This document shows positions 1-64,000 of a DNA stretch of 64,000 nt, piece by piece. This stretch comes from Streptosporangium saharense. Its GTDB lineage: Bacteria; Actinomycetota; Actinomycetes; Streptosporangiales; Streptosporangiaceae. The notes beneath the pieces are model-generated. The model did not search any database. It had not been told where the DNA came from and saw nothing but the letters and a program-made list of their open reading frames with translations. The first letter of the stretch is position 1. Each line of letters opens with the position of its first letter. A program made the position numbers and the translations under genes. Location: positions 1-64,000 of the forward strand of contig NZ_JACHJP010000007.1 in NCBI RefSeq assembly GCF_014203715.1, given 5' to 3'.

Positions 1-302
1 TGAGATCAGAAGGGTAGAAAGGGTTGTCGTGTCATGTCTGGGGTCCTACCCGGCTGCAGGACGGCTTCACGATCAGCTCTCAAACACGCTGTCAGCACGG
101 TGAACCTGAGTTCAGGACCGGCACTCCTTCTGTCAGTCGGCTCCCCCTGTTTTCGCCCCGTTCCCCCTTCCTCCTCGCCGAGCGCCATGCCCAAATAGAG
201 ATCTTCGTTCCGACGAAACAACCACGGGCACCACAACCAGGAACCCCAGGTTGTCGATCACATTCGGACTGCCTTCCGGAAGATCGGGAAGGGGATCACA
301 CC
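1..302. other. Leading region without a supported gene
   Basis: No convincing gene is seen. Open frames exist on both strands, but they lack a ribosome site and actinomycete-like protein composition. The stretch probably holds the promoter of the ATP-binding protein that begins at 303. Confidence 0.5.
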
Positions 303-713
303 ATGAAGACACTGGGGATGCTCGGACAGGTCGTTCTCCCGGGGGAGGTCTCCTCCATCCCCCTCGCGCGACGCCATGTCCGCAACCTGCTGGTCTCCGT
401 CGGCCACACGGACAACGACGACGCCCTTCTTCTCGTCACCGAACTGGTCACCAACGCGGTGCGGCACTCCCGCTCAGGCCGTCCCGGCGAGCAGGTGACG
501 GTGTCCGTCGCCGTCCATGATGGAACGATCCATGTTGATGTGACCGACGCCGGATCAGCCGACCGCCAGCCCCGTCTCCGCTCGGGGATGAGCACCGACA
601 GCGGCGGCGGACGCGGCCTGTGGCTCCTCCAGGAGATCGCCTCAACCTGGGGGTGGCACGAGATCCCGGCGGGCCGAGTGGTCTGGTTCCGGCTGACGAA
701 GCCGACGGACTGA
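303..713 (+). CDS. RsbW-like ATP-binding protein (anti-sigma factor kinase family)
   Basis: A 136-residue HATPase_c domain of the GHKL fold, of the stand-alone type common in actinomycetes, where relatives bind and phosphorylate STAS antagonists or hold sigma factors. The N box is seen as LLLVTELVTNAVRHS (about residues 45-59), a GHKL D-x-G motif as VTDAGSA, and the glycine-rich lid as GGGRGLWLL near residue 105. The frame is open further upstream, but ATG 303 is preceded by AGGGGATCACACC, and the upstream translation looks non-coding. A small hypothetical gene follows after 23 bp, probably co-transcribed. The partner sigma factor or antagonist is unknown; a STAS protein lies 19 kb away. Confidence 0.88.
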   Translation: MKTLGMLGQVVLPGEVSSIPLARRHVRNLLVSVGHTDNDDALLLVTELVTNAVRHSRSGRPGEQVTVSVAVHDGTIHVDVTDAGSADRQPRLRSGMSTDSGGGRGLWLLQEIASTWGWHEIPAGRVVWFRLTKPTD

Positions 714-736
714 CGAAGTTGACGAAGGGTGAGCCG

Positions 737-1030
737 ATGACCCGGTGGGACTACCCACCCCGCTGCATAAGCCCCCATGTCGCCTCCCCACGTTCCCACT
801 GCGAAATCCTGACCTGGAACGCTCCAGCGGAGTGGGAGAAGGCCAGGACCGTCCGATGGACGTGCGACTGCGGGTCGGTCTTCTTCGAACTGTGCCAGGC
901 GGACGGTCTGCGCTTCATCCGCCGGACGAGACGTACGGCGGGCGGGCCGATGATCGAGGAGAGCGACCGCTGGCCAACCGTCGAGGCGGACGCCATGTGG
1001 AACGCCCTCCTGTTCGGCCTGATCCGATAA
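737..1030 (+). CDS. Hypothetical small protein, 97 aa
   Basis: Not recognised as a named family. The protein is rich in Trp, Arg and Cys. A C-D-C pair sits in RWTCDCGSVFFEL, with another Cys in the following helix, which could suggest metal binding, though no complete four-ligand site is evident. ATG 737 has a GAAGGGTGAGCCG leader. It starts 23 bp after the RsbW-like gene on the same strand, so the two probably form an operon; small partners of this kind often follow such ATP-binding proteins in actinomycetes. It ends 12 bp before the convergent operon that finishes at 1043. Confidence 0.6.
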   Translation: MTRWDYPPRCISPHVASPRSHCEILTWNAPAEWEKARTVRWTCDCGSVFFELCQADGLRFIRRTRRTAGGPMIEESDRWPTVEADAMWNALLFGLIR

Positions 1031-1042
1031 CGCCCGTGAAGC

Positions 1043-2212
1043 TCACTCCAGTGCCTCAAGGCTGGCCAGACGGTCGTGCAGGCGCTCACGGCGGGCGTGG
1101 TCACGCAGTTGGGCGAAGCTCGGCGGGGTGACCTCAAGCTGGGCGGCCACGCCGTCGATCCGCTCGGCGAGGTCTGCCCGGGTCCGCACTTCGCGCAGAC
1201 GCGTCATGCTGAGAGCCCTCTCCGAGGTGGCACGACCACGCAGTTCGGCATCGTCGCACCAGAGCTGGATGAAGTGGTGCTTGCGCAGTTGGAAGGAGCC
1301 GAGGCGGCTCAACGGCAGCTTGGGAGGCCCGCTGAAGGCGGTGGGCCTCAAAGTGACCCGCCAGACCCCGTTCGGCAGTTGCCGAGGCTGACCGGGGCCG
1401 AGCTGACTTGAGGCAAGCCAGGCTGTCCACAGGTCACGGGGGTTCTCGCGCCGTTCCGCTTCGATCTTCATGTGGATCGCCGGGACATCACGGCAGACGG
1501 CCTCAAGGAAGGGATCACGCCCGGTGACGGCGGCGGTGTAGGCGAGCAGGGAACGGTTGTCGGTCTCTATCAGATAGGCGGGCATGTAGGCGTCCTGCGC
1601 CGCGATCCCCCTGATCTCCCTCAGCTGACCGGGCAGGTTGTACTCGGTCCTGTCGGATCGGGCGGCGAGATCGTTGATCATCTGCGGCTGGAACGCCACT
1701 GGCGTGAACAGCGAGAGGAACCGCGTGCGGTCGGTCAGCAGCTCGTCGGGAACCTCAGGGCTGGGCAGCACGCCGGGGGACGTCTGGTAGTGGCCGCGCG
1801 GCAGCGGTCTGCCGGTGAAGCGTTCGATCAGCAGTTTCTGCCTGCTCTCCTTCGGCTCGTACCGCACCCCCGCCCGTACGGATCTCAGGCCCAGGTCGGT
1901 CATCCTGACCCTGCCGCGCTCAACCGTGAGATGCCCGATCACGCTGAGGAAGGCGAGACAGCGATCCACCAGCGGGGGTTCGAGGCCGAAGAAGCGGATC
2001 AGCTCGTCACGGTCGTCGACGCCCCCTTCCACGACGGCACGGACCAGGAAGCGGTCGATGACCTCGTACGCCTGTTCCTCATAGACGTTCGCGGTGATCT
2101 CGACCTGCCAGAAGGGCCACAGGACGGGAAAGAGCCGGACGGGTCTGACCCCGGGAAGGGCGACGGCGTGCTCCACCGCACGGCGGGCGGGATAGATGAC
2201 GGGCGCCATCAC
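1043..2212 (-). CDS. Hypothetical third gene of nuclease-helicase operon, possible winged helix
   Basis: A 389-residue soluble protein of no family I can name. Residues about 45-115 read like a helix-turn-helix or winged helix: FLVRAVVEGG, then DRDELIRFFGLEPPLVDRCL and VIGHLTVERGRVRMTDLGL, as in DNA-binding domains that end in a beta wing. The middle is alpha/beta without a catalytic motif I recognise. The C-terminal 60 residues are helical and charged (RLREVRTRADLAERIDGVA). The start overlaps the helicase stop as GTGATG (GTG 2212 or ATG 2209), so translation is coupled. Context implies a nucleic-acid or target-recognition subunit of the operon; that role is inference. Confidence 0.75.
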   Translation of the reverse strand: MMAPVIYPARRAVEHAVALPGVRPVRLFPVLWPFWQVEITANVYEEQAYEVIDRFLVRAVVEGGVDDRDELIRFFGLEPPLVDRCLAFLSVIGHLTVERGRVRMTDLGLRSVRAGVRYEPKESRQKLLIERFTGRPLPRGHYQTSPGVLPSPEVPDELLTDRTRFLSLFTPVAFQPQMINDLAARSDRTEYNLPGQLREIRGIAAQDAYMPAYLIETDNRSLLAYTAAVTGRDPFLEAVCRDVPAIHMKIEAERRENPRDLWTAWLASSQLGPGQPRQLPNGVWRVTLRPTAFSGPPKLPLSRLGSFQLRKHHFIQLWCDDAELRGRATSERALSMTRLREVRTRADLAERIDGVAAQLEVTPPSFAQLRDHARRERLHDRLASLEALE

Positions 2213-5163
2213 ACCTCCCCGTCATCGAGCCGGCCGAGACGCTCAGCGACCTCGGCGGAGGGGCGCAGATCGCCGACACGGCGCAGATGGTCAAGCATTT
2301 GACGCATGAGCCGCCGGAAGCCCTCGTCCCTGGCCGCCGAGAGGGTCGCGACGTCTCCCACCAGTACCAACTGCCTCTTGGCCCGGGAGACCGCGACGTT
2401 CAGCCTCCTCAGCTCCTTGAGGAAGCCCACGTCGCCATGCGTGTTGCTGCGGGTGAAGGCGTAGACGATGAGATCGCGTTCGCCTCCCTGGAAGGAGTCG
2501 ACCGTGCCGACGTTGTCGGCCACCTCGGTGCTGTCGCCGAGGGTGCGAGCCAGCCCCGCGCGGATGCGTTCCGCCTGGGCACGGTAGGGAACGATCACCG
2601 CCCAGTCCTGGTAGTACCGGGTGTATTCAGTGACGAGCCGTACGACAAGGTCGGCCTCCAGCGCGTTGACATAGCCGCGCCGGTTACCGTCCGACCCACG
2701 GCCATCAGGTTCCTCGCATCGCTCGTCCACCGGTCTGTCGGAGGTGTCGACCATGGCGAACGGGCTGGTGAAGACAGGGTCGCCCGTCCATCCGGGATGG
2801 TCGGTGCGCAGCACTCCGTCGTAGAAGGCGGCGGAGACGAACTCCCCGATCTCCCTGGGCATACGGCGCTGCATGGTCAGCATCACCCGATGCTCCGGCG
2901 GGACCTCCCCGTAGAGCCTCTCGAACGCACTGCGGCTGAGCAGTTCACCGACCTCACGCGCGGCGGCGGGCGGCAGCGTACCCTCCCTGGCCAGGCCGTC
3001 GCCCCACGCGCGGACCTCCTCGTCGAGATAGGGCGGCAGTTGCTGGTGGTCGCCCACCAGGACGGTCCTCCTGCCCCGTACCAGCGGGACGAGCAGGTTG
3101 GGGGTGGAGATCTGTCCCGCCTCATCGACGATGACCAGGTCGAACTCCAGATCGGCGAGAAGTTTGGCGGTCGCGGTTCCGATGCAGGTGGCGGCCACCA
3201 CGTCGGCGTAGCGGACGAGCTCTCGCTGCAGGTCCAGTTCGACGTCGCCGATCCCGGAGCGCCACTCGGCCAGGATGCCCGCCCGAGCGCGAAACAGCGC
3301 CAGGGTCCGTGCCAGCCGGTCGTACACCGCGGGGTCCGTCAACTGCTCCCGGTCCGTCATCGGCTCGTACGGCGACGGCACGACGGTCTCGATCATCGTC
3401 CGTATCATCCGCACGGCGCCGGACGCGTCAGCCGTCGCCTTCTCGCAACGCCGCCGGGCGGCGTCTCTCACGGCGAGCACGCGGGACGCCTCCGGATGGG
3501 CGCCGCACTCCCTCTCCGCCTCGGCACGTTCGGCGTCGAGAGCCGTTTCAGCCTGTGCCAGTTCCTCACGGACCGAGGCGAGCTCCCGCAGGACCACCTC
3601 CAACCTGCCCTGCCACACGCCGGCCAGCCACCGGTGGAGGAATGCGAGGATCCCCGAGTTCGACCGGTCCCGGGCGGCCGTGTGTCTCCGTTCCCATCCC
3701 CGTGCCCGGGCGGTCAGCCGTTCCACGGTGGCGTGTGCCGAGGTCATCCGGCTTCCCGCGGCGGTGATCCGCTCTGCCAGGGCGGGAGCCAGTCTCCGGA
3801 CGACCTCGTCGAAGGCGACCGTGTGACCGTGCTCCTCACGCTCGGCCGTACGGATCTCGGTCAGGGCGTCCCCGAGATGGGCCAGCCAGCGACCGGCCAC
3901 GTCCTCCTTGTCCCCGAACACGGCCAGGCGCGAGGCCGTACCCTCCGTGGCGGCCAGGATCCGCTCCCGCATGGCGAGAAAGTGCTTCTCCACCATGAGG
4001 CCGCGTGCGCGGCCGGTGACGGTGTCCTCGTTGCCGACCCTGACCACGAAGAGGTCCTCGGGAAGCTGTTCGAGAACGTTGTCGACAGCCCGGTTGGTGT
4101 GTGAGGTGACGAGCACGCGTTCCTGACGCGCGGTGCACGCCACCGCGATCTCAGTGATCGTCCGTGTCTTTCCCGTGCCCGGCGGCCCCAGGATGAGCAG
4201 CAGGTCGGGTACGGCGAGCGCCCGCTGGAAGGCCGAGAGCTGACTGTCCGGGTCGAGAGCACCTCTGGGCCGGTGACCCGGATCGGTCCTGTACGGCGTG
4301 AGCCTGCGGTCGACGAGTTGGGTGAGTAGCCCGGGATTGACCGCTCCGGTTCGCCGCAGGGTCTCCACGGCGTCCGACTGCGCCCGGAACACGCGATCGC
4401 TTGAGGCGACCATGAAGGATCCCTGGGCGGGGATGCGTCCGTAGTCGACCGCCGTTTCGAAACGGACGACCACTTCCGTTCCATTGATCCTTCTCACCCT
4501 GCCCCGCAGGTCGGGCTGGTCCGCGAGGTAGACCATGGATCCGACCGTCAGTGGTGCGGGGCGGAGCAGGCGGAAGGCGTAGACACCTCGGGCGGAGTAC
4601 CGCTCCTCGCGGGTGCTCTCCTTTCTCCGGTAGTGGATGGGAGGCGCGTCTTGCTGGCGGGCGTCCTCGATGTCCCGTCCCGCGTCGATGACCCGCGTCA
4701 TCAGATCCAGGTAGGCGTCGTGATGCGGCGGCAGCAGCGGTCGCCGTTCCTCGGTACGGTTCACGTTCTGCCAGGCGTGCCGCAGCAGCGGCCAGTGCGC
4801 CGACATCCTTCCCGGAGGGATGTCACGCAGTTGGTGGAAGCCAAACCAACCCGACGCGGACTGCAGCAGCAGGGCACCGCGCAGCAGCCGTTCCTCGTCC
4901 CTGAAACCACGAAGGGAGGCGCTCCCAAGACGGTAGGCGTCTCCCCGCTGCGTCACGAAGAGCCAGGCGACGTGCGTGTCGGTGTAGACGACAAGGCGGC
5001 CCGGATCGTCCTCGATCCGGGCGGGCAGCGCGCCCGCCCAGGCCAGCCGTCCCATCTCCTCGATGAGCCGGAGGGGATTCGTGTGCGGCGCCAGCCGGGC
5101 GTACACCTTCTCCGACGGGACCACCGCCACAGGACCGGGCAGGAACACCGGCACCGACGTCAT
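2209..5163 (-). CDS. SF1B (Upf1/DNA2/NAM7-type) helicase
   Basis: A 984-residue ATP-dependent helicase. An N-terminal region of about 300 residues includes a small beta-rich stretch (about 205-255) resembling the OB or SH3-like part of Upf1-type enzymes. Walker A is GPPGTGKT at residues 326-333. Motif Ia follows as VTSHTNRAVDNVL. A long helical insertion (about 430-610, rich in Arg, Glu and Ala) fits the 1B stalk. Motif II is VIVDEAGQ near 678, motif III GDHQQLPP near 700, motif V VDSFQGGERD near 895 and motif VI NVAVSRAKRQLVLVGD near 920. All expected catalytic motifs are present, so it should be active. It overlaps both neighbours (ATGA at 5160-5163, GTGA at 2209-2212). COG1112-type helicases also occur in the Mokosh defence family. 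Confidence 0.92.
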   Translation of the reverse strand: MTSVPVFLPGPVAVVPSEKVYARLAPHTNPLRLIEEMGRLAWAGALPARIEDDPGRLVVYTDTHVAWLFVTQRGDAYRLGSASLRGFRDEERLLRGALLLQSASGWFGFHQLRDIPPGRMSAHWPLLRHAWQNVNRTEERRPLLPPHHDAYLDLMTRVIDAGRDIEDARQQDAPPIHYRRKESTREERYSARGVYAFRLLRPAPLTVGSMVYLADQPDLRGRVRRINGTEVVVRFETAVDYGRIPAQGSFMVASSDRVFRAQSDAVETLRRTGAVNPGLLTQLVDRRLTPYRTDPGHRPRGALDPDSQLSAFQRALAVPDLLLILGPPGTGKTRTITEIAVACTARQERVLVTSHTNRAVDNVLEQLPEDLFVVRVGNEDTVTGRARGLMVEKHFLAMRERILAATEGTASRLAVFGDKEDVAGRWLAHLGDALTEIRTAEREEHGHTVAFDEVVRRLAPALAERITAAGSRMTSAHATVERLTARARGWERRHTAARDRSNSGILAFLHRWLAGVWQGRLEVVLRELASVREELAQAETALDAERAEAERECGAHPEASRVLAVRDAARRRCEKATADASGAVRMIRTMIETVVPSPYEPMTDREQLTDPAVYDRLARTLALFRARAGILAEWRSGIGDVELDLQRELVRYADVVAATCIGTATAKLLADLEFDLVIVDEAGQISTPNLLVPLVRGRRTVLVGDHQQLPPYLDEEVRAWGDGLAREGTLPPAAAREVGELLSRSAFERLYGEVPPEHRVMLTMQRRMPREIGEFVSAAFYDGVLRTDHPGWTGDPVFTSPFAMVDTSDRPVDERCEEPDGRGSDGNRRGYVNALEADLVVRLVTEYTRYYQDWAVIVPYRAQAERIRAGLARTLGDSTEVADNVGTVDSFQGGERDLIVYAFTRSNTHGDVGFLKELRRLNVAVSRAKRQLVLVGDVATLSAARDEGFRRLMRQMLDHLRRVGDLRPSAEVAERLGRLDDGEV

Positions 5164-6584
5164 GAAACCCCTCCCCGAGAGAGTTCCCGCCGTCCCCGCG
5201 AGAGCGCCGCCGCGAAGGCGGCCATCCCTCGGGGACGACGCCGTGGGTCGAGGGCGAGGGCGTATGACAGCAGGTCGTCCACGGCGGGGGGAAATCCCTC
5301 CACGGTGGCCCGCACGGGAAGGGACGCGCCAGGAACGGGCGGATGTCCGGTCAGGGTGTGGTGGACAAGGGCCGCGAGCTGGTAGAGGTCGGTGTGCGCA
5401 CCGGGAGGCGGTGTGTGCGGGCCGAGACGTTCCTGTTCGGGCGCGCGGTATCCATCGCTTCCCTCCCTCGGCCGGGGCGGCAATGCCGCCAGTCCGGCGT
5501 CCCGAAGCACCGGGTCGCGGCTCCGGCCGGTCATGACGATCGCGTCCGGGCTCAGGGCGCGGTGGCTGTGGCCAAGCCGGTGGAGTTCGCCCAGCGACTC
5601 CGACAGTCGTACCGCGGCTGCCAGAACGGCCGCGGCCGTGAGGCGGTCGAGTGGCCCCGGCCCCGGGCCGAACACCTCGCGCCAGACCGGCCCTGAAGGC
5701 AGCGTCGAGGCGACGGTGACGGCCTTCGCGCCCATGTGAACGCCGAGCGGTCGAGGAAGGCGACGCGCCCCGGCGATGTCCGAGAGCAGGGTGGCCTGGC
5801 CGACCAGGGCCCGGCGGGCATCGGTCGCGGCGGAGGTGTCACGCAGGGCGGCGACGTGGCGCAGCCGTACGCGGGCGGGAGAGGGTTCCACGCGATCGGC
5901 CGTCGCCTCCCGCCACACCCATGACCGGTCGGAGCTGAAGACCTCGACGACGTCGTCGTGGAGGAGATAGCAGTCGGCCCCAAAACACGCTTCCTCTCCC
6001 CCACGCCAGGCGAGGTCCGAGGACGTGGAGATCGTGAGCGGTATGACGGGTGGGTCGGCGGTCTCAACGTGCCGGTAGGGCTCGTAGTAGGCGCGTCTGA
6101 CAGCAGCGGCCTCGGGCAGGCCGAGGCGACGACGTAGCCCCGTCTCGTCCCACAGCTCGATCTCGACGCCGGTCTCAGCATGCTTCCGCTTGCTCCAGTC
6201 CTGCCACCACCGGGTCGTTGGGGGATCCATGCTGCACGGCACGCACAACACCCATTTGGTGATGACGTGACCTTCCTGCCCGGCATACTTCCAGGCCGAT
6301 TCGAAGGACTCGCGCACCTGCTTCTTCTGGGACTCCCCGAACCCCTTGACGAAATACTTGGCCTGCCAGATCACCACGCTGCCGTTCAGGTCCCCCACCA
6401 GCACATCGATGCCCCAGTCGCCGGGGTTGGCATGGACCAGGATCGCCTGGTGGCCGGTGACGGCGGAGACGAGTTGGCCGAGCATCTGCTCGAAGTCCTC
6501 CCGCGCCCCCGCCTCCCCCGCCCGCTGGTGATGCGCAAGAAAGTTGATGGGCGGCTCACCGATCCCGAATCCGGAATCCATCAC
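5160..6584 (-). CDS. PD-(D/E)XK (Mrr-like) nuclease fused to a pseudokinase domain
   Basis: A 474-residue two-domain protein. Residues about 25-165 look like a restriction-endonuclease fold: a helix with E29 (REDFEQMLGQLV), then GDWGIDVLVG with D60, and VIWQAKYF with Q74 and K76, giving D-x13-QxK as in Mrr-type enzymes. Residues about 235-460 follow a protein kinase layout but are degenerate: the HRD loop is HRALSPDAIV (341-350, Asp and Asn replaced by Ala), DFG is DAG (362-364), while APE (381-383) and D399 of DLYQLAAL remain. No Gly loop is visible. It is therefore probably a pseudokinase used for sensing or scaffolding. GTG 6584 has GATGGG eight bases upstream; ATG 6581 is the alternative. 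First gene of the operon. Confidence 0.85.
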   Translation of the reverse strand: MMDSGFGIGEPPINFLAHHQRAGEAGAREDFEQMLGQLVSAVTGHQAILVHANPGDWGIDVLVGDLNGSVVIWQAKYFVKGFGESQKKQVRESFESAWKYAGQEGHVITKWVLCVPCSMDPPTTRWWQDWSKRKHAETGVEIELWDETGLRRRLGLPEAAAVRRAYYEPYRHVETADPPVIPLTISTSSDLAWRGGEEACFGADCYLLHDDVVEVFSSDRSWVWREATADRVEPSPARVRLRHVAALRDTSAATDARRALVGQATLLSDIAGARRLPRPLGVHMGAKAVTVASTLPSGPVWREVFGPGPGPLDRLTAAAVLAAAVRLSESLGELHRLGHSHRALSPDAIVMTGRSRDPVLRDAGLAALPPRPREGSDGYRAPEQERLGPHTPPPGAHTDLYQLAALVHHTLTGHPPVPGASLPVRATVEGFPPAVDDLLSYALALDPRRRPRGMAAFAAALSRGRRELSRGGVS

Positions 6585-7149
6585 ACCAAAAACCCATCTT
6601 TTATCCCACCCGAAATTCCCTTCACCGGCCTCCCGTCACACCGCGTACATCCTTTTCGCACCACTGAACCGCTCTATCTCATGGTTCAGCACCTGATAAT
6701 GCCATCAAGCAGACACATCCAAAATTCACCAGACCAAATTGCCCCACCATCACGTCAGCGCGTGATCAAAAACCTCAGGGGTGAACACCCCTTTCGGCCC
6801 GACAGCACCAGGAAACAGACAGCGACCGATGTCACCCCTGACGGCCGTTCGAGTGCCGGGTGACGGCAACCTGACGCCAGACAGGGGAGTCGAGGAGACA
6901 CCGTCGGCCCGAACACTGCCTCTCCACACACGGAGCGGCCCATAAAGGCGAAAAATCTCCATAAATCACGAAAAAGCCTGACACGACGGACAGGGTTTCT
7001 CTCACCATGGAATCCTTAATGACGTCTGCCTTTCGTCGCATTAGAGTCGCCTCAATCCCTGTTCCTCGATCCGGTCGGTCCTGCGGCACCGGTGGAGGTT
7101 CGCCGACCGTGGACGACAGACGGCTCAGGTTTGGAAAGGACTTCCGACC
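6585..7149. other. Divergent intergenic region, lower GC, promoter-bearing
   Basis: About 565 bp between the nuclease-helicase operon and the rightward gene at 7150. The half next to 6585 is clearly richer in A and T than the coding DNA. No protein-like frame with a ribosome site was found. It must contain the promoter of the minus-strand operon and probably that of the 7150 gene. An inverted repeat at 6777-6792 is listed separately. Confidence 0.6.
6777..6792. promoter_or_regulatory. Inverted repeat, candidate operator
   Basis: AGGGGTG and CACCCCT form perfect 7-bp arms around a central AA. The spacing is too short for a hairpin terminator and suits a dimeric DNA-binding protein. It lies about 190 bp upstream of the nuclease-pseudokinase start. 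The binding protein is unknown; the putative winged-helix protein of the operon is one possibility. Confidence 0.45.
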
Positions 7150-7773
7150 GTGGCGGACGGCACCGAATCCAAGAACGACGAATCCAAGGGCCAGGCGGCC
7201 GCGGACGGCGGGAACGCCAGCCATAAGACGGCCGTCACGGCGGCGTTGATCGGCGCGGGCGGAACGATCGTCGCCGCGGCCATCGGGGTCGCGACGGTGC
7301 TGCTCGGGCCGCAGTCCGGTGGGGGCGGAGTGACCAGCCCCTCCGCGCAGAGCCCTTCCGCGAGCGGGAGCCCGATCTCCTCGGTGGCGCCGTCCGCGAT
7401 CCCGAAGGACCAGACCGCGCAGTACCAGGGCACCCGGATGTTGACCGGGAGCGGTCTCGATCTGGACCACACCCCTCCGGATCCCAGCTGGGAGGACCTG
7501 CTGTACGAGAAGCGGCCCGGCCGCGGGATCATGGTCGGCCCGGCTCTCGTCTCCGCCTCGTGGTCGACACCGAAGGCGCCCTCCCGGGCCCAGTGCGAGG
7601 AGGCCCTGAAGACGGGCTTGCCCGCCGGACACGTCTTCGGTCACGCGGCTCCGGGGACGGCCTTCTGCATGTGGACGAACGTCGACAACGTGGCCTTCGT
7701 GAGGATCGCGCAGCAGGCGGGAGAGGAAGGGGTCCCGGTCGACATCATCGTGTGGGGGAAACAGCCCGCCTGA
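7150..7773 (+). CDS. Hypothetical membrane-anchored protein, 207 aa
   Basis: Family not recognised. A short charged N terminus is followed by one hydrophobic segment of about 23 residues (TAALIGAGGTIVAAAIGVATVL, near 28-50), then a Ser/Pro/Gly-rich linker (about 54-85) and an extracytoplasmic globular region with two Cys (QCEEAL and AFCMWT) that may form a disulfide. The end resembles small actinomycete proteins that close with a conserved beta hairpin (VDIIVWGKQ). GTG 7150 has GGAAAGGA upstream. It is monocistronic between two divergent or distant units, and nothing in the sequence ties it to the adjacent defence-like operon. Confidence 0.75.
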   Translation: MADGTESKNDESKGQAAADGGNASHKTAVTAALIGAGGTIVAAAIGVATVLLGPQSGGGGVTSPSAQSPSASGSPISSVAPSAIPKDQTAQYQGTRMLTGSGLDLDHTPPDPSWEDLLYEKRPGRGIMVGPALVSASWSTPKAPSRAQCEEALKTGLPAGHVFGHAAPGTAFCMWTNVDNVAFVRIAQQAGEEGVPVDIIVWGKQPA

Positions 7774-7968
7774 GGACGACGCGACGCCTCGGGGGAGGCT
7801 CGCCGTACCAGCGCACCGGAAGGCATCTCCACCGCCACGAAACCACCCGGTATTGGTGAAGATTTGGACAAAAAGTTCTTTCGTTGCAATCTTCTCCATT
7901 GACCGGCAAACCACAGCGAACCATACTTCCCGTCATGGAGGCACAGAAATCCACAGAAGCGGGCACGC

Positions 7969-8736
7969 ATGTTGCCCGCTGAGCGGCACTCGCGGATCGG
8001 GGAGGCGCTGCGGGCCTCCCGCGTCGTCAGCACGGAGGAGTTGGCGCGCGAGCTCGGGGTGTCCGTGGAGACGATCCGCCGTGACCTTGTCCTGCTGGAG
8101 CGTCAGGGGAGGCTGACGCGGGTGCACGGCGGCGCGACGGTCGCGTCTGCGCGCTCCTCGGGGGAGGAGGCGCCCTTCACCGAGCGGACCGGGACCGCCG
8201 CCGAGGCCAAGCGGCACATCGGCCGGGCCGCCGCGGCGCTCGTACGGCCCGGCCAGACGATCGTGATCGACGTGGGGACCACCGCCGTCGAGGTCGCCCG
8301 TGCCCTGCCGCTCGACTTCGCCGGAACCGTGGCCACGTGTTCCCTCCTGGTCGCCGCCGAGCTCTCCGAACGTCCCGGCGTCGAGCTCCTCGTCTCCGGG
8401 GGCAGGCTCAGGAGCGGCGACCTCGCGCTGTCGAACTCGCTGACGCAGGCCTTCTTCGCCGACCTGAACCCGGACGTCGCCTTCCTCGGCTCGGGGGGTG
8501 TGGACGCCGGTGCCGGGCTGACCGACTACTACCTGGACGAGATCGCCGTACGCCGGACGATCCACGGCAACGCCGCCCGCTCCTACGTACTGGCCGATTC
8601 GAGCAAGTTCGGCAGGATCGCCCGTCACCGCGTCGCGGGAATCGATGAGTTCGCCGGACTTGTCACGGAGACCGAACCACCACCGAGCATCCGAGACGCC
8701 GTCACCCGCGGAGGCGGGGTGATTGTCCTTCCTTGA
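7969..8736 (+). CDS. DeoR/GlpR-family transcriptional regulator
   Basis: A 255-residue regulator. The N-terminal winged helix (about 6-61) carries the DeoR signature (STEELARELGVSVETIRRDL, then GRLTRVHGGA). The C-terminal DeoRC sugar-phosphate sensor domain runs about 76-235 with a typical IDVGTTAVEVARAL segment and GSGGVDAGAGLTDY. DeoR proteins of this type repress sugar or polyol operons and release DNA on binding a phosphorylated intermediate. It sits 248 bp upstream of a permease, FGGY kinase and GlpA-like operon, which it most likely controls with a phosphorylated polyol as inducer (inference). ATG 7969 is the first plausible start; the leader lacks a strong ribosome site. Confidence 0.92.
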   Translation: MLPAERHSRIGEALRASRVVSTEELARELGVSVETIRRDLVLLERQGRLTRVHGGATVASARSSGEEAPFTERTGTAAEAKRHIGRAAAALVRPGQTIVIDVGTTAVEVARALPLDFAGTVATCSLLVAAELSERPGVELLVSGGRLRSGDLALSNSLTQAFFADLNPDVAFLGSGGVDAGAGLTDYYLDEIAVRRTIHGNAARSYVLADSSKFGRIARHRVAGIDEFAGLVTETEPPPSIRDAVTRGGGVIVLP

Positions 8737-8984
8737 CACCTGACCGCGAAGCAGCCAAAAGACAAAACCCCAGGCACTCAGGCCGTACGGCAGAAGCCCA
8801 GGAGCTGAGATCTCACGGCGAAGGCCACAAAGCTACGGAGAACACGAGCCGCCGGGCCGTACAACAAAGCCACGAAACCGGCGAGACGACTGAAACAGCG
8901 AGGAGCCGGGCGGCGCGGCAACGCCACCCGGCTCGGATCCCCAGCCGATGCACCATCTGACAGGAAACACAGGAGTTGGGACCC

Positions 8985-10619
8985 ATGCCCCAGTATTCAC
9001 CAAACGAGCCCCCGGCCCACGAACCCCCGGACCGCACACCCCGGGCCCACACGACCCAGGGCCGCACGTCCCAGGTCCACACACCCCACGCCCACACGCC
9101 CCAGGACCAGGCCACGGCAGGGGTTGAGGAGTTCGGTTACAAGCAGGCGATGAAGCGGGGTACCGGGCGGTTCGCGTCGTTCGCGGTCGCCTTTGCCTTT
9201 GTCTCGATCGCCACGGGAATCTTCACCACCTACGGCTCCGTGCTGAACAGTTCGGGTCCCGCGGGCATCTGGACCTGGCCCATCGTGATCGTCGGGCAGC
9301 TCGCTGTCGCGTTCATCTTCGGCTCCCTGGCCGCGCGCATCCCGGTGACCGGTTACTCCTACCAGTGGACCTCCCGGCTGGCCAATCCCGTCCTCGGCTG
9401 GATCATCGGCTGGATCTCGTTCACGTTCCTGGCGATCGTGGTGGTCGCGGTCGACTACACCATCGCCTCGACCGTGCTGCCGGTGCTGTTGAATTACCAG
9501 GGGACGGCGCTGAACGCGTGGGTGATCACCGGGGTGGTCATCCTCGCCCAGGCGTTCCTGGTCGGGCTCTCCACGAAGTGGACGGAACGGGTCAACAACT
9601 TCGCCGTCTCCGCCGAGCTCGTGGGCATGGTCGCCCTGGTCCTGCTGCTGCTCGGGGTGGGGTTCGTCGCCAAGGAGGCGAACTTCGCGAACCTCTTCAG
9701 CACCGGGGCCATCCCTTCTGAGGGCTACCTGTCCTTCGGCACGTTCACCTCGGCGGGGCCGTGGATGCTGGGCTTCCTGCTCGGGGCGTTCACGATCGTC
9801 GGCTTCGAGTCGGCGGCCAACCTGGCCGAGGAGACCAAGGACCCGGCCCGGGTCGTCCCGCGCGCCATGTGGCAGGCGGTCCTCGCCTCCGGTGTGCTGG
9901 GCTTCCTGTTCCTCGTCGCCGTCACCCTGCTCGCCGGGGATCCGGTCGAGCTGGCGAAGTCGGCGACGCCGATCGCGGACGTGATCACCCGGACTCTCGG
10001 CCCCGTCGTGGGTACGGCCCTGCTCGTGCTGGTGGTCATCGCGATCTTCGCCTGCGGCATGGTGATCCTGATGAGCGGGGTGCGCCTGGTCTGGGCGATG
10101 TCCCGTGACGAGCGCTTCCCCGGCTGGCAGGCCTGGCGGAAGGTCTCGCCGAGGTTCGGCACGCCGCTGAACGCGACCATTCTCATGTGCGTCATCGGCG
10201 AGCTGATCCTGGCGATCTTCTCGACCAGGACCGACGCGCTGTTCGGGCTGTTCGCCGCGGCGACGCTGCTGCCCGCGATCATCTACGCCGCGACCGTCGC
10301 CCTGTACGTGGCCAAGCGCCGGGTGCTGCCGCCCAGCAGGGGCTTCGACCTGGGCCGGTGGGAGATCCCGGTGATCGCGGTGGCGGTGGTCTGGCTGGTG
10401 TTCGAGCTGTCGCTGTTCCGCGACTCCTCGTTCGCCGACCCGTGGACCTACGTGTTGATCATGCTGGTGATCGGCGCCGCCTACCTGGCCTACCTGCTCG
10501 TCACCCGGGGTGGGTCGCGTGGCCTGGCCATGCCGGAGATGCGCTCCATCGACGCCGAACTCGACGCCGACGCCGCCTCCGGACACAACGCAGCCCAGGG
10601 AACCCAGGAGCGGCGATGA
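8985..10619 (+). CDS. APC superfamily amino acid/amine permease
   Basis: A 544-residue polytopic membrane transporter with about 12 hydrophobic segments. The conserved first helix region (RFASFAVAFAFVSIATGIF) and GFESAANLAEETKDPARVVPRA are typical of APC permeases that take up amino acids, choline or polyamines. Residues about 7-38 form an odd hydrophilic tail rich in His, Thr and Pro with short repeated units (HTPHAHTPQ). ATG 8985 is set by AGGAG at 8971-8975. The stop overlaps the kinase start (ATGA, 10616-10619). Its presence instead of a glycerol facilitator suggests that the pathway substrate is an amine or amino alcohol rather than glycerol (inference). Confidence 0.92.
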   Translation: MPQYSPNEPPAHEPPDRTPRAHTTQGRTSQVHTPHAHTPQDQATAGVEEFGYKQAMKRGTGRFASFAVAFAFVSIATGIFTTYGSVLNSSGPAGIWTWPIVIVGQLAVAFIFGSLAARIPVTGYSYQWTSRLANPVLGWIIGWISFTFLAIVVVAVDYTIASTVLPVLLNYQGTALNAWVITGVVILAQAFLVGLSTKWTERVNNFAVSAELVGMVALVLLLLGVGFVAKEANFANLFSTGAIPSEGYLSFGTFTSAGPWMLGFLLGAFTIVGFESAANLAEETKDPARVVPRAMWQAVLASGVLGFLFLVAVTLLAGDPVELAKSATPIADVITRTLGPVVGTALLVLVVIAIFACGMVILMSGVRLVWAMSRDERFPGWQAWRKVSPRFGTPLNATILMCVIGELILAIFSTRTDALFGLFAAATLLPAIIYAATVALYVAKRRVLPPSRGFDLGRWEIPVIAVAVVWLVFELSLFRDSSFADPWTYVLIMLVIGAAYLAYLLVTRGGSRGLAMPEMRSIDAELDADAASGHNAAQGTQERR

Positions 10620-12052
10620 CGACCGTACTCGCGATAGACCAGGGCACCTCGGGCACCAAAGCGGTCGTCACCGACGGCGAGGGGAAGGTGCTCGGCCTGG
10701 CCGAGCACCCCGTGCGGCCCGCCTACCTGCCGGGCGGCGTCGAGCAGAATCCGCAGGAACTGCTCGACTCGGTCCTCGCGGCGGGACGGCAGGCCGTGGC
10801 CCAGGCCGGAGCCCCGATCGACGCCGTCGCGCTGGCCAACCAGGGAGAGACCGTCCTGGCCTGGAACCCCGACACGGGTGAGCCGCTCTCCCCCGCGATC
10901 GTGTGGCAGGACCGCCGTTCCGAGGAGGTCTGTGTACGGCTGCGCGAGCACGCCGACCGGATCGCGCGGGTCACCGGGCTGGTCCTTGACCCGTACTTCT
11001 CGGCGCCGAAGATGGCCTGGTTGCGGGAGAACGTGACCAGGGAGGGTGTGATCACGACCTCGGACGCGTGGCTCGTGCACCGGCTGACCGGGGAGTTCGT
11101 CACCGACGTCTCGACGGCGAGCAGGTCGCTGGTCACCCGGCTCGACGACGCGGAGTGGGACGACGAACTGCTCGACCTGTTCGGGCTCGCCGGAGAGCGT
11201 CTGCCACGGCTGGTCGCGAACGACGAGGTGGTCGGCTCGACCTCGGCGTTCGGCGGGGACCTGCCGGTGTGCGGGCTTGTCGTCGACCAGCAGGCGGCGT
11301 TGCTCGCCGAGAACTGCCTCACCGCGGGCGAGGCGAAGTGCACCTTCGGCACCGGCGCGTTCCTGCTGGCCAACACCGGCACCTCGGCCACGCGCTCGGC
11401 GGCGGGCCTGGCCGCCTCTGTCGCCTGGCGGGTCAGGGGGGAGACGTCCCACTGCCTCGACGGACAGGTCTACACGGCGGCCTCCGCCGTACGGTGGCTG
11501 CGGGACCTCGGCATGATCGACTCCGCCGCGGACCTCGACGTCGTCGCGGCCGACGACGGCGAGGGGGTGCTGTGCGTGCCCGCGTTCGCCGGGCTCGCCG
11601 CCCCGTGGTGGCGGCCTGACGCCAGGGCCGCGTTCACCGGCATGACGCTCGCCACCGGGCGGGGGCACCTGGTGCTGGCCGTACTGCAGGGCATCGCGGC
11701 ACAGGTCGCCGAGCTGGGCGACCTCGTCGCCACCGACCTCGGGCGGCCGTTGAGCACGCTCAGGGTGGACGGCGGGCTCACCCGCAGCCGGGTGCTCATG
11801 CAGGCCGTCGCCGACCTGACGCAGGTCACGATCGAGGTCTATCCGTCGGAGCACGCCACCCCGCTGGGGGCCGCCGCGCTGGCCCGCGCCGCGCTCGATC
11901 CCGCGCTGCCGCTGCGGGAGGCAGTCGGCGGCTGGAAACCGGCCACGACCTACGAGCCGCGATGGCCGGAGGAGCGGGCCGCCGAGTTCCGTGCCCGCTG
12001 GCGTGAAGCCGTACAGACCATGACAAGACAGGGGCAGGAGGGGGAACGGTGA
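10616..12052 (+). CDS. FGGY-family carbohydrate kinase (glycerol kinase-like)
   Basis: A 478-residue kinase of the sugar/polyol kinase family. It begins with the phosphate-binding AIDQGTSGTKAVV, has the adenosine-side VWQDRRS motif near residue 100, DQQAALLAENC near 225, FGTGAFLLANTG, and the C-terminal RVDGGLTRSRVLMQ. These match glycerol kinase-like members and FGGY_N plus FGGY_C order. It would phosphorylate a polyol to feed the downstream GlpA-like dehydrogenase. Start and stop overlap both neighbours (ATGA and GTGA), so the operon is translationally coupled. Substrate is uncertain: glycerol kinase is the nearest familiar type, but the permease argues for something related. Confidence 0.9.
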   Translation: MTTVLAIDQGTSGTKAVVTDGEGKVLGLAEHPVRPAYLPGGVEQNPQELLDSVLAAGRQAVAQAGAPIDAVALANQGETVLAWNPDTGEPLSPAIVWQDRRSEEVCVRLREHADRIARVTGLVLDPYFSAPKMAWLRENVTREGVITTSDAWLVHRLTGEFVTDVSTASRSLVTRLDDAEWDDELLDLFGLAGERLPRLVANDEVVGSTSAFGGDLPVCGLVVDQQAALLAENCLTAGEAKCTFGTGAFLLANTGTSATRSAAGLAASVAWRVRGETSHCLDGQVYTAASAVRWLRDLGMIDSAADLDVVAADDGEGVLCVPAFAGLAAPWWRPDARAAFTGMTLATGRGHLVLAVLQGIAAQVAELGDLVATDLGRPLSTLRVDGGLTRSRVLMQAVADLTQVTIEVYPSEHATPLGAAALARAALDPALPLREAVGGWKPATTYEPRWPEERAAEFRARWREAVQTMTRQGQEGER

Positions 12053-13431
12053 GCACGTTCGACGTGGCGGTGATCGGGGCGGGCATCGTCGGCTCGGCCA
12101 TCGCCAGGGAGCTGGCGGGGTACGAGCTGAGCGTCGCGCTGCTCGAAGCGCGCGACGACGTCGGCGACGACACCAGCAAGGCGAACACCGCGATCCTGCA
12201 CACCGGCTTCGACGCGAAACCCGGCACCCTCGAATCCCGCCTGGTGCGCGAGGGCTATCACCTCCTGTACGGCTACGCGGACCGCACGGGCATCCCGGTC
12301 GAACGCACCGGAGCCCTGCTGGTCGCCTGGACCACCGAGGAGCTCGACGCGCTGCCGGGGCTGAAGGAGAAGGCCGAACTCAACGGCTACGACAGGACGG
12401 AGATCGTCGGCGCGGAGGAGGTCTACCGGCTGGCGCCCCACCTGGGCGAGGGGGCGCTCGGCGGCCTGACCGTGCCCGACGAGTCCATCGTCTGCACCTG
12501 GACCACCAACCTGGCGCTGGCCACCGAGGCGGTCCTGCGCGGGGTGACGCTGCTGCTCAACCACCGGGTCCTGTCCGTCGAAAAACCCGTCGAGGAGCAC
12601 GAGACCGCGACGATTCTGCGCACCTCGGAGGGGGACGTCACCGCCCGCTGGGTCGTCAACGCGGCCGGGCTCGGCGCCGACGTCGTCGACCGGCTGTTCG
12701 GCCATGACCGGTTCACCGTCACACCGCGCCGAGGCGAACTGCTGGTCTACGACAAGCTCGCCCGCCCGCTGGCGAACCGGATCATCCTGCCGGTGCCGTC
12801 CTCACGCGGCAAGGGCGTGCTGGTCAGCCCGACCGTCTACGGCAACGTCCTGCTCGGGCCGACCGCGGAGGATCTCATCGACCGGACCGACACCGGGACC
12901 TCCGAGCAGGGTCTTGAGTTCCTGCTGGAGAAGGGGCACAGGATCATGCCGGAGCTGCTTGAGGAGGAGGTCACCGCGGCCTACGCGGGGCTGCGCGCGG
13001 CCACCGACCATCAGGACTACCTGATCGAGGCCGACGCGGAGCGGCGCTATGTCCTCGTCGGGGGCATCCGCTCGACCGGTCTCACCGCGGGCATGGCCAT
13101 CGCCCGGCACGTCACCGACCTGGCGGGCAAGGCCGGGCTGCCGCTCGTGCCGAGGGACGATCTGCCCGAACCACCCCGGATGCCCAACCTCGGGGAGGCG
13201 TTCCTCCGTCCCTACCAGGACGCGGAACGGATCGCCGCCGACCCCGCCTACGGCAAGGTCGTCTGCTTCTGCGAGCGGGTGACCGAGGGAGAGATCCGCG
13301 ACGCCCTCCACTCGCCGATCCCGCCCGCCGGTCTTGAGGGGCTGCGGCGCCGTACGAGAGCGATGAACGGCCGCTGCCAGGGGTTCTTCTGCGGCGCCGA
13401 GATCGCGAACCTGCTGGAGGCCGACCGATGA
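12049..13431 (+). CDS. GlpA-like FAD-dependent glycerol-3-phosphate dehydrogenase with BFD-type Fe-S domain
   Basis: A 460-residue flavoprotein. The N terminus has the Rossmann dinucleotide site VIGAGIVGSAIARELA; a DAO domain follows to about residue 375. The C terminus (about 400-455) is a BFD-like [2Fe-2S] domain with CFCERVTEGEI and CQGFFC, giving four Cys. This architecture is that of anaerobic-type GlpA dehydrogenases, which oxidise glycerol-3-phosphate or related phosphates. GTG 12049 overlaps the kinase stop; its own stop overlaps the next gene (ATGA). Together with the next flavoprotein it resembles the glpK-glpA-NAD(FAD) oxidoreductase operons of other bacteria, which usually also carry a DUF1667 gene, not seen here. 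Confidence 0.88.
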   Translation: MSTFDVAVIGAGIVGSAIARELAGYELSVALLEARDDVGDDTSKANTAILHTGFDAKPGTLESRLVREGYHLLYGYADRTGIPVERTGALLVAWTTEELDALPGLKEKAELNGYDRTEIVGAEEVYRLAPHLGEGALGGLTVPDESIVCTWTTNLALATEAVLRGVTLLLNHRVLSVEKPVEEHETATILRTSEGDVTARWVVNAAGLGADVVDRLFGHDRFTVTPRRGELLVYDKLARPLANRIILPVPSSRGKGVLVSPTVYGNVLLGPTAEDLIDRTDTGTSEQGLEFLLEKGHRIMPELLEEEVTAAYAGLRAATDHQDYLIEADAERRYVLVGGIRSTGLTAGMAIARHVTDLAGKAGLPLVPRDDLPEPPRMPNLGEAFLRPYQDAERIAADPAYGKVVCFCERVTEGEIRDALHSPIPPAGLEGLRRRTRAMNGRCQGFFCGAEIANLLEADR

Positions 13432-14684
13432 GCGAGACCGTCACCACCCTCACCCCGGCCGTGGTCGTCGTCGGCGCGGGCCCGTCCGGGCTGAGCGCCG
13501 CGCGTGAGCTGGCCCCCAGGGTCGGCGAGGTCCTGGTCCTCGACCGGGAGAGTACGGCGGGCGGCATCCCCAGGCACAGCGACCACCCTGGCTACGGCGT
13601 CAGGGACATGGGGCGTTTCATGGACGGCCCCTCCTACGCCCGCAGGCTCGTCCGGCAGGCCCGGGAGGCCGGGGCGACGATCCGTACGAACGCCACCGTG
13701 ACCGGCTGGGCCGGAGAACGCGCGATCGAGGTGACCACCCCGCAGGGCCGTCTCCTCGTCGAGGCCGGGGCGGTCGTGCTGGCCACCGGCGCCAGGGAAC
13801 GTCCCCGTCCCGCCCGGCTCATCCCCGGGGACCGGCCCCGTGGCGTCTACACGACCGGGCACCTGCAGAACCTCGTCCACCTCAAACACGGCAAGGTGGG
13901 TGAGCGGGCCGTCGTCGTGGGCGCCGAGCTGGTCAGCTGGTCGGCGGCGCTGACGCTGCGGGAGGCGGGCTGCCGTACGGTCCTGATGACCACCGAGTAT
14001 CCGAGGCCGGACTCCTACGCCCTGTTCAGCGGCCCAGGAAAGGTGCTGTTCGGGACGAAGGTCGCCACCCGCACCCGGGTGAGCCGCATCATCGGCAGGC
14101 CGTGCCTGCGCGCGGTCGAGATCGAGGACCTCGACACGGGGCACCGGCGGATCGTCGAGTGCGACACGCTCATCCTGACCGGCGACTGGATCCCCGACCA
14201 CGAGCTCGCGCGCACCGCGGGGATCGCCATCGACCCCGGCACCCGGGGACCGCTGGTCGACAGCGCGCTGCGCACGGACCGGCCGGGCGTCTTCGCCGTG
14301 GGCAACCTGCTCCACCCGGTGGACACCGCGGACGTCGCGGCGATCGACGGCGCCCACGTGGCGCGTTCCGTCACGGCCTGGCTGGACGGCGGGTCGTGGC
14401 CGGTCGGCGAGGGGGTACGGCTGCTCGCCGGGGAGCCCTTCGTGTGGGTCGCGCCGGAGATCCTGCGTCCCGGTGACCCGGTGCCCGCCCGGCGCCGCCT
14501 GCTGCTGTGGGGGGAGCGCTACATCCGCCTCCCGCACGTGGTGCTGCGGCAGGGGGGCCGGGTCGTGGCGCGCAGGCGCGTGTGGTGGCCCGTGGCCCCC
14601 GGCCGGGTGTTCCGCGTCCCGACGGACATGTTGTCCACGGTCGATCCCCTGGGCGGCCCGGTGACGATCAGCGCCGAGCCGTGA
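13428..14684 (+). CDS. FAD/NAD(P)-dependent oxidoreductase
   Basis: A 418-residue pyridine nucleotide-disulfide family flavoprotein without the redox-active Cys pair. FAD site VVGAGPSGLSAARELAP near residue 11, then an ATG-type motif VVLATGARERPRP near 118, and a second dinucleotide fold KVGERAVVVGAELV near 155. The C-terminal GVFAVGNLLHPVDTADVA is the second FAD contact. It is the kind of partner that passes electrons between NAD(P) and the GlpA-like subunit. It overlaps the upstream gene by ATGA and the convergent amidohydrolase by 17 bp, leaving no room for a separate terminator. Confidence 0.87.
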   Translation: MSETVTTLTPAVVVVGAGPSGLSAARELAPRVGEVLVLDRESTAGGIPRHSDHPGYGVRDMGRFMDGPSYARRLVRQAREAGATIRTNATVTGWAGERAIEVTTPQGRLLVEAGAVVLATGARERPRPARLIPGDRPRGVYTTGHLQNLVHLKHGKVGERAVVVGAELVSWSAALTLREAGCRTVLMTTEYPRPDSYALFSGPGKVLFGTKVATRTRVSRIIGRPCLRAVEIEDLDTGHRRIVECDTLILTGDWIPDHELARTAGIAIDPGTRGPLVDSALRTDRPGVFAVGNLLHPVDTADVAAIDGAHVARSVTAWLDGGSWPVGEGVRLLAGEPFVWVAPEILRPGDPVPARRRLLLWGERYIRLPHVVLRQGGRVVARRRVWWPVAPGRVFRVPTDMLSTVDPLGGPVTISAEP

Positions 14685-15795
14685 CCCGCGGTTTCTCCAG
14701 CCGGTAGACGCGGCGGGCGTTCTCCGCGCCGACCATCGCGGCCACCCGTACGGCCTGCGCCCTGCTCCACTCCCCCTCCGCGACGAAACCCGACAGGACC
14801 CGGATCATCGCGCGCCGCCACAGCAGGGCGCCCAGGTGGTGCAGTTCGGCGGGCCCCCAGGCGTCGGAGGAGAAGAGGATCTTCGAGAACGGGGCGAGCT
14901 CCAGGCTCTCCGCGACGATGGCCGCGCTACGCGCCCCGGTGTGGTTCACTCCGAGCCCCACGTCGAAGTGGACGTTCGGATACACCTGGGCGAGAAATCC
15001 GGCGTTGCGATGAAACGGATAGCAGTGCAGCAACATCACCGGAACGCCACTCGGCTCGACCCGCTCGATGAGACCGCGCAGCAGCAGTGGATCGGAACGC
15101 CGCAGGTCCACGTCGGGGTCGCCGAAGCCGGTGTGGAACTGCAGCGGCAGCCCACGCTCGACGCCCTTCCAGATCAGGTGCCGCAGCAGCACCGGATCCT
15201 CGACACGGCTCCGCCCCGTCCGCAGCCACCTGCCCGCGGCGGCCGTCACCTCCTCCGCCGTCGGCGGCTCCGGGTCCACGTCGAGGCCGTACCGGTAGGC
15301 GACAACCGACTTCAGCCCCCGGGCCGTACGGCTGCGCTCCCACAGCGCCGCCTCGAACCGGGCGGAGAAACCGGCAGCGTCGGTCCCCTCGGCCACGACC
15401 TGTTCGGCGACCGCCTCCAGCCGGACGATCTCGTCGGCGGGCTTCCCCGAGGCGGCGGACATCCCGGCCGGGTCGAGAAGCTCCTCACCCCGGTAACCGG
15501 TCTCGACCAGGAAGTGCTCAACCCCGCTCGCGGTCAGCAGCCGCCGGTTGACCTCCTCGACGCCCAGTTCGGTACGGCGGGCGAGGTAGGTCTCCGGGTC
15601 GGTGTGCGGTTCGAGACCGAGGACGGGCGCGCAGTGCCGCAGGATGGCGAACCCGACCTGGGAGTCGAACTGCGTCATCCACGAAGGAACCGGCCGATCG
15701 GACTCGGTGATCAGCCCCTCGAACTCCCGTCGCGAAACCCCCGTGGCCAACGCCCCATGCACATGGTGATCCACCAACGGGATCGTCTCTTCCAC
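14668..15795 (-). CDS. Amidohydrolase (TIM-barrel metal-dependent hydrolase)
   Basis: A 375-residue enzyme of the amidohydrolase-2 class. Metal ligands are visible as DHHVHG near the N terminus, QFHTGFG and LLHCYPFHR in the middle strands, and FSSDAWG near residue 310. It resembles amidohydrolases found beside glutamine synthetase-like or amine-catabolic genes (FluG N-terminal type). The frame is open to TTG 15834, but GTG 15795 lies nine bases after GAGGGG, so that start is preferred. It is transcribed toward the permease-kinase operon and overlaps its last gene, hinting at a shared amine or amide substrate; the true substrate cannot be read from sequence. Confidence 0.85.
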   Translation of the reverse strand: MEETIPLVDHHVHGALATGVSRREFEGLITESDRPVPSWMTQFDSQVGFAILRHCAPVLGLEPHTDPETYLARRTELGVEEVNRRLLTASGVEHFLVETGYRGEELLDPAGMSAASGKPADEIVRLEAVAEQVVAEGTDAAGFSARFEAALWERSRTARGLKSVVAYRYGLDVDPEPPTAEEVTAAAGRWLRTGRSRVEDPVLLRHLIWKGVERGLPLQFHTGFGDPDVDLRRSDPLLLRGLIERVEPSGVPVMLLHCYPFHRNAGFLAQVYPNVHFDVGLGVNHTGARSAAIVAESLELAPFSKILFSSDAWGPAELHHLGALLWRRAMIRVLSGFVAEGEWSRAQAVRVAAMVGAENARRVYRLEKPRVTARR

Positions 15796-15892
15796 GGCCG
15801 TCACCCCCTCACCATGATGTCCACGATCACACAAGAACCGAGGAACCCTGGTCAGAAGGCCGCTTCCCCTGAATCAACGACATCGCACGCGA

Positions 15893-15908
15893 ACAAGGAC
15901 GTCCTTGT
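15893..15908. promoter_or_regulatory. Perfect 16-bp palindrome, candidate operator
   Basis: ACAAGGACGTCCTTGT is a perfect 16-bp dyad without a central loop, so it fits a homodimeric regulator rather than a transcript hairpin. It lies about 100 bp upstream of the amidohydrolase start and 180 bp upstream of the rightward gene at 16088. No regulator gene adjoins it. Confidence 0.5.
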
Positions 15909-16087
15909 GTAATGAAGGGATAAGGGGACTACAATCCGGAAAAGCATAATGGCCGGGGGAAAGCGTGGGATGCACCGAATTAAACGCCGACCATAGTGCG
16001 AGCACATAAATCTGACGAGTAAGTGACTGTCCGGAAAGCCAGTCATCGAAGCGTTCGCGAGTCCGCGGACGCCGGGGGGAAGCTCCG

Positions 16088-16753
16088 ATGCTCCAGACCA
16101 TTCTGCTCGTGCTCGGTCTGTTCGTCGCTCTTGTGAGCATGGTGAGCCTCGTCGAGGGCACGTCGCTGCCCGGGGTGGTCGCGGATCTCCGTACCAAGGC
16201 GGCCCGCACCCGCCGCCTGCGCCGCAGCCGCCGCGACAACGCCGTCTACCCCTACTTCTACGACGTCGGCCTGAAGAACAGGGCCGAGGCGCAGCCGCCC
16301 GCCCCCGTCAGGGGCCGGGTCGGCGTGAGCCGCTGCGGCCTGCAGAGCGTTCCCATGCCGCCCGGCATGACGCCCCTCTACACGCTGCACTACCACGGCA
16401 CCGGGCGCCTGGTCCCGTGCACCGGCGAGGAGGTCAGGCGGTGGCGGCAGGCCGCGGTCGAGTACGTGACCGCGCTGCGCGAGGCGGGCGCGGCACTGCG
16501 CGCCGCGCACGAGCGGGCGAGACGATGTCCCGTACGGCTGCTGCCCGGTGGGCGCCGCAGGATCGCCGCCGAGTTACGGCAGGCACGAGGGCGCTTCCGG
16601 TCCGTGGCCCTGGCCGCCGCGGCGGCCTACCGGCCGACGCACGACGAGATCGAACACCGCCTGGAACGCGAACCCGTGCGCGAGCCTGCCCGCGGGCTCC
16701 GGCGGGGATGGCGACCTGCCCCCCTGACCGCGCGGGAACAGCACCCCCTGTGA
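16088..16753 (+). CDS. Hypothetical single-pass membrane protein, 221 aa
   Basis: Not a family I can name. An N-terminal hydrophobic segment of about 20 residues ([19 protein letters not shown]) is followed at once by a strongly basic stretch ([10 protein letters not shown]), the usual cytoplasmic side of a type III anchor. The rest is a basic, Arg-rich soluble region with four Cys, including RCGLQS and VPCTGEE. ATG 16088 follows GGGGGGAAG. It is probably separate from lpdA, which starts 34 bp later, though read-through is possible. Confidence 0.7.
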
Positions 16754-16787
16754 GCGTGACGGCCCGCCGTTCAATAGTGTCCGACCC

Positions 16788-18188
16788 ATGAGCACTCACT
16801 ATGACGTCGTGGTCCTCGGCGCGGGCCCCGGAGGATACGTGGCCGCGATCCGCGCCGCGCAGCTGGGCCTGAGCACGGCGATCGTCGAAGAGCGTTACTG
16901 GGGAGGGGTGTGCCTCAACGTCGGGTGTATCCCGTCGAAGGCGCTGCTGCGCAACGCGGAGCTCGCCCACCTGTTCAACCACGAGGCCAAGACCTTCGGC
17001 ATCCGGGTCGAGGGCACGGTCACCTTCGACTACGGCGAGGCGTTCAGGCGCAGCCGCAGGGTCGCCGACAGGCACGTCAAGGGCGTGCACTACCTGATGA
17101 AGAAGAACGGCATCACCGAGTACGAGGGCCGGGGCGAGTTCACCGACGCGAACACGCTGCGGGTGACCGGTGCCGACGGCGGCGAGCAGACGGTGACGTT
17201 CGACAACTGCGTCATCGCGGCGGGCGCGACCACGAGGCTGCTGCCGGGGACGTCCGTCACCGACCGGGTGGTCACCTACGAGGAGCAGATCCTCAGCGAG
17301 GAACTGCCCGGCAGCGTGATCATCGCCGGTGCGGGCGCCATCGGCGTCGAGTTCGCCTACGTCCTGCAGAACTACGGCGTCAAGGTGACGATCGTCGAGT
17401 TCCTCGACCGGCTCGTCCCGCTTGAGGACGAGGAGGTCTCCGCCGAGCTGGCACGCCACTACCGGAAGCTCGGTGTCGAGGTGCTGACCTCGACCCGCGT
17501 GGAGTCCATCGACGAGTCCGGCGACAAGGTGCGGGTGACGGTCTCGCGCGACGGGCGGCAGCAGGTCCTGGAGGCCGACAGGGTGCTGCAGGCGATCGGC
17601 TTCGCGCCCCGCGTCGAGGGCTACGGCCTCGAACGCACCGGGGTCGCCCTGACCGACAGGGGCGCCATCGCCGTTGACGGGCACTGCCGGACGAACGTGC
17701 CGCACATCTTCGCCATCGGCGACGTGACCGCCAAGCTGATGCTCGCGCACACGGCCGAGTCCATGGGGATCATCGCGGCCGAGACCATCGCGGACGCCGA
17801 GACGATGGAACTCGACTACGTCATGATCCCCAGGGCGACGTACTGCCAGCCCCAGATCGCCAGCTTCGGCTACACCGAGGCCCAGGCGCGCGACCTCGGC
17901 TACGACGTCCGGGTGGCGAAGTTCCCCTTCACCGCCAACGGCAAGGCCCACGGCCTCGGGGACGCGGTCGGCTTCGTGAAGGTCGTCAGCGACGGCGAGC
18001 ACGGCGAGCTGATCGGCGCCCACCTGATCGGCCCCGAGGTCACCGAGCTGCTGCCCGAGCTGACGCTGGCCCAGAAGTGGGACCTGACCGTCACCGAGAT
18101 CGCCCGCAACGTGCACGCCCACCCCACGCTCGGCGAGGCGGTCAAGGAGGCGATCCACGGCCTGGCCGGCCACATGATCAATTTGTGA
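16788..18188 (+). CDS. lpdA: Dihydrolipoyl dehydrogenase
   Basis: A 466-residue E3 component of 2-oxoacid dehydrogenase complexes or the glycine cleavage system, reoxidising dihydrolipoamide with NAD. FAD site [16 protein letters not shown] at the N terminus, the redox-active disulfide [13 protein letters not shown] (about 41-53), NAD site [13 protein letters not shown] near 182, a second FAD contact [14 protein letters not shown], and the catalytic His-Glu pair [13 protein letters not shown] near the C terminus. Length is normal. No E1 or E2 gene adjoins it, so it probably serves complexes encoded elsewhere. A strong hairpin follows the stop. Confidence 0.96.
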
Positions 18189-18191
18189 CCC

Positions 18192-18230
18192 GTCCCCGGT
18201 GTCCTCGGGGGAAGAAAGGACACCGGGGAC
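18192..18230. terminator. Hairpin between convergent lpdA and the 18237 gene
   Basis: Perfect 13-bp arms GTCCCCGGTGTCC and GGACACCGGGGAC enclose a 13-base loop. There is no long T run on either strand, but the placement between two convergent stops makes a bidirectional terminator likely. Confidence 0.7.
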
Positions 18231-18236
18231 AGGGCC

Positions 18237-19325
18237 CTATCCGGCGGAGGCGTAGGTGACCAGGAAAGCCTGGGCCGTCCGGGCGAGGCCGTTGTAGCAG
18301 GCCACATTCCGGACGGTCACCGCGAGCGCGCCGGTGTTCCACGGTGTCAGAAGGTTGCAGTATTCGGGGCCGGGGCCGTACGCGGTGACCTGCACATGGT
18401 CGAGAAGCCCTCCGACCTGCGGGAACGTCACCAGGCGCAACCCCGCTCCGCCGGAGCGCAGGGTGTTGACGGCACTGCGGGAGTTGTGGTTGACCCTGGC
18501 GGGCGACGGGGAGTACGGCCCGGCGTCGGCCGGGAGGTTGTCGAAGGTGTAGGCGAACCTCCTCGAAGGGAGCGCCGTCCCGGTGATCGCCCGCTCACGC
18601 TGGTAGGTGAGCGTCCAGCCGGTGCCGACCGGGGTGGCCGTCGCGTCGTGACAACGCACCCTGATGTTCTGCCCCGCCGCCGTGGACGTCCAGGCGGCGA
18701 TCTTGCAGCGTGCGGGCCGTACGGGATCGACCGCGGTCACCTGCGCGCCACCCGCCCGGCGCGCCGAGCCAAGACCGGGCAGGAAGACGTCCCAGGTGCC
18801 CGTTGGCCCCGCGGTGACGGTGTTCGCGCCGCCCGAGGAGTTGAACCGCGAGACGACCGCCGTGCCGTCGTGGTGGACGTAGCCGAAGGCCTTCGGCGCG
18901 GGCAGCCTGCCCGTGCTCTGCTCGAACAGGACGGTGAACGGAACCGTCACCGGGGCGCCGCCGTACCGGTGGCACCGCACGGTCACGAGCAGGTCGGCGC
19001 CGGAGGGACCCCACCACAGGGCCTGGCACCACTCGGGGCGGGGAGAGACGGCCGTGACGTGCACGACGCCACCCGTCGTCGCCAGCCCGGGGAACCTGAC
19101 GTAGGTCGGCCCTCCGTCCGGGGTGAGGACCGTGACGACCGGGCCCGGTGTCCAGCTTCCCGCCTGGCGGGCGAGGGTGGGGACGCCGTTCTGCGTGTTG
19201 ACGAGGGCGAACCCCCAGCGGTTGGGGACGGCCGTTCCCGCGTCCGCCGCGGGGATGGTGAGGTCGCCCGTGAGCACGGCGAGGACGCAGAGGATCGACG
19301 TGATGACCTTTCGTGACCGACGCAT
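18237..19325 (-). CDS. Secreted repeat protein of unknown function, 362 aa
   Basis: A Sec-type signal peptide (MRRSRKVITSIL, hydrophobic core, cleavage near AADA) leads into three similar modules of about 100 residues. Each has an aromatic strand, an LPGL or FPGL turn, VHVTAVSP or VQVTAYGP, a Cys-x-x-x-W segment and a VRCH or VACY Cys, so each repeat probably holds one disulfide. The repeats suggest a beta-rich adhesion or ligand-binding protein at the cell surface; no catalytic motif is seen. The frame is open upstream, but ATG 19325 follows GGAGAG and begins the signal peptide. Confidence 0.75.
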   Translation of the reverse strand: MRRSRKVITSILCVLAVLTGDLTIPAADAGTAVPNRWGFALVNTQNGVPTLARQAGSWTPGPVVTVLTPDGGPTYVRFPGLATTGGVVHVTAVSPRPEWCQALWWGPSGADLLVTVRCHRYGGAPVTVPFTVLFEQSTGRLPAPKAFGYVHHDGTAVVSRFNSSGGANTVTAGPTGTWDVFLPGLGSARRAGGAQVTAVDPVRPARCKIAAWTSTAAGQNIRVRCHDATATPVGTGWTLTYQRERAITGTALPSRRFAYTFDNLPADAGPYSPSPARVNHNSRSAVNTLRSGGAGLRLVTFPQVGGLLDHVQVTAYGPGPEYCNLLTPWNTGALAVTVRNVACYNGLARTAQAFLVTYASAG

Positions 19326-19559
19326 GCCGCTCTCCATCGGCTGAGGGGGGACAGGCGACCAGGCATGACCGGGAGACACCTGGTTGAGCGTTCTTCGAGC
19401 TCTCGACGACCCGCGACCGACCGGTCTCCTGCCCGGAGACCGGCGAAACACCGTGGGCGGCCGGAAGCGCCCACACCTGACCACAAAGCGTCAGTCGCCG
19501 ATTACCCTACGTCATAGTACGGCTCGCGCCCGCCCCGTCAACCCCTCGGGGGCGGCCTC

Positions 19560-19937
19560 TCACTCCCGGCCGGGGACGCTTCCCCCCGAGGCGCGCCGCA
19601 GCGAGCCGACCACGTCGGAGTCGATGGCGAAGAAGCTGTAGAGGTCGGTCATCCGCAGAAGCCGTTCGAAGGGCCCCCGCACTCCCGCCAGGCGCATCCA
19701 GCCGCCCGCGTCGAAGGTCATGGTCATCCCGCCGAGGAGGGTGCGCAGGCCGTTGGAGTCGCAGAAGGTGATGCCTCCCGCGTCGAGGACGATCCTGGGA
19801 CGGCTCTCCTCGATCAGCCCCCGGATGGCCTCCCGCAGCAGCGGGCTCGACGTCCTGTCGATGTCGCCCTCGACGGTGAGCACGGCGCAGTCCGTCTCCT
19901 CGTGGTGGGTGACGTGGACGACCAGCTGCCTGCTCAC
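19560..19937 (-). CDS. STAS-domain anti-sigma factor antagonist
   Basis: A 125-residue SpoIIAA/RsbV-like protein. The phospho-acceptor region is DAGGITFCDSNGLRTLL, with the conserved Ser in DSNG; the preceding GDIDRTSSPLLREAI helix is typical. Such proteins release sigma factors by binding RsbW-like kinases when dephosphorylated. GTG 19937 has GGAGAGG six bases upstream; GTG 19943 in the same frame is an alternative with poor spacing. No kinase or sigma gene adjoins it; the RsbW-like gene at 303 is too far away to call a partner. Confidence 0.88.
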   Translation of the reverse strand: MSRQLVVHVTHHEETDCAVLTVEGDIDRTSSPLLREAIRGLIEESRPRIVLDAGGITFCDSNGLRTLLGGMTMTFDAGGWMRLAGVRGPFERLLRMTDLYSFFAIDSDVVGSLRRASGGSVPGRE

Positions 19938-20211
19938 ACCCACCCTCTCCCCTCACCGGTGACGCGGACCGGCCTGATCACACGGTATACCCCCACCTTC
20001 GCACAGCCGGACGGCCGGCGGGAGACATGTGCGTAACGCCCCAGGAACGCCCCGGCGCGCCCCACACGCCCGGCATGACCGGATAGCCGGTGCGGCGTGC
20101 GAGAAGGCGACACAAGTGCCCTCGGAGCCACAAAACCCAGGCTGGACACCGCACGTAGCGACTTGTTTACTGCTCGTGACCGCAACAGCACCATCCGTAA
20201 CAGGAGAGAGC

Positions 20212-20586
20212 ATGCGACTCACCACCCTCACGACCGCCACCCTCGCCGCCGTCGTCGGCTGCGCGGGCCTCGCGACCGTGACCACCCTCCCGGCCTCAGC
20301 CACCACGGCCTCCACCACGGCGGCTTCCTCCATGGCCGCCGACTTCAGCGGCTACCAGATCGTCAAGCTGCCCAACGCCAACGTGCCCAACTTCACCCGC
20401 CGCGTGGTCAGGTGCCCCGCGGGCAAGCGGGCCATCGGCGGCGGCGCGGAGGCCCAGGGCAACCGTGCGATCCTGGTCGGCTCCTTCCCGACCGAAGACG
20501 GCAGCGGCTGGTACGGCATCGGCCGCCAGGACGGCTACAACGACGTCGGCATCAGCGTCTACGCGATCTGCGCCAACGTCGGCTGA
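20212..20586 (+). CDS. Small secreted protein, 124 aa
   Basis: A signal peptide (MRLTTLTTATLAAVVG, cleavage after ASA near residue 28) precedes a compact domain of about 85 residues. Two Cys are present (VRCPAGKRAIGGG and YAICANVG), probably bridging. The RCPAGKRAIGGGAE motif and the closing VYAICA are seen in small exported actinomycete proteins of unknown function. ATG 20212 has CAGGAGAG upstream. A following 146-bp gap separates it from the channel gene. Confidence 0.75.
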   Translation: MRLTTLTTATLAAVVGCAGLATVTTLPASATTASTTAASSMAADFSGYQIVKLPNANVPNFTRRVVRCPAGKRAIGGGAEAQGNRAILVGSFPTEDGSGWYGIGRQDGYNDVGISVYAICANVG

Positions 20587-20732
20587 CCACGCTCCCACCG
20601 GTCCGTTCCGAGGCGCGGACGGGCCGGCGGGAGCCCCAGGCTCCCCGCCACCTTCCACCTCCGCCGACGACAAGCCATAATCACTTTCGGTGTCTGCCAA
20701 GTAACTTAACGTCAGACAACGGAGGGTTCGTC

Positions 20733-22610
20733 GTGAGGCGTCTGCGCTACCGCTTCGACAACCTCGTCACCCGGGGAAGCCGGGCCCTGCTGGCCCTGCT
20801 CGTCCTTGTGGCGCTCGCCATCTCGGTCGTCGGGGCGACGGCCCTCGTCGTCCTGGCTCCGGGCGCCGCCGACCTGCCCCTCGCGCTCTGGTCGGGGTTG
20901 ACGGTGGCCCGGGAGGAGGGCCCGCCGCCGCTTCCCGGCAGCACCCCGGTGGTCGCCCTGACCGGGATCGTGATCTTCAGCACGCTCGTCGGCCTCGTCA
21001 AGACGGGACTCGACCGCAGACTGGCCGGGCTGCGCAAGGGCCGTTCTCCGGTGGTCGAGCGTGGCCACACCGTGGTGCTCGGCTGGTCGGAGCAGATCTT
21101 CCTGATCCTTTCCGAGCTGGCCGCCGCAGGTGAGACGACCTGCGTGGCGATCCTCGCCGACATGGACAGGCCCTCCATGGAGGAGGCCATCAGGGACAGG
21201 GCCGTTCTGCCCCGCGCCCTGCGCGTCGTGTGCCGTACGGGCAACCCGACGGATCCCGCCGACGTGGCGATCGTCAGCCCGGAGCGCGCGCGGGCGGTCA
21301 TCGTGCTCGGCTCCGAGGACGCCGACTCCGACGCCAGGACCATCAGGAGCCTGCTCGCGCTCGACGCCGCCGGGGTGCGGCCGAGGGTCCAGTTGGTCGC
21401 GGGGGTCCGTGACCCGGACAACCTGGTCGCCGCCCGTCTGGCGGGCGGGAGCGGGGCCCTGGTCGTCGACGTCGACGAGATCTCCGCCCGGGTCGTGGTC
21501 CAGAGCTGCCTGAACCCGGGCCTGTTGCGGGTCTACGGTGAGCTGCTCGGCTCTGGAGGCAGTGAGATCTGCTTCCGGCAGCCCGGTGACCTCGTCGGAG
21601 AGAGCTTCGGCGACGCCCTGCCGGCCCTGGAGAACGGCTCCCTCATCGGTCTGGAGCGCCGGGGCGGGATCATGCTCAACCCCTCCGCGGGGACCCGGAT
21701 CGACGCGGACGACCGGCTTGTCCTGATCATGGCCCATGGCGGCGCCAAGCAGTTCCGCGCCTCGTCCGAGCCCGACAGGCGCGCTGTCGTCGCCTCCGGT
21801 GAGCACACCCCCGTGGCCCACCGTGTCCTGGTCCTCGGCTGGAACGCCCGCGGTCCCGCGATCGTGGCCGAGTTCGACCGCCGCATGCCACCGGGGTCGC
21901 AGGTGCGGGTCGTCGCGCACGATCCCCGGATGACCTCCAGGATGGACGCCCTGGCGGGCACTCTCACCAACGTGACCCTCGCCCACGAGACGGGCGACAT
22001 CACCCGGTATGGCACGCTCGACGCGCTGGGCGTCGGGTCCTACGACCACGTCCTGATCCTGGCCGACGACCGGCTCGGCGCGCACGTCGCCGACTCGCGC
22101 ACGCTCCTGACCCTCCTGCACGTCAGGGAGATGAGCAGGAGCAACGGCTGGCGGCACAGTCTGGTGACGGAGATGGCCAGGGAGTGCGACCGGCGGCTGG
22201 CCGAGGTCACCGAGGTGGACGACCTGGTCGTCCCCGCCAGGGTGACGGGCCTGCTGATGATCCAGATCGCCGAGCACCCCCGGCGCCACGACGTGTTCAC
22301 CGACCTGTTCGCCTCGGGGGGCCAGGAGATCTCCATCAGGCCCGCGGGTGACTACGTGCGGCTGTCGGCCCCGGTCGACTACGCCACCGTGGTCGCCGCC
22401 GCCCGCGCCTACGGCGAGGTCGCGATCGGTTACCGAGGGGACCGTACGGCACGCGGCGACGGCGGCGTCGTCCTGAACCCGCCCAAGAGCAGGAAGGTCG
22501 TCTTCGAGTCCGACGACGCCGTGATCGTGCTCTCGGGACGCGACCCCAGGAAGGACGGCCTCCGCCCGGCCGCCGAGCCCCGGAGAAGGCTGAACCACGA
22601 GATCACCTGA
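20733..22610 (+). CDS. CASTOR/POLLUX-like ion channel protein with RCK-type domains
   Basis: A 625-residue membrane protein. Two hydrophobic segments near the N terminus (about 17-42 and 71-90) flank an extracytoplasmic loop; the rest is cytoplasmic. VVERGHTVVLGWSEQIF and HRVLVLGWNARGPAIVAEF start two Rossmann-like RCK/TrkA-N modules. The plan matches bacterial relatives of plant DMI1/CASTOR/POLLUX, which are cation channels gated through RCK domains. A canonical K+ filter is not obvious, so ion specificity is open. GTG 20733 is fixed by GGAGGG six bases upstream, although the frame extends much further. It ends just before a convergent DUF2277 gene. Confidence 0.86.
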   Translation: MRRLRYRFDNLVTRGSRALLALLVLVALAISVVGATALVVLAPGAADLPLALWSGLTVAREEGPPPLPGSTPVVALTGIVIFSTLVGLVKTGLDRRLAGLRKGRSPVVERGHTVVLGWSEQIFLILSELAAAGETTCVAILADMDRPSMEEAIRDRAVLPRALRVVCRTGNPTDPADVAIVSPERARAVIVLGSEDADSDARTIRSLLALDAAGVRPRVQLVAGVRDPDNLVAARLAGGSGALVVDVDEISARVVVQSCLNPGLLRVYGELLGSGGSEICFRQPGDLVGESFGDALPALENGSLIGLERRGGIMLNPSAGTRIDADDRLVLIMAHGGAKQFRASSEPDRRAVVASGEHTPVAHRVLVLGWNARGPAIVAEFDRRMPPGSQVRVVAHDPRMTSRMDALAGTLTNVTLAHETGDITRYGTLDALGVGSYDHVLILADDRLGAHVADSRTLLTLLHVREMSRSNGWRHSLVTEMARECDRRLAEVTEVDDLVVPARVTGLLMIQIAEHPRRHDVFTDLFASGGQEISIRPAGDYVRLSAPVDYATVVAAARAYGEVAIGYRGDRTARGDGGVVLNPPKSRKVVFESDDAVIVLSGRDPRKDGLRPAAEPRRRLNHEIT

Positions 22611-22611
22611 G

Positions 22612-22628
22612 TCCCCGTACGGCGGGGC
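22612..22628. terminator. Short hairpin between convergent stops
   Basis: CCCCGT and GCGGGG arms surround TACG-like sequence in the 18-bp gap between the channel gene and the DUF2277 gene. It is small and lacks a T run, so its role as a terminator is uncertain. Confidence 0.35.
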
Positions 22629-22859
22629 TCACGCCCGGGGGTGCTCCCGGGGAAGGCGTCCCAGCTGGAGGTCGTCCAGGAGAGCCCGCGTCGCGACGGC
22701 GACGGCGTCCACCGCCCTGTCGAAGGCCTCGGCGTTGCGGGCGGACGGGGACCGGAACCCGGAGACCTTGCGGACGTACTGCAGCGCGGCGGCCCGCACG
22801 TCCTCGTCGGTCACGTCACTGGCGTAGGGCTCCCGAAGAGTCTTGATGCTCCGGCACAT
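22629..22859 (-). CDS. DUF2277 family protein
   Basis: A 76-residue protein starting MCRSIKTLREPYASDV, with DEDVRAAALQYVRKVSGFRSPS and EAFDRAVDAVAVATRALLDDL. This matches the DUF2277 pattern (MCRNI start, ALQYVRKISG, AFDRAV). Function unknown; the family is small, cytosolic and widespread in actinomycetes. The gene sits inside a much longer open frame, but the MCR start at 22859 is family-consistent and the upstream translation is an out-of-frame copy of the neighbouring gene. It may be transcribed with the gene at 22922, which lies 62 bp upstream on the same strand. Confidence 0.88.
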   Translation of the reverse strand: MCRSIKTLREPYASDVTDEDVRAAALQYVRKVSGFRSPSARNAEAFDRAVDAVAVATRALLDDLQLGRLPREHPRA

Positions 22860-22921
22860 GCCAGGGACCATATTCCACCCCACCGACAAAACCGGGTGAC
22901 GCGCCAGGAGGCCGTGGGTGT

Positions 22922-23890
22922 TCAGCCGCGCCGGAGCAGGCGCAGCCGGGGAAGGTGGTCGGTCAGGGCGCGGGCGTAGGCGATGAGCAGGTGGGGAAGC
23001 TCGTCGGCCTGCCTCCACAGGAGCACGGCCTCGGCGTCGAGTGCGGGGATGTCGTCCGGAAGTTCCTCCATCCGGGTGTTCAGGTCGTGGGCGCGGATCT
23101 TGGCGCCGAGGGCCGCGTCCACGGCGCGGGAGGCCTGCCCGATCGTCTCGACCGTGCCCGGCTCGGCTCCCGCCTCGTTCAGGGCGCGGACCAGCTCGCC
23201 CGTCGGCGGCAGGAGGGGCATCTGGTGGTCGAGCCACATCCGCCCCCACAGACGTCGCCGCCGCGCCTCCGTCCACCCGTCCTGGACGAGCACGGACCTG
23301 CCGTCGGGGCTACGCCGGACGGTCATGCCGATCTCGGCGGCGAAGTCACGGCCGCCGACCGGTGTCAGGCCGCGGTCGCCGAGCCGTGCGTCGGCCAGGC
23401 TCTCGTCCATCCACACGGCCAGTTCGGCGAGCTCACGGTCCGCCTCGGGGATGGCCGGGAGCAGGGCAAGCTGGTGCTCGTCCATGTGGGTGTAGGGGTC
23501 GGCCGCCGCGACGCGGACGGGGGTCAGCCGCGCCCCGACCAGTTGGGCGACCACGGCGCACGCGGCCACGTCGGCGTACCACGCGGCGAAGACGGCCACC
23601 GCGTCCTCCAGCTTCTCCGCCGTCTCCTCCGCGAGGAGCGTCTGCCGGGCGCCCAGCGACTCCAGCGGGTCGATCCTGAGACCGGGTGGGGACCACGTCT
23701 CCGCGGCGCGCAGCCGCGCGCTGCGCCCGTCGCTCTCGTACAGGACCTGCCTGAGCTGTACGGCGGCCGCGTACTCGGCCGCGATCCGGTCCGCCGCCCC
23801 GGTCAGGGCGTGCAGGACGTGGTCGATCGCCTCGTCGCTCATCGCCTCCCCCGGTGTGGCGGTGAGCACCGCGGAACCCTCGATTCTCAC
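22922..23890 (-). CDS. Hypothetical cytosolic protein, 322 aa
   Basis: Not recognised. It is a soluble, helix-rich, acidic protein with no signal peptide or membrane segment. Notable stretches are AVFAAWYADVAACAVVAQLVGARLTPVRV in two parts and a long Arg- and Leu-rich C-terminal helix. GTG 23890 has GAGGGAGG six bases upstream and is preferred; ATG 23842 (MSDEAID) after GGGGGAGG is the main alternative, and the frame is open to 23995. It precedes the DUF2277 gene on the same strand. Confidence 0.65.
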   Translation of the reverse strand: MRIEGSAVLTATPGEAMSDEAIDHVLHALTGAADRIAAEYAAAVQLRQVLYESDGRSARLRAAETWSPPGLRIDPLESLGARQTLLAEETAEKLEDAVAVFAAWYADVAACAVVAQLVGARLTPVRVAAADPYTHMDEHQLALLPAIPEADRELAELAVWMDESLADARLGDRGLTPVGGRDFAAEIGMTVRRSPDGRSVLVQDGWTEARRRRLWGRMWLDHQMPLLPPTGELVRALNEAGAEPGTVETIGQASRAVDAALGAKIRAHDLNTRMEELPDDIPALDAEAVLLWRQADELPHLLIAYARALTDHLPRLRLLRRG

Positions 23891-24730
23891 GTGCGGCCTC
23901 CCTCGGCTGGGCCCCGGTGGCCTGCGCGGCCGTCTCCGGCGACGGGTTGGCGCACCGCCGTACAGGAATGACACGGAGGGTACGCGAATGGTCACGGACA
24001 GACTACTCCCGGGTCACAAGTGACGGGTGGGAATCGGTGGATCCCCAAGGGGGAGTACGGCCCTCCCCTGGGCTTTCTCCGTGGAAAGCGGTGGTGACGC
24101 GTCGCGAGAATGCCCGTGGCCGGTTCCGGACACGGTCCTCCGAAATACCCGGTGGGCGCTTCGTTTGAACACCGGCCTCGGCTTGGCCGTACGACGTGGG
24201 CGGTTGTGGGGAAGCTCCCGCCACACCGTGGAGAAAGGCGGGAAAAGGGCGGGTGAAATTCATACGGGAAGCACCGATGGGAACTTTCCGCCATTTCTGC
24301 TTTCTCTCGGTGACAGGACGTGTCCTGTCCGCTTCCCGCCAGGGACGCGCACCGGGATTCCCAGAGAACCCCCAGTTCACAGCGTTGCTGCCCGGCGGGC
24401 AGGCCGTACGGGGAGGTCCGGCCCCGGAGATCCGCTTCCACCTGCCGGAAACCCGGAGCGCAGAGGATGAAAGGCCTGACACCGAGCACTTCCGCTTTGG
24501 CGAGTGGACTGCAAGACTGCGTTCGACTGTGCTGCGGGGCTTCATTCCCTTAGACGACCAGGCGTGGGAGGCCGGTGTGGGGGAAACTCGGTTCAGCCGA
24601 GATGACAAAGGCACTGGAAGAAGACCGGTCCCACCGGGAAAACCCGTTTCTCACAGGACCGGCCGGGACCGCTCTCCAGGCAGGAGTGGTCGCCGGACGG
24701 GTCTTTGCGGGGGCGCGCGGGGGAGGCTCC
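23891..24730. other. 840-bp intergenic region without a supported gene
   Basis: Divergent promoters for the 23890 and 24731 genes must lie here. Several frames stay open on both strands, but they overlap one another, have no ribosome site and translate to low-complexity Arg/Pro/Gly protein. A frame in phase with the glycosyltransferase continues up to 24575, so a longer N terminus for that protein cannot be fully excluded. No repeat or RNA gene was recognised. Confidence 0.5.
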
Positions 24731-26008
24731 ATGCCCGGCGGTGAGCCCCTCCAGGTGATGGTGTGCTCGACCGGCGCCGCGGGGCTGTCCGGTGTGCGCA
24801 GGGCCGTACGGCTGGCCAACCGCCGGGCCGCGGCGGGCAGGCGGCTGCGGCTGCTGCTCGACCCGCGGCTGGTCCGGGACACCGTCGGGATCGACCCCGG
24901 GGTGCGGGTCGTCGAGCTGGCCGATCCCGACCCGGGAAACCGCTACCTGTGCCGGGAGCAGGCCGACGCCGACCGCGTCTTCGAGACCCTGCTCGCCCAC
25001 GGCTGGCAGTCGCAGCCCGTCACGCTGACCTTCGTCGGCTGCGCGGCGCTGGCCCTGACCGTGGTGCGGGCCCGCAGGCTCCTGGGGCTGTTCCGGGACG
25101 CCACGATCGAGACGGTCGATCTGGAGCCGCTCACCGGGACCGTCGCGGGGACGCCCTCGGAGGTCTTCGCCCGCTGGGCGGCCGGATACGTGCGCCGGTA
25201 CGCCGGGACCGTCCTGCGCGCCGACGGCACTCCCCTGAGCCGTGTTTCGGTGGTCATCCCGCTGTTCGACCACGAGCAGCGCGTCCACGAGGCCGTCGCC
25301 TCGGTCCGCCGCGACCTGCCCGAGGCCGAGATCGTGGTGGTGAACGACGGCTCGGCGGACCTGGCGACGAACAGGCTGTTCGACGGGCTGAGCGGCGTGG
25401 TCAAGGTCAGCCAGGAGAGCCAGGGGCTCAGCGCCGCCCGCAACGCGGGGATACGTCACGGTCATGGCGACTACGTGGTGCCGCTCGACGCCGACGACAC
25501 GATCAGGCCCGGCTTCCTCGACGCGGCGCGCAGGGCGCTCGACGGCAACGCCGACCTGGCCTACCTCGTCGGCTACACCCAGTACACCGGCCCGCGCCAC
25601 ACCACCTACGCCCCCGCCGGGTTCATCCCTGAGCTGAGCCTGTTCATGCACACCCACGGCAGGGCGACGGGCATGTACCGCAAGGAGGTGCTGCAGGGGG
25701 TCGGTGGATACGACCGGCGGTTCCCCACCTCGGAGGACTGGGAGATCCAGATCGCGCTGTACCGGGCGGGCCATCTGACCGACGTCCTGCCGATCGTCGC
25801 CCACCGCTCCCAGGGGGACGCCGACCGGGTACAGTCCGCCCTGGACGAACGGATCCGTCACCGGCCGGTCCAGCAGATCATGCGCAAACACCTGCCGATG
25901 CTGGACGCGGGCGACCTGCGGGTCGGAATGCTGGTGCTGGCCCACCTGTGGGACGCCGAGTACGAGCCCTGTCTGCCCTCCCCACCGTGGCGGAGTCTGC
26001 CAGTCTGA
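24731..26008 (+). CDS. Family 2 glycosyltransferase
   Basis: A 425-residue protein. The GT-A domain begins near residue 172 with VSVVIPLFDHEQRVHEAVAS, followed by VVVNDGSADLATN, GLSAARNAGIRHG and the DXD-type metal site PLDADDT. The GT2 C-terminal part has RKEVLQGVGGYD and FPTSEDWEIQIAL, where the acidic pair is the likely base region. An N-terminal stretch of about 170 residues looks like a separate alpha/beta domain (VMVCSTGAAGLSGVRRAVRLA). It would add a sugar to an envelope polymer or metabolite. ATG 24731 follows GGGGGAGGCTCC. No sugar-pathway genes adjoin it. Confidence 0.88.
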   Translation: MPGGEPLQVMVCSTGAAGLSGVRRAVRLANRRAAAGRRLRLLLDPRLVRDTVGIDPGVRVVELADPDPGNRYLCREQADADRVFETLLAHGWQSQPVTLTFVGCAALALTVVRARRLLGLFRDATIETVDLEPLTGTVAGTPSEVFARWAAGYVRRYAGTVLRADGTPLSRVSVVIPLFDHEQRVHEAVASVRRDLPEAEIVVVNDGSADLATNRLFDGLSGVVKVSQESQGLSAARNAGIRHGHGDYVVPLDADDTIRPGFLDAARRALDGNADLAYLVGYTQYTGPRHTTYAPAGFIPELSLFMHTHGRATGMYRKEVLQGVGGYDRRFPTSEDWEIQIALYRAGHLTDVLPIVAHRSQGDADRVQSALDERIRHRPVQQIMRKHLPMLDAGDLRVGMLVLAHLWDAEYEPCLPSPPWRSLPV

Positions 26009-26042
26009 GGGGGTATATCCGGCCGCTGGGTGAGGTGAACGG

Positions 26043-27161
26043 GTGAGTGAATACCAGTACTACGAGTTCGTCGCCATTGACCGGCCGCTCACGGCTGGGC
26101 AGCAGGCGGAGGTCCGCGCCCTGTCCACCCGTGCCAGGATCACCGCGACCGGCTTCGTCAACGAGTACGAGTGGGGCGACTTCAAGGGCAGCCCGCGGGC
26201 GATGATGGAGCGCTACTACGACGCCCACCTGTATCTGTCCAACTGGGGAACCCACCGCGTGATGCTCCGTCTTCCCCGGACTCTGCTCGATCCCGCCGTG
26301 GCCGGGCGTCACACCGTCGAGGACCGGGTCGACTCCTGGACCTCGGGAGAGCACGTGATCCTGGAGATGGTCAGCGAGGAGGAAGAGGAGGACTGGGAGG
26401 ACGACATCGAGGGCTCGCTGTCGTCGATCGTCGGGGTCCGCGCGGAACTGGCCGCCGGTGACCCGCGCCCGCTCTACCTCGCCTGGCTGTCGGCCGGTCG
26501 AGACGGGGAGGGATCCGCGCCGCCCGTGCCGCCGGGGCTGGGTTCGCTGACCGCCGCCCAGCGGGCGCTGGCCGACTTCCTGCGGGTGGACGACGACCTG
26601 CTAACCGTCGCGGCCGAGGTCGGCGGCGCCGTAGACGTCGATCACGCCGCCCTGGCCACCTGGATCGGCGGCCTGCCCGAGCGTCAGAGGAACGCGCTGT
26701 TGCTGCGGGTCGCCACCGACGAGGCCGCCCATGTCCGCGCGGAGCTGCTGCGGGACTTCCACGGCCGGGAGACGGTCGCCGAACGTCCGGTGTGGACGGC
26801 TCGCGAGCTGGCGGACGCCGCCGCCGTACGCCGGAAGGAGCGCCTGCGGGAGGAACGGCTCCGCCGGGAACGGGAACGTGTCCGCCGGGAACGGCAGGAG
26901 GAGCTGGCGCGGGAACGCCGTCTGGACGAGCTCGCCGGGAACCCTGACGAGGCGTGGGGGCGGGTGGAGTCGCTCGTCGGTACCAGAAAGCCTCGTGAGT
27001 ACGGCCAGGCCGTCGAGCTGTTGCGTGACCTGTGGGCCCTGGCCCGCCGCGAGGACGACCTCGGTGTCTTCACCGGACGCCTGGTTCTGCTCAGGGAGCG
27101 GCATCGGGGAAAGTCGAGCCTGATCAGACGGCTCGACGAGGCGGGGCTTCCCTCCGCGTGA
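26043..27161 (+). CDS. Hypothetical protein with N-terminal conserved domain and coiled coil, 372 aa
   Basis: Family not named. The N-terminal 140 residues (YQYYEFVAIDRPLTAGQQ, RARITATGFVNEYEWGDF, YYDAHLYLSNWGTHRVMLR) are strongly patterned and occur in many actinomycete hypothetical proteins. An acidic run follows (EEEEEDWEDD). Residues about 255-300 form a highly charged coiled coil rich in Arg and Glu, and the C terminus is helical. GTG 26043 is the start, 34 bp after the glycosyltransferase. In other genomes such proteins often lie beside SWIM zinc-finger genes; none is seen here. Role unknown. Confidence 0.75.
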   Translation: MSEYQYYEFVAIDRPLTAGQQAEVRALSTRARITATGFVNEYEWGDFKGSPRAMMERYYDAHLYLSNWGTHRVMLRLPRTLLDPAVAGRHTVEDRVDSWTSGEHVILEMVSEEEEEDWEDDIEGSLSSIVGVRAELAAGDPRPLYLAWLSAGRDGEGSAPPVPPGLGSLTAAQRALADFLRVDDDLLTVAAEVGGAVDVDHAALATWIGGLPERQRNALLLRVATDEAAHVRAELLRDFHGRETVAERPVWTARELADAAAVRRKERLREERLRRERERVRRERQEELARERRLDELAGNPDEAWGRVESLVGTRKPREYGQAVELLRDLWALARREDDLGVFTGRLVLLRERHRGKSSLIRRLDEAGLPSA

Positions 27162-27184
27162 TCCTGCGCCCCGGCAGTACGGAC

Positions 27185-27796
27185 TCAGGTGCCGGTCGTC
27201 CGGGCGAACCCGTCGTGGGACTCGTCACGGAGTTCGTCGGGTGCGTCGGGTTCGCGAAGCTCGCCGGGTTCGCGGAGTTCGTCGAGTTCGTCGAGTTCGT
27301 CGCGGAGGAGGGAGTAGAGGAGTTGGTCGTGCCAGCGGCCGCCTCGCCACTGGGCGCGCCGTACGCGGCCTTCGAGGCGGAAGCCGACCTTCTCCAGGCA
27401 GCGGATCTCGGCAAGGTTCTCCGGGTCGGTCGTCGCCTGGACGCGTTCGACCCGGGTGTGCGTGAACAGGTAGCGGACGAGCTCCCGCTGGGCCAGGGTC
27501 CCGACTCCGCGTCCCCGCCAGGCCGGAAGCAGGCCGATGGCGATCTCCCAGCACAGCGAGGTGTCACGACGCCCCCACCGCCGTTCCAGCCACTCGACCC
27601 GCCCGGCCAGCTCACCGTTCACGGTGACGGCGAGCATGTTGTCAGCCCCCGCCAGGAGCCCGCGGGTGCGCAGGGCCTCCCGCAACGCGACCGTGGAGGT
27701 GAACCCGAACCACTGGTACGGCGACGCCCCCTCCTCGCCCTGGAAAGCCACGTCGAAAACATCAAGATCAGCCTCAACGACGGGCCGGAGCTCCAC
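27185..27796 (-). CDS. GNAT family N-acetyltransferase
   Basis: A 203-residue acetyltransferase of the RimJ/RimL-like class. The acetyl-CoA pyrophosphate loop is LLPAWRGRGVGTLAQREL, and RCLEKVGFRLEGRVRRAQWR is the usual C-terminal strand-helix. Substrate is unknown; the group includes ribosomal protein and antibiotic acetyltransferases. GTG 27796 has AAGGAG seven bases upstream, while the frame is open to 28033. The last 35 residues are an acidic low-complexity tail of DEL and REP units encoded by a short tandem repeat. Confidence 0.9.
   Translation of the reverse strand: MELRPVVEADLDVFDVAFQGEEGASPYQWFGFTSTVALREALRTRGLLAGADNMLAVTVNGELAGRVEWLERRWGRRDTSLCWEIAIGLLPAWRGRGVGTLAQRELVRYLFTHTRVERVQATTDPENLAEIRCLEKVGFRLEGRVRRAQWRGGRWHDQLLYSLLRDELDELDELREPGELREPDAPDELRDESHDGFARTTGT
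27275..27301. repeat. Three tandem 9-bp units in the GNAT tail
   Basis: The unit GAGTTCGTC is repeated three times exactly, with diverged copies on the left side (GGGTTCGCG). It encodes the repeated Asp-Glu-Leu of the acetyltransferase C-terminal tail on the minus strand. Such a tract is prone to slippage, so tail length may vary between strains. Confidence 0.8.
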
Positions 27797-27887
27797 GGGC
27801 GTTCTCCTTCTGCGGTCGTCCTGCGCGATCTGATGTGCCGGTCCGGATGAGGCGTACGCCGCTTGAGCCCGGTTGATGACGGTGAGA

Positions 27888-28334
27888 TCAACCGGCCGTG
27901 GACTCGCCACCGTCACCGGCGAAAGACGTGATCCTGCGGTTGCGGTAATGGTCATGCACTCCGTTGTAGTGCCGCTTCCAGAGTTCGATCTTCTGCTCGA
28001 AGGATGGCTTCGGGGTGAGCAGTTCCAGCTCAATGGCGAGGTTGAAGAATCCCGCCCCCGGACCGGGAGAGTCCTTGTGGAGGACCAGCGCCGAGATCAT
28101 CCATCCGGTCTCGGGGCGGTTCACCTCGACGATCCTTCCGAGGAGGTAGCCGATCGCGGCACGCTCGTCGATTCGTTCGAAGTCGAACCCCGGGAGCCCG
28201 GTTCTGTCCACGAGGGCCGCGTTCAGGTCGGTATAGGTGGTCGCTCCGCCCTGGCGCGCGACCTCGATCAGGAATTCCAGACCTGCCTCGACGAACAGGT
28301 CCCAGGTGCTCTCGTCACGTCCGTACATCGACAT
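27888..28334 (-). CDS. Hypothetical protein, 148 aa
   Basis: Not recognised. It is a soluble protein with an alpha-helical start (STWDLFVEAGLEFLIEVARQ) and a segment that reads like a small winged-helix or effector immunity fold (TTYTDLNAALVDRTGLPGF, RAAIGYLLGRIVEV, GWMISALVLHKDSPGPGAGFFNLA). ATG 28334 lies eight bases after GGAGGCG. It stands 91 bp upstream of the acetyltransferase on the same strand. Its promoter lies in an AT-rich region. Confidence 0.7.
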   Translation of the reverse strand: MSMYGRDESTWDLFVEAGLEFLIEVARQGGATTYTDLNAALVDRTGLPGFDFERIDERAAIGYLLGRIVEVNRPETGWMISALVLHKDSPGPGAGFFNLAIELELLTPKPSFEQKIELWKRHYNGVHDHYRNRRITSFAGDGGESTAG

Positions 28335-28666
28335 CCCATCGCCTCCGCCCTGGAGGATAACCGAAGAAGTTATTTTTCATCAGCAAAAAACCGATATAGC
28401 GGCGCCTGCCTGTCCGGTTTTCCCTGGGTGACGCGCCGGGAAGCCACCAGATCCCCATCAGCATACGAACATGGGCGTCCCTAGACAGTTGCGGACGAAC
28501 ACCATGGACCATCTCGAATCTTCCGGAACACACGCCGAAGAATAAACTAGGCGAAAAGATCCCAAATCCCCTCACACCACCAAGATTTTGAGCTTTCATT
28601 CAAAGTGGTGGATAGCAGGAATCTCTCGAAGTGCGATTTTCCCTGTCCGCGTAACCATCGACCGTT
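28335..28666. other. AT-rich intergenic region
   Basis: About 330 bp with clearly lower GC than the surroundings (runs such as GTTATTTTTC, CAGCAAAAAACC and AGAATAAACTAGG). No gene or strong hairpin is recognised. It separates divergent genes at 28334 and 28667 and lies about 600 bp from the tRNA-Lys gene. It probably contains two promoters. Confidence 0.55.
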
Positions 28667-29182
28667 ATGGTCATGATCGTGTCTAACATATACCTTCATA
28701 ACGACATACTGCTGTCGATGATGAAAAACCTGGTCAGGGATGGTGCCGACCTGGAACCGGCCAGGAAGGCGTTCGAATCCACCAAGGGTGACTTCGCCGC
28801 GAAACTCACCGCCGCGCTGCAGGAACGGTTCGCTCAGATGGTCGCGCCAGAGCTGTTCATCGACGTGCCAGAGCATCCGGAGAAGCTCGGCAAGGCGGAA
28901 CTGGAAGCACTGCTGCGACCCGCCGCCCACGGTTTCCTTCGGTCGCATCCGACCAAGAGCGAATTACTGGACCAGGCGGAACAGATCCGGTGGCGGCAGG
29001 AGAATCGTCCACCCTGGATCCCACGTATTGACCGACACGACGAGCCCATACCGACGCCGGAGACCGGCTCCTCCGATGCGGAGGCTCGTCCCGAACGGCC
29101 TCTGACCGTCACCGCCCTCACCGAGCTCGGCGACGTGACCGTCCTGTTGCCGGCTGACCCGCAGCGGGACTCTCGCGAGTGA
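28667..29182 (+). CDS. Hypothetical protein, 171 aa
   Basis: Unrecognised. The first 15 residues are hydrophobic and encoded with lower GC (MVMIVSNIYLHNDILLSMM); the rest is helical and charged (RKAFESTKGDFAAKLTAAL, ERFAQMVAPELFIDVPEH) with a Pro-rich hinge before a short C-terminal strand. No ribosome site is obvious before ATG 28667 or the in-frame ATG 28673, so the start is uncertain and the message may be leaderless. It is followed by a strong hairpin and the tRNA-Lys gene on the other strand. Confidence 0.55.
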   Translation: MVMIVSNIYLHNDILLSMMKNLVRDGADLEPARKAFESTKGDFAAKLTAALQERFAQMVAPELFIDVPEHPEKLGKAELEALLRPAAHGFLRSHPTKSELLDQAEQIRWRQENRPPWIPRIDRHDEPIPTPETGSSDAEARPERPLTVTALTELGDVTVLLPADPQRDSRE

Positions 29183-29220
29183 CGCCGTGGGCCAGAGCCC
29201 GGCAGGAGGCCGTGAAAACC

Positions 29221-29258
29221 AGGAAGCCCCAGCTCAACGTGTTGAGCTGGGGCTTCCT
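29221..29258 (-). terminator. Intrinsic terminator of the tRNA-Lys gene
   Basis: Two 18-bp perfectly complementary arms, beginning AGGAAGCCCC and ending GGGGCTTCCT, flank a two-base centre. On the minus strand the hairpin is followed by GGTTTTCA, giving a short U run. It lies 7 bp past the tRNA 3-prime end and may also stop the rightward gene that ends at 29182. Confidence 0.85.
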
Positions 29259-29264
29259 GCGCTG

Positions 29265-29338
29265 TGCGCCGCCAGGGACTCGAACCCCGGACCCGCTGAT
29301 TAAGAGTCAGCTGCTCTAACCAACTGAGCTAGCGGCGC
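29265..29338 (-). tRNA. tRNA-Lys (anticodon CTT)
   Basis: A full 74-base cloverleaf: acceptor arms GCGCCGC and GCGGCGC with discriminator A, D-stem GCTC/GAGC around AGTTGGTTA, anticodon stem GCTGA/TCAGC with loop CTCTTAA (anticodon CTT), and a T-loop TTCGAGT. CCA is not encoded. It is a stand-alone tRNA gene with its own terminator. tRNA genes are common integration targets, but no integrase or second copy of its 3-prime end was noticed nearby. Confidence 0.96.
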
Positions 29339-29560
29339 TTGGCTTCGACAAGACTACCGGACGAGGGGTTGTGGTTGGGACATGAGATGACACGACTCGG
29401 CTGTCGTCCCATGCCATGGGATGGCGGTTATTTCGTGTTTTTTCGTTGCTCGCCCCCAGGCCATGACCATGATCGCGAAATGAGTGGGGGGCGTGACCGT
29501 TTGGAGGCCTCAGCCGGGGTAGCGGGAGAGGGCCGACGAACCACGTCAAAGGAGAGACAC

Positions 29561-29929
29561 ATGCAGCCTGAACTGTGGAGTTATCGTGCTGACGCCTACG
29601 ACGTCAACCAGAGCCTCGACATCGCGGGCTATCACGTGGAGGCCACCGACGGGAAGATCGGTTCCGTCGACGAGGCGACCTACGAGGTCGGCGAGAGCTA
29701 CATCGTGGTCGACACCGGGCCGTGGATCTTCGGGAAGAAGGTCCTGCTGCCCGCGGGTACGGTGACCCAGATCGATCCTCAGGAGCGCAGGGTTCACGTC
29801 TCGCGCACCAAGGAGGAGATCAAGAACGCCCCCGAGTTCGACGAGTCGAACTTCAAGGAGCCGGTGTACCGCGACTCGGTCGGCGAGTACTACGGCCGCT
29901 TCCCCTACGGCGGGACGGGCGTCTACTGA
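29561..29929 (+). CDS. PRC-barrel domain protein
   Basis: A 122-residue protein. Residues about 20-90 form a PRC-barrel-like beta fold: YHVEATDGKIGSVDEATYE, SYIVVDTGPWIFGKKVLLP, GTVTQIDPQERRVHVSRT. The end is rich in Tyr and Gly (YYGRFPYGGTGVY). PRC-barrel proteins of this size occur in actinomycetes and are often linked to stress or photosynthetic-complex-like assembly; no specific role can be given. ATG 29561 has AAAGGAGAG at good spacing. It is monocistronic and ends before a strong terminator. Confidence 0.87.
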   Translation: MQPELWSYRADAYDVNQSLDIAGYHVEATDGKIGSVDEATYEVGESYIVVDTGPWIFGKKVLLPAGTVTQIDPQERRVHVSRTKEEIKNAPEFDESNFKEPVYRDSVGEYYGRFPYGGTGVY

Positions 29930-29952
29930 TCCGTCTCCGCGACGTCACGCAC

Positions 29953-29986
29953 GGCGAGGGCCCCGCTTCACGGCGGGGCCCTCGCC
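29953..29986 (+). terminator. Terminator hairpin after the PRC-barrel gene
   Basis: Perfect 14-bp arms GGCGAGGGCCCCGC and GCGGGGCCCTCGCC with a six-base loop, followed by GCGTTTCG. Located 24 bp past the stop at 29929. Confidence 0.85.
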
Positions 29987-30213
29987 GCGTTTCGCCCCGG
30001 GAACGCGGAAACCCGGAAGGGCGGAAGCCGGAAACGCGGAAGCCCGGGAGCGTGGGAGCGTGGGAGCGTGAAGCGCGGAAGTCCAGAAACCCGAAGGTCC
30101 CCGGCAAGACCCAGGGAACGCCTCTGAAAGTCCCCGGGAAGACGCCAGGAAGGCCCCGGGAAAGACGCCAGGAAGATCCCAAAAATCCTGGGAAGACCTC
30201 GGGAAGGCATGGA
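29987..30213. repeat. Degenerate GGAAG/CCGGGAA repeat tract between two terminators
   Basis: About 225 bp made of imperfect units such as CGGAAGCCCGG, GGGAGCGTG (three copies, two exact), CCCCGGGAAGACGCCAGGAAG (written here in parts) and CCTGGGAAGACCTCGGGAAG. Units vary in length (roughly 9-24 bp), so it is not a CRISPR array. It lies between two convergent genes that each have a terminator, so it should be transcriptionally quiet. Its origin is probably local slippage. Confidence 0.65.
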
Positions 30214-30215
30214 AA

Positions 30216-30253
30216 AGAGCGATGGCCCCGCCTGGCGGGGCCGTCGCTCTTCA
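30216..30253 (-). terminator. Terminator hairpin after the nucleotidyltransferase-like gene
   Basis: Arms GAGCGATGGCCCCGCC and GGCGGGGCCGTCGCTC pair with one mismatch. On the minus strand the stem is followed by TTTTCC, giving a U run. It lies 9 bp past the stop at 30262. Confidence 0.85.
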
Positions 30254-30261
30254 AAAGAGGG

Positions 30262-30894
30262 TCAGGGCCAGGAAGGATCGCCCACCGGATCGACGGGGCC
30301 GTCGAGGACGCCGAGCCGTTCCAGGAGGGTCAGGAAGGTGAGGGCGTACGGCGAGGCCTGGGTCACGGCCGCGACGCGGCCCCAGTCGACCTGCTCGCGC
30401 AGCGCCCTGACCTGGGGAAGCAGCGAGCCGTAGTCACAACTGTGCTCGGACAGTGGGAGCAGCCAGGTGATGACCAGGTCTGTCGCCTCAAGGACGGGCA
30501 CGATCACGGCGGAGGCCTTCATCGGCTCGGCGCGGTCCAGCAGGCCGGGGGTGACGGGACAGTCGCAGATGCTGAAGATCAGGTCCACCAGTCTGCCCTC
30601 GTCGTAGGCCTTGACCAGCCAGTCCTCCGGGGGTTTGAGCGTCTCGAAGCCCAGGTTTCCCAGGGCCTCAAGGGCGGTGGGCACGTCCTGCTCCGGCAGG
30701 ACGAAGTCGACGTCGTGCAGTGAGGGGGCGGCGCCACGCGCGTAGGCGGCGCATCCGCCCGCCAGCGCGAACCTGACACCCGCATCCTTGAGGCCGCTAC
30801 TGGCTCGCTTCAGCGTTTCCAGGATGGCGTCGGTCACCTCGTGGCTGTGGCTTCCCATATCCCCCGGGTACCCCATGGATTCCCAGATAGGCAT
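30262..30894 (-). CDS. Nucleotidyltransferase-fold protein, 210 aa
   Basis: The first 80 residues carry a pol-beta/AbiEii-like nucleotidyltransferase pattern: GVRFALAGGCAAYARGAAPSLH in two parts with the GG and ARG turns, then HDVDFVLPEQD, whose Asp-x-Asp is the metal site. GFETLKPPEDWLVKAYDEGRLVDLIFS follows, with a third acidic position. Such minimal proteins modify unknown targets or act as antitoxin-like partners; none is adjacent. In-frame ATGs at 30894, 30876 and 30858 are all possible; the last begins MGSHSHEV after GGGGGAT and may be the true start. Confidence 0.75.
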   Translation of the reverse strand: MPIWESMGYPGDMGSHSHEVTDAILETLKRASSGLKDAGVRFALAGGCAAYARGAAPSLHDVDFVLPEQDVPTALEALGNLGFETLKPPEDWLVKAYDEGRLVDLIFSICDCPVTPGLLDRAEPMKASAVIVPVLEATDLVITWLLPLSEHSCDYGSLLPQVRALREQVDWGRVAAVTQASPYALTFLTLLERLGVLDGPVDPVGDPSWP

Positions 30895-31026
30895 AGCAAA
30901 CCTAGCCCCGGGTAAAGCGCCCTCTTAACTCCACCGACCAGATCCCACATCGGCCCGACGTCGAAGGGCGCTCCGGCCGTGGAGCGTGCCAGCCGTACCC
31001 CACCCCTGATGCCCGAAGGAGTTCTG

Positions 31027-31530
31027 ATGAGCGAGCCTGGACATGATCACATCGAGGAACCGGAATCCGACGAGACCCGTAAGGAGCGGGTGGACCGTGA
31101 GCTCGGCGAGTTGCTGCAGGGGCTCAGGGTCGCCGTCACCGGGGTGCAGGTGCTGTTCGCCTTCCTGCTGACGCTTCCGTTCGCCGCCGGTTTCCACAAA
31201 CTGGACAGCGGGGGGCGCTGGCTGTTCTTCATCTCCCTGTTGAGCGCCGCGCTGGCCTCGGTGCTGTTCATCACGCCCGCCGCCCAGCATCGGCTGCTGT
31301 TCCGTACGCCACTGAAGGAGAGGATGCTGCACCGGGCCAACACCCTGGGCATCGCCGGGGCCGTCGGGCTGGCGATCGCGATGACCAGTTCGGTCGCCCT
31401 GGTGGCGGAGACCGTGATCAACGCCTGGCCGGCCGCGCTGTTCGGCGGTGCCGTCGCCCTGTCCAGCGCGTGGTTCTGGATCCTCCAGCCGATCCTGGAT
31501 CTTCATAGAACCAGGGATGTTACGTCGTGA
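31027..31530 (+). CDS. DUF6328 family membrane protein
   Basis: A 167-residue integral membrane protein with about four hydrophobic segments. The charged N terminus (ETRKERVDRELGELLQGLRVAVTGVQ) leading into LLTLPFAAGFHKLD and the RTPLKERMLHRANTLGIAG loop are characteristic of DUF6328. Function unknown. ATG 31027 has AAGGAG six bases upstream. A microprotein gene follows 22 bp later on the same strand. Confidence 0.87.
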   Translation: MSEPGHDHIEEPESDETRKERVDRELGELLQGLRVAVTGVQVLFAFLLTLPFAAGFHKLDSGGRWLFFISLLSAALASVLFITPAAQHRLLFRTPLKERMLHRANTLGIAGAVGLAIAMTSSVALVAETVINAWPAALFGGAVALSSAWFWILQPILDLHRTRDVTS

Positions 31531-31552
31531 ATCGTGAGGGCAGAGGCCGGTT

Positions 31553-31702
31553 ATGGCTACCTTGCTTTGGATCATCGCAGTCGTTCTCGTCATCTCCGGG
31601 ATCTACGTGATCCTGGCCCGCCGCGACCTCCTCTGGGGGATCGTGCTCATCGTTCTCGGCTTCCTCGTGGGTCCCGGGGGTGTGAGCATCTTCAATGTCT
31701 GA
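31553..31702 (+). CDS. GPGG-motif small membrane protein, 49 aa
   Basis: A 49-residue protein too short for usual length cut-offs. It has two hydrophobic segments: LLWIIAVVLVISGIYVI, a short basic loop ARRDLLWG, then IVLIVLGFLVGPGGVSIF, containing the GPGG motif that defines a known actinobacterial microprotein family. ATG 31553 follows AGAGGCCGG. It starts 22 bp after the DUF6328 gene and probably shares its transcript. Function is unknown. Confidence 0.87.
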   Translation: MATLLWIIAVVLVISGIYVILARRDLLWGIVLIVLGFLVGPGGVSIFNV

Positions 31703-31840
31703 TGCGGGCCCTGCTCGCACCACTCACAACGTCATACGAACCGCCTCGAAGCCTCGGCGGGCCGGGTTCCGTCCGGCCCGCCCGCTTCATCTTTCATACC
31801 GAAAAATCACGAAAAATCGTGACGAATCGCAAAAACCGGG

Positions 31841-32554
31841 TCACAGGCAGTAGATCCCGTAGGCCCGGCCGAGCACAGGAAGCGCGACGTTGCGCACCCT
31901 GATGCCACCGGGGGTCACGCCCTTCTCCGTGCCCGCGTGCGCGTGCCCGTGGACGATCAGGTCGGCGCCCTCCGCGTCCACGGCCTCGGCCAGCAGGTAG
32001 CTGCCGAGGAAGGGATAGATCTCCAGGGGTTCCCCCGCGAGGGTGTCCTTGACCGGTGAGTAGTGGGACAGCACGACCCTGTGGTCGGCCTGCAGTTCCT
32101 TCAGCGCCACCCGCCAGCGTTCCGCGATCCGCTTGGTGTGCCCCACGAAGGCCTTGATCTCGGGCTCGCCGAAGTCGCTGGCGCACTTGCCCGCGTATCC
32201 CCCGCCGAAGCCCTTGCCGCCGACGATGCCGAGCCGTACGCCGTCAATGTCGAGCACGGTCGCGTCGTCGTGCAGGACCGTGATCCCCGCGTCGGTCAGC
32301 ATGGCCGCGATCTCGCCGGGGCGGTCGGAGTGGTGGTCGTGGTTGCCGAGCACGGCGACCACAGGAACCGGCAGGTCGCGGAACTCGTCGGCGACCACGG
32401 CCGCCTCGTCCAGGGTGCCGTGCCGGGTCAGGTCCCCGGCGAGCAGCAGCACGTCGGCGTGTTCCTCGATACCGTCAAGCCGTTTGCGGTAGCTCCCCCT
32501 GAGGCTCTCGTCCAGGTGGACGTCCCCAACCGCCGCGATACGCAGTTGCCTCAC
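31841..32554 (-). CDS. Metallophosphoesterase
   Basis: A 237-residue calcineurin-like phosphoesterase. Metal-binding motifs appear in order: GDVHLDES near residue 10, AGDLTRHG near 40, GNHDHHSD near 70, SHYSP near 165 and HGHAHAG near 203. All ligands for a two-metal site are present. It probably hydrolyses a phosphomono- or diester; the natural substrate is unknown. GTG 32554 overlaps the stop of the BON-domain gene (GTGA), so translation is coupled. The frame is open to 33037, but that extension is an overlap artefact. Confidence 0.9.
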   Translation of the reverse strand: MRQLRIAAVGDVHLDESLRGSYRKRLDGIEEHADVLLLAGDLTRHGTLDEAAVVADEFRDLPVPVVAVLGNHDHHSDRPGEIAAMLTDAGITVLHDDATVLDIDGVRLGIVGGKGFGGGYAGKCASDFGEPEIKAFVGHTKRIAERWRVALKELQADHRVVLSHYSPVKDTLAGEPLEIYPFLGSYLLAEAVDAEGADLIVHGHAHAGTEKGVTPGGIRVRNVALPVLGRAYGIYCL

Positions 32555-32796
32555 AGCCGTTCCTCCTCCCCCGGCCCCCTGATGTCGAGGACGGTGATCT
32601 CGTTGCGGAGCGTCAGCTCCGGGGCTGCCTCGTGGGCCACGTCGGCGATGAGCAGGCGGCGTTCGTCGCCGGAGACCTGCCCGCGCAGGAAGAGCTGTCC
32701 GCCCCTGACGTCGACCCGGATGCCGAGCTCGTTGGTCCTGTCGTCCTCGGCCAGTGCGCGTTGCACGCGCGCGGCGACGTACTGCGGAGCCTCCAT
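32551..32796 (-). CDS. BON domain protein, 81 aa
   Basis: A single BON domain: YVAARVQRALAEDDRTNELG, then VDVRGGQLFLRGQVSGDERR and IADVAHEAAP with ITVLDIRG. BON domains bind phospholipid surfaces or other ligands; here there is no signal peptide, so the protein is probably cytosolic. ATG 32796 has GGAG seven bases upstream. It is translationally coupled to the metallophosphoesterase that follows. Confidence 0.85.
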   Translation of the reverse strand: MEAPQYVAARVQRALAEDDRTNELGIRVDVRGGQLFLRGQVSGDERRLLIADVAHEAAPELTLRNEITVLDIRGPGEEERL

Positions 32797-32942
32797 CGTC
32801 GAACTCCTTTCTCCGAAAAACCTCGCGTTCCCGGGAAACCTCCGGCGAAACGCGTTTGGAACTCTCCCCCAGGGCAGAGAGGGCGAACGGATGCCTAGGA
32901 CGCAGGCACGTGGTGCTGTCGCACACCCGCGGAGCCGCGTCA

Positions 32943-34202
32943 ATGAAGTCCCCCAAGTCCGTGAGAACCTCCAGACGGTCCATGAGGATCGCGATGGTGT
33001 CCGAGCACGCCAGCCCCCTCGCCACGATCGGCGGCACCGACGCCGGAGGCCAGAACGTCCACGTCGCCGCCCTGTCCAGGGCGCTCGCCGCGCGTGGGCA
33101 CGAGGTCGTCGTCTACACCCGCAGGCAGTCGCCCGACCAGCCGGAGCGGGTCCGCCTCGCCCCCGGGGTGACCGTGGTGCACGTCCCCGCGGGTCCCCCG
33201 GTCGTGCTGCCCAAGGACGACCTGCTCGCCTGGATGCCCGACTTCGGCCGCTGGCTGGCCCGGCACTGGCGCACCGCGCCGCCGGACGTCGCGCACAGCC
33301 ACTTCTGGATGAGCGGCCTGGCCACGCTGGCCGCCGCCAGGGATACCGGGGTGGCCGTCGCGCACACCTTCCACGCGCTCGGCACGGTGAAGCGGCGCCA
33401 TCAGGGCGCGGCCGACACCAGCCCCCGCGAGCGCGTCGGCGCCGAGACCCTCGTCGCCAGGCAGGCGGACGTGGTGGTCGCGACCTGCGCCGACGAGGTG
33501 TCCGAGCTGCGCAGGATGCGGCTTTCCGGGCACACGGTACGGGTCGTCCCCTGCGGGGTGGACACCGACGTCTTCACCCCTCGGGGCCCGAGGACGGATC
33601 TCGGTGAGGGGCCGGTGCTGCTCGCCCTGGGCAGGGCCGTACCGCGCAAGGGTGTCGAGACCACGATCCGCGCCCTACGGTACGTGCCCGACGCGAGGCT
33701 GGTGGTCGCGGGTGGCGCGCCCGGTGAGCCCGAGCTCGACCGCCTGGCGCGCGTCGCCGGGATGTACGGCGTCGCCGACCGGATCCGGTTCCTCGGCCAG
33801 GTCTCCCGGCATGACGTCCCGGCGCTGGTCCGCGGGGCCGATGTCCTGGTCAGCGTGCCGTGGTACGAGCCGTTCGGCATCGTGCCGCTCGAAGCCATGG
33901 CGTGCGGCGTCCCCGTGGTCGCCTCCGCGGTCGGCGGGCACCTGGACACGGTCGTCCCCGGCGTCACGGGGCTGCTTGTCCCGCCGCGCGCGCCCGAGGT
34001 GCTCGGCCGCGCACTGCGCGACCTGCTCGCCTCCCCCGCCCTTCTCACCTCGTACGGCACCGCCGCCGCGGAGCGGGCCAGGGCGCACTACGGCTGGGAC
34101 CGGGTCGCGAGCCGTACCGAGGCCGTCTATGACGAGGTGCTCGCCGCCAGGACCGGGGAGGCGGGCATGGTGGCTGTCCGCCCGGGTACGGGAGCCGCCT
34201 GA
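32943..34202 (+). CDS. Family 4 glycosyltransferase (GT-B fold)
   Basis: A 419-residue retaining glycosyltransferase. The acceptor domain begins MRIAMVSEHASPLA, with GGTDAGGQNVHVAALS near residue 30; the donor domain has LALGRAVPRKGVETTIRAL and the nucleotide-sugar E-x7-E region YEPFGIVPLEAMACGVPVVAS. The N terminus resembles MshA and sucrose-synthase-like actinomycete enzymes, but the role is not fixed. ATG 32943 has GGAG nine bases upstream; ATG 32982 is a shorter option. An SDR gene follows 20 bp later, so the two are probably one operon. Confidence 0.88.
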   Translation: MKSPKSVRTSRRSMRIAMVSEHASPLATIGGTDAGGQNVHVAALSRALAARGHEVVVYTRRQSPDQPERVRLAPGVTVVHVPAGPPVVLPKDDLLAWMPDFGRWLARHWRTAPPDVAHSHFWMSGLATLAAARDTGVAVAHTFHALGTVKRRHQGAADTSPRERVGAETLVARQADVVVATCADEVSELRRMRLSGHTVRVVPCGVDTDVFTPRGPRTDLGEGPVLLALGRAVPRKGVETTIRALRYVPDARLVVAGGAPGEPELDRLARVAGMYGVADRIRFLGQVSRHDVPALVRGADVLVSVPWYEPFGIVPLEAMACGVPVVASAVGGHLDTVVPGVTGLLVPPRAPEVLGRALRDLLASPALLTSYGTAAAERARAHYGWDRVASRTEAVYDEVLAARTGEAGMVAVRPGTGAA

Positions 34203-34222
34203 ACCGGCGAAGGAGATAGATC

Positions 34223-35218
34223 ATGAAGGACAAGGTCGTTGTGGTGACCGGTGCGAGCGGCGGGGTCGGCCGGGCGGTCGCCCAGGAGTACGGCGCGCGG
34301 GGCGCGTCCGTCGCCCTGATCGCCAGGGGGACGGCCGGACTGGGCTCGGCGGCTGCCGACGTGGGCGCCGCGGGAGGCACCGGGCTGGTCTACGAGGCGG
34401 ATGTCGCCGACCACCAGCAGGTCAGGCAGGCCGCGGCACGGATCGAACGGGAGCTGGGGCCGATCGACGTCTGGATCAACGTGGCCTTCTCCTCGGTCTT
34501 CGCCCCCTTCACCGAGATCAGCCCGGAGGAGTACGAGCGGACGACGCGGGTCACCTACCTCGGCTATGTCTGGGGGACGCGGGTGGCGCTCGACCTGATG
34601 CGTCCCAGGGACCGGGGGGTGATCGTCCAGGCCGGGTCGGCGCTCGCCTACCGGGGCATTCCCCTGCAGTCCGCCTACTGCGGGGCCAAGCACGCGATCA
34701 AGGGGTTCACCGAGTCGGTCAGGACCGAGCTGATGGGGGAGGACAGCGGGGTCCAGATCACCATGGTGCAGTTGCCCGCGCTGAACACCCCGCAGTTCTC
34801 CTGGGTGCTGTCCAGGCTCGGCCGCCATCCGCAGCCCGTCCCCCCGATCTACCAGCCGGAGGTCGCCGCGAGGGCGATCGTCCACGCCGCCGAGCACCCA
34901 CGGCGGCGGGAGTACTGGGTGGGCGCCTCGACCGCCATGACCATGATCGGCGAGCGTCTGGCCCCCGGGCTGATCGACCGCTACCTGGCCCGCACCGGAC
35001 GGCAGAGCCAGCAGACCGACTCCCTGGAGCCGACCGGCACGGCCAACCTGTGGCGGCCCGCCGACGAGGAGCGGGACTACGGCGCCCACGGCGCCTTCGA
35101 CGAGCGGGCCCATTCGCGGAGCTTCCAGGCCTGGCTGTCCCGCAACCGTGGCCTGGCGGCCCTCACCGTGGCCGGTGGGGCCGCCGCCGTCGCGGCCGTG
35201 CGCGCGGCGAGGCGCTGA
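34223..35218 (+). CDS. SDR family oxidoreductase
   Basis: A 331-residue short-chain dehydrogenase. Cofactor site VVVTGASGGVGRAVAQEYG at the N terminus, then an active-site region with QAGSALAYRG (Ser) and SAYCGAKHAIKG (Tyr and Lys). The usual NAG motif is replaced by INVAFSS. The C terminus is extended by about 80 residues, ending in an Ala/Val-rich possible membrane segment (LAALTVAGGAAAVAAVRAARR in two parts). It has AAGGAGATAGATC before ATG. Substrate unknown; the glycosyltransferase upstream is probably co-transcribed. Confidence 0.9.
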   Translation: MKDKVVVVTGASGGVGRAVAQEYGARGASVALIARGTAGLGSAAADVGAAGGTGLVYEADVADHQQVRQAAARIERELGPIDVWINVAFSSVFAPFTEISPEEYERTTRVTYLGYVWGTRVALDLMRPRDRGVIVQAGSALAYRGIPLQSAYCGAKHAIKGFTESVRTELMGEDSGVQITMVQLPALNTPQFSWVLSRLGRHPQPVPPIYQPEVAARAIVHAAEHPRRREYWVGASTAMTMIGERLAPGLIDRYLARTGRQSQQTDSLEPTGTANLWRPADEERDYGAHGAFDERAHSRSFQAWLSRNRGLAALTVAGGAAAVAAVRAARR

Positions 35219-35236
35219 GCCGTACCGGACCGGCTG

Positions 35237-36664
35237 TCATGGGAGCAGCAGTCCCCAGTAGAGGGCCCACGGGACGAACAGGGCGCCCCCGGTCAGCAGC
35301 AGGCCGAGCCGTACCCGCTCACCCCTGTCGAGAGAGGCGCGGGTACGGCGCCAGGCCAGGGCGGTGCGGGCCGCCGCGACGACCGAGACGACCGCGAGGA
35401 CCTGCAGCGCCAGCCAGACCAGCGGGCGCCCGAGCAGCACGGGCCCCGGGGCGGCCAGCTTGCCGCCGGTCATCACCAGGTAGAACAGGTAGCAGAACGA
35501 GCCGAGGACCGAGACGAGCCCTCCCGCGCTGAGCAGCCGCGCCGCCCTGCTCACCGGGGGCCGGGACCCGCCGCGAAGACGCCGCACCAGCGCGACCACC
35601 GGATAGGCCGTGAAGGCGACCAGGAACAGCGCCAGGGCCACGAGCTGCGCCGCCGCCGACTCCCACCAGGCGGGCGGATCGACCGGCACCGTGAGGGAGT
35701 CCTGAGTCGGGGCGGGACCCGAGGAACGCGTCGTCGGCGGCCTGCCCGCCGCGACCTCGCCGACCCAGGATCCGACCAGGTCGGCGTAGCCGGGGGCCAG
35801 CTCGGGCAGCCGGGTGACGCCGCCGTCCGGGGTCAGGTGGGCGGCGTGGTCGGCGCCGGGGACGAAGTGCGCGACGTAGTGCTTGTTGCCGCCCAGCGCC
35901 CTGGAGAAGATCGGCGGGCTCTCCTTCGGCGGGGTCAGCAGGTCGTGGGTGCCCCAGATGGCGAGGACCGGCTGACGGATCGAGGCCAGGGGCGGCACCG
36001 GGTCGTAGTAGGGCTCGGGGAACAGGCCGCCGTCGGCGATCGTCCGGTAGAGGTTCAGCTCGGCCCGGTCGACCAGTGAGCCCGTGACCCCGGCCTTGCG
36101 CAGCCCGGCGGCCACGGCCCAGGTCTGCTGCCGCAGCGGGGGCAGCCCGTTGGCGCCGACGACCACGACGAAGGCGACGTCCCTGGACCGGGAGGCGGCG
36201 AGCGGGGCGACCCAGCCGCCCTCGCTGAGCCCCCAGACGCCGACCTTGGCCGGATCGACGCCCGGCTGGACGCGCAGCGCCGCCACGGCGCCGAGCGCGT
36301 CGTCGGCGAGCTGCGAGTAGGACCGCTGGAAGAGCGAGTATCCCGTCGCCCGCTTGTCGTAGATCAGCACGGCCATGCCCCTGCGGGCGAACTCCACGGC
36401 CTCACCCAGCAGCTTCGTGCGCGGCACCCCCGTGCCCGCGCCGTGCACCAGGACGACACCGGGCCGCCCGGCGGTGGCTTCATTGGCGGCTTCGGCGGCT
36501 TTGGTGAGGACCGTGCCGTGCATGGCGAGTCCCCCCTCGCCGTGGAAGTCCACCTCCGCGGCCTTCAGGTCGGAGGGCACACCCGGGGGCGTGCCGGAGG
36601 AGGCAGAGACGGGGGGTACGGCGAGCAGGCCGAGGGCCGCCACCGCCAGGAGGATTCTTCGCAT
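35237..36664 (-). CDS. Secreted/membrane alpha/beta hydrolase
   Basis: A 475-residue protein. A signal peptide (RRILLAVAALGLLAVPPVSAS) precedes an alpha/beta hydrolase domain (about 35-310): oxyanion turn VVLVHGAGTG, nucleophile elbow VWGLSEGGWVA, acid IWGTHDLLTP and catalytic His in GADHAAHL. Four hydrophobic segments follow (about 345-475), so the enzyme is tethered outside the membrane. ATG 36664 has no ribosome site and lies 13 bp from the operator, so the transcript may be leaderless. It is divergent from an ArsR-like regulator that probably represses it. Substrate unknown; ester or peptide hydrolysis is likely. Confidence 0.87.
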   Translation of the reverse strand: MRRILLAVAALGLLAVPPVSASSGTPPGVPSDLKAAEVDFHGEGGLAMHGTVLTKAAEAANEATAGRPGVVLVHGAGTGVPRTKLLGEAVEFARRGMAVLIYDKRATGYSLFQRSYSQLADDALGAVAALRVQPGVDPAKVGVWGLSEGGWVAPLAASRSRDVAFVVVVGANGLPPLRQQTWAVAAGLRKAGVTGSLVDRAELNLYRTIADGGLFPEPYYDPVPPLASIRQPVLAIWGTHDLLTPPKESPPIFSRALGGNKHYVAHFVPGADHAAHLTPDGGVTRLPELAPGYADLVGSWVGEVAAGRPPTTRSSGPAPTQDSLTVPVDPPAWWESAAAQLVALALFLVAFTAYPVVALVRRLRGGSRPPVSRAARLLSAGGLVSVLGSFCYLFYLVMTGGKLAAPGPVLLGRPLVWLALQVLAVVSVVAAARTALAWRRTRASLDRGERVRLGLLLTGGALFVPWALYWGLLLP

Positions 36665-36676
36665 ATGCCGAACATA

Positions 36677-36713
36677 CTTTGCAGAGACTTCTCTGCAAAG
36701 AGTTCTCTGCAAA
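36677..36713. promoter_or_regulatory. Operator of the hydrolase/ArsR-like divergent pair
   Basis: CTTTGCAGAG and CTCTGCAAAG form perfect 10-bp arms around ACTT (36677-36700). A third half-site repeats TTCTCTGCAAA exactly at 36703-36713, 14 bp after the first copy. It occupies the short gap between the hydrolase start and the regulator start, so binding would block both promoters. The neighbouring winged-helix protein is the obvious binder (inference). Confidence 0.8.
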
Positions 36714-36763
36714 TATCCTTCTGCGGGAGTAGACTGATCATCGTGAAGGATGAGGAGCCGTCG

Positions 36764-37303
36764 ATGCTCGACCCGGCCAGGCTCAAGGCACTGGCCCATC
36801 CCATGCGGCGGCTCATGCTGCGCCACCTCAGCGTGCACGGCCCCGCGACCTCGACCACGCTCGGCGAACTGCTCGACGCCAAGACGGGCACGACCAGCTA
36901 CCACCTGCGCCAGTTGGAGAAGGCGGGCTTCGTCGAGGAGATCCCGGAGCGCTCGACCGGAAGGGAGCGCTGGTGGCGCAGGACCCGGGCGCTCAGGGAC
37001 ATGCGGCCCCCGACGCCCGGTCAGCTCGCCCCCGAGGACCGTCCCGTGCTGACCGAGTTCCACCGGATGGGGCTTGAGGAGGACCGCGAGCTGTTCGAGC
37101 GCTTCCCCGCCGCCTACCTGCGCGACCCCCGATGGGCCAAGGCGTCGCGCGGCCTCGGCAGGATGACGGAGGAGGAGTTCGAGGAGTTCTTCGAGGCCTA
37201 CATCGCGTTGCTGATGAGATACAACCGGACGCCCGAGGAGGCCCCGCCGGGGGCGCGTCCGATGTTCGTCCGGCTGTTCGCCATGCCCGCGGACGAGGAG
37301 TGA
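36764..37303 (+). CDS. ArsR-like winged-helix transcriptional regulator
   Basis: A 179-residue regulator. Residues about 1-75 are an ArsR/helix_turn_helix_5 domain: LDPARLKALAHPMRRLMLRH, TTLGELLDAKTGTTSYHLRQLEKAGFVEE. The ligand-binding remainder is helical and acidic and lacks a Cys-x-Cys metal motif, so it is not a classical metal sensor. ATG 36764 has GAGGAG upstream; GTG 36743 in frame is an alternative. It is divergent from the membrane hydrolase and separated from it by an inverted and direct repeat operator. Confidence 0.9.
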   Translation: MLDPARLKALAHPMRRLMLRHLSVHGPATSTTLGELLDAKTGTTSYHLRQLEKAGFVEEIPERSTGRERWWRRTRALRDMRPPTPGQLAPEDRPVLTEFHRMGLEEDRELFERFPAAYLRDPRWAKASRGLGRMTEEEFEEFFEAYIALLMRYNRTPEEAPPGARPMFVRLFAMPADEE

Positions 37304-37374
37304 GCCCGGCCGGGCGCATGCCGTACGTTCCCCGCTGCCCCCACTCTCAGGGGCAACGGGGAGGGTCAGACGGG

Positions 37375-37626
37375 CTATCCGCCGATGGCGCGGTGCACGC
37401 TCCTGCTGGTCGAGCGGTCGAGGGCGGCCTTGACCACGCCGAAGATGGCTCCCTGCACGGCAGCCGCGACCAGGACCTCGCCCCAGCCGTACTCGTCGGA
37501 GGTCGCCTGGGGCGCCTCGTCCGTGCCCGCGACGAGCTTCCACACCTGCTTGAAGACGGCACCCGCGATGGCACCGCCGATCATTCCGCTCACGACGCCC
37601 GCACCTCGGGCAACGATCTTGCTCAC
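37375..37626 (-). CDS. DUF4235 family membrane protein
   Basis: An 83-residue protein with glycine-rich hydrophobic segments: GAGVVSGMIGGAIAGAVFKQVW and VLVAAAVQGAIFGVVKAALDR (each shortened). The central WKLVAGTDEAPQATSDEYGW and the closing DRSTSRSVHRAIG fit DUF4235. Function unknown; such proteins are probably small membrane components. GTG 37626 is the start, after GGAGCG. It is monocistronic and close to the DUF6458 gene upstream on the same strand. Confidence 0.87.
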   Translation of the reverse strand: MSKIVARGAGVVSGMIGGAIAGAVFKQVWKLVAGTDEAPQATSDEYGWGEVLVAAAVQGAIFGVVKAALDRSTSRSVHRAIGG

Positions 37627-37735
37627 CGTTCACGCTCCGTTCGCTCTGTCCGGAAGGTCCGGGAAGTCCGGGAAGTCCGGGAAAAGGACGCCTGAGCGCC
37701 CCCGTCGCGATCGGACGGGGGCGCGGGGGGCCGTG

Positions 37736-37999
37736 TCACACGACCGGCGGGTCGTCGTAGGGACGCTCCTGGTAGACGCGGCGGTGGGTCACCGGGTCCT
37801 CCTCGACCACGGTGGTGGTCGGCGCGACCGCCCTGCGGGCGAACCTGACCCGGTAGATCGCGAACAGCAGCCACACGAGGCCGCCGAGCATCAGGACGAC
37901 CCCGACGACGTTGATGTCGAGTCCCGCGATGTCGAACTCGACCGCCCAGGTGAGGATGGCGCCGAGCATGATGAGGATGATGCCACCTGCGATGGTCAT
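37736..37999 (-). CDS. DUF6458 family small membrane protein
   Basis: An 87-residue protein with two membrane segments (IAGGIILIMLGAILTWAV and VVGVVLMLGGLVWLLFAIY) and a basic then acidic cytoplasmic tail (RFARRAVAPTTTVVEEDP, RRVYQERPYDDPP). The IDVAGLDINVVG type loop (here FDIAGLDINVVG) is typical of DUF6458. Function unknown. ATG 37999 has GGAGGG upstream; the frame is open further but without a ribosome site. Confidence 0.88.
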   Translation of the reverse strand: MTIAGGIILIMLGAILTWAVEFDIAGLDINVVGVVLMLGGLVWLLFAIYRVRFARRAVAPTTTVVEEDPVTHRRVYQERPYDDPPVV

Positions 38000-38085
38000 G
38001 GGGGTTCCCTCCTTCGAGCCAACGCCCCATCCCCTATCCCCCACGCGAATCTCAAACGTCCGCATCGCCGTACAGAACGGGAAAA

Positions 38086-38125
38086 CAGCGACGGCCGCCC
38101 TCTCCGAGGAGAGAGCGGCCGTCGC
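38086..38125 (-). terminator. Terminator hairpin after the MetQ-like gene
   Basis: Arms of 18 bp (38088-38105 and 38108-38125, starting GCGACGGCCGCC) pair with one mismatch. On the minus strand the stem is followed by TGTTTTCCC. It lies 12 bp past the stop at 38137. Confidence 0.8.
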
Positions 38126-38136
38126 GGACAGGGCTT

Positions 38137-38985
38137 CTACGGTACGGCGGGCAGGACGGCTCCCTTGTAGGTGTCCTGGATGTACTTCTTCACCTCGGGC
38201 CCCTGGAGCAGTTCGGCGAGCTTCTTGATCCTCGGGTCGCCGACCTTCGCGGGGACGGTGACCAGGCCGTTGGCGTAGGGGTTGTCGTCGCCCTTCTCCA
38301 GGACCAGCGAGTCGGTCGCGGGCTGGAGCCCGGCTTCGAGGGCGTAGTTGCCGTTGATGACCGCGGCGTCAACGTCCTGGAGCGAGCGGGGAAGCTGGGC
38401 GGCCTCAAGGGGCTTGAACTGCAGTTCCTTGGGGTTGCCCGCCACGTCGCGCTCGGTGGCCTTGACGCCCACGCCCTCCTTGAGGGTGATCACCCCGTTG
38501 TCGGCCAGGAGCTTGAGCGCGCGGCCCAGGTTGCTCGCGTCGTTGGGCAGCGCGACCTGGGCGCCCTTGGCCAGCTTGGTGACGTCGTCGATCTTCTTGG
38601 AGTACAGCCCGAGCGGCTCGATGTGGACCGGGGCCACCCAGCTCAGCGTGATGCCCTTGCCCTTGGAGAACTCCTCAAGGTAGGGGATGTGCTGGAAGTA
38701 GTTGGCGTCGAGCCGTCCCTCGTCGAGCTGGACGTTCGGCTGGACGTAGTCGGTGAACTCGACGATCTCCAGGTTCAGCCCGGCCTTGGCGGCGAGGCTG
38801 TCCTTGACGAATTTCAGGATCTGACCGTGGGGCACGGGGTTCACGCCGACCTTGAGCGGCGCGTCGGTCTTCGGTGACGATCCGCCGTCCGGTGTGGCCG
38901 CGGACGTGGTCGCCTGCGTTCCGCCGCACGCGGTGAGGGTCCCGGCCAGGATCAACCCCGCCACGACTCCCAGCAATCTGCGCAT
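38137..38985 (-). CDS. MetQ/NlpA-family substrate-binding lipoprotein
   Basis: A 282-residue lipoprotein. Lipobox LAGTLTACGG near residue 20 predicts lipid anchoring at Cys. KVGVNPVPHGQILKFVKD is the first strand-helix of NlpA proteins, followed by VEFTDYVQPNVQLDEGRLDANYFQHIPYLE in segments and VALPNDASNLGRAL. The family binds methionine or related compounds for MetNI ABC importers. No metN or metI is next to it, so the permease must be elsewhere or the protein serves another function. ATG 38985 has GGGGGAAGT upstream. Confidence 0.92.
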   Translation of the reverse strand: MRRLLGVVAGLILAGTLTACGGTQATTSAATPDGGSSPKTDAPLKVGVNPVPHGQILKFVKDSLAAKAGLNLEIVEFTDYVQPNVQLDEGRLDANYFQHIPYLEEFSKGKGITLSWVAPVHIEPLGLYSKKIDDVTKLAKGAQVALPNDASNLGRALKLLADNGVITLKEGVGVKATERDVAGNPKELQFKPLEAAQLPRSLQDVDAAVINGNYALEAGLQPATDSLVLEKGDDNPYANGLVTVPAKVGDPRIKKLAELLQGPEVKKYIQDTYKGAVLPAVP

Positions 38986-39074
38986 ACTTCCCCCATATCC
39001 CAGTATGTTTAGTAGGAAATATGGCACAGCGGAGGTCCGCCGACAACCCGATCACCTGTCGACGGACAACGCGG

Positions 39075-39674
39075 TCACTTGCCGACGAGCGCCATCATCT
39101 GCTTGATCTGCGCGTCGCGCGAGGCCTGGATGCGGTTCGCCAGCGCCTTGGTCTCGGCGTTCTGGCCCGCCATCAGCTCCACCTTGGTCATCTGGATGGC
39201 GTCGTCCTGCTGGGAGATCAGGGCGTTGAGGAGGCGTTTCTCGAACTCGGCGTCGGGGGTCTTCGAGATCATCTTGATCTGGGCGTCGCTCAGCCCGTGG
39301 CCGCCGTGGCTTGAGTGCGCGCCCGCGGGGGCGGCCGTGGGACGCTTCCAGCCCTTCAGCCAGCCGGTCATCATCGTCACCTCCGCCTCCTGGGTGATGG
39401 CGATGGCCGCGGCCAGCATCTTGACGTCGCCGCTGATCTTCCTGTCGGCTGCCAGCCGTGCCAGCTTCGCTCCCTGGGCGTTGTGCGGCAGCATCATCTG
39501 CAGGAACATCACGTCGGCCGGATTGAAGTCCGGGCCCGCGACGAGTCCGGGGGCCGCGCTCGCGGGGGCTCCGACCGTCAACTGGCCACCGCCCTGTAAC
39601 TCCTGGAGGCTGTGTGAGCCACAGCCCGTGAGGAGAACAGCGCTCAGCACGAGCGGAACGGCGCGTTTCATCAT
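39075..39674 (-). CDS. DUF305 domain lipoprotein
   Basis: A 199-residue lipoprotein with lipobox VLLTGCGSH. The DUF305 domain is seen in DVMFLQMMLPHNAQGAKLA, ITQEAEVTMMTGWL and FEKRLLNALISQQDDAIQM. Met and His pairs (MMLPHN, SSHGGHG) suggest copper or other metal binding, as proposed for DUF305/CopM-type proteins. It acts at the outer face of the membrane. ATG 39674 has AGGAG upstream. Confidence 0.9.
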   Translation of the reverse strand: MMKRAVPLVLSAVLLTGCGSHSLQELQGGGQLTVGAPASAAPGLVAGPDFNPADVMFLQMMLPHNAQGAKLARLAADRKISGDVKMLAAAIAITQEAEVTMMTGWLKGWKRPTAAPAGAHSSHGGHGLSDAQIKMISKTPDAEFEKRLLNALISQQDDAIQMTKVELMAGQNAETKALANRIQASRDAQIKQMMALVGK

Positions 39675-39754
39675 GGGAACTCCTGATTGGGGGGTGCCCA
39701 GGTGGGGCGGCGGCGACCGCCCCACCCGGCAGGATCAGGCACGGTCAGAGAAGG

Positions 39755-40681
39755 TCAGACCCGCTGCCACAGAGAGGGGACGTTCGGCGGCTCCCAGCCC
39801 GGCAGCGCGGTGTGCGACTGCAGGCAGCGGTAGGTCGAGCCACCGTAGGTCACGGTCTTGCCCGCGGTGTAGGCCGTACCCGCCGCCCAGGCGCTTCCCG
39901 GCTGCGTCGGCGTCACCGTCGGCGTGACCGTGGGGGTCACCGTGGGAGTCACAGTGGGGGTGACGGTCGGCGTGACGGTGGGGGTCACCGTGGGCGTGAC
40001 GGTCGGGGTGACCGTCGGCGTCACGGTCGGGGTGGGCGTCGGGGTGCTTCCACCGCCGAAGTCCACGTCCGAGCAGGTGTAGAAGGCCTCGTTGCTGTAC
40101 AGGACGCGCTGCCAGATCGAGTAGATGAGCTGGCGGCCCGTGCGCTGCGGGATGTCGATCGTCCACTTGGTGAACGTGGTGGGGTTCTGGTTGTTGAACG
40201 TCTTGAGGGGCTCCAGGTCCGACCACTTCAGCGGCTTGGTGGGGTCCCAGCTCTGCTTGGTGATGTAGAACTCGAAGTTGCTCCCGCCGTGGGGGGCCGT
40301 GGCGTGGTAGGTGATCTCCAGCGGTCCGGGAGAGACCTTCGTCGCGGGCCAGTCGGCCCGGGGAAGGTCGAGGCCGCGATACTTCTCACGCCCCGCGCTG
40401 CAGAGCTTGCCGTCCGGGATGAGCGCGCGGTGGTTGCCGCCGGCCTCCAGCAGGGAGACCTCGTTCCAGTCGTAGATGGCCTGGGTCCCGCCGGCCGCGA
40501 TGGCCGCCTTGCAGGCCTCGGACTTGGGTGTCTCCGGCCCCTCGTTCTTGCAGAGGTAGACGCGGCTCGGCGGGTTCGACATGCTGCCGTGCGCGTCGGC
40601 CGCGGTCGCCGGAACCAGTGCGAGCACGGTTCCCAGGGTCAGTGCGGCGGCACCGGCTGCCGCCTTGTGTCGCAGGTGCAC
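39755..40681 (-). CDS. Lytic polysaccharide monooxygenase (AA10) with CBM5/12 module
   Basis: A 308-residue secreted copper enzyme that cleaves chitin or cellulose oxidatively. A signal peptide ends at ATAADA, leaving His31 as the mature N terminus (HGSMSNPPSRVYLC), which with the His of TAPHGGSNFEFY forms the copper histidine brace. The AA10 domain runs to about residue 225. A linker of about ten Thr-Val-Thr-Pro units follows, then a CBM5/12-type chitin-binding module (WAAGTAYTAGKTVTYGGSTY, CLQSHTALPGWEP, LWQRV). GTG 40681 lies seven bases after AGGAGG. The CBM suggests chitin. Not operonic with its neighbours. Confidence 0.95.
   Translation of the reverse strand: MHLRHKAAAGAAALTLGTVLALVPATAADAHGSMSNPPSRVYLCKNEGPETPKSEACKAAIAAGGTQAIYDWNEVSLLEAGGNHRALIPDGKLCSAGREKYRGLDLPRADWPATKVSPGPLEITYHATAPHGGSNFEFYITKQSWDPTKPLKWSDLEPLKTFNNQNPTTFTKWTIDIPQRTGRQLIYSIWQRVLYSNEAFYTCSDVDFGGGSTPTPTPTVTPTVTPTVTPTVTPTVTPTVTPTVTPTVTPTVTPTVTPTQPGSAWAAGTAYTAGKTVTYGGSTYRCLQSHTALPGWEPPNVPSLWQRV
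39905..40040. repeat. 12-bp tandem repeat encoding the LPMO linker
   Basis: About eleven copies of a 12-bp unit related to GTGACGGTCGGC encode Thr-Val-Thr-Pro on the minus strand. Copies differ mainly at third positions. Such tracts vary in copy number by slippage, changing the distance between the catalytic and binding domains. Confidence 0.85.
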
Positions 40682-40800
40682 GTGGACTCCTCCTGAAGGG
40701 GGGGATGGAGGTAGGACATGTCCAACGGCCGACGGATAGCACGTTATTAGCAAGAAACCTTACTAAAAATTCCTTCCACGCGGCTAGGTCACGTGGGTAT

Positions 40801-41712
40801 TCACCCTGTCACCAGCACGACCTTGCCCCGGCCGTGCCGTCCCTCGACCTCCCGGTGGGCGTCCGCGGCCCGGTCGAGGGGGTAGGCCACGCGCACCGGG
40901 AAGTCCAGCTCCCCCCTGGCGTAGAGGTCGGCCAGCTCGGCGAGCCTGGAGGCCAGGCGCACCCCCCTGGTCGTCTGGACGCCGAGGCTCTCCGCCTTCT
41001 CGTGCTCGACCAGCGTGACGATCCGCTCCCCCGGCACCAGGCTCAGGGAGACGTCGAGGGCGTCACCGCCCGCGCCGTCCAGGACGAGGTCGACGCCCTC
41101 GGGGGCCAGCTTCCGCACCCGGTCGAGCAGGCCCTCGCCGTAGGCGACTGGGACGGCGCCGAGGGAGCGCAGGTAGTCGTGGTTCTCCTCCCGCGCGGTG
41201 CCGATCACCGTCGTGGCGCCCCACAGCCTGGCGAGCTGCACCGCGGCGGTGCCGACCGCGCCCGCGGCGGCGTGGACCAGGACGGTGTGCCCCGGTGCGA
41301 CGCCGAGTTGCCTGAGGGCGATGTGGGCGGTCTGCGTCCCCGCGGTGAAGCCGCCCGCCACCTCCCAGGGCATGTTCTCCGGCTTGGCCGTGACGTTCTC
41401 CGCCGGGACGACGACGTATTCGGCGTAGGAGTTCAGCAGGTTGAACCCCAGCACCTCGTCACCCACGGCGACCTCGCTCACGTCGGGACCCACCTGGTCC
41501 ACGACGCCGGAGAACTCGTTGCCCGGCACCCTGGGCAGGTCCGCCGGGGCCCCCGGCGGGAGCCAGCCCTGCCGTACGGCCACATCGAACGGCTGCACGC
41601 CCGCGGCCCGCACCTTCACCCGCACCTGACCCGGCCCGGCCTCGGGGGTCGGCAGCTCGACCACCTTGAGCACCTCGGGTCCGCCAAACTCGGTGACAAC
41701 AGCGGCTCTCAT
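40801..41712 (-). CDS. NADP-dependent quinone oxidoreductase (MDR family)
   Basis: A 303-residue zinc-independent medium-chain reductase. N-terminal GroES-like part RAAVVTEFGGPEVLKVVELP and GNEFSGVVDQVG, then the cofactor site VLVHAAAGAVGTAAVQLARL with the AxxGxxG fold. There are no zinc-ligand Cys. It is of the quinone reductase/zeta-crystallin kind and reduces a quinone or enone with NADPH. ATG 41712 has GAGGAG at good spacing. The PIG-L gene ends 76 bp upstream of it on the same strand. Confidence 0.9.
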   Translation of the reverse strand: MRAAVVTEFGGPEVLKVVELPTPEAGPGQVRVKVRAAGVQPFDVAVRQGWLPPGAPADLPRVPGNEFSGVVDQVGPDVSEVAVGDEVLGFNLLNSYAEYVVVPAENVTAKPENMPWEVAGGFTAGTQTAHIALRQLGVAPGHTVLVHAAAGAVGTAAVQLARLWGATTVIGTAREENHDYLRSLGAVPVAYGEGLLDRVRKLAPEGVDLVLDGAGGDALDVSLSLVPGERIVTLVEHEKAESLGVQTTRGVRLASRLAELADLYARGELDFPVRVAYPLDRAADAHREVEGRHGRGKVVLVTG

Positions 41713-41788
41713 CACGTCACTCCTCAGTCGTTCACTCGCCGGTGTGGACCTCCAATCTGCAATCTCAACCAACGTTCAGGTCAACCTG

Positions 41789-42610
41789 TCACGCGTCGCG
41801 GAGGCCGTCGAAGAGGTCGTCCTCGCGCTCGGCGCCGCCCACCCGGTCGAAGTGACGGACGAACGCCTCGTAGCCCAGTGCCCGGTGCTGGATCTCCTCG
41901 GGCATGCGCAGCAGGAAAATGTTCTCCCCCTGGCTGGCGTGCGCCCGCAGGGCCTTGCGCTTGCGTTCGACGTACGGCGCGACGTCGACGACGGTGGTGA
42001 TGAGCTCCTCCGGGGTGCCGAAGTCGTCGGGAAGCTCCTCCACCTCGTCCCCGGCGCCGATCGAGCGGAGATAGGCGAACAGCTCGGCGATCCGCTCCCT
42101 GGGCACCGCGGTGTAGTAGAGCTTGTCCGGGATGCCGGTCGCCTCGGCCGCGGCCAGGGCGATGCGGTTGGCCTGGATGTGGTCGGGATGGCCGTAGTTG
42201 CCGTTCTCGTCGTAGGTGACCACGACCTGCGGCCGGTAGTGCTCCATCAACGCGGCGAGCCTGCCGACGGCCTCCTCGAAGGGCACGTTGGCGAAGGCGT
42301 CGCGCGCCTGGTTGCCCTCCCAGCCGACCATGCCCGAGTCGCGGTAGCCGAGCAGCTCGACGTGGGCGATCCCGAGGTGGGTCACCGAGTCGTTCAGCTC
42401 CTCAAGGCGCAGCGCGCTGACGGCCGCCTCGTCGTGCCCCGGGTCACCCGGCTTCACCCCGCCGGGGCCGTCGCCCTGCTCGCCGTTGGTGCAGGTGACC
42501 AGGACGGTGCGGATGCCCTCCTCGGCATATCTGGCGAAGATCCCGCCCGTCCCCAGAACCTCGTCGTCAGGGTGGGCGTGGACGGCCATCAGCGTCAGTT
42601 CGCGTTTCAT
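41789..42610 (-). CDS. PIG-L family deacetylase
   Basis: A 273-residue LmbE-like zinc deacetylase. Zinc-binding motif AVHAHPDDEVLGTGG near residue 10, and the second motif YGHPDHIQANR near 150. The family includes MshB and Mca of mycothiol metabolism and deacetylases acting on GlcNAc conjugates; the sequence alone does not tell which. ATG 42610 has GGAGAGG nine bases upstream. It lies 113 bp downstream of the carboxylase alpha subunit on the same strand, perhaps in the same transcript. Confidence 0.9.
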   Translation of the reverse strand: MKRELTLMAVHAHPDDEVLGTGGIFARYAEEGIRTVLVTCTNGEQGDGPGGVKPGDPGHDEAAVSALRLEELNDSVTHLGIAHVELLGYRDSGMVGWEGNQARDAFANVPFEEAVGRLAALMEHYRPQVVVTYDENGNYGHPDHIQANRIALAAAEATGIPDKLYYTAVPRERIAELFAYLRSIGAGDEVEELPDDFGTPEELITTVVDVAPYVERKRKALRAHASQGENIFLLRMPEEIQHRALGYEAFVRHFDRVGGAEREDDLFDGLRDA

Positions 42611-42723
42611 GGATGCAGACCTCTCCGTAGGGGAGGGCCGGACGGCCCCGCCCACTCTACGGCGGCTCCCGCGGCGGCGCGGCGGGAGCCGGAAGCGGCA
42701 CACACCCGTCCTTACCGGGCCGT

Positions 42724-44487
42724 TCAGTCGTGCAGGAGACACAGGACGTGCCCGCCGGTGACGGCGTCCCCCACCCCCATGTCGAGCTGGGCGACGGTGC
42801 CCGCCTTGTGGGCGAAGAGCGGCTGCTCCATCTTCATCGCCTCAAGCACGACGATGAGGTCCCCGGTGGCGACCTGGTCGCCGTTGTCCACCGCGACCTT
42901 GACGATCGTGCCCTGCATGGGGCTGGTCACGGCGTCCGCGCCGCCCGCCGTACCGGACCTGGCCGTCTGCCTGCGGGGGCGGCGGGACGCGGCGGGGGCC
43001 TGCGCGGCGTGGGCGGGGGCCGCGCCGCCGAAGCCGGGCGGGACCACGACCTCGACGCGGCGGCCGTCCACCTCGACCACGACGGACTCGCCCCTGGCCG
43101 GGGGCGTCGCGGCGGCGGGGATCTCCGGGTACGGCTCGACGCCGCCGCGGAACTCCGTCTCGATCCACTGGGTGTGGACCGCGAAGACGCCCTCCTTGGC
43201 CTGGAAGGCCGGGTCCTCGACCACGACCCGGTGGAAGGACAGCGTGGTCGGCAGCCCCTCGACCGTGAACTCGGCCAGCGCGCGCCGGGCCCGCTCCAGC
43301 GCCTGGGCGCGGTCGGCGCCGGTGACGACGAGCTTGGCCAGCAGCGAGTCAAAGGCCCGCCAGAGCACCGAGCCGTTCTCCGCCCCCGAGTCCAGGCGCA
43401 CGCCGGGGCCCGTGGGGGGCCGCCAGGCGGTGATGGTGCCCGGGGTCGGCAGGAAGTTGCGGCCCGGGTCCTCGCCGTTGAGCCGGAACTCGATGGAGTG
43501 CCCGCGCACCGGCGGGTCGTCGTAGCCGAGCGCCTCCCCCCTGGCGATGCGGAACTGCTCGCGCACCAGGTCGAGGCCGGTGACCTCCTCGCTGACCGGG
43601 TGCTCGACCTGAAGGCGGGTGTTGACCTCAAGGAAGGAGATCATGCCGTCGCTGCCGACCAGGAACTCGCAGGTGCCCGCGCCGACGTAGCCCGCCTCGC
43701 GCAGGATGGCCTTGGACGCCTCGTACAGCACCCGGTTCTGCTCGTCGGTGAGGAACGGCGCCGGGGCCTCCTCCACGAGTTTCTGGTGCCTGCGCTGCAG
43801 CGAGCAGTCACGGGTGGAGACCACGACCACGTTGCCGTGGGTGTCGGCGAGACACTGCGTCTCCACGTGCCGGGGCCGGTCGAGATAGCGCTCGGCGAAG
43901 CACTCGCCCCTGCCGAAGGCCGCGACCGCCTCCCGGACCGCGGACTCGTACAGCTCGGGGATCTCGTCGAGGGTCCTGGCGACCTTCAGGCCACGGCCGC
44001 CACCGCCGAAGGCCGCCTTGATGGCGACCGGCAGGCCGTACCGCCCGGCGAACTCGACAAGCTCGTCGGGGCCGTCGACCGGGCCGTCGGTGCCGGGGGC
44101 GAGCGGGGCGCCCGCGGCCAGGGCGATCCTGCGGGCCGAGACCTTGTCGCCGAGGTCGTCGATCACCTTGGGCGGCGGCCCGATCCAGGTCAGCCCGGCG
44201 TCGATCACGGCCTGGGCGAAGGCGGCGTTCTCCGCGAGGAACCCCCATCCGGGGTGTACGGCGTCGGCCCCCGACCTGACGGCGGCCTCGACCACCTTCC
44301 CGATGTCCAGGTAGCTCTCCGCCGCGGTCTCCCCGCCGAGCGCGAACGCCTCGTCGGCGAGCGCGACGTGGAGGGCGTCCCTGTCGGGGTCGGCGTAGAC
44401 GGCCACGCTGCCGATCCCCTCGTCGCGGCAGGCCCGCGCGACCCGGACCGCGACCTCCCCGCGGTTGGCTATCAGAACCTTGCGCAC
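42724..44487 (-). CDS. Acyl-CoA carboxylase alpha subunit (biotin carboxylase and BCCP)
   Basis: A 587-residue protein. The biotin carboxylase part (1-445) has [18 protein letters not shown], the ATP-grasp glycine loop [12 protein letters not shown], and [19 protein letters not shown] middle linker is rich in Ala, Pro and Arg. The C-terminal biotinyl domain has the acceptor lysine in [12 protein letters not shown] near residue 553. It carboxylates biotin and passes CO2 to the beta subunit. GTG 44487 has GGAGAGG upstream. With the epsilon and beta genes it forms a complete carboxylase able to supply malonyl- or methylmalonyl-CoA. Confidence 0.95.
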
Positions 44488-44491
44488 TGGC

Positions 44492-44710
44492 TCAGCCTCT
44501 CCGCGCCGTCTGCGACGGCACTGTCGTTGACGGCCCACGGTGGTGGACGGGGCCCGCTATCCAGAACGGCCGCCTGGCGGGCGGGCGCCTCGCGACCTCC
44601 GCCTGTCGCCGGGACAGCAGGAACGCGACGACCACGGCGGCGAGCTCCTCGTCGGAGGGCCCGCCGCGCACGACCAGCAGCGGATCATCGGAACTCATCG
44701 CGTCGCCCAT
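44492..44710 (-). CDS. Acyl-CoA carboxylase epsilon subunit
   Basis: A 72-residue protein with the epsilon-subunit core [20 protein letters not shown] near the N terminus and a Trp-containing basic tail. Epsilon subunits stimulate the actinobacterial carboxylase by bridging alpha and beta subunits. ATG 44710 shares a base with the beta stop (TGATG); GTG 44713 and ATG 44698 are alternatives. It ends 4 bp before the alpha start, completing a compact operon. Confidence 0.87.
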
Positions 44711-46299
44711 CACATCGGGGGGTTGCCGTGCTTGCGCTGCGGCAGGTTCGCGCTCTTGCCCCTGAGCATGGCCAGCGACCTGGCCAGGACCCTCCTGGTC
44801 TCGCGGGGGTCGATGACGTCGTCCACCAGGCCGCGCTCGACGGCGTAGTAGGGGTGCATGAGCTGGTCGCGGTACTCGGCGATCCGCTCGGCGCGCCTGA
44901 CCGCGGGGTCGGGCGCGGCGGCGATGTCCTTGCGGAAGATCACGTTGGCCGCCCCGTCGGCGCCCATGACCGCGATCTCGTTGCTCGGCCAGGCGAAGGA
45001 CAGGTCGGCGCCGATGGAGCGGGAGTCCATCACGATGTAGGCGCCGCCGTACGCCTTGCGCACGATGACCTGGATGCGCGGGACCGTGGCCGCGCAGTAG
45101 GCGTAGAGCAGCTTGGCGCCGTGCCTGATGACGCCGCCGTGTTCCTGGTCGGTGCCGGGCAGGAAGCCGGGCACGTCCACGAACGTCACGATCGGAATGT
45201 TGAAGGCATCGCAGAACTGGACGAACCTGGCGGCCTTCTCCGAGGAGGAGATGTCGAGCACGCCCGCGAACGACATCGGCTGGTTGGCGACGACGCCGAC
45301 GACGTGTCCCCCGATGCGGCCGAGACCGCAGACGATGTTCGCTGCCCAGCCCTCGTGGAGTTCGACCAGCTCCCCGTGGTCCACCACCTCGGCGATGACG
45401 TCGCGCATGTCGTAGGGCCGGTTCGGGTCGGCCGGGACGATGTCGAGCAGCGCCTCGCAGAGCCGTTCCTCGGGGTCGTCCGGCAGGGTCTCCGGCGGGA
45501 ACTCGTGGTTGCTCGCGGGCAGCATCGAGACCAGGTGGCGCACGTCCTCAAGGCAGGAGATCTCGTCGTCGCTGACGAAGGTCGCCACCCCGCTCATGGT
45601 GCCGTGGACCCCCGCGCCGCCCAGCTCGTCGTGGGTGACCTTCTCCCCGGTGACCGCCTCGACGACATCGGGGCCGGTGACGAACATCTGGGCGGTGTCG
45701 CGGACCATGAACACGAAGTCGGTGAGCGCCGGGGAGTAGGCGGCCCCGCCCGCGCACGGCCCCATGATCACGCTGATCTGCGGGATCACGCCCGAGGCGC
45801 GGACGCTGCGCTGGAAGATCCCCCCGTAGCCCGCCAAGCCCGTGACCCCCTCCTGGATGCGGGCCCCGGCGCCGTCGTTGAGCCCGATGAGCGGGGCGCC
45901 CGCGGCGTAGGCCATGTCCATGATCTTGTGGATCTTCTGGGCGTGCGCCTCCCCCAGCGACCCGCCGAAGATGCGGAAGTCGTGCGCGTAGACGAACACG
46001 GTCCGGCCCTCGATGGTCCCCCACCCGGTGACCACGCCGTCGCCGTACGGCCGCCTGGCCTCCATCCCGAAGCCGCTCGCCCGGTGCCGCCGCAGCCCCT
46101 CGACCTCGGTGAAGGAGCCGTCGTCGAGGAGCAGCCCGAGGCGCTCCCTGACCGTCATCTTGCCCCGGGCGTGCTGCTGCCTGGTCGCCTCGTCCCCCGG
46201 ACCGATCCGGACGCTCTCCTGGATCCTGGCGAGCTCCTCGGTGTACGCGCGCATGGATCGCGTCGCGGTCTCGACCTTTCGTTCTTCGACCGCCGTCAT
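44710..46299 (-). CDS. Acyl-CoA carboxylase beta subunit (carboxyltransferase)
   Basis: A 529-residue carboxyltransferase that moves CO2 from biotin to an acyl-CoA. Typical segments are ARGKMTVRERLGLLLDDGSF, GLNDGAGARIQEGV, MGPCAGGAAYSPALTD and PGFLPGTDQEHGGVI. The position that decides substrate in Streptomyces coelicolor (PccB Asp422 versus AccB Ile) reads GGAYIVM here, so it has Ile and should accept acetyl-CoA as well as longer substrates. First gene of the beta-epsilon-alpha operon. Its malonyl-CoA could supply the polyketide-like locus to the right (inference). Confidence 0.95.
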   Translation of the reverse strand: MTAVEERKVETATRSMRAYTEELARIQESVRIGPGDEATRQQHARGKMTVRERLGLLLDDGSFTEVEGLRRHRASGFGMEARRPYGDGVVTGWGTIEGRTVFVYAHDFRIFGGSLGEAHAQKIHKIMDMAYAAGAPLIGLNDGAGARIQEGVTGLAGYGGIFQRSVRASGVIPQISVIMGPCAGGAAYSPALTDFVFMVRDTAQMFVTGPDVVEAVTGEKVTHDELGGAGVHGTMSGVATFVSDDEISCLEDVRHLVSMLPASNHEFPPETLPDDPEERLCEALLDIVPADPNRPYDMRDVIAEVVDHGELVELHEGWAANIVCGLGRIGGHVVGVVANQPMSFAGVLDISSSEKAARFVQFCDAFNIPIVTFVDVPGFLPGTDQEHGGVIRHGAKLLYAYCAATVPRIQVIVRKAYGGAYIVMDSRSIGADLSFAWPSNEIAVMGADGAANVIFRKDIAAAPDPAVRRAERIAEYRDQLMHPYYAVERGLVDDVIDPRETRRVLARSLAMLRGKSANLPQRKHGNPPM

Positions 46300-46472
46300 A
46301 TCCGTTTACCCTTCCCACTGGATTCAGATCTGTAAATTCTGACCATTCAATGGGGGGCAGAGGAAGGCTTCTTCCCCGTAGGTGGTATTCGCCTATTCCT
46401 TAGGAGGCATGGCCGGGCGGCACGGTCGGTGGTCTGATCGTCGCATATGCCTTTTACGAGGGGACAGCACCT

Positions 46473-47504
46473 GTGAAGATTGACTTTCACGGAATCACCG
46501 TGCCACCGGACGTATACGGGGACAGGGCGGCACGGGCCGAGGAACTCGGATACGACTCGGTGTGGATGTCAGAGACGCAGCACGACCCGTTCGTCGGGCT
46601 GACCGCCGCGGCGCTGAAGACCGAGCGCGTCGCCGTCCGCACCGGGCTGGCCGTCGTGTTCGCCAGGAACCCGATGACGACCGCGATGCTCGCCAACGAC
46701 CTGCAGCTGGTCTCCAGGGGGCGCTTCGCCCTCGGTATCGGCTCGCAGCTCCAGACACACATCACCAAGCGGTTCAGCATGCCGTGGTCGAAGCCCGCGC
46801 CCCGCATGCGGGAGTACATCCTCGCGCTGCGCGCCATCTGGAAGTGCTTCGCCACCGACGGCAGGATCCGGTTCCGCGGCGAGTTCTACCGGCACACGGT
46901 GATGAGCCCCTTCTTCAATCCCGGCCCCAACCCCTACGGCGAGCCGCCCATCCTGGTGGCCGGGGTCGGCCCGATGATGACGCAGCTCGCCGGGGAGCTG
47001 GCCGACGGCTTCCTGGCCCACATCATCTCCACCCGGCGCCTGCTTGAGGGGGTGACGATCCCGGCGCTGCGCGCGGCGCGGGAGGGCGCGGGCAAGTCGA
47101 TGGACGGCTTCGAGCTGCACGCGACCCCGATCGTGGCCACCGGCAACACCGAGGAGGAGCTGCGCGCCGCCGTACGGCAGGCCAAGGAGTCCATCGCCTA
47201 CTACGCCTCCATCCCCAGCTACGCCCCGGTCCTTGAGCTGGAGGGGCTCGGCGGCCTGAAGGACGAGCTGTACCGCCTGGCGGGCGCGGGCCGCGCGGCG
47301 GAGATGGTCGACGCGATCGACGACACCATCCTTGAGACGTTCGCCATCGTGGGCGAGCCCAAGGAGGCGGCGGCCAAGATCTGGGAGCGCTTCGGCGGCC
47401 TGGCCACCAGCATCGCCTTCTTCCAGGCGGGCGACCTGCCTCCGGAGGCGCTGCAGCCACTGCACGAGGAGCTGCGCCACCTCGTCCGCTCCGACCTTCC
47501 GTAG
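46473..47504 (+). CDS. LLM-class F420-dependent oxidoreductase
   Basis: A 343-residue luciferase-like monooxygenase fold protein. IDFHGITVPPDVYGDRAARA, TGLAVVFARNPMTTAMLANDLQ and GRFALGIGSQLQTHITKRF match F420-dependent members rather than FMN luciferases. It would reduce or oxidise a small molecule with F420. GTG 46473 has GAGGGG eight bases upstream. It is divergent from the carboxylase operon and ends at a terminator. It could act in the adjacent biosynthetic locus as a tailoring enzyme, but linkage is only by position. Confidence 0.87.
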   Translation: MKIDFHGITVPPDVYGDRAARAEELGYDSVWMSETQHDPFVGLTAAALKTERVAVRTGLAVVFARNPMTTAMLANDLQLVSRGRFALGIGSQLQTHITKRFSMPWSKPAPRMREYILALRAIWKCFATDGRIRFRGEFYRHTVMSPFFNPGPNPYGEPPILVAGVGPMMTQLAGELADGFLAHIISTRRLLEGVTIPALRAAREGAGKSMDGFELHATPIVATGNTEEELRAAVRQAKESIAYYASIPSYAPVLELEGLGGLKDELYRLAGAGRAAEMVDAIDDTILETFAIVGEPKEAAAKIWERFGGLATSIAFFQAGDLPPEALQPLHEELRHLVRSDLP

Positions 47505-47517
47505 CGCGCGAACGAAC

Positions 47518-47556
47518 GGGCCGGGCCACCTTTTCCAAGGTGGCCCGGCCCGTTTC
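47518..47556 (+). terminator. Terminator after the LLM oxidoreductase gene
   Basis: Perfect 15-bp arms GGGCCGGGCCACCTT and AAGGTGGCCCGGCCC with a TTCC loop, followed by GTTTC. It starts 14 bp past the stop. Confidence 0.87.
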
Positions 47557-47596
47557 ATGCCCTGACATGCACAACGCACATGCCGTACGGCATGCG

Positions 47597-47636
47597 GAAA
47601 GCGGCGCCGGGTGGGGATGAGGACCCGGCGCCGCTT
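47597..47636 (-). terminator. Terminator of the AfsA-to-PQQ-propeller operon
   Basis: Perfect 14-bp arms AAGCGGCGCCGGGT and ACCCGGCGCCGCTT around a 10-base loop. On the minus strand the stem runs into TTTCC. It lies 20 bp past the stop at 47656. Confidence 0.83.
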
Positions 47637-47655
47637 GTCCGAGGGTTCGACCGCG

Positions 47656-49287
47656 TCAGCGGCCGTTCACGGAGAAGGCGTAGAAGGTGGTGCTGCCCTT
47701 GCCCGGGATGAAGCGGTTGTTGTAACCGTTGCCCCAGAAGACCGTGCCGTCCACGATGGCCGGTCCGGCGTTGGAGGAGCCCTCACCGAGGTAGTCCCAC
47801 AGGATGCGCCCGGTGGCGCCGTTGATGGCGTACATGTGGCCGCTCATCGAACCGGCGTACATGACCCCGTTGGCGGTCGTGACCGCGCCCATGGTCTCGG
47901 CGTTCGACGGGTCGGCGATCTGCCAGAGGATCTTGCCGGTCTTCACGTCGAGGGCGGCGAAGATGCCGTTGGTCGTGGTCTGCCCGTTGGGCAGGGTGTA
48001 GGGGACGTGGCTGGTGTTGGCGTTGCTGACGTAGAAGCGCTTGCCGTCGGTGGCGCTGCCCCACTCGATGCCGCCGTGCACGCCGCCGGGGCCGACCTGC
48101 GTCTTCCAGATGGTCTTGCCGGTGCGGGCGTCGAGCAGCCAGTAGGCGCCGCTCTTCTGCCCGGCGCCGATGACCAGGCGGGGAAGGCCGAGCGGACCGG
48201 GGATGGTCAGCAGGTGGCCGCCCTCGGCGAAGTCGTAGTCGCCGCCGTGGTTGGGCGGGCAGTTCTGGTGCGGGAAGTTCGGCTCACAGGCGACAGTCCA
48301 GGCGTCGAACACGATGTCGCCCGCCTGCCACTTGATGTCGCCGGTGCGCAGGTCGAGGGCGAGCAACTGGTCGATGTGGTTGTCCTTCGGCTGGCACTCG
48401 GTCGCGGGCTTGCCCGCGCTCTGGCAGTCGCTCACGGTCTTGGGGACCGAGAGGTTCTGGCCGGTGCCGACGACGACCGTTCGGTTGATCGGGTCGATCA
48501 TGGGGCTGGTGCTCCACACGCCGCCGCCGCTGAAGCCGCCGATCTGGCCGCCGTTGTCGGGGACCGTGTACTTCTTCCACAGCACCTTGCCGGTCTTCGC
48601 CTCGATCGCGGAGACGCTGCCGCGGAAGGTGCAGCACAGGTAGCCGGGCAGGCCGGCGACCGCCGCCTCCTTGGAGGAGACGCCCTGGTAGAGGACGCCG
48701 TTGTGGAGCGTGGGAGAGCCGGTGACCACGGCGGCGAAGTGCTCGTCGAGCGTGGTCTTCCAGATCAGGTCGCCGGTGGCGGCGTCGACGGCGAGCAGGT
48801 GGGCGCCCTGGCCGCCCTGCGGGCCGTTCTGGTCGCCGACGTAGATGCGCCCGTCGACCACCGTCGGGCTCGCCCTGACGATGCCGCCCTGGATGCCGTT
48901 CCAGTCGGAGACCTTGCGCGACCAGATGACCGCGCCGGTCTTGGCGTTGAGCTTGGAGAAGTAGCCGCCCCAGTCGGGGATGTAGACCGCGCCGTCGACC
49001 ACGGCCGGGATGGCCGAGGTGTCGCCGTGCGCGGTGAAGGTCCACTTGACGGCGAGCTTGTCGGCGTTGGAGGTGCCGATCTTGTGCTCGAAGGGGTTGG
49101 ACTTCGAGTTGAGGGTGTCGTGGCCGCCCATCGGCCAGTCGGCGGGCGAGGGCAGTTTCGGGAAGGTCAGCGCCTGTGAGGGCGCGGCGCCCTGGGCCTG
49201 CGCGGCGGGCACGAGGCCGCCCATCGCCAGCAGGAGCGCGCTCACCCCGACGGCGGCGCGCGTCAGCATCTTGCCGGGCAGCTTCAC
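47656..49287 (-). CDS. Secreted PQQ-type beta-propeller dehydrogenase
   Basis: A 543-residue exported protein. The signal peptide (GVSALLLAMGGLVPAAQAQ) is followed by a propeller of repeated units such as LLAVDAATGDLIWKTTLD, SAIEAKTGKVLWKKY and LLDARTGKTIWKTQVG, each with the tryptophan-docking pattern of quinoprotein dehydrogenases. LPGYLCCTFRGS has adjacent Cys, like the vicinal disulfide beneath PQQ in methanol/alcohol dehydrogenases. It probably oxidises an alcohol outside the cell; PQQ loading is not proven. GTG 49287 overlaps the cyclase stop (GTGA), so it is the last gene of the AfsA operon and a likely final oxidation step. Confidence 0.85.
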   Translation of the reverse strand: MKLPGKMLTRAAVGVSALLLAMGGLVPAAQAQGAAPSQALTFPKLPSPADWPMGGHDTLNSKSNPFEHKIGTSNADKLAVKWTFTAHGDTSAIPAVVDGAVYIPDWGGYFSKLNAKTGAVIWSRKVSDWNGIQGGIVRASPTVVDGRIYVGDQNGPQGGQGAHLLAVDAATGDLIWKTTLDEHFAAVVTGSPTLHNGVLYQGVSSKEAAVAGLPGYLCCTFRGSVSAIEAKTGKVLWKKYTVPDNGGQIGGFSGGGVWSTSPMIDPINRTVVVGTGQNLSVPKTVSDCQSAGKPATECQPKDNHIDQLLALDLRTGDIKWQAGDIVFDAWTVACEPNFPHQNCPPNHGGDYDFAEGGHLLTIPGPLGLPRLVIGAGQKSGAYWLLDARTGKTIWKTQVGPGGVHGGIEWGSATDGKRFYVSNANTSHVPYTLPNGQTTTNGIFAALDVKTGKILWQIADPSNAETMGAVTTANGVMYAGSMSGHMYAINGATGRILWDYLGEGSSNAGPAIVDGTVFWGNGYNNRFIPGKGSTTFYAFSVNGR

Positions 49288-49805
49288 GACGAGACCTCCT
49301 GTCGGTCGATCGCCGCGCCCGCGTCCGCGGGGTTGGCGTACTCGGGGGTGAACTGGCCGATCTGGCGCAGCAGGGTGAGCTCGTCGCGGGCTCCCCAGTG
49401 CTCGACCGCCTTGCCGTCTGCGACGCGGTAGAAGTGCAGGTGCTGCACCTTGACCTGGGCGCCGGTCGGCGCGAGGCCGAGGAAGTCACCGGTGTGCTTG
49501 CCGCTGAAGGTCACCCGGCAGGCGAACTTGTCGCCCTCGGAGATGAAGTCGTCGACCTGCCACGTCGCCTCGGAGAAGGCGTTGCGCATGTAGCGGGCCG
49601 TCGTCAGGTAGCCCTCGGGACCGCCCGCGACGCCCGGCGAGGCCTCGTGGTCGACGAAGTCGGGGGCGATGTAGCGCTGGGCCGCCTCCTCGTCCAGCTC
49701 ACCGAACACACGGGCGATGCCAATGGCGATCTCGATGATCTCCTCGGTGGCGGTCGGTGGTGCCTCCGCCAGAGGGGCCAGCATCTTCTCAACCTCGTCC
49801 GGCAT
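49284..49805 (-). CDS. SnoaL-like ester cyclase/isomerase-fold protein
   Basis: A 173-residue protein of the NTF2-like SnoaL group. Matching segments are YIAPDFVDHEASPG, GPEGYLTTARYMRNAFSEATW and FSGKHTGDFLGLAPTGAQV, then HLHFYRVADGKAVEHWGARDEL. Family members catalyse aldol-type ring closure or act in hydration and isomerisation of polyketide-like chains. It is coupled to the PQQ-type propeller gene (GTGA overlap) and lies 27 bp after the ketoreductase. In this operon it may close or reshape a ring (inference). Confidence 0.87.
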   Translation of the reverse strand: MPDEVEKMLAPLAEAPPTATEEIIEIAIGIARVFGELDEEAAQRYIAPDFVDHEASPGVAGGPEGYLTTARYMRNAFSEATWQVDDFISEGDKFACRVTFSGKHTGDFLGLAPTGAQVKVQHLHFYRVADGKAVEHWGARDELTLLRQIGQFTPEYANPADAGAAIDRQEVSS

Positions 49806-49832
49806 GTTTCGCCTTTCTCACAGTCGGGGGGT

Positions 49833-50537
49833 CTAGTAGCCGAGTCCGGAGCCGCCGCTGATGGGCAGCAGCGCGCCGGTGATGAAGCTGGCCTCGTCGC
49901 TGGCCAGGAAACGCACCGCGGGGGCGACCTCCTCGGGCCGTCCTGAACGGCGCAGCGCCGTGATGCTGTGCAGGTACGCGCGGTGCTGCTCGGAGAGCCC
50001 CGCCACCATGTCGGTCTCGACGAGACCGGGCATCACCACGTTCACGGTGATCTTCCTGGGACCGAGTTCCCAGGCCAGGGAGCGGGCGAAGCCCGCCATG
50101 GCGGCCTTGGAGGCCGAGTAGTTGGTCACGCCGGGCGAGCCCCAGAAGGCCGTAGTCGAGCCGACGAGGATGATCCGTCCCCAGCGGGCCTTGACCATGT
50201 CCGTCACCGCGCACCGCGCCGCGCGGACCGCGCCCATGAGGTTGGTGTCGATGACGTCGGCGAAGTCCTTCTCCGACATGGCCATGAACAGGTTATCCCT
50301 GGTGGTCCCGGCGTTGGCGACCAGGACCTGGACCGCGCCCTGCTGTGCCTTGACCTCCTCGAAGGCCGCCTCGACCGACGCGCTGTCGGTCACGTCGCAC
50401 CGCACGCCGAACAGTCCCTCCGGCGGCTCCCCCGAGCGGTAGGTGACGGCGACCTTGTCCCCGGCCTCCTCGAAGGCCCGCGCGATGGCCAGGCCGATGC
50501 CCCGGTTGCCCCCGGTGACCAGTACGGAACGGCTCAT
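49833..50537 (-). CDS. FabG-type 3-oxoacyl-ACP reductase
   Basis: A 234-residue SDR ketoreductase. NADPH site VLVTGGNRGIGLAIARAF, NAG motif VLVANAGTTRDNLF, and catalytic Ser-Tyr-Lys in VGSTTAFWGSPGVTNYSASK. Closest in style to FabG, so it should reduce a beta-keto group on ACP, either during chain growth by the divergent ketosynthases or in making a lactone after AfsA. It starts 7 bp after the HAD gene, in the AfsA operon. Confidence 0.9.
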   Translation of the reverse strand: MSRSVLVTGGNRGIGLAIARAFEEAGDKVAVTYRSGEPPEGLFGVRCDVTDSASVEAAFEEVKAQQGAVQVLVANAGTTRDNLFMAMSEKDFADVIDTNLMGAVRAARCAVTDMVKARWGRIILVGSTTAFWGSPGVTNYSASKAAMAGFARSLAWELGPRKITVNVVMPGLVETDMVAGLSEQHRAYLHSITALRRSGRPEEVAPAVRFLASDEASFITGALLPISGGSGLGY

Positions 50538-50544
50538 TTGAGCT

Positions 50545-51186
50545 TCACACTCCCAACTGCTCGTTCAGAGCCTTGATTGCTGTCTGCGCGTCGGTGAAGT
50601 GGATGGCGCGCCACCCGGCCGCCTCGGCCCCGTCGCAGTTCTTCGCGAGGTCGTCGACGAACAGGGACTGGGCCGCCGGGATGCCGGAGCGCTCGACCGC
50701 GAGGTCGAAGATCTCCCTGGCCGGTTTGCGGTGGCCGACCTCGAAGGACAGGACGACGTCGTCGAAGAGGCCCTCGGGGTTGAGCATGCGGCGCCAGTGC
50801 GCGTCCCAGGCGGGGACCATGTTGGACAGCAGCCCGACGAACAGTCCCTCCGACCTGAGCTCCCGCAGCCGGTCCGCCCACTCTTTGTTGAGCTCCCTGC
50901 CGTCGAACCAGGCGTCGGCGAGGGTCGTCATGTGCATGTCGATGCCGTGGTCGTCGCGCAGCAGCTCCCCGATCTGGGCGAGCCACTCCTGCTCGGTGAC
51001 CAGCGGGGTGTCGATGGGCAGCATCACGTCGTCGGTGCCGTACGACGCGGTGACCTTGAGGATCGCGTCGATCAGCGGCTCCTGGGCGACGCCCTGCCGT
51101 TCGCAGAAGACGGCAAGGGTGTGGCTGATGGGTGGCGTCAGCACGCCGCCGAAGTCGGTCCACACGGCCAGGACGGGTTGGGTCAT
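50545..51186 (-). CDS. HAD superfamily hydrolase
   Basis: A 213-residue haloacid dehalogenase-like protein. Nucleophile motif AVWTDFGGVLTPP with Asp11, motif II LLSNM, Lys in GHRKPAREIF and acidic motif IV FVDDLAKN. The Asp normally two residues after the nucleophile is Gly13, which many DFGGVL-type members also lack, so phosphatase activity is not certain. It overlaps the AfsA stop (ATGA). AfsA products carry a phosphate that must be removed, and MmfP beside MmfL in the methylenomycin furan pathway is a HAD-type precedent; the same role here is inference. Confidence 0.85.
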   Translation of the reverse strand: MTQPVLAVWTDFGGVLTPPISHTLAVFCERQGVAQEPLIDAILKVTASYGTDDVMLPIDTPLVTEQEWLAQIGELLRDDHGIDMHMTTLADAWFDGRELNKEWADRLRELRSEGLFVGLLSNMVPAWDAHWRRMLNPEGLFDDVVLSFEVGHRKPAREIFDLAVERSGIPAAQSLFVDDLAKNCDGAEAAGWRAIHFTDAQTAIKALNEQLGV

Positions 51187-52136
51187 CGGGGCACCATCAC
51201 CATGGTCGATTCGGCGATCGTGATCGCCTCCTGAATGAAGGCGACGTTCACCGTGACGGTGCCGTCGCCCGCGTCCGTACGGGTCGCCGCGGCCAGCACC
51301 GGCTGGTCCAGCTCCGCGAACCGCCCGAAGGACCCGGAGACCGTGGCAGGCCAGGCGGCGACGTCGCCGAGCGCGACGAGGGCGAGCTGGCGGGCCGCCT
51401 CGGTCAGGGTCATGGCGGGCAGGTGGTCGTAGTCGTGGTCGAAGATCGCGCGGTTGCCGTACCTCGGCGTCACCCTGGCGCTCACCGCGGAGGGGCCCCG
51501 CTCGACCTGCGAGAGCACCACGTTCATCGGGCTGACCCTGCCGACCGTGTACGGCTCAGCCTGGCCGGAGGCGGGTACGTCCTCCAGGTCCCCGGTCAGG
51601 GGGGCGGGGGTGCCGCGCAGCACCGTGCGCAGCGCCTCGTGCTCGGCGTGCGTGACGATCTGCACTTCCATGGTGTGCGTGCCGACCGGGACGTCGCCGA
51701 TGTACAGGTCCTGGCGGACGGCGCCCTTGCGCACCCTGCCCGCCCTGACGCGCAGGGTCTCGAAGTGGTTGTCGATCCGCAGCTCACCCGGCCTGCGCCC
51801 GGTCCGCAGCGCGGCGGGGTCGGGCAGGTCGAGCGAGAAGGTGTTGACCATCATCGTGGTGTCCGGCGGGAGCCCGAGGAGATGGGCGCCCGCGATACCG
51901 GCCTGCCTGCCCGCCTCCAGGATGAGCAGCGGATCGAAGTGGGCAGGTCGCGCCAGATGGTCGCTGTAGTAGCCGTGACTGAGCGGAAGCTGTGCCGCGG
52001 CCAGGAAGCGGGACTCGCCCGCCGGGACCAGGTCGGTTACGAAGACCTCCGCGACGGAGGCCCTGTGGACCAGGCGGCGTTCCACCGTACGGCCGAAGCT
52101 GAGCTCCCGTGGGGAGATCAGGTCCCCGGTCGTCAT
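51183..52136 (-). CDS. AfsA-family gamma-butyrolactone/butenolide synthase
   Basis: A 317-residue protein with two AfsA hot-dog repeats. The first has HFDPLLILEAGRQAG (about 66-80); the second has FDHDYDHLPAMTLTEAARQ, matching the DHxPGMxLxEAARQ pattern of AfsA, ScbA and MmfL. AfsA proteins join a beta-ketoacyl-ACP to dihydroxyacetone phosphate, the first step to A-factor-like lactones or methylenomycin furans. ATG 52136 has GGAGGT just upstream; the frame extends to 52175 without reason. First gene of a five-gene operon, divergent from ACP and ketosynthase genes. No adjacent ArpA-type receptor is present. Confidence 0.92.
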   Translation of the reverse strand: MTTGDLISPRELSFGRTVERRLVHRASVAEVFVTDLVPAGESRFLAAAQLPLSHGYYSDHLARPAHFDPLLILEAGRQAGIAGAHLLGLPPDTTMMVNTFSLDLPDPAALRTGRRPGELRIDNHFETLRVRAGRVRKGAVRQDLYIGDVPVGTHTMEVQIVTHAEHEALRTVLRGTPAPLTGDLEDVPASGQAEPYTVGRVSPMNVVLSQVERGPSAVSARVTPRYGNRAIFDHDYDHLPAMTLTEAARQLALVALGDVAAWPATVSGSFGRFAELDQPVLAAATRTDAGDGTVTVNVAFIQEAITIAESTMVMVPR

Positions 52137-52320
52137 CCGTACCTCCACAAAATGCCGGAACAATTCGTGGATCACTGTGGCACGGCCCGATGAAATTCAA
52201 ATAAAAGTGACATAAAAATGCACCCGCATACCACTTTCGATCCGACGCCTTGCCCCTTATATCCGCATCCCCCTAATGTCACTTGGCAGCGGTGATCCGC
52301 ATTCACGAAAGGAATCCATA
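52137..52320. promoter_or_regulatory. Bidirectional promoter region between AfsA and ACP operons
   Basis: A 184-bp AT-rich spacer (for example GAAATTCAAATAAAAGTGAC) separates the two divergent operons. No perfect palindrome or clear -10/-35 pair stands out by eye. Co-location of both promoters implies joint control, perhaps by the nearby SARP. Confidence 0.6.
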
Positions 52321-52581
52321 ATGACTCTGGACGTTCTGCAGGAAAAGATCCGCGGCATCATCTCCCAGGAGCTCGAACTGGAGGACGGCGAGCTCACCGC
52401 CGAGGGCCACTTCATCGACGAATACGACGCCGACTCGCTCTCGCTCATCACGATCCTCGCGAGGATCGAGAAAGAGCTCGGGATCGTGGTGCCGCAGGAC
52501 GAGCTGCCGAACATGCCCAACCTCCAGGGCGTCTTCGACGTCGTGGGGACCATCAACAGCCGGGAGTCCCAGGGTGTCTGA
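52321..52581 (+). CDS. Acyl carrier protein
   Basis: An 86-residue ACP. The phosphopantetheine serine is in YDADSLSLITILARIEKELG, with the DSL motif on helix II. The acidic composition and length are typical of free-standing ACPs. ATG 52321 has AAAGGA upstream. The ketosynthase start lies 8 bp inside the ACP end, so the two are coupled. It is the likely carrier for the chain built by the KS pair and for the AfsA acyl donor. No phosphopantetheinyl transferase is in the window. Confidence 0.93.
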   Translation: MTLDVLQEKIRGIISQELELEDGELTAEGHFIDEYDADSLSLITILARIEKELGIVVPQDELPNMPNLQGVFDVVGTINSRESQGV

Positions 52582-53791
52582 ACACCGCCGGGTGGTCATC
52601 ACCGGCCTCGGGGCGGTGAGCAGCATAGGCATCGGGGTCGAGAACTTCATCGAGGGCATCCGCGAGGGGCGCAGTGGCGCCTCGAAGATCGCGAGCTTCG
52701 ACGCCGGCAACTTCCCGTACACCACGGCCGGTGAGGTCCACGACTTCCAGCCCGAGACGATCCTGGAGAGGATCGACGTCGAGCGCTGGGGGCGCAGCAG
52801 CCTGTTCTCGGCGGCCGCCGCGCGGCTTGCCGTACAGGACGCGAAGCTTGACCCGGAGCTGCTGTCCGCCTCGCGGGCCGGGTCCATCATGGGGACCACG
52901 GCGGGCGAGGCGCAGGTGCTCCAGGCCGCGGTCGAGCAGTGGGTGACGGACGGGCTGAACGAGGTGGACGGGCGGCTGGCCGCCATGACGCCGGTCAGCC
53001 AGATCGCCAACTCCGTCAACCACGAGCTGCGGCTGACCGGTGACGCCCAGACCATCCCCACGGCGTGCTCGGCGAGCAACATGGCGCTCGGCTACGCCTA
53101 CGACCTGGTGCGCACCGGCGAGGCCGACTTCATGCTGGCCGGCGGGGCGGACGCGGTCAACCGGGCCTGCCACGCCGGGTTCTACCGGCTCGGCGCGCTG
53201 GCCGAGGACCTGTCGCGGCCGTTCGACCTCAACCGCTCCGGCATCCTCACCGGGGAGGGCGGCGCGGTCCTGCTGCTCGAACCGCTGGACCACGCCGTGG
53301 CCAGGGGTGCCACGATCTACGCCGAGGTGCTGGGCTACGGCGTGAACTGCGACGCCCGGCACATGGTCAACCCGGACGCGCCGAGCATCGCCGAGTGCAT
53401 CCGCATCGCCCACCGCTACGCGGGCGTCAAGCCGGAGCAGATCGACTACATCTGCGCGCACGGCACCGGAACGCCGACCAACGACTACACCGAGGTCAGC
53501 GCGGTCCGCGAGGTGTTCGGCGAGCGGATCCCGCCGATCAGCTCCATCAAGTCGATGATCGGGCACACGATGGGCGCGGCCAGCGCCTTCGGCGCGATCG
53601 TCTGCGGCAAGGCTCTGCAGGACGGGTTCCTGCCGCCGACCGCGAACCTGGACAAGCTCGACCCGGCGCTCGGCGAAGGGCTCGACGTGGTCCCGGGCAA
53701 GGCCCGTACGGCCACGCCGAACATCGTGCAGAACCAGGGTCTCGCGTTCGGCGGGAACAACGTCGTTACGATCTTCGGGAGGGTGGCGTGA
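52574..53791 (+). CDS. Beta-ketoacyl synthase (FabF-like, KS-alpha)
   Basis: A 405-residue condensing enzyme with the full triad: Cys in TIPTACSASNMALGYAYD, His in YICAHGTGTPTND and His in KSMIGHTMGAASAFG with the preceding Lys. It should extend ACP-bound chains by malonyl units. GTG 52574 overlaps the ACP end; its stop overlaps the next KS-like gene (GTGA). Paired with that partner it forms a KS-alpha/KS-beta-like couple. Compared with housekeeping FabF, it is in a lactone-type locus with no acyltransferase gene. Confidence 0.94.
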   Translation: MSEHRRVVITGLGAVSSIGIGVENFIEGIREGRSGASKIASFDAGNFPYTTAGEVHDFQPETILERIDVERWGRSSLFSAAAARLAVQDAKLDPELLSASRAGSIMGTTAGEAQVLQAAVEQWVTDGLNEVDGRLAAMTPVSQIANSVNHELRLTGDAQTIPTACSASNMALGYAYDLVRTGEADFMLAGGADAVNRACHAGFYRLGALAEDLSRPFDLNRSGILTGEGGAVLLLEPLDHAVARGATIYAEVLGYGVNCDARHMVNPDAPSIAECIRIAHRYAGVKPEQIDYICAHGTGTPTNDYTEVSAVREVFGERIPPISSIKSMIGHTMGAASAFGAIVCGKALQDGFLPPTANLDKLDPALGEGLDVVPGKARTATPNIVQNQGLAFGGNNVVTIFGRVA

Positions 53792-54912
53792 CGACGACCG
53801 TCGCCGTCAGACCTTTGACGATCACGGCCTGCGGGGTCGTCTCACCCGCGGGCCTCGGCCTGGACGTGCTCGGCGGCGCGCTGCGCTCCGGCGTCGAGGA
53901 GCACGCCGCGCCGGTGAGCGGATTCGAGGACGTGGTCGACGGCTATCCGCCGCGCCCCGCGTGGGCGGTGCCCGACCTCAGGGTGGCCGAGCACCTGGGC
54001 CGCAAGGGGCTGCGGCACATCGACCGCTTCACCCTGCTCGGCCTCATCGCGTGCAAGCTCGCCCTCGACGAGTACGGCAGGCCCCTCACCGACGCCGAGC
54101 GCGCCGAGACCGGGGTGGTCATGGCCACCAACACCGGCAGCCTCGTCAGCATGCTGGAGGTGGGCCGCGACACCCTGCTCCAGGAGAAGCCCTACCTCGT
54201 CAACCCCGCCAGGTTCCCCAACGTCGTCACCAACGCCTGCACCGGCCAGATCGCGATCCGCAACTCCCTCACCGGGGTGAACGTGGTCATGTCGGGCGGG
54301 CAGGCGGCGGGGCTGGCCGCGGTGCGCTTCGCGCGCACCACGATCGGCGACGGGCGCTCACGCAGGCTCCTGGTCGGCGGCATCGAGGAGCTGTCGGAGG
54401 TGGCGGCCTGGGGCTGGCACAAGTCCGGCGCGCTGCGTGACGACGCCGCCGTCGGCGAGGGGGCCGCGGCCTTCCTGGTCGAGGACGGCGAGACCGTCGC
54501 CGCCGAGGGCCGTACGGGTCTGGCCGAGCTGCTCGGCTGCGAGGTCGGCTACTACGGGGCCAGGGACGCCGAGGGCCGCCTCGACGGGCTGCGCTCCGGC
54601 ATCGAGCGGGCGCTCGACCGCAGCGGGCTCTCCCCCGGCGAGGTGGACGTCGTCGCGGTCGGCGCGACCGGCCAGCTCGGCGTCGAGGAGATCGAGGAGC
54701 GGGCGCTGCAGGAGGTGCTCGGCCGTCCTGTGCCCACGGTCAGGGTGGCCGAGACGCTCGGCGAGCTGTACAGCGCGAGCGTCCCCCTGCAGATCGCCGC
54801 GGTCCTGGCGCTGTGGCGCGCCGAGCCCGCCGACCACGCCCGCGTCGCGCTGGTGACCTCCATCGGGGGCGACGGCAACGCGGGCTGCCTGGTGGTGCGC
54901 GAATGCCGATGA
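53788..54912 (+). CDS. Ketosynthase-like partner lacking both catalytic His (KS-beta-like)
   Basis: A 374-residue thiolase-fold protein. The Cys is kept (VTNACTGQIAIRNS), but the HGTGT His is replaced in VAVGATGQLGVEE (His to Gly), and the Lys/His site reads RVAETLGELYSASV (Lys to Ala, His to Glu). It therefore cannot run normal decarboxylative condensation. Classical chain length factors replace the Cys with Gln; this one keeps Cys, so it is an unusual partner, perhaps setting chain length or priming. It overlaps KS by GTGA and the HadA gene by ATGA. Confidence 0.87.
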   Translation: MTTTVAVRPLTITACGVVSPAGLGLDVLGGALRSGVEEHAAPVSGFEDVVDGYPPRPAWAVPDLRVAEHLGRKGLRHIDRFTLLGLIACKLALDEYGRPLTDAERAETGVVMATNTGSLVSMLEVGRDTLLQEKPYLVNPARFPNVVTNACTGQIAIRNSLTGVNVVMSGGQAAGLAAVRFARTTIGDGRSRRLLVGGIEELSEVAAWGWHKSGALRDDAAVGEGAAAFLVEDGETVAAEGRTGLAELLGCEVGYYGARDAEGRLDGLRSGIERALDRSGLSPGEVDVVAVGATGQLGVEEIEERALQEVLGRPVPTVRVAETLGELYSASVPLQIAAVLALWRAEPADHARVALVTSIGGDGNAGCLVVRECR

Positions 54913-55367
54913 ACGAGGGGTGCGTCGGCAAGGTCTACCCGCCGACCGCGCCCTACGAGGTCGGCAGGGAGAAGATCAAGGAGTTCGCCGCCGCCGTCCG
55001 GGAGGGCAACGCCGCCTGCTGGGACACCGAGGCGGCGCGGGCCCTCGGCTATCCGGACATCATCGCCCCGCCCAGCTTCCCCATGGTGCTGACCCTGGAG
55101 GCCGAGCACGACGCCGTGCACGACCCCGAGCTGGGCGCGGCCAACCAGAACCGCTTCGTCCACCGCGAGCAGCGCTTCGCCTACAACAGGCCCATCCACG
55201 CCGGGGACGTGCTGACCGTGACGGTACGGCTCGCGGGCGTGGACTCGGTCGGCGGCAACGACGTCGTCACCTACGAGAGCACGCTCAAGGCGGCCGACGG
55301 CGAGCACGTGTGCACCGGCAGGTCGACGTTCGTCATCTTCAACCAGGAGGGCGGTGACGTCCCGTGA
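54909..55367 (+). CDS. HadA-like dehydratase subunit (first copy)
   Basis: A 152-residue hot-dog protein of the HadA type (FAS1-like dehydratase N-terminal domain): YEVGREKIKEFAAAVREGN, YPDIIAPPSFPMVLTLEAEH, LVHREQRF-type HREQRFAYNRPIHAGD. HadA lacks the catalytic His and forms a heterodimer with HadB. ATG 54909 overlaps the upstream stop (ATGA); ATG 54903 is equally in frame. It is coupled to HadB by GTGA. The dimer should dehydrate beta-hydroxyacyl-ACP to the trans-enoyl chain. Confidence 0.9.
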   Translation: MNEGCVGKVYPPTAPYEVGREKIKEFAAAVREGNAACWDTEAARALGYPDIIAPPSFPMVLTLEAEHDAVHDPELGAANQNRFVHREQRFAYNRPIHAGDVLTVTVRLAGVDSVGGNDVVTYESTLKAADGEHVCTGRSTFVIFNQEGGDVP

Positions 55368-55813
55368 CGGTCGAGACGGCCGCGCGGCCCCGCTACGAGG
55401 ACATCGAGCCGGGTTTCCGGCTGCCGGGCCGTACGTTCCGGGTGGAGCGCAAGGATCTCGTCAGGTACGGCGGCGCCGCCTGCGACTACAACGTCATCCA
55501 CTGGGACGACAGGACGGCGGTGGCGATGGGGCTGCCGAGTCCCATCGCGCACGGCATGTTCACCATGGGCCTGGCGCTGGGCGTGCTGACGGACTGGGCG
55601 GGTGACGCCGGGGCGGTCGTCGACTTCGGCGGCCGCTTCCCCAGGCTCGTCCCGGTGCCCAACGACGGGGTCGGGGTCGAGCTGACGGTCGAGGCCACGG
55701 TCATGGAGAAGCTGGAGCCGCCCAGGCTCAGGCTCAGCGTGGCCGTACGGCTCGGCGGAAGCGACGGCGGCAAGGTGCTCACCATGCCGAAGACCATCGT
55801 GGCGCTGCGGTAG
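55364..55813 (+). CDS. HadB-like catalytic dehydratase subunit (first copy)
   Basis: A 149-residue MaoC-like hot-dog enzyme. The catalytic Asp and His are in GAACDYNVIHWDDRTA, and SPIAHGMFTMGLALGVLTDW is the hydratase helix. It should form the active dehydratase with the adjacent HadA. Last gene of the ACP-KS-KS-HadA-HadB operon; a hairpin follows. No enoyl reductase is present in the operon, so double bonds may persist in the chain (inference). Confidence 0.9.
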   Translation: MTVETAARPRYEDIEPGFRLPGRTFRVERKDLVRYGGAACDYNVIHWDDRTAVAMGLPSPIAHGMFTMGLALGVLTDWAGDAGAVVDFGGRFPRLVPVPNDGVGVELTVEATVMEKLEPPRLRLSVAVRLGGSDGGKVLTMPKTIVALR

Positions 55814-55815
55814 TG

Positions 55816-55850
55816 CCCGCCTCCTGTCCCGTGAAGGGAGAGGAGGCGGG
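55816..55850. terminator. Hairpin between convergent HadB and SARP genes
   Basis: Perfect 10-bp arms CCCGCCTCCT and AGGAGGCGGG around a 15-base loop, located between the two stops 40 bp apart. No T run, but position supports a bidirectional terminator. Confidence 0.65.
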
Positions 55851-55853
55851 GGC

Positions 55854-56612
55854 TCACCCGGCGGCGGCCAGGATCTCGTGGTGGAGCCGCTGGAGCTCCG
55901 CGGACGGTTCCAGGCCGAGCTCCTCGTGCAGGACCCTGCGCAGGTCGCGGAAGGCGAGCAGTGCCTCGCCCCTGCGGCCCGACAGGTGCAGCGCCTCGAT
56001 GAGGCGGGCGTGGAACCACTCGTTGAGCAGGTTGCTCGCCACCAGGCCGCGCAGATCAGGGATCAGCTCGCGGTGCAGGCCCAGACGCATGTCCGCCTCG
56101 ACGGACAGCTCCATGGCCCGCATCCGCTTCTCCTCAAGGTGGGCGACGTGACGGGTCAGGACGGGACCGAGCGGGACGTTGGTCAGTGGCGCCCCCCGCC
56201 ACATGCCCAGCGCCTCGCGCAGCAGGTGTGCCGCCTCCGCCGTACGGCCCGCGACCAGGGCGGTCCTGCCGTCGGCGACCAGCCGCTGGAAGTGACGGAC
56301 GTCCACCTGGTCCTCCGTCACCCGGAGCTGGTAACCGGTCGGCTCGGTGGTCAGCAGGTCGGCGAGCCCCGGTTCGCCGCTCTCCTTGGCCATCATCTGG
56401 CGCAGGTGGTAGACGTGCGTGCGGATCGTCGCGACCACGGTCCTCGGCGGCGCCCCGTCCCACAGCTCCTCGGCCAGGGTGTCGATGTCGACGACCTGTC
56501 CGGGTCTGAGCAGCAGCAACGCGAGCAGCCTGCGGACCTTGGGCCCGCGCGGGACCCAGACCCCCTGTCGGGTCCGCAGTTCGAAGGAGCCGAGGATGGA
56601 AAAGTTGATCAT
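55854..56612 (-). CDS. SARP-family transcriptional activator
   Basis: A 252-residue regulator: an OmpR-type winged helix (about 1-95; FSILGSFELRTRQGVWVPRGP, LAEELWDGAPPRTVVATIRTHVYHLRQ in parts) and a bacterial transcriptional activator domain to the end (FRDLRRVLHEELGLEPSAEL). This is the small SARP form, without ATPase or TPR modules, that activates antibiotic clusters in actinomycetes. ATG 56612 has GGGGAGAG upstream. It is divergent from the second HadA/HadB pair and convergent with the ACP-KS operon, so it is the probable cluster activator. Confidence 0.94.
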   Translation of the reverse strand: MINFSILGSFELRTRQGVWVPRGPKVRRLLALLLLRPGQVVDIDTLAEELWDGAPPRTVVATIRTHVYHLRQMMAKESGEPGLADLLTTEPTGYQLRVTEDQVDVRHFQRLVADGRTALVAGRTAEAAHLLREALGMWRGAPLTNVPLGPVLTRHVAHLEEKRMRAMELSVEADMRLGLHRELIPDLRGLVASNLLNEWFHARLIEALHLSGRRGEALLAFRDLRRVLHEELGLEPSAELQRLHHEILAAAG

Positions 56613-56688
56613 GTTCTCTCCCCCCCAGGAAAATGACCTGACGCAGGAGAGTCTGCATATGTCACAGCAAATAGTGATACTGCGCTAA

Positions 56689-56716
56689 AGACACATCAGG
56701 TGTCTCCAAAGAGACA
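56689..56716. promoter_or_regulatory. Overlapping inverted repeats, candidate regulator site
   Basis: AGACAC and GTGTCT pair around ATCAG (56689-56705); TGTCTC and GAGACA pair around CAAA (56701-56716). The two dyads share the central TGTCT. They lie between the divergent SARP and HadA genes, about 77 bp upstream of the SARP start and 95 bp upstream of HadA. SARPs usually bind direct repeats, so another dimeric regulator may be the binder. Confidence 0.55.
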
Positions 56717-56810
56717 TAGCGCCCCCTGAGCAGCAGGTGGGACGTGTCCAGCCCCTCCGGCGTGATTTACGTCTCCCTCCCGAAACCACCCTCAAGTCGA
56801 GGAGGTCGAG

Positions 56811-57227
56811 GTGCCGCTGAATCCGGCCTTCGCCGGCCGGGTCTACCCGGCCACCGCTCCCTACCTGGTCGGCCGCGAGAAGATCCGCGAGTTCGCCGCC
56901 GCGATCGGCGACACGAGCTGCGACACAGACGACGACCCGGCCGCTCCCCCGACCTTCGCCATCGCGCTCACCCTGCGCGCGGAGGTCGAGGTCGTCAGCG
57001 ACCCCGAGCTGGGGCTCGACCTGACGCGTCTGCTCCACCGCGAGCAGCGCTTCGAGCACCGGCGCCCCATCACGGACGGCGACGAGCTGACCGTGACGGT
57101 CACCATCAGCGAGGTCGGCCGCGTCGGCGGAACCGACATGGTCACCCTCACCAGCGAGTTGCACACCGTGGCGGGCGAGCACGTCTGCACCACCACCTCG
57201 ACACTGATTGCGCAGGGCGATGACTGA
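56811..57227 (+). CDS. HadA-like dehydratase subunit (second copy)
   Basis: A 138-residue hot-dog protein closely similar in layout to the HadA at 54909 (YLVGREKIREFAAAIGD, HREQRFEHRRPITDGDEL, EHVCTTTST) but shorter and lacking the Trp/Cys loop. GTG 56811 follows AGGAGG at ideal spacing. Its stop lies 8 bp inside the HadB start. It pairs with that HadB. Confidence 0.88.
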   Translation: MPLNPAFAGRVYPATAPYLVGREKIREFAAAIGDTSCDTDDDPAAPPTFAIALTLRAEVEVVSDPELGLDLTRLLHREQRFEHRRPITDGDELTVTVTISEVGRVGGTDMVTLTSELHTVAGEHVCTTTSTLIAQGDD

Positions 57228-57648
57228 ACCGCGGCCCCAATATGACGCCGTCACGCCGGGGACCGCGCTTCCCCGGCTGACGCACGTGATCCGCAGGGGC
57301 GACCTGGTGCGCTACGCGGGCGCCTCCGGCGACCTCAACCCCATCCACTGGAGCGAGCGCGCCGCGACCGGGGCGGGCCTGCCCACGATCATCGCGCACG
57401 GCATGCTCACCATGGGCGTGGCCATGCGGCTGGTCAGCGACTGGGCGGGGCGCCGGGCCGTACTGGAGTGCGGAGGCCGTTTCGCCAGGCCCGTCGTCGT
57501 CCCCGACGACGAGGAGGGCGTCGAGCTCGTCGTGGACGGCGTGGTCGCCGAGAAACTGGACGGCTCCCGGGTGCGGATCGACCTGACCGTCCGCTGCGGC
57601 GGCGAGAAGGTCCTGGCCCGTCCCCGCGCCGTCGTCACGCTCAACTGA
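57220..57648 (+). CDS. HadB-like catalytic dehydratase subunit (second copy)
   Basis: A 142-residue MaoC-like enzyme with Asp and His in GASGDLNPIHWSERAA and the helix TIIAHGMLTMGVAMRLVSDW. Catalytic residues are intact. With the preceding HadA it makes a second complete dehydratase, so this locus has two. Perhaps the pairs differ in chain length or act at different steps. The lactonase-family gene follows after 26 bp. Confidence 0.9.
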   Translation: MTEPRPQYDAVTPGTALPRLTHVIRRGDLVRYAGASGDLNPIHWSERAATGAGLPTIIAHGMLTMGVAMRLVSDWAGRRAVLECGGRFARPVVVPDDEEGVELVVDGVVAEKLDGSRVRIDLTVRCGGEKVLARPRAVVTLN

Positions 57649-57674
57649 CCCAGACAACAGAGAGGAACTCCGCG

Positions 57675-58700
57675 ATGCCGACCTTCGTGGGCGCCTACTC
57701 CTGGACCGAGGTTCCCGCGACGGGGATCACGGTCATCGAGGCGGGCGCGGTCACCGGCACCTTCACCGACATCGTCAACCCGTTCCACCTGGCCCTGTCC
57801 CCGTCGGGACGGACCCTGTACGCCGCGAGCAACGCCCCGGAGGGCCGGGTGTTCGCGCTGACGGTCGGGGACGACGGGTCGCTGACCCCGCTGAACGACC
57901 AGTCGGCCGAGGGCGCGGGGACGATCCACCTCCTCGTCCACGCCGGGCACGTCTACGCGACCAACCACGACTCCGGGGAGGTCGTGGTCTTCCCGGTCAA
58001 CGACGACGAGAGCCTCGGCCCGGTGCGGCAGTCCGTCAAGCACCTGGGCTCCGGCCCCAACGAGCTGAGCCAGCTCGGCCCGCACCCGCACGTGACGGTC
58101 CCCGACCCGACCGGCACGCGCGTGCTCGTGCCGGACAAGGGCAACGACCAGTTGTACGTCTACCGCCTCGAAGAGGGGCTGCTGGTCCCGCACAGCCAGG
58201 TGCACCTCGGCGCGGGCAACGGCCCCCGGCACCTGGTCTTCCACCCGGACGGCACCCACCTCTACGTGGTCAACGAGCTGGTCTCCACGGTCACGGTCTG
58301 CGGCTACGACCCCTCGACGGGCGCCCTGTGGACGGTCGGCTCGGCCCCCACGCTCCCCGAGGGCGAGGACGGCTGGAACGCCCCCTCCGCGATCGTCCTT
58401 TCTGCGGACGCCCGGTTCCTCTACGTCGCCAACCGAGGCCACGAGAGCCTCACCGTGCTGCGGGTGGACAAGGACGGCGAACACCTCGAACCGGTGCAGA
58501 ACCTCAGGTTCTCCGAGGAGGCGTTCAGCACGATGCCGTGGGACCTGGTGCTCGACCCGTCGGGCACGGTGCTGCACCTGGCCAACCAGGCGGCGGGGGC
58601 GGTCATCGCCCTGACCGTCGATCCCGGGACCGGCCTGCTCTCCGCCGAGGGCGCCCCGACCGTCGAGGTCCCCGGCGCCGCCTGCCTGCTCCCTCTCTAA
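57675..58700 (+). CDS. Lactonase-family beta-propeller protein
   Basis: A 341-residue seven-bladed propeller of the lactonase (6-phosphogluconolactonase/YncE-like) family: FHLALSPSGRTLYAAS, LGPHPHVTVPDPTGTRVLVPDKG, GPRHLVFHPDGTHLYVVNEL, AIVLSADARFLYVANRG. There is no signal peptide, so it is cytosolic. ATG 57675 has AGAGGAACTCCGCG upstream. It follows the second HadB pair, in the same transcript. In a locus with AfsA, an enzyme opening or closing a lactone is plausible, but many family members have no shown activity. Confidence 0.88.
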   Translation: MPTFVGAYSWTEVPATGITVIEAGAVTGTFTDIVNPFHLALSPSGRTLYAASNAPEGRVFALTVGDDGSLTPLNDQSAEGAGTIHLLVHAGHVYATNHDSGEVVVFPVNDDESLGPVRQSVKHLGSGPNELSQLGPHPHVTVPDPTGTRVLVPDKGNDQLYVYRLEEGLLVPHSQVHLGAGNGPRHLVFHPDGTHLYVVNELVSTVTVCGYDPSTGALWTVGSAPTLPEGEDGWNAPSAIVLSADARFLYVANRGHESLTVLRVDKDGEHLEPVQNLRFSEEAFSTMPWDLVLDPSGTVLHLANQAAGAVIALTVDPGTGLLSAEGAPTVEVPGAACLLPL

Positions 58701-58720
58701 AGCGAAGCCGTACAACAACA

Positions 58721-58760
58721 CAGGCACCGGACCGATCGCGGTCCGGTGCCTGTTTGTTTT
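58721..58760 (+). terminator. Terminator after the lactonase-family gene
   Basis: Perfect 12-bp arms CAGGCACCGGAC and GTCCGGTGCCTG around an 8-base loop, then TTTGTTTT. A textbook intrinsic terminator; it also separates the operon from the convergent MerR gene. Confidence 0.92.
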
Positions 58761-58774
58761 CGTACGGCGAGCGC

Positions 58775-59410
58775 CTAGTCGTCCACGTAACCGCCGAAGC
58801 GCCGGGCGGTCTCGGCCTCCTGGGCGATGCGCCTGAGGGAGGAGACCACGGCGTCGCCGATCGCGGTCCAGATGACCACGGCCTCGGCCATGCTGTCGAG
58901 GTCGGGCCTGCCCATGATCGCGGTGATCTCCAGCTCGGCGAGGTGGCCGACCGTCTCTGCGTACTCCCCCAGCAGGGCGAAGTAGTCGTCCTGCCGCAGG
59001 CGGTGCATGGTGGCCAGCGCCTCGGTCAGGCTCAGCCTGGCCGGGTTGCGGGGACCGACCCGCCACTCCCGCTTGGCGATGAGTTCGTCCACCTGGCGGG
59101 ACGCCTCGGTCCAGGCCTCGTCCTCGACGTGGTCGCGGCGGGTCGTCAGGGCGTACTGCGCCTTTCCCAGCGCGCTGAGGCTGTTCATCTGCGAGTCCAT
59201 CAGGGTGAGGACGTCGCGTGCCGCGGCGATGCTCAGGCCGCCGACCTCGACCAGCGCCCTGGCCAGCTTGAGCCTGCGCAGGTGGGTCTCCTCGTACTGC
59301 GCCTGGTTCGGACTGGTCCGTTCACCCGGTGGCAGCAGCCCTTCCCGCATGTAGTACTTGATCGTCGGGATCGGCACCCCGCTGCGACGGCTCAGCTCCG
59401 CGATCCGCAT
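58775..59410 (-). CDS. MerR-family transcriptional regulator
   Basis: A 211-residue regulator. The N terminus is a MerR winged helix: MRIAELSRRSGVPIPTIKYY, EGLLPPGERT and YEETHLRRLKLARALVEVG. The rest is a helical effector domain with no conserved Cys for metal, so an organic ligand is likely. ATG 59410 follows AGGAGAGGT; upstream in-frame sequence is not coding. It lies downstream of the DHA2 exporter on the same strand (124 bp gap) and may regulate one of the exporters in response to drug or product. Confidence 0.9.
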   Translation of the reverse strand: MRIAELSRRSGVPIPTIKYYMREGLLPPGERTSPNQAQYEETHLRRLKLARALVEVGGLSIAAARDVLTLMDSQMNSLSALGKAQYALTTRRDHVEDEAWTEASRQVDELIAKREWRVGPRNPARLSLTEALATMHRLRQDDYFALLGEYAETVGHLAELEITAIMGRPDLDSMAEAVVIWTAIGDAVVSSLRRIAQEAETARRFGGYVDD

Positions 59411-59534
59411 ACCTCTCCTCCTCCCCCCTGCCACGTCCCCCGGCTGCCCTCTCCGGGGCCGCAGTGGCCGGAGAGGACCGGGGGAACGGCCTTGACCGCA
59501 ACGAATCGCTTCAGGATAGACAGCGAACTCTCCG

Positions 59535-60956
59535 CTATCCACTTTCCACGGTTCTGAGCGGCTTGATTTCCTCGATCCGGGCGACCGGAGCGGGGGGACG
59601 GGCCGGGGTGAGAAGGGCGGCGAGGGCGCCGAGGGCGAGGATGGCCGTGCCCGCCCACAGCGCGGGCCGCAGGCCGGAGACGAACTCCTCCGGTGACGCG
59701 TAGCCACCCGTGGAGGCGAAGAGTCCCGACAGTACGGCGATGCCCATGACCACGCCGACCTGCCGCATGGAGTTGTTGACGCCGGAGGCGATCCCCTCCT
59801 CCTCGACGGAGACGAAGTCGAGCGTCTGCCGGGCGCTGAGCGCGAAGAACAGGCCCATGCCCAGCCCGGCGACCACCATCGCGGGCAGCAGCACGAGGTA
59901 GGAGACCTCGGGCGAGACGACCAGCGCGAACCAGGCCAGCGCCCCGCCCTGCAGGACAGCCCCGGCCACCATGAGCCGTCTGACGCCGATACGCTCGCCG
60001 AACATGCCCGCGAGCGGGGCGACGAGGACGGGCATCATCGTCCACGGCAGCGTGCGCAGCCCGGCCCCCATGGGCGAGAAGTTCAGCACGTGCTGCAGGA
60101 ACTGCGTCAGCAGGAAGACCGCGCCGAACATGCCGCCCTGGACGAGCAGCGCGACCAGGTTGGACAGGGTGAACCCCCGGCTGCGGAACAGCCTCGGCGG
60201 CATCACCGGGTTGGGGACCCTGCCCTCGAAGACGACGAACCAGACAAGCAGCGCCGCCCCGGCCACGACGGGGACGATCACCTGCGGACTCCCCCAGCCG
60301 AGGGTGGTGCTGCGCACCATGCCGTAGACGACGCCGAGCAGCCCGAGCGTGACCAGCAGGGTTCCCCGGACGTCGAGACGGCCGTAGGGGCCGTGGCTCT
60401 CACTCAGGAAGCGCAGCGCGAGCGGCACCAGGACCAGTCCGATGGGGACGTTGATCCAGAACACCCAGTGCCAGTCGCCGAGTTCGACGATCACGCCGCC
60501 GATCCACGGGCCGATGGCGATGGCCAGTCCGCTCATGCCGCTGAGCCCGGCGATCGACATGCCCCTGCGCTCCTGCGGGACCGACTGCACGACCAGGGTC
60601 AGTGCCAGGGGGAAGATCACTGACGCTCCCACCCCCTGTACGGCCCGCGCCAGCACGAGCATCTCGGCGGAGGTGGCCATGGCCGCCGCGGCCGAGGCCA
60701 GGGTGAACAGGGTGACGCCGCCGACGAAGACCCTGCGCCGCCCGAAACGGTCGCCGAGGATCGCCGCGGTGAGCAGGAAGATCGCGTACGTCAGGGTGTA
60801 GGCGTTCACCGTCCACTCAAGGCTCTCAAGCGACGCGTTGAAGCGGTCACGAATAGTTGGCAACGCGGTGGTGACGACGAGGTTGTCCATCGACGCCATG
60901 AAGGCCGCAACCCCGGTGATCAGGAACGTGGGCAGGCCGCCGCCTCGCACATTCAC
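59535..60956 (-). CDS. DHA2-family MFS drug exporter
   Basis: A 473-residue transporter with about 14 hydrophobic segments. The DHA2 signature is visible in ASMDNLVVTTALPTIRDRF, and motif A in GDRFGRRRVFVGG, motif C in IAIGPWIGGVIVE-type GPWIGG. It exports small hydrophobic molecules by proton antiport. GTG 60956 lies six bases after GGAGG. It is divergent from the MMPL exporter and the gap holds repeated GATAGT half-sites. A natural export or self-resistance protein for the locus product (inference). Confidence 0.92.
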   Translation of the reverse strand: MNVRGGGLPTFLITGVAAFMASMDNLVVTTALPTIRDRFNASLESLEWTVNAYTLTYAIFLLTAAILGDRFGRRRVFVGGVTLFTLASAAAAMATSAEMLVLARAVQGVGASVIFPLALTLVVQSVPQERRGMSIAGLSGMSGLAIAIGPWIGGVIVELGDWHWVFWINVPIGLVLVPLALRFLSESHGPYGRLDVRGTLLVTLGLLGVVYGMVRSTTLGWGSPQVIVPVVAGAALLVWFVVFEGRVPNPVMPPRLFRSRGFTLSNLVALLVQGGMFGAVFLLTQFLQHVLNFSPMGAGLRTLPWTMMPVLVAPLAGMFGERIGVRRLMVAGAVLQGGALAWFALVVSPEVSYLVLLPAMVVAGLGMGLFFALSARQTLDFVSVEEEGIASGVNNSMRQVGVVMGIAVLSGLFASTGGYASPEEFVSGLRPALWAGTAILALGALAALLTPARPPAPVARIEEIKPLRTVESG

Positions 60957-60996
60957 AAGACGCCTCCATCTCAAGGACCTTGCGAAGACTCACACA

Positions 60997-61052
60997 GATA
61001 GTAGATATTATCACTATCGGGTTCTTATCGATAGTAGTGATATCCACTATCC
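60997..61052. promoter_or_regulatory. Repeated GATAGT half-sites between two exporters
   Basis: An AT-rich spacer holds GATAGTAG (60997-61004), CACTATC (61012-61018), GATAGTAGTG (61030-61039) and CACTATCC (61045-61052), that is, two inverted pairs. A related pair GGATAG / CTATCC lies at 59514-59540 upstream of the MerR gene. A dimeric regulator, perhaps the MerR protein or a TetR elsewhere, could bind both. Confidence 0.7.
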
Positions 61053-61077
61053 ACTGGCGTCCAATGGGAGGGGACCG

Positions 61078-63237
61078 ATGTTCTCCGCACTTGGCAGGTT
61101 CGCCGCGAGACGCCGACTATGGGTCGTCATCGGCACCCTGATCTTCACCGTCGTGGCCGGCGGGTGGGGATCGGGCGTGCTGAGCAGGCTCGGTGGCGGC
61201 GCGGGCTTCGACGACCCGGGAAGCGAGTCGGTGCACGCAGACGAGATCGTCGCGGCCCCCCTCGGCAGGTACGCGAACGACATCGTGGCGCTCTACGAGA
61301 GCCCGGACAAGACGGTGGACGACCCCGCCTTCTCCGGCCCCCTGCAGAGCGCCCTGGCCGCGGTCCCCCGCACCGACATCGTGCGCCTGGAGAGCTACTG
61401 GACGACCAAGTCGCCCGACTTCGTCTCCAAGGACAAGCACGCGACCTACGTCGCGATCCAGCTCAACTCCAGCAACGACCAGCAGCGCGTGCTCCAACTG
61501 CGCGCGATCCAGGACAAGCTCAAGGTGGACGGCCTGACCGTCCGCTTCGGCGGCCTGACCTCGATGACCGACCAGGTGAACCGGCAGACGCTGCGCGACC
61601 TGCTGTTCGCCGAGGCGCTCTCGGTCCCCATACTTCTCATCCTGCTGGTACTGATCTTCCGCAGCTTCATAGCGGCGGCGCTGCCGCTGCTCATCGGCTT
61701 CACCGCGGCCTTCGGCTCGTTCGCGGTGCTGCGCTTCGTCACCTTCTTCGCCGACATCTCGACGTTCGCGATCCAGGTGATCAGCATCCTGGGCCTCGGC
61801 CTGGCCATCGACTACGCGTTGCTCATGGTCAACAGGTTCCGGGAGGAGATGCGCAACGGCCACTCGGTCGACGAGGCAGTACGGCGCACCATGATCACCT
61901 CGGGCCGCACCATCGCCTTCTCCGGCCTGATCGTCGCCATGTCCTTCGCGGGCCTGACGGTCTTCCCGTCCCGGTTCCTGCTCTCGATGGGCTTCGCGGG
62001 AGCCGGTGTCACGCTGCTGGCCGTACTGGCCACGCTGACCGTGCTGCCCGCGGTGCTGCGCTACGCCGGGCCCCGGGTGAACTCCCGCAAGGAGCGCCGT
62101 AACCAGAGCGCGGCCGTCCCGCCGACCGAGGGCCGCTGGTACCGGCTCACCCACACCGTCATGCGGCGCCCGCTCGCCTTCACCGCCGTCATCGTGGTCG
62201 TGCTGGTCGGGCTCGGCCTGCCCTTCCTCGGCGTCAACTGGGCGCGTCCCGGCGACTGGGTGCTGCCCGCGCAGGCCGACGCCCGCCTGGTGACCCAGAA
62301 GCTGGCCGCCGACTTCTCGCACGACCCGGCCAAGCTGGTCACCTCGGTCGTCGAGGGCGAGGCCGACACCGCCGCGCTCGACGCCTACGCCCGCAGGCTC
62401 GACGCGGTCGCCAACGTGGACAGCGCGCGGGTGACCGGCACCGCGACCGAGCAGGCCAGGCTCGCCATCGGCTACTCGATCGACCCGATGTCGCGCGAGG
62501 CCCGCACGATGGTCGAGAAACTGCGCGCGGTCCCCCCGCCACAGGGAACGAAGGCCTCCTTCACCGGCATGCCCGCCTCCCGGGTGGACATCGTCGACAT
62601 GGTCATCTCCCGGATGCCGTGGATGGCGCTGTTCGTGGCGGTGGTCTCCTTCGTGGTGCTGTTCCTGGCCTTCGGGTCCGTGGTGCTGCCGCTGAAGTCG
62701 ATCGTGCTCAACCTGCTGTCACTGTCGGCCTCCTTCGGCGCCATCAAGTTGATCTTCCAGGACGGCTGGCTCTCGGGGGTGCTGGGCTTCGTCCCGGTCG
62801 GCGCGATCGACGTCAACTTCCCGGTACTGATCGTGGCCATCGCCTTCGGCCTGGCCATGGACTACGAGGTCTTCCTGCTGTCGCGGATCCGCGAGGAGAT
62901 GGAGCGCACCGGCGACCCGGTCGAGTCCATCGCCCTGGGCGTCCAGCACACGGCGAGGATCATCACCAGTGCCGCGCTGCTGCTCGTCGTGGTCGTCGGC
63001 GGCTTCGTGATCTCCGGCATCACGTTCATGAAGATGGCCGGTGTCGGTCTGCTCATCGCGGTCGTCGTCGACGTGACGATCGTCCGCGGCCTGCTCGTTC
63101 CCGCGACGATGCGCCTGCTCGGCCGGGCCGCGTGGTGGGCGCCCGCCCCGCTCAGACGGGTGTGGGAGAAGTTCGGCGTGCGCGAGGTCAGCGACGCCGA
63201 CGAGATCGACCTGGCTCCCCGTCCCGCAGGAGTGTGA
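61078..63237 (+). CDS. MMPL-family RND transporter
   Basis: A 719-residue membrane protein with two MMPL repeats, each a large extracytoplasmic loop and about five hydrophobic helices: first helix LWVVIGTLIFTVVAGGWGSG, SILGLGLAIDYALLMVNRFREE, then IVAIAFGLAMDYEVFLLSRIREE, the conserved Gly-x-x-x-Asp-Tyr motifs for proton relay. MMPL proteins export lipids and lipophilic metabolites, which suits an acyl-chain product. ATG 61078 follows GGGAGGGGACCG. The aldo/keto reductase starts 3 bp after its stop. Confidence 0.93.
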   Translation: MFSALGRFAARRRLWVVIGTLIFTVVAGGWGSGVLSRLGGGAGFDDPGSESVHADEIVAAPLGRYANDIVALYESPDKTVDDPAFSGPLQSALAAVPRTDIVRLESYWTTKSPDFVSKDKHATYVAIQLNSSNDQQRVLQLRAIQDKLKVDGLTVRFGGLTSMTDQVNRQTLRDLLFAEALSVPILLILLVLIFRSFIAAALPLLIGFTAAFGSFAVLRFVTFFADISTFAIQVISILGLGLAIDYALLMVNRFREEMRNGHSVDEAVRRTMITSGRTIAFSGLIVAMSFAGLTVFPSRFLLSMGFAGAGVTLLAVLATLTVLPAVLRYAGPRVNSRKERRNQSAAVPPTEGRWYRLTHTVMRRPLAFTAVIVVVLVGLGLPFLGVNWARPGDWVLPAQADARLVTQKLAADFSHDPAKLVTSVVEGEADTAALDAYARRLDAVANVDSARVTGTATEQARLAIGYSIDPMSREARTMVEKLRAVPPPQGTKASFTGMPASRVDIVDMVISRMPWMALFVAVVSFVVLFLAFGSVVLPLKSIVLNLLSLSASFGAIKLIFQDGWLSGVLGFVPVGAIDVNFPVLIVAIAFGLAMDYEVFLLSRIREEMERTGDPVESIALGVQHTARIITSAALLLVVVVGGFVISGITFMKMAGVGLLIAVVVDVTIVRGLLVPATMRLLGRAAWWAPAPLRRVWEKFGVREVSDADEIDLAPRPAGV

Positions 63238-63240
63238 CCC

Positions 63241-64000
63241 GTGACCACGATGGAATACCGCGTGCTCGGCCGTACCGGCCTGAAGGTGAGCAAGCTCTGC
63301 CTGGGCACCATGATGTTCGGGTCCTGGGGCACCTCCGACCAGGGCGACGTCACCAAGATCATCGGTACGGCGCTCGACGCGGGCGTGAACTTCCTCGACA
63401 CCTCGGACAACTACTCCGGGGGCGAGTCCGAGGAACTCGTCGGCAGGGCGCTGGCCGACCTGGGCGCCCGGGACAGGGTGGTGCTCGCCACCAAGTGCCA
63501 CATGCCCATGGGTGAGGACCCGAACTCGCGGGGCAACTCCCGGCGATGGATCTTCCAGGAGGTCGAGAACAGCCTGCGCCGTCTCGGCACGGACTGGATC
63601 GACCTCTACCAGATCCACCGTCCCGACCTCACCACCGACATCGACGAGACCCTCGGCGCGCTCACCGACCTGGTCCGCGCCGGGAAGATCCGTTATTTCG
63701 GCACCTCGACCTTCCCCGCCCACCTGCTCGTCGAGGCGCACTGGACCTCGCAGTTCCGGGCGAGGGAGCGCTTCGTCTGTGAGCAGGCGCCGTACTCACT
63801 GCTGGTGCGCGGCGTCGAGGGCGACGTGCTCCCGGTGTGCGAGAAGCTCGGCACCGGCGTCATCACCTGGAGCCCACTGGCGGGCGGCTGGCTGAGCGGG
63901 ACCTACCGCAAGGACCGGGAGCTGCCGTTCACCATCCGCAGCTTCGTGCTGCCCGAGCGTTACGACATGCGGCTGTCCGAGAACCAGCGCAAACTGGAGG
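63241..64000 (+). CDS. Aldo/keto reductase (3-prime end outside window)
   Basis: At least 253 residues of an AKR barrel; the frame is open to the window edge. RVLGRTGLKVSKLCLGTMMFG starts the protein (in parts), catalytic Asp and Tyr are in FLDTSDNYSGGESEELVG, Lys in VLATKCHM and His in DLYQIHRPD. These are the four AKR active-site residues. It reduces an aldehyde or ketone with NADPH. GTG 63241 is 3 bp from the MMPL stop, so the two are one operon and it may act on the same product. Confidence 0.93.
   Translation, partial: MTTMEYRVLGRTGLKVSKLCLGTMMFGSWGTSDQGDVTKIIGTALDAGVNFLDTSDNYSGGESEELVGRALADLGARDRVVLATKCHMPMGEDPNSRGNSRRWIFQEVENSLRRLGTDWIDLYQIHRPDLTTDIDETLGALTDLVRAGKIRYFGTSTFPAHLLVEAHWTSQFRARERFVCEQAPYSLLVRGVEGDVLPVCEKLGTGVITWSPLAGGWLSGTYRKDRELPFTIRSFVLPERYDMRLSENQRKLE

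Follow-up and report, generated by a model that had tools for sequence, protein, structure and literature searches.

A putative Mokosh-related operon with a predicted pseudokinase and interchangeable N-terminal modules in actinobacteria

A three-gene operon was found on the minus strand (6584-1043) at the start of contig NZ_JACHJP010000007.1 of the soil bacterium Streptosporangium saharense. The window, meaning the whole stretch of DNA analysed, is the first 64 kb of this contig, and the whole genome is 8.5 Mb. All three genes and their domains are encoded on the minus strand. Gene 1 (P0001, 474 aa; 5160..6584) encodes an effector module followed by a putative pseudokinase, gene 2 (P0002, 984 aa; 2209..5163) a UPF1-like SF1 helicase akin to the helicase half of MkoA, and gene 3 (P0003, 389 aa; 1043..2212) an MkoB-like protein without the PLD motif. 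Gene 1 overlaps gene 2 by 4 bp, and gene 2 overlaps gene 3 by 1 or 4 bp, which agrees with an earlier note on this DNA that had described overlaps of 1-4 bp in a three-gene operon. Is the three-gene set conserved, as the same note had asked? The gene order is the same in 19 of 19 family-level loci and in 10 of 11 named loci (two of them within the 19), which belong to Streptosporangium, Acrocarpospora, Micromonospora, Dactylosporangium, Phytohabitans, Actinoplanes, and Frankia. In one locus (L081), the helicase was matched over its C-terminal third only. In summary, the operon has a conserved core of two proteins, the UPF1-like helicase and the MkoB-like winged-helix protein, with which the kinase-like domain travels.

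The N-terminal module of gene 1 (residues 9-187; 6024..6560) matches the PADLOC models of LmuA (E 2.4e-47) and Avs2 (E 1.4e-10). It is an Mrr-like PD-(D/E)xK nuclease module in the QxK form. E32, D60, Q74, and K76 are invariant in all ten aligned LmuA-type modules, and the E / GxGID / QxKY motif is present in 19 of 19 LmuA-type members. The Mrr-type nuclease motif fused to a kinase fold, which the earlier note had read from D60, Q74, and K76, is thus borne out by the LmuA and Avs2 matches and by residue conservation. The likeness to LmuA of Lamassu is confined to this N-terminal module, and the LmuB SMC protein was not matched by P0002 or P0003 in PADLOC up to E 1.

The kinase-like domain occupies residues ~190-474 (5163..6017). 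From residue ~314, P0001 matches kinase models in PADLOC, including the kinase part of MkoA (E 1.4e-8), and a ten-row gene-1 profile matches PknB (E 4e-12). P0001 has lost the VAIK Lys, the HRD Asp, and the Asn and has kept the DxG. The VAIK Lys is replaced in all 37 actinobacterial members compared, P0001 included (by Arg in 35); the HRD Asp is lost in 35 and kept in two, and the catalytic Asn is lost in 36. The HRD His and the DxG are kept in 37/37, and the alpha-C Glu is kept in 16/37. The kinase-like gene of L140, which lies in two frames, is excluded from this table, yet its locus is counted below as LmuA-type. In five aligned canonical MkoA kinases, the HRD Asp, the Asn, and the DFG Asp are each present in 5/5, and the Lys column is kept in 4/5. 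The kinase-like domain of the operon is probably dead, that is, a pseudokinase. Since the kinase residues are lost and the nuclease residues are kept, selection would appear to preserve the fold and the effector rather than phosphotransfer. A precedent is given in passages of PMC7159879, where the kinase domains of actinobacterial conflict systems mostly have disrupted catalytic residues.

Gene 2 has Pfam AAA_11 and AAA_12 matches, and its helicase core (residues 296-950; 2314..4278) served as the seed for the phylogenetic trees. The best defence model in PADLOC is Mokosh MkoA, at E 1.2e-111 over the helicase half, followed by MkoC at 5e-35. However, the MkoA match alone is not diagnostic, because plasmid helicases without a Mokosh-like kinase also reach E 2e-83 (L101) and 3e-86 (L103). 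A genome search with the long MkoA model hit 149 of 149 genomes and gave no usable information. No PLD family was found in P0002 with Pfam or PADLOC, and its nearest solved relatives include RNA helicases. The first helicase tree drew a program warning on long branches, and its root serves the drawing alone. In it, the 25 actinobacterial helicases fall into a single clade (support 100/99) whose sister is the Azospirillum helicase (93/86). Eight MkoA sequences form a separate group (98/95), and gene 2 lies outside it. This tree excludes the helicases of L040, L043, L058, and L081, and a larger FastTree is also without that of L136.

Residues 29-159 of P0003 match MkoB (E 5.9e-13, PADLOC), and no Pfam match was found in this protein. 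A 20-row profile of the gene-3 family aligns with four MkoB sequences over columns 12-140 only, at a probability of 96.6 (hhalign). The AlphaFold2 model of P0003 has a mean pLDDT of 90.4, and residues 46-116 (1865..2077), the region inspected, are confidently predicted as a winged helix, in line with what the earlier note had suspected for gene 3. The PLD motif HxKxxxxD is present in 0 of 28 gene-3 family proteins; it is not universal in the MkoB-like comparison proteins either, where just 4 of 9 have it.

It was revealed that the N-terminal module borne by the kinase-like protein is replaced across the relatives, where another type of nuclease or domain types that attack NAD or nucleosides take its place. 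Among 38 loci in which all three genes are recognisable and the kinase-like gene is readable, the module is LmuA-type in 19, HNH in nine, DUF4145 in two, TIR in one (L135, E 7e-31), PNP_UDP_1 in one (L129, E 5e-32), and unrecognised in six. The HNH modules match the PADLOC SAVED-HNH models, which I take to be of CBASS type, and the 'Effector/Endonuclease' models (best E 1.7e-22). In the larger FastTree, the helicase of the TIR locus groups with four LmuA-type helicases at 1.0, and this group sits inside an LmuA-type group (0.976) that also holds the DUF4145 loci L079 and L080; in the first tree, the latter two lie in a fork of support 98/99. The module has thus been exchanged, since TIR and DUF4145 loci stand among LmuA types in the helicase tree. 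The PNP locus was placed with the unrecognised-module group in the larger FastTree, where the other forks are weak (0.03-0.55).

The tally covers loci labelled in different ways. Pfam or PADLOC was run on P0001, L041, L044, L047, L050, L053, L054, L073, L076, L079, L080, L081, L129, L131, and L135, and also on the unrecognised L048, L052, L056, and L057; the labels of L042, L046, and L055 (HNH) and of most LmuA-type loci come from sequence alignment, tblastn, or local HMMs. The fragments L039, L045/L082, L058, and L059 were excluded, and the L043 contig has no kinase gene; L040, L136, L140, and L142 are counted within the 38 with a frame-broken gene. L130, L132, and L133 duplicate L076, L077, and L078, respectively. 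Two LmuA-type copies (L130 = L076, and L131) exist in a single genome, G915. Triad genes are fragmentary or frame-broken in L039, L045/L082, L058, L059, L142, and the L040 helicase, which fits frequent gain and loss. Among the unrecognised-module loci, a BTAD-type gene lies directly upstream in L048 (where it was run through Pfam), L049, and L051 and is fused in L057. These four loci have a short N-terminus with an NGD..GDQ-type motif, and DUF397- and HTH-type genes were seen nearby by eye.

The distribution of gene 3 is patchy. Matches were found in 4 of 16 genomes of the genus, 27 of 341 of the family (20 of them nearly full-length), 9 of 150 of the order, and 19 of 394 of the class (14 spanning most of the gene, with one of the 14 split in two). 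The weak family-level matches in G275, G080, and G023 were left out of the locus comparison. In a phylum-wide sample of 396 genomes, the window genome was recovered along with five matches that are short and weak; the class and phylum scans scored four candidates per genome, and their counts may be low. Searches of plasmid and phage records did not turn up gene 3, and viral contigs gave no close relatives of genes 1 and 2.

In the window, the neighbours inspected by eye (ORFs to ~10.6 kb) look like genes for a HATPase, a regulator of DeoR type, and a permease, and the other flank is the contig end; no defence or restriction gene was seen near the operon in this range. The HATPase-like gene and a small gene (24-1030) adjoin the operon, and G013 has a comparable pair close to its triad (L038), where an MTase and a UvrD-like gene stand between the pair and the triad. 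The idea that this pair marks a defence hotspot was dropped: the small gene belongs to a multi-copy family in 16/16 genus genomes. In five further stretches, no clear defence genes were seen by eye.

Among the relatives, recognised defence or restriction genes adjoin the triad in several loci, namely a type I MTase in L038, GmrSD in L041, L054, and L056, an N6 MTase in L042, and HsdS in L079. The flank of L077 has a DrmD-like gene, a type IV enzyme, and a TIR-TPR gene, and that of L078 has type I-E Cas3/Cas8e (Cas3e/Cas8e) and McrBC. The flank scans comprised 18 distinct proteins picked by eye; three of them (L079:11100-15599, L044:1170-3944, and L073:2-2689) gave no defence-specific match, and L038:12068-15265 gave a weak one only. 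Within 20 kb of gene 3 in 20 genomes, GmrSD_N occurs four times against 0.10 expected (in 4 of 20 loci) and N6_Mtase seven times against 0.36 (in 5 of 20); within 10 kb, the counts are three against 0.06 and three against 0.19. These two families were chosen after the flanks had been viewed, so that p-values overstate the excess. TIR_2, which was not chosen from the flanks, gave 0/60 within 20 kb, with ~0.2-0.3 expected by rough arithmetic, and is uninformative; the PfkB control gave none within 20 kb of gene 3 among the matches listed. In the GmrSD_N and N6_Mtase test, G013 alone of the four LmuA-type genomes had a match.

How does the operon relate to known systems? The earlier note had read it as the logic of Mokosh in another arrangement, in which an Mrr-type nuclease replaces PLD, and as a possibly undescribed system. 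This reading is supported: gene 2 has MkoA as its best match, gene 3 has the MkoB N-terminal domain, HxKxxxxD is absent from all 28 members of the gene-3 family, and none of the PADLOC or NCBIfam models covered all three genes. Judged from sequence comparison, parts of the operon are homologous to those of Mokosh, which goes beyond mere analogy. The operon shares with type I Mokosh a related COG1112 (UPF1-like) helicase, the MkoB N-terminal domain, a kinase fold, and the order kinase-helicase-MkoB. In contrast to type I Mokosh, described in passages of PMC11672841 with the kinase in the helicase protein and a PLD nuclease, the kinase-like domain of the window and its relatives is encoded by a separate gene, is apparently dead (if the catalytic residues are assumed to be defining), and is fused to the exchangeable module, and the PLD motif is missing. 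Type I membership was rejected for the kinase outside the helicase protein and the missing PLD. Type II Mokosh has helicase and PLD in one protein (MkoC), and P0002 does not have this arrangement. Since the MkoA model is unspecific and gene 2 falls outside the MkoA group, the term Mokosh-related is carried mainly by gene 3, the kinase-like domain, and the gene order. The operon is best called a putative Mokosh-related variant with a pseudokinase and interchangeable effectors.

Other identities fit less well. Lamassu LmuA, Avs2, and SAVED-HNH have effector modules matching those of the operon family, but the partners here are a UPF1-like helicase and an MkoB-like protein. BREX type 2 was rejected, as the PglW match (E 0.007, PADLOC) is confined to part of the kinase and does not extend to full-length PglW. 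An ordinary restriction operon was also rejected, there being no MTase or specificity gene among the three. The ternary NTP-dependent conflict systems of actinobacteria, as presented in passages of PMC7159879, likewise have mostly disrupted kinases and diverse effectors but are built on a vWA-MoxR core, and a text search of that source did not find UPF1. The arrangement is not described in the literature within a scope of titles, abstracts, and passages, the text of the founding Mokosh paper lying outside it; the passages were those of PMC10952713, PMC11291487, PMC12839542, PMC12278908, PMC12926258, PMC11672841, and PMC7159879.

Canonical Mokosh loci, with a kinase-helicase protein followed by an MkoB-like gene, were found on plasmids of Arthrobacter, Streptomyces, Tolypothrix, Agrobacterium, M. 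marinum, Aliarcobacter, and Microvirga; PADLOC was run on the Arthrobacter and Aliarcobacter pairs, and the rest were assigned by annotation and sequence. In the Agrobacterium (L064) and Microvirga (L105) plasmids, the Mokosh-like pair is followed by a PP2C phosphatase gene, and the MkoB-like protein has no simple HxKxxxxD. A second form of type I Mokosh, on a Pseudomonas amygdali plasmid (L104), has NERD, kinase-like parts, and a helicase in a single 1679-aa protein, whose first kinase-like domain by eye carries HRD and lacks the DFG Asp. L104 shares with the operon a nuclease-type domain before a kinase-like domain and an MkoB partner without HxKxxxxD, whereas it is fused with NERD and a second kinase-like part and the operon has separate genes and an LmuA-type nuclease. 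A nuclease-type domain before a Mokosh kinase is thus already known from L104 and from a passage of PMC10952713, which lists NERD for Mokosh type I.

An unannotated four-gene relative was found on the Azospirillum lipoferum 4B plasmid AZO_p1 (L060:2531-9727). One gene encodes a fusion protein with PP2C, NERD-like, and kinase-like parts by eye, in which HRG replaces HRD, and another encodes a kinase whose motifs are intact. The other two encode an MkoA-type helicase, separate from the kinases, and a relative of gene 3 (E 1.3e-10) that lacks HxKxxxxD. The separate helicase, the gene-3 relative, and the kinase-like fusion with an altered HRD are common to L060 and the operon; the NERD-like and PP2C parts and the extra intact kinase gene set L060 apart. 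This locus suggests a path from a fused NERD Mokosh through splitting and loss of the active kinase to replacement of NERD by other modules.

A role in defence is inferred from homology, from the kinds of module, and from the gene neighbourhood, and the reading of the operon as a Mokosh-related defence system with an exchangeable effector is somewhat favoured. The helicase and the winged-helix protein would recognise an infection-specific nucleic acid, such as phage RNA, an RNA-DNA hybrid, or a DNA intermediate, with ATP being hydrolysed by the helicase during recognition. The pseudokinase may act as a switch or adaptor, reading the state of the sensor complex and then setting the effector free or causing it to oligomerise. 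The LmuA-type module would then cleave DNA, most likely that of host and phage together, and the infection would be aborted. TIR, PNP, SAVED-HNH, and LmuA effectors elsewhere act abortively, and the module is read as an abortive effector by analogy with them. Mokosh degrades viral transcripts according to one passage of PMC11291487, and this counts against the LmuA reading because an LmuA-type DNase would act otherwise; contrary to that source, passages of PMC12926258 list the mechanism of Mokosh as unknown. Also against a defence reading are the 6 of 38 loci without a recognised enzyme and the window itself, where no defence neighbour was seen to ~10.6 kb, as well as the negative searches of plasmid, phage, and viral sequences.

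Might the host survive instead? The helicase and the winged-helix protein could load on foreign or wrongly modified DNA to be cut by the LmuA/Mrr-like nuclease, with the pseudokinase as a scaffold. An Mrr-like nuclease with a translocase resembles type IV and type I restriction, and both the type I MTase adjoining the triad in L038 and the N6_Mtase excess agree with this. Nevertheless, such restriction-like action is unlikely: TIR and PNP-type modules in the same slot are not DNA-cutting families and fit an abortive effector better, and RNA helicases are among the nearest solved relatives of the helicase. It is also improbable that the kinase-like domain has an unusual activity, such as AMP transfer or a phosphorylation in which the lysine is displaced, and that it signals through modification of the helicase or of the winged-helix protein. 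The DxG of all 37 members, the alpha-C Glu of 16, the HRD Asp of two, and the intact motifs of canonical MkoA and of the extra Azospirillum kinase gene speak for such activity, but the VAIK Lys is lost in 37/37, the HRD Asp in 35/37, and the Asn in 36/37. A role in RNA surveillance, for housekeeping or development in filamentous actinomycetes, would suit a UPF1-like helicase and the neighbours of one subgroup, namely BTAD genes and, as judged by eye, regulators of DUF397 and HTH type. It is very improbable in view of the patchy gene 3 (4/16 genus, 27/341 family, and 19/394 class genomes), the fragmentary copies (L039, L045, L058, L059, and L142), and the nuclease, TIR, and nucleosidase-type modules.

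Returning to the Mokosh-related defence system, the chances are evenly balanced for a wider proposal, a new modular immune architecture. The pseudokinase would be a universal socket joining one helicase and winged-helix sensor to killing modules that are swapped freely (HNH, TIR, DUF4145, the LmuA-type nuclease, and the PNP-type nucleosidase), a bacterial counterpart of eukaryotic immune adaptor pseudokinases. The architecture would descend from a Mokosh-like ancestor that lost both phosphotransfer and the PLD nuclease. The family provides a natural series in which a probably dead yet conserved kinase and a changing effector accompany a constant helicase and winged-helix protein, and this makes it testable whether the kinase fold is a switch or an enzyme. 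The same series makes it testable whether the helicase and the MkoB-like protein are a general sensor that may drive different effectors.
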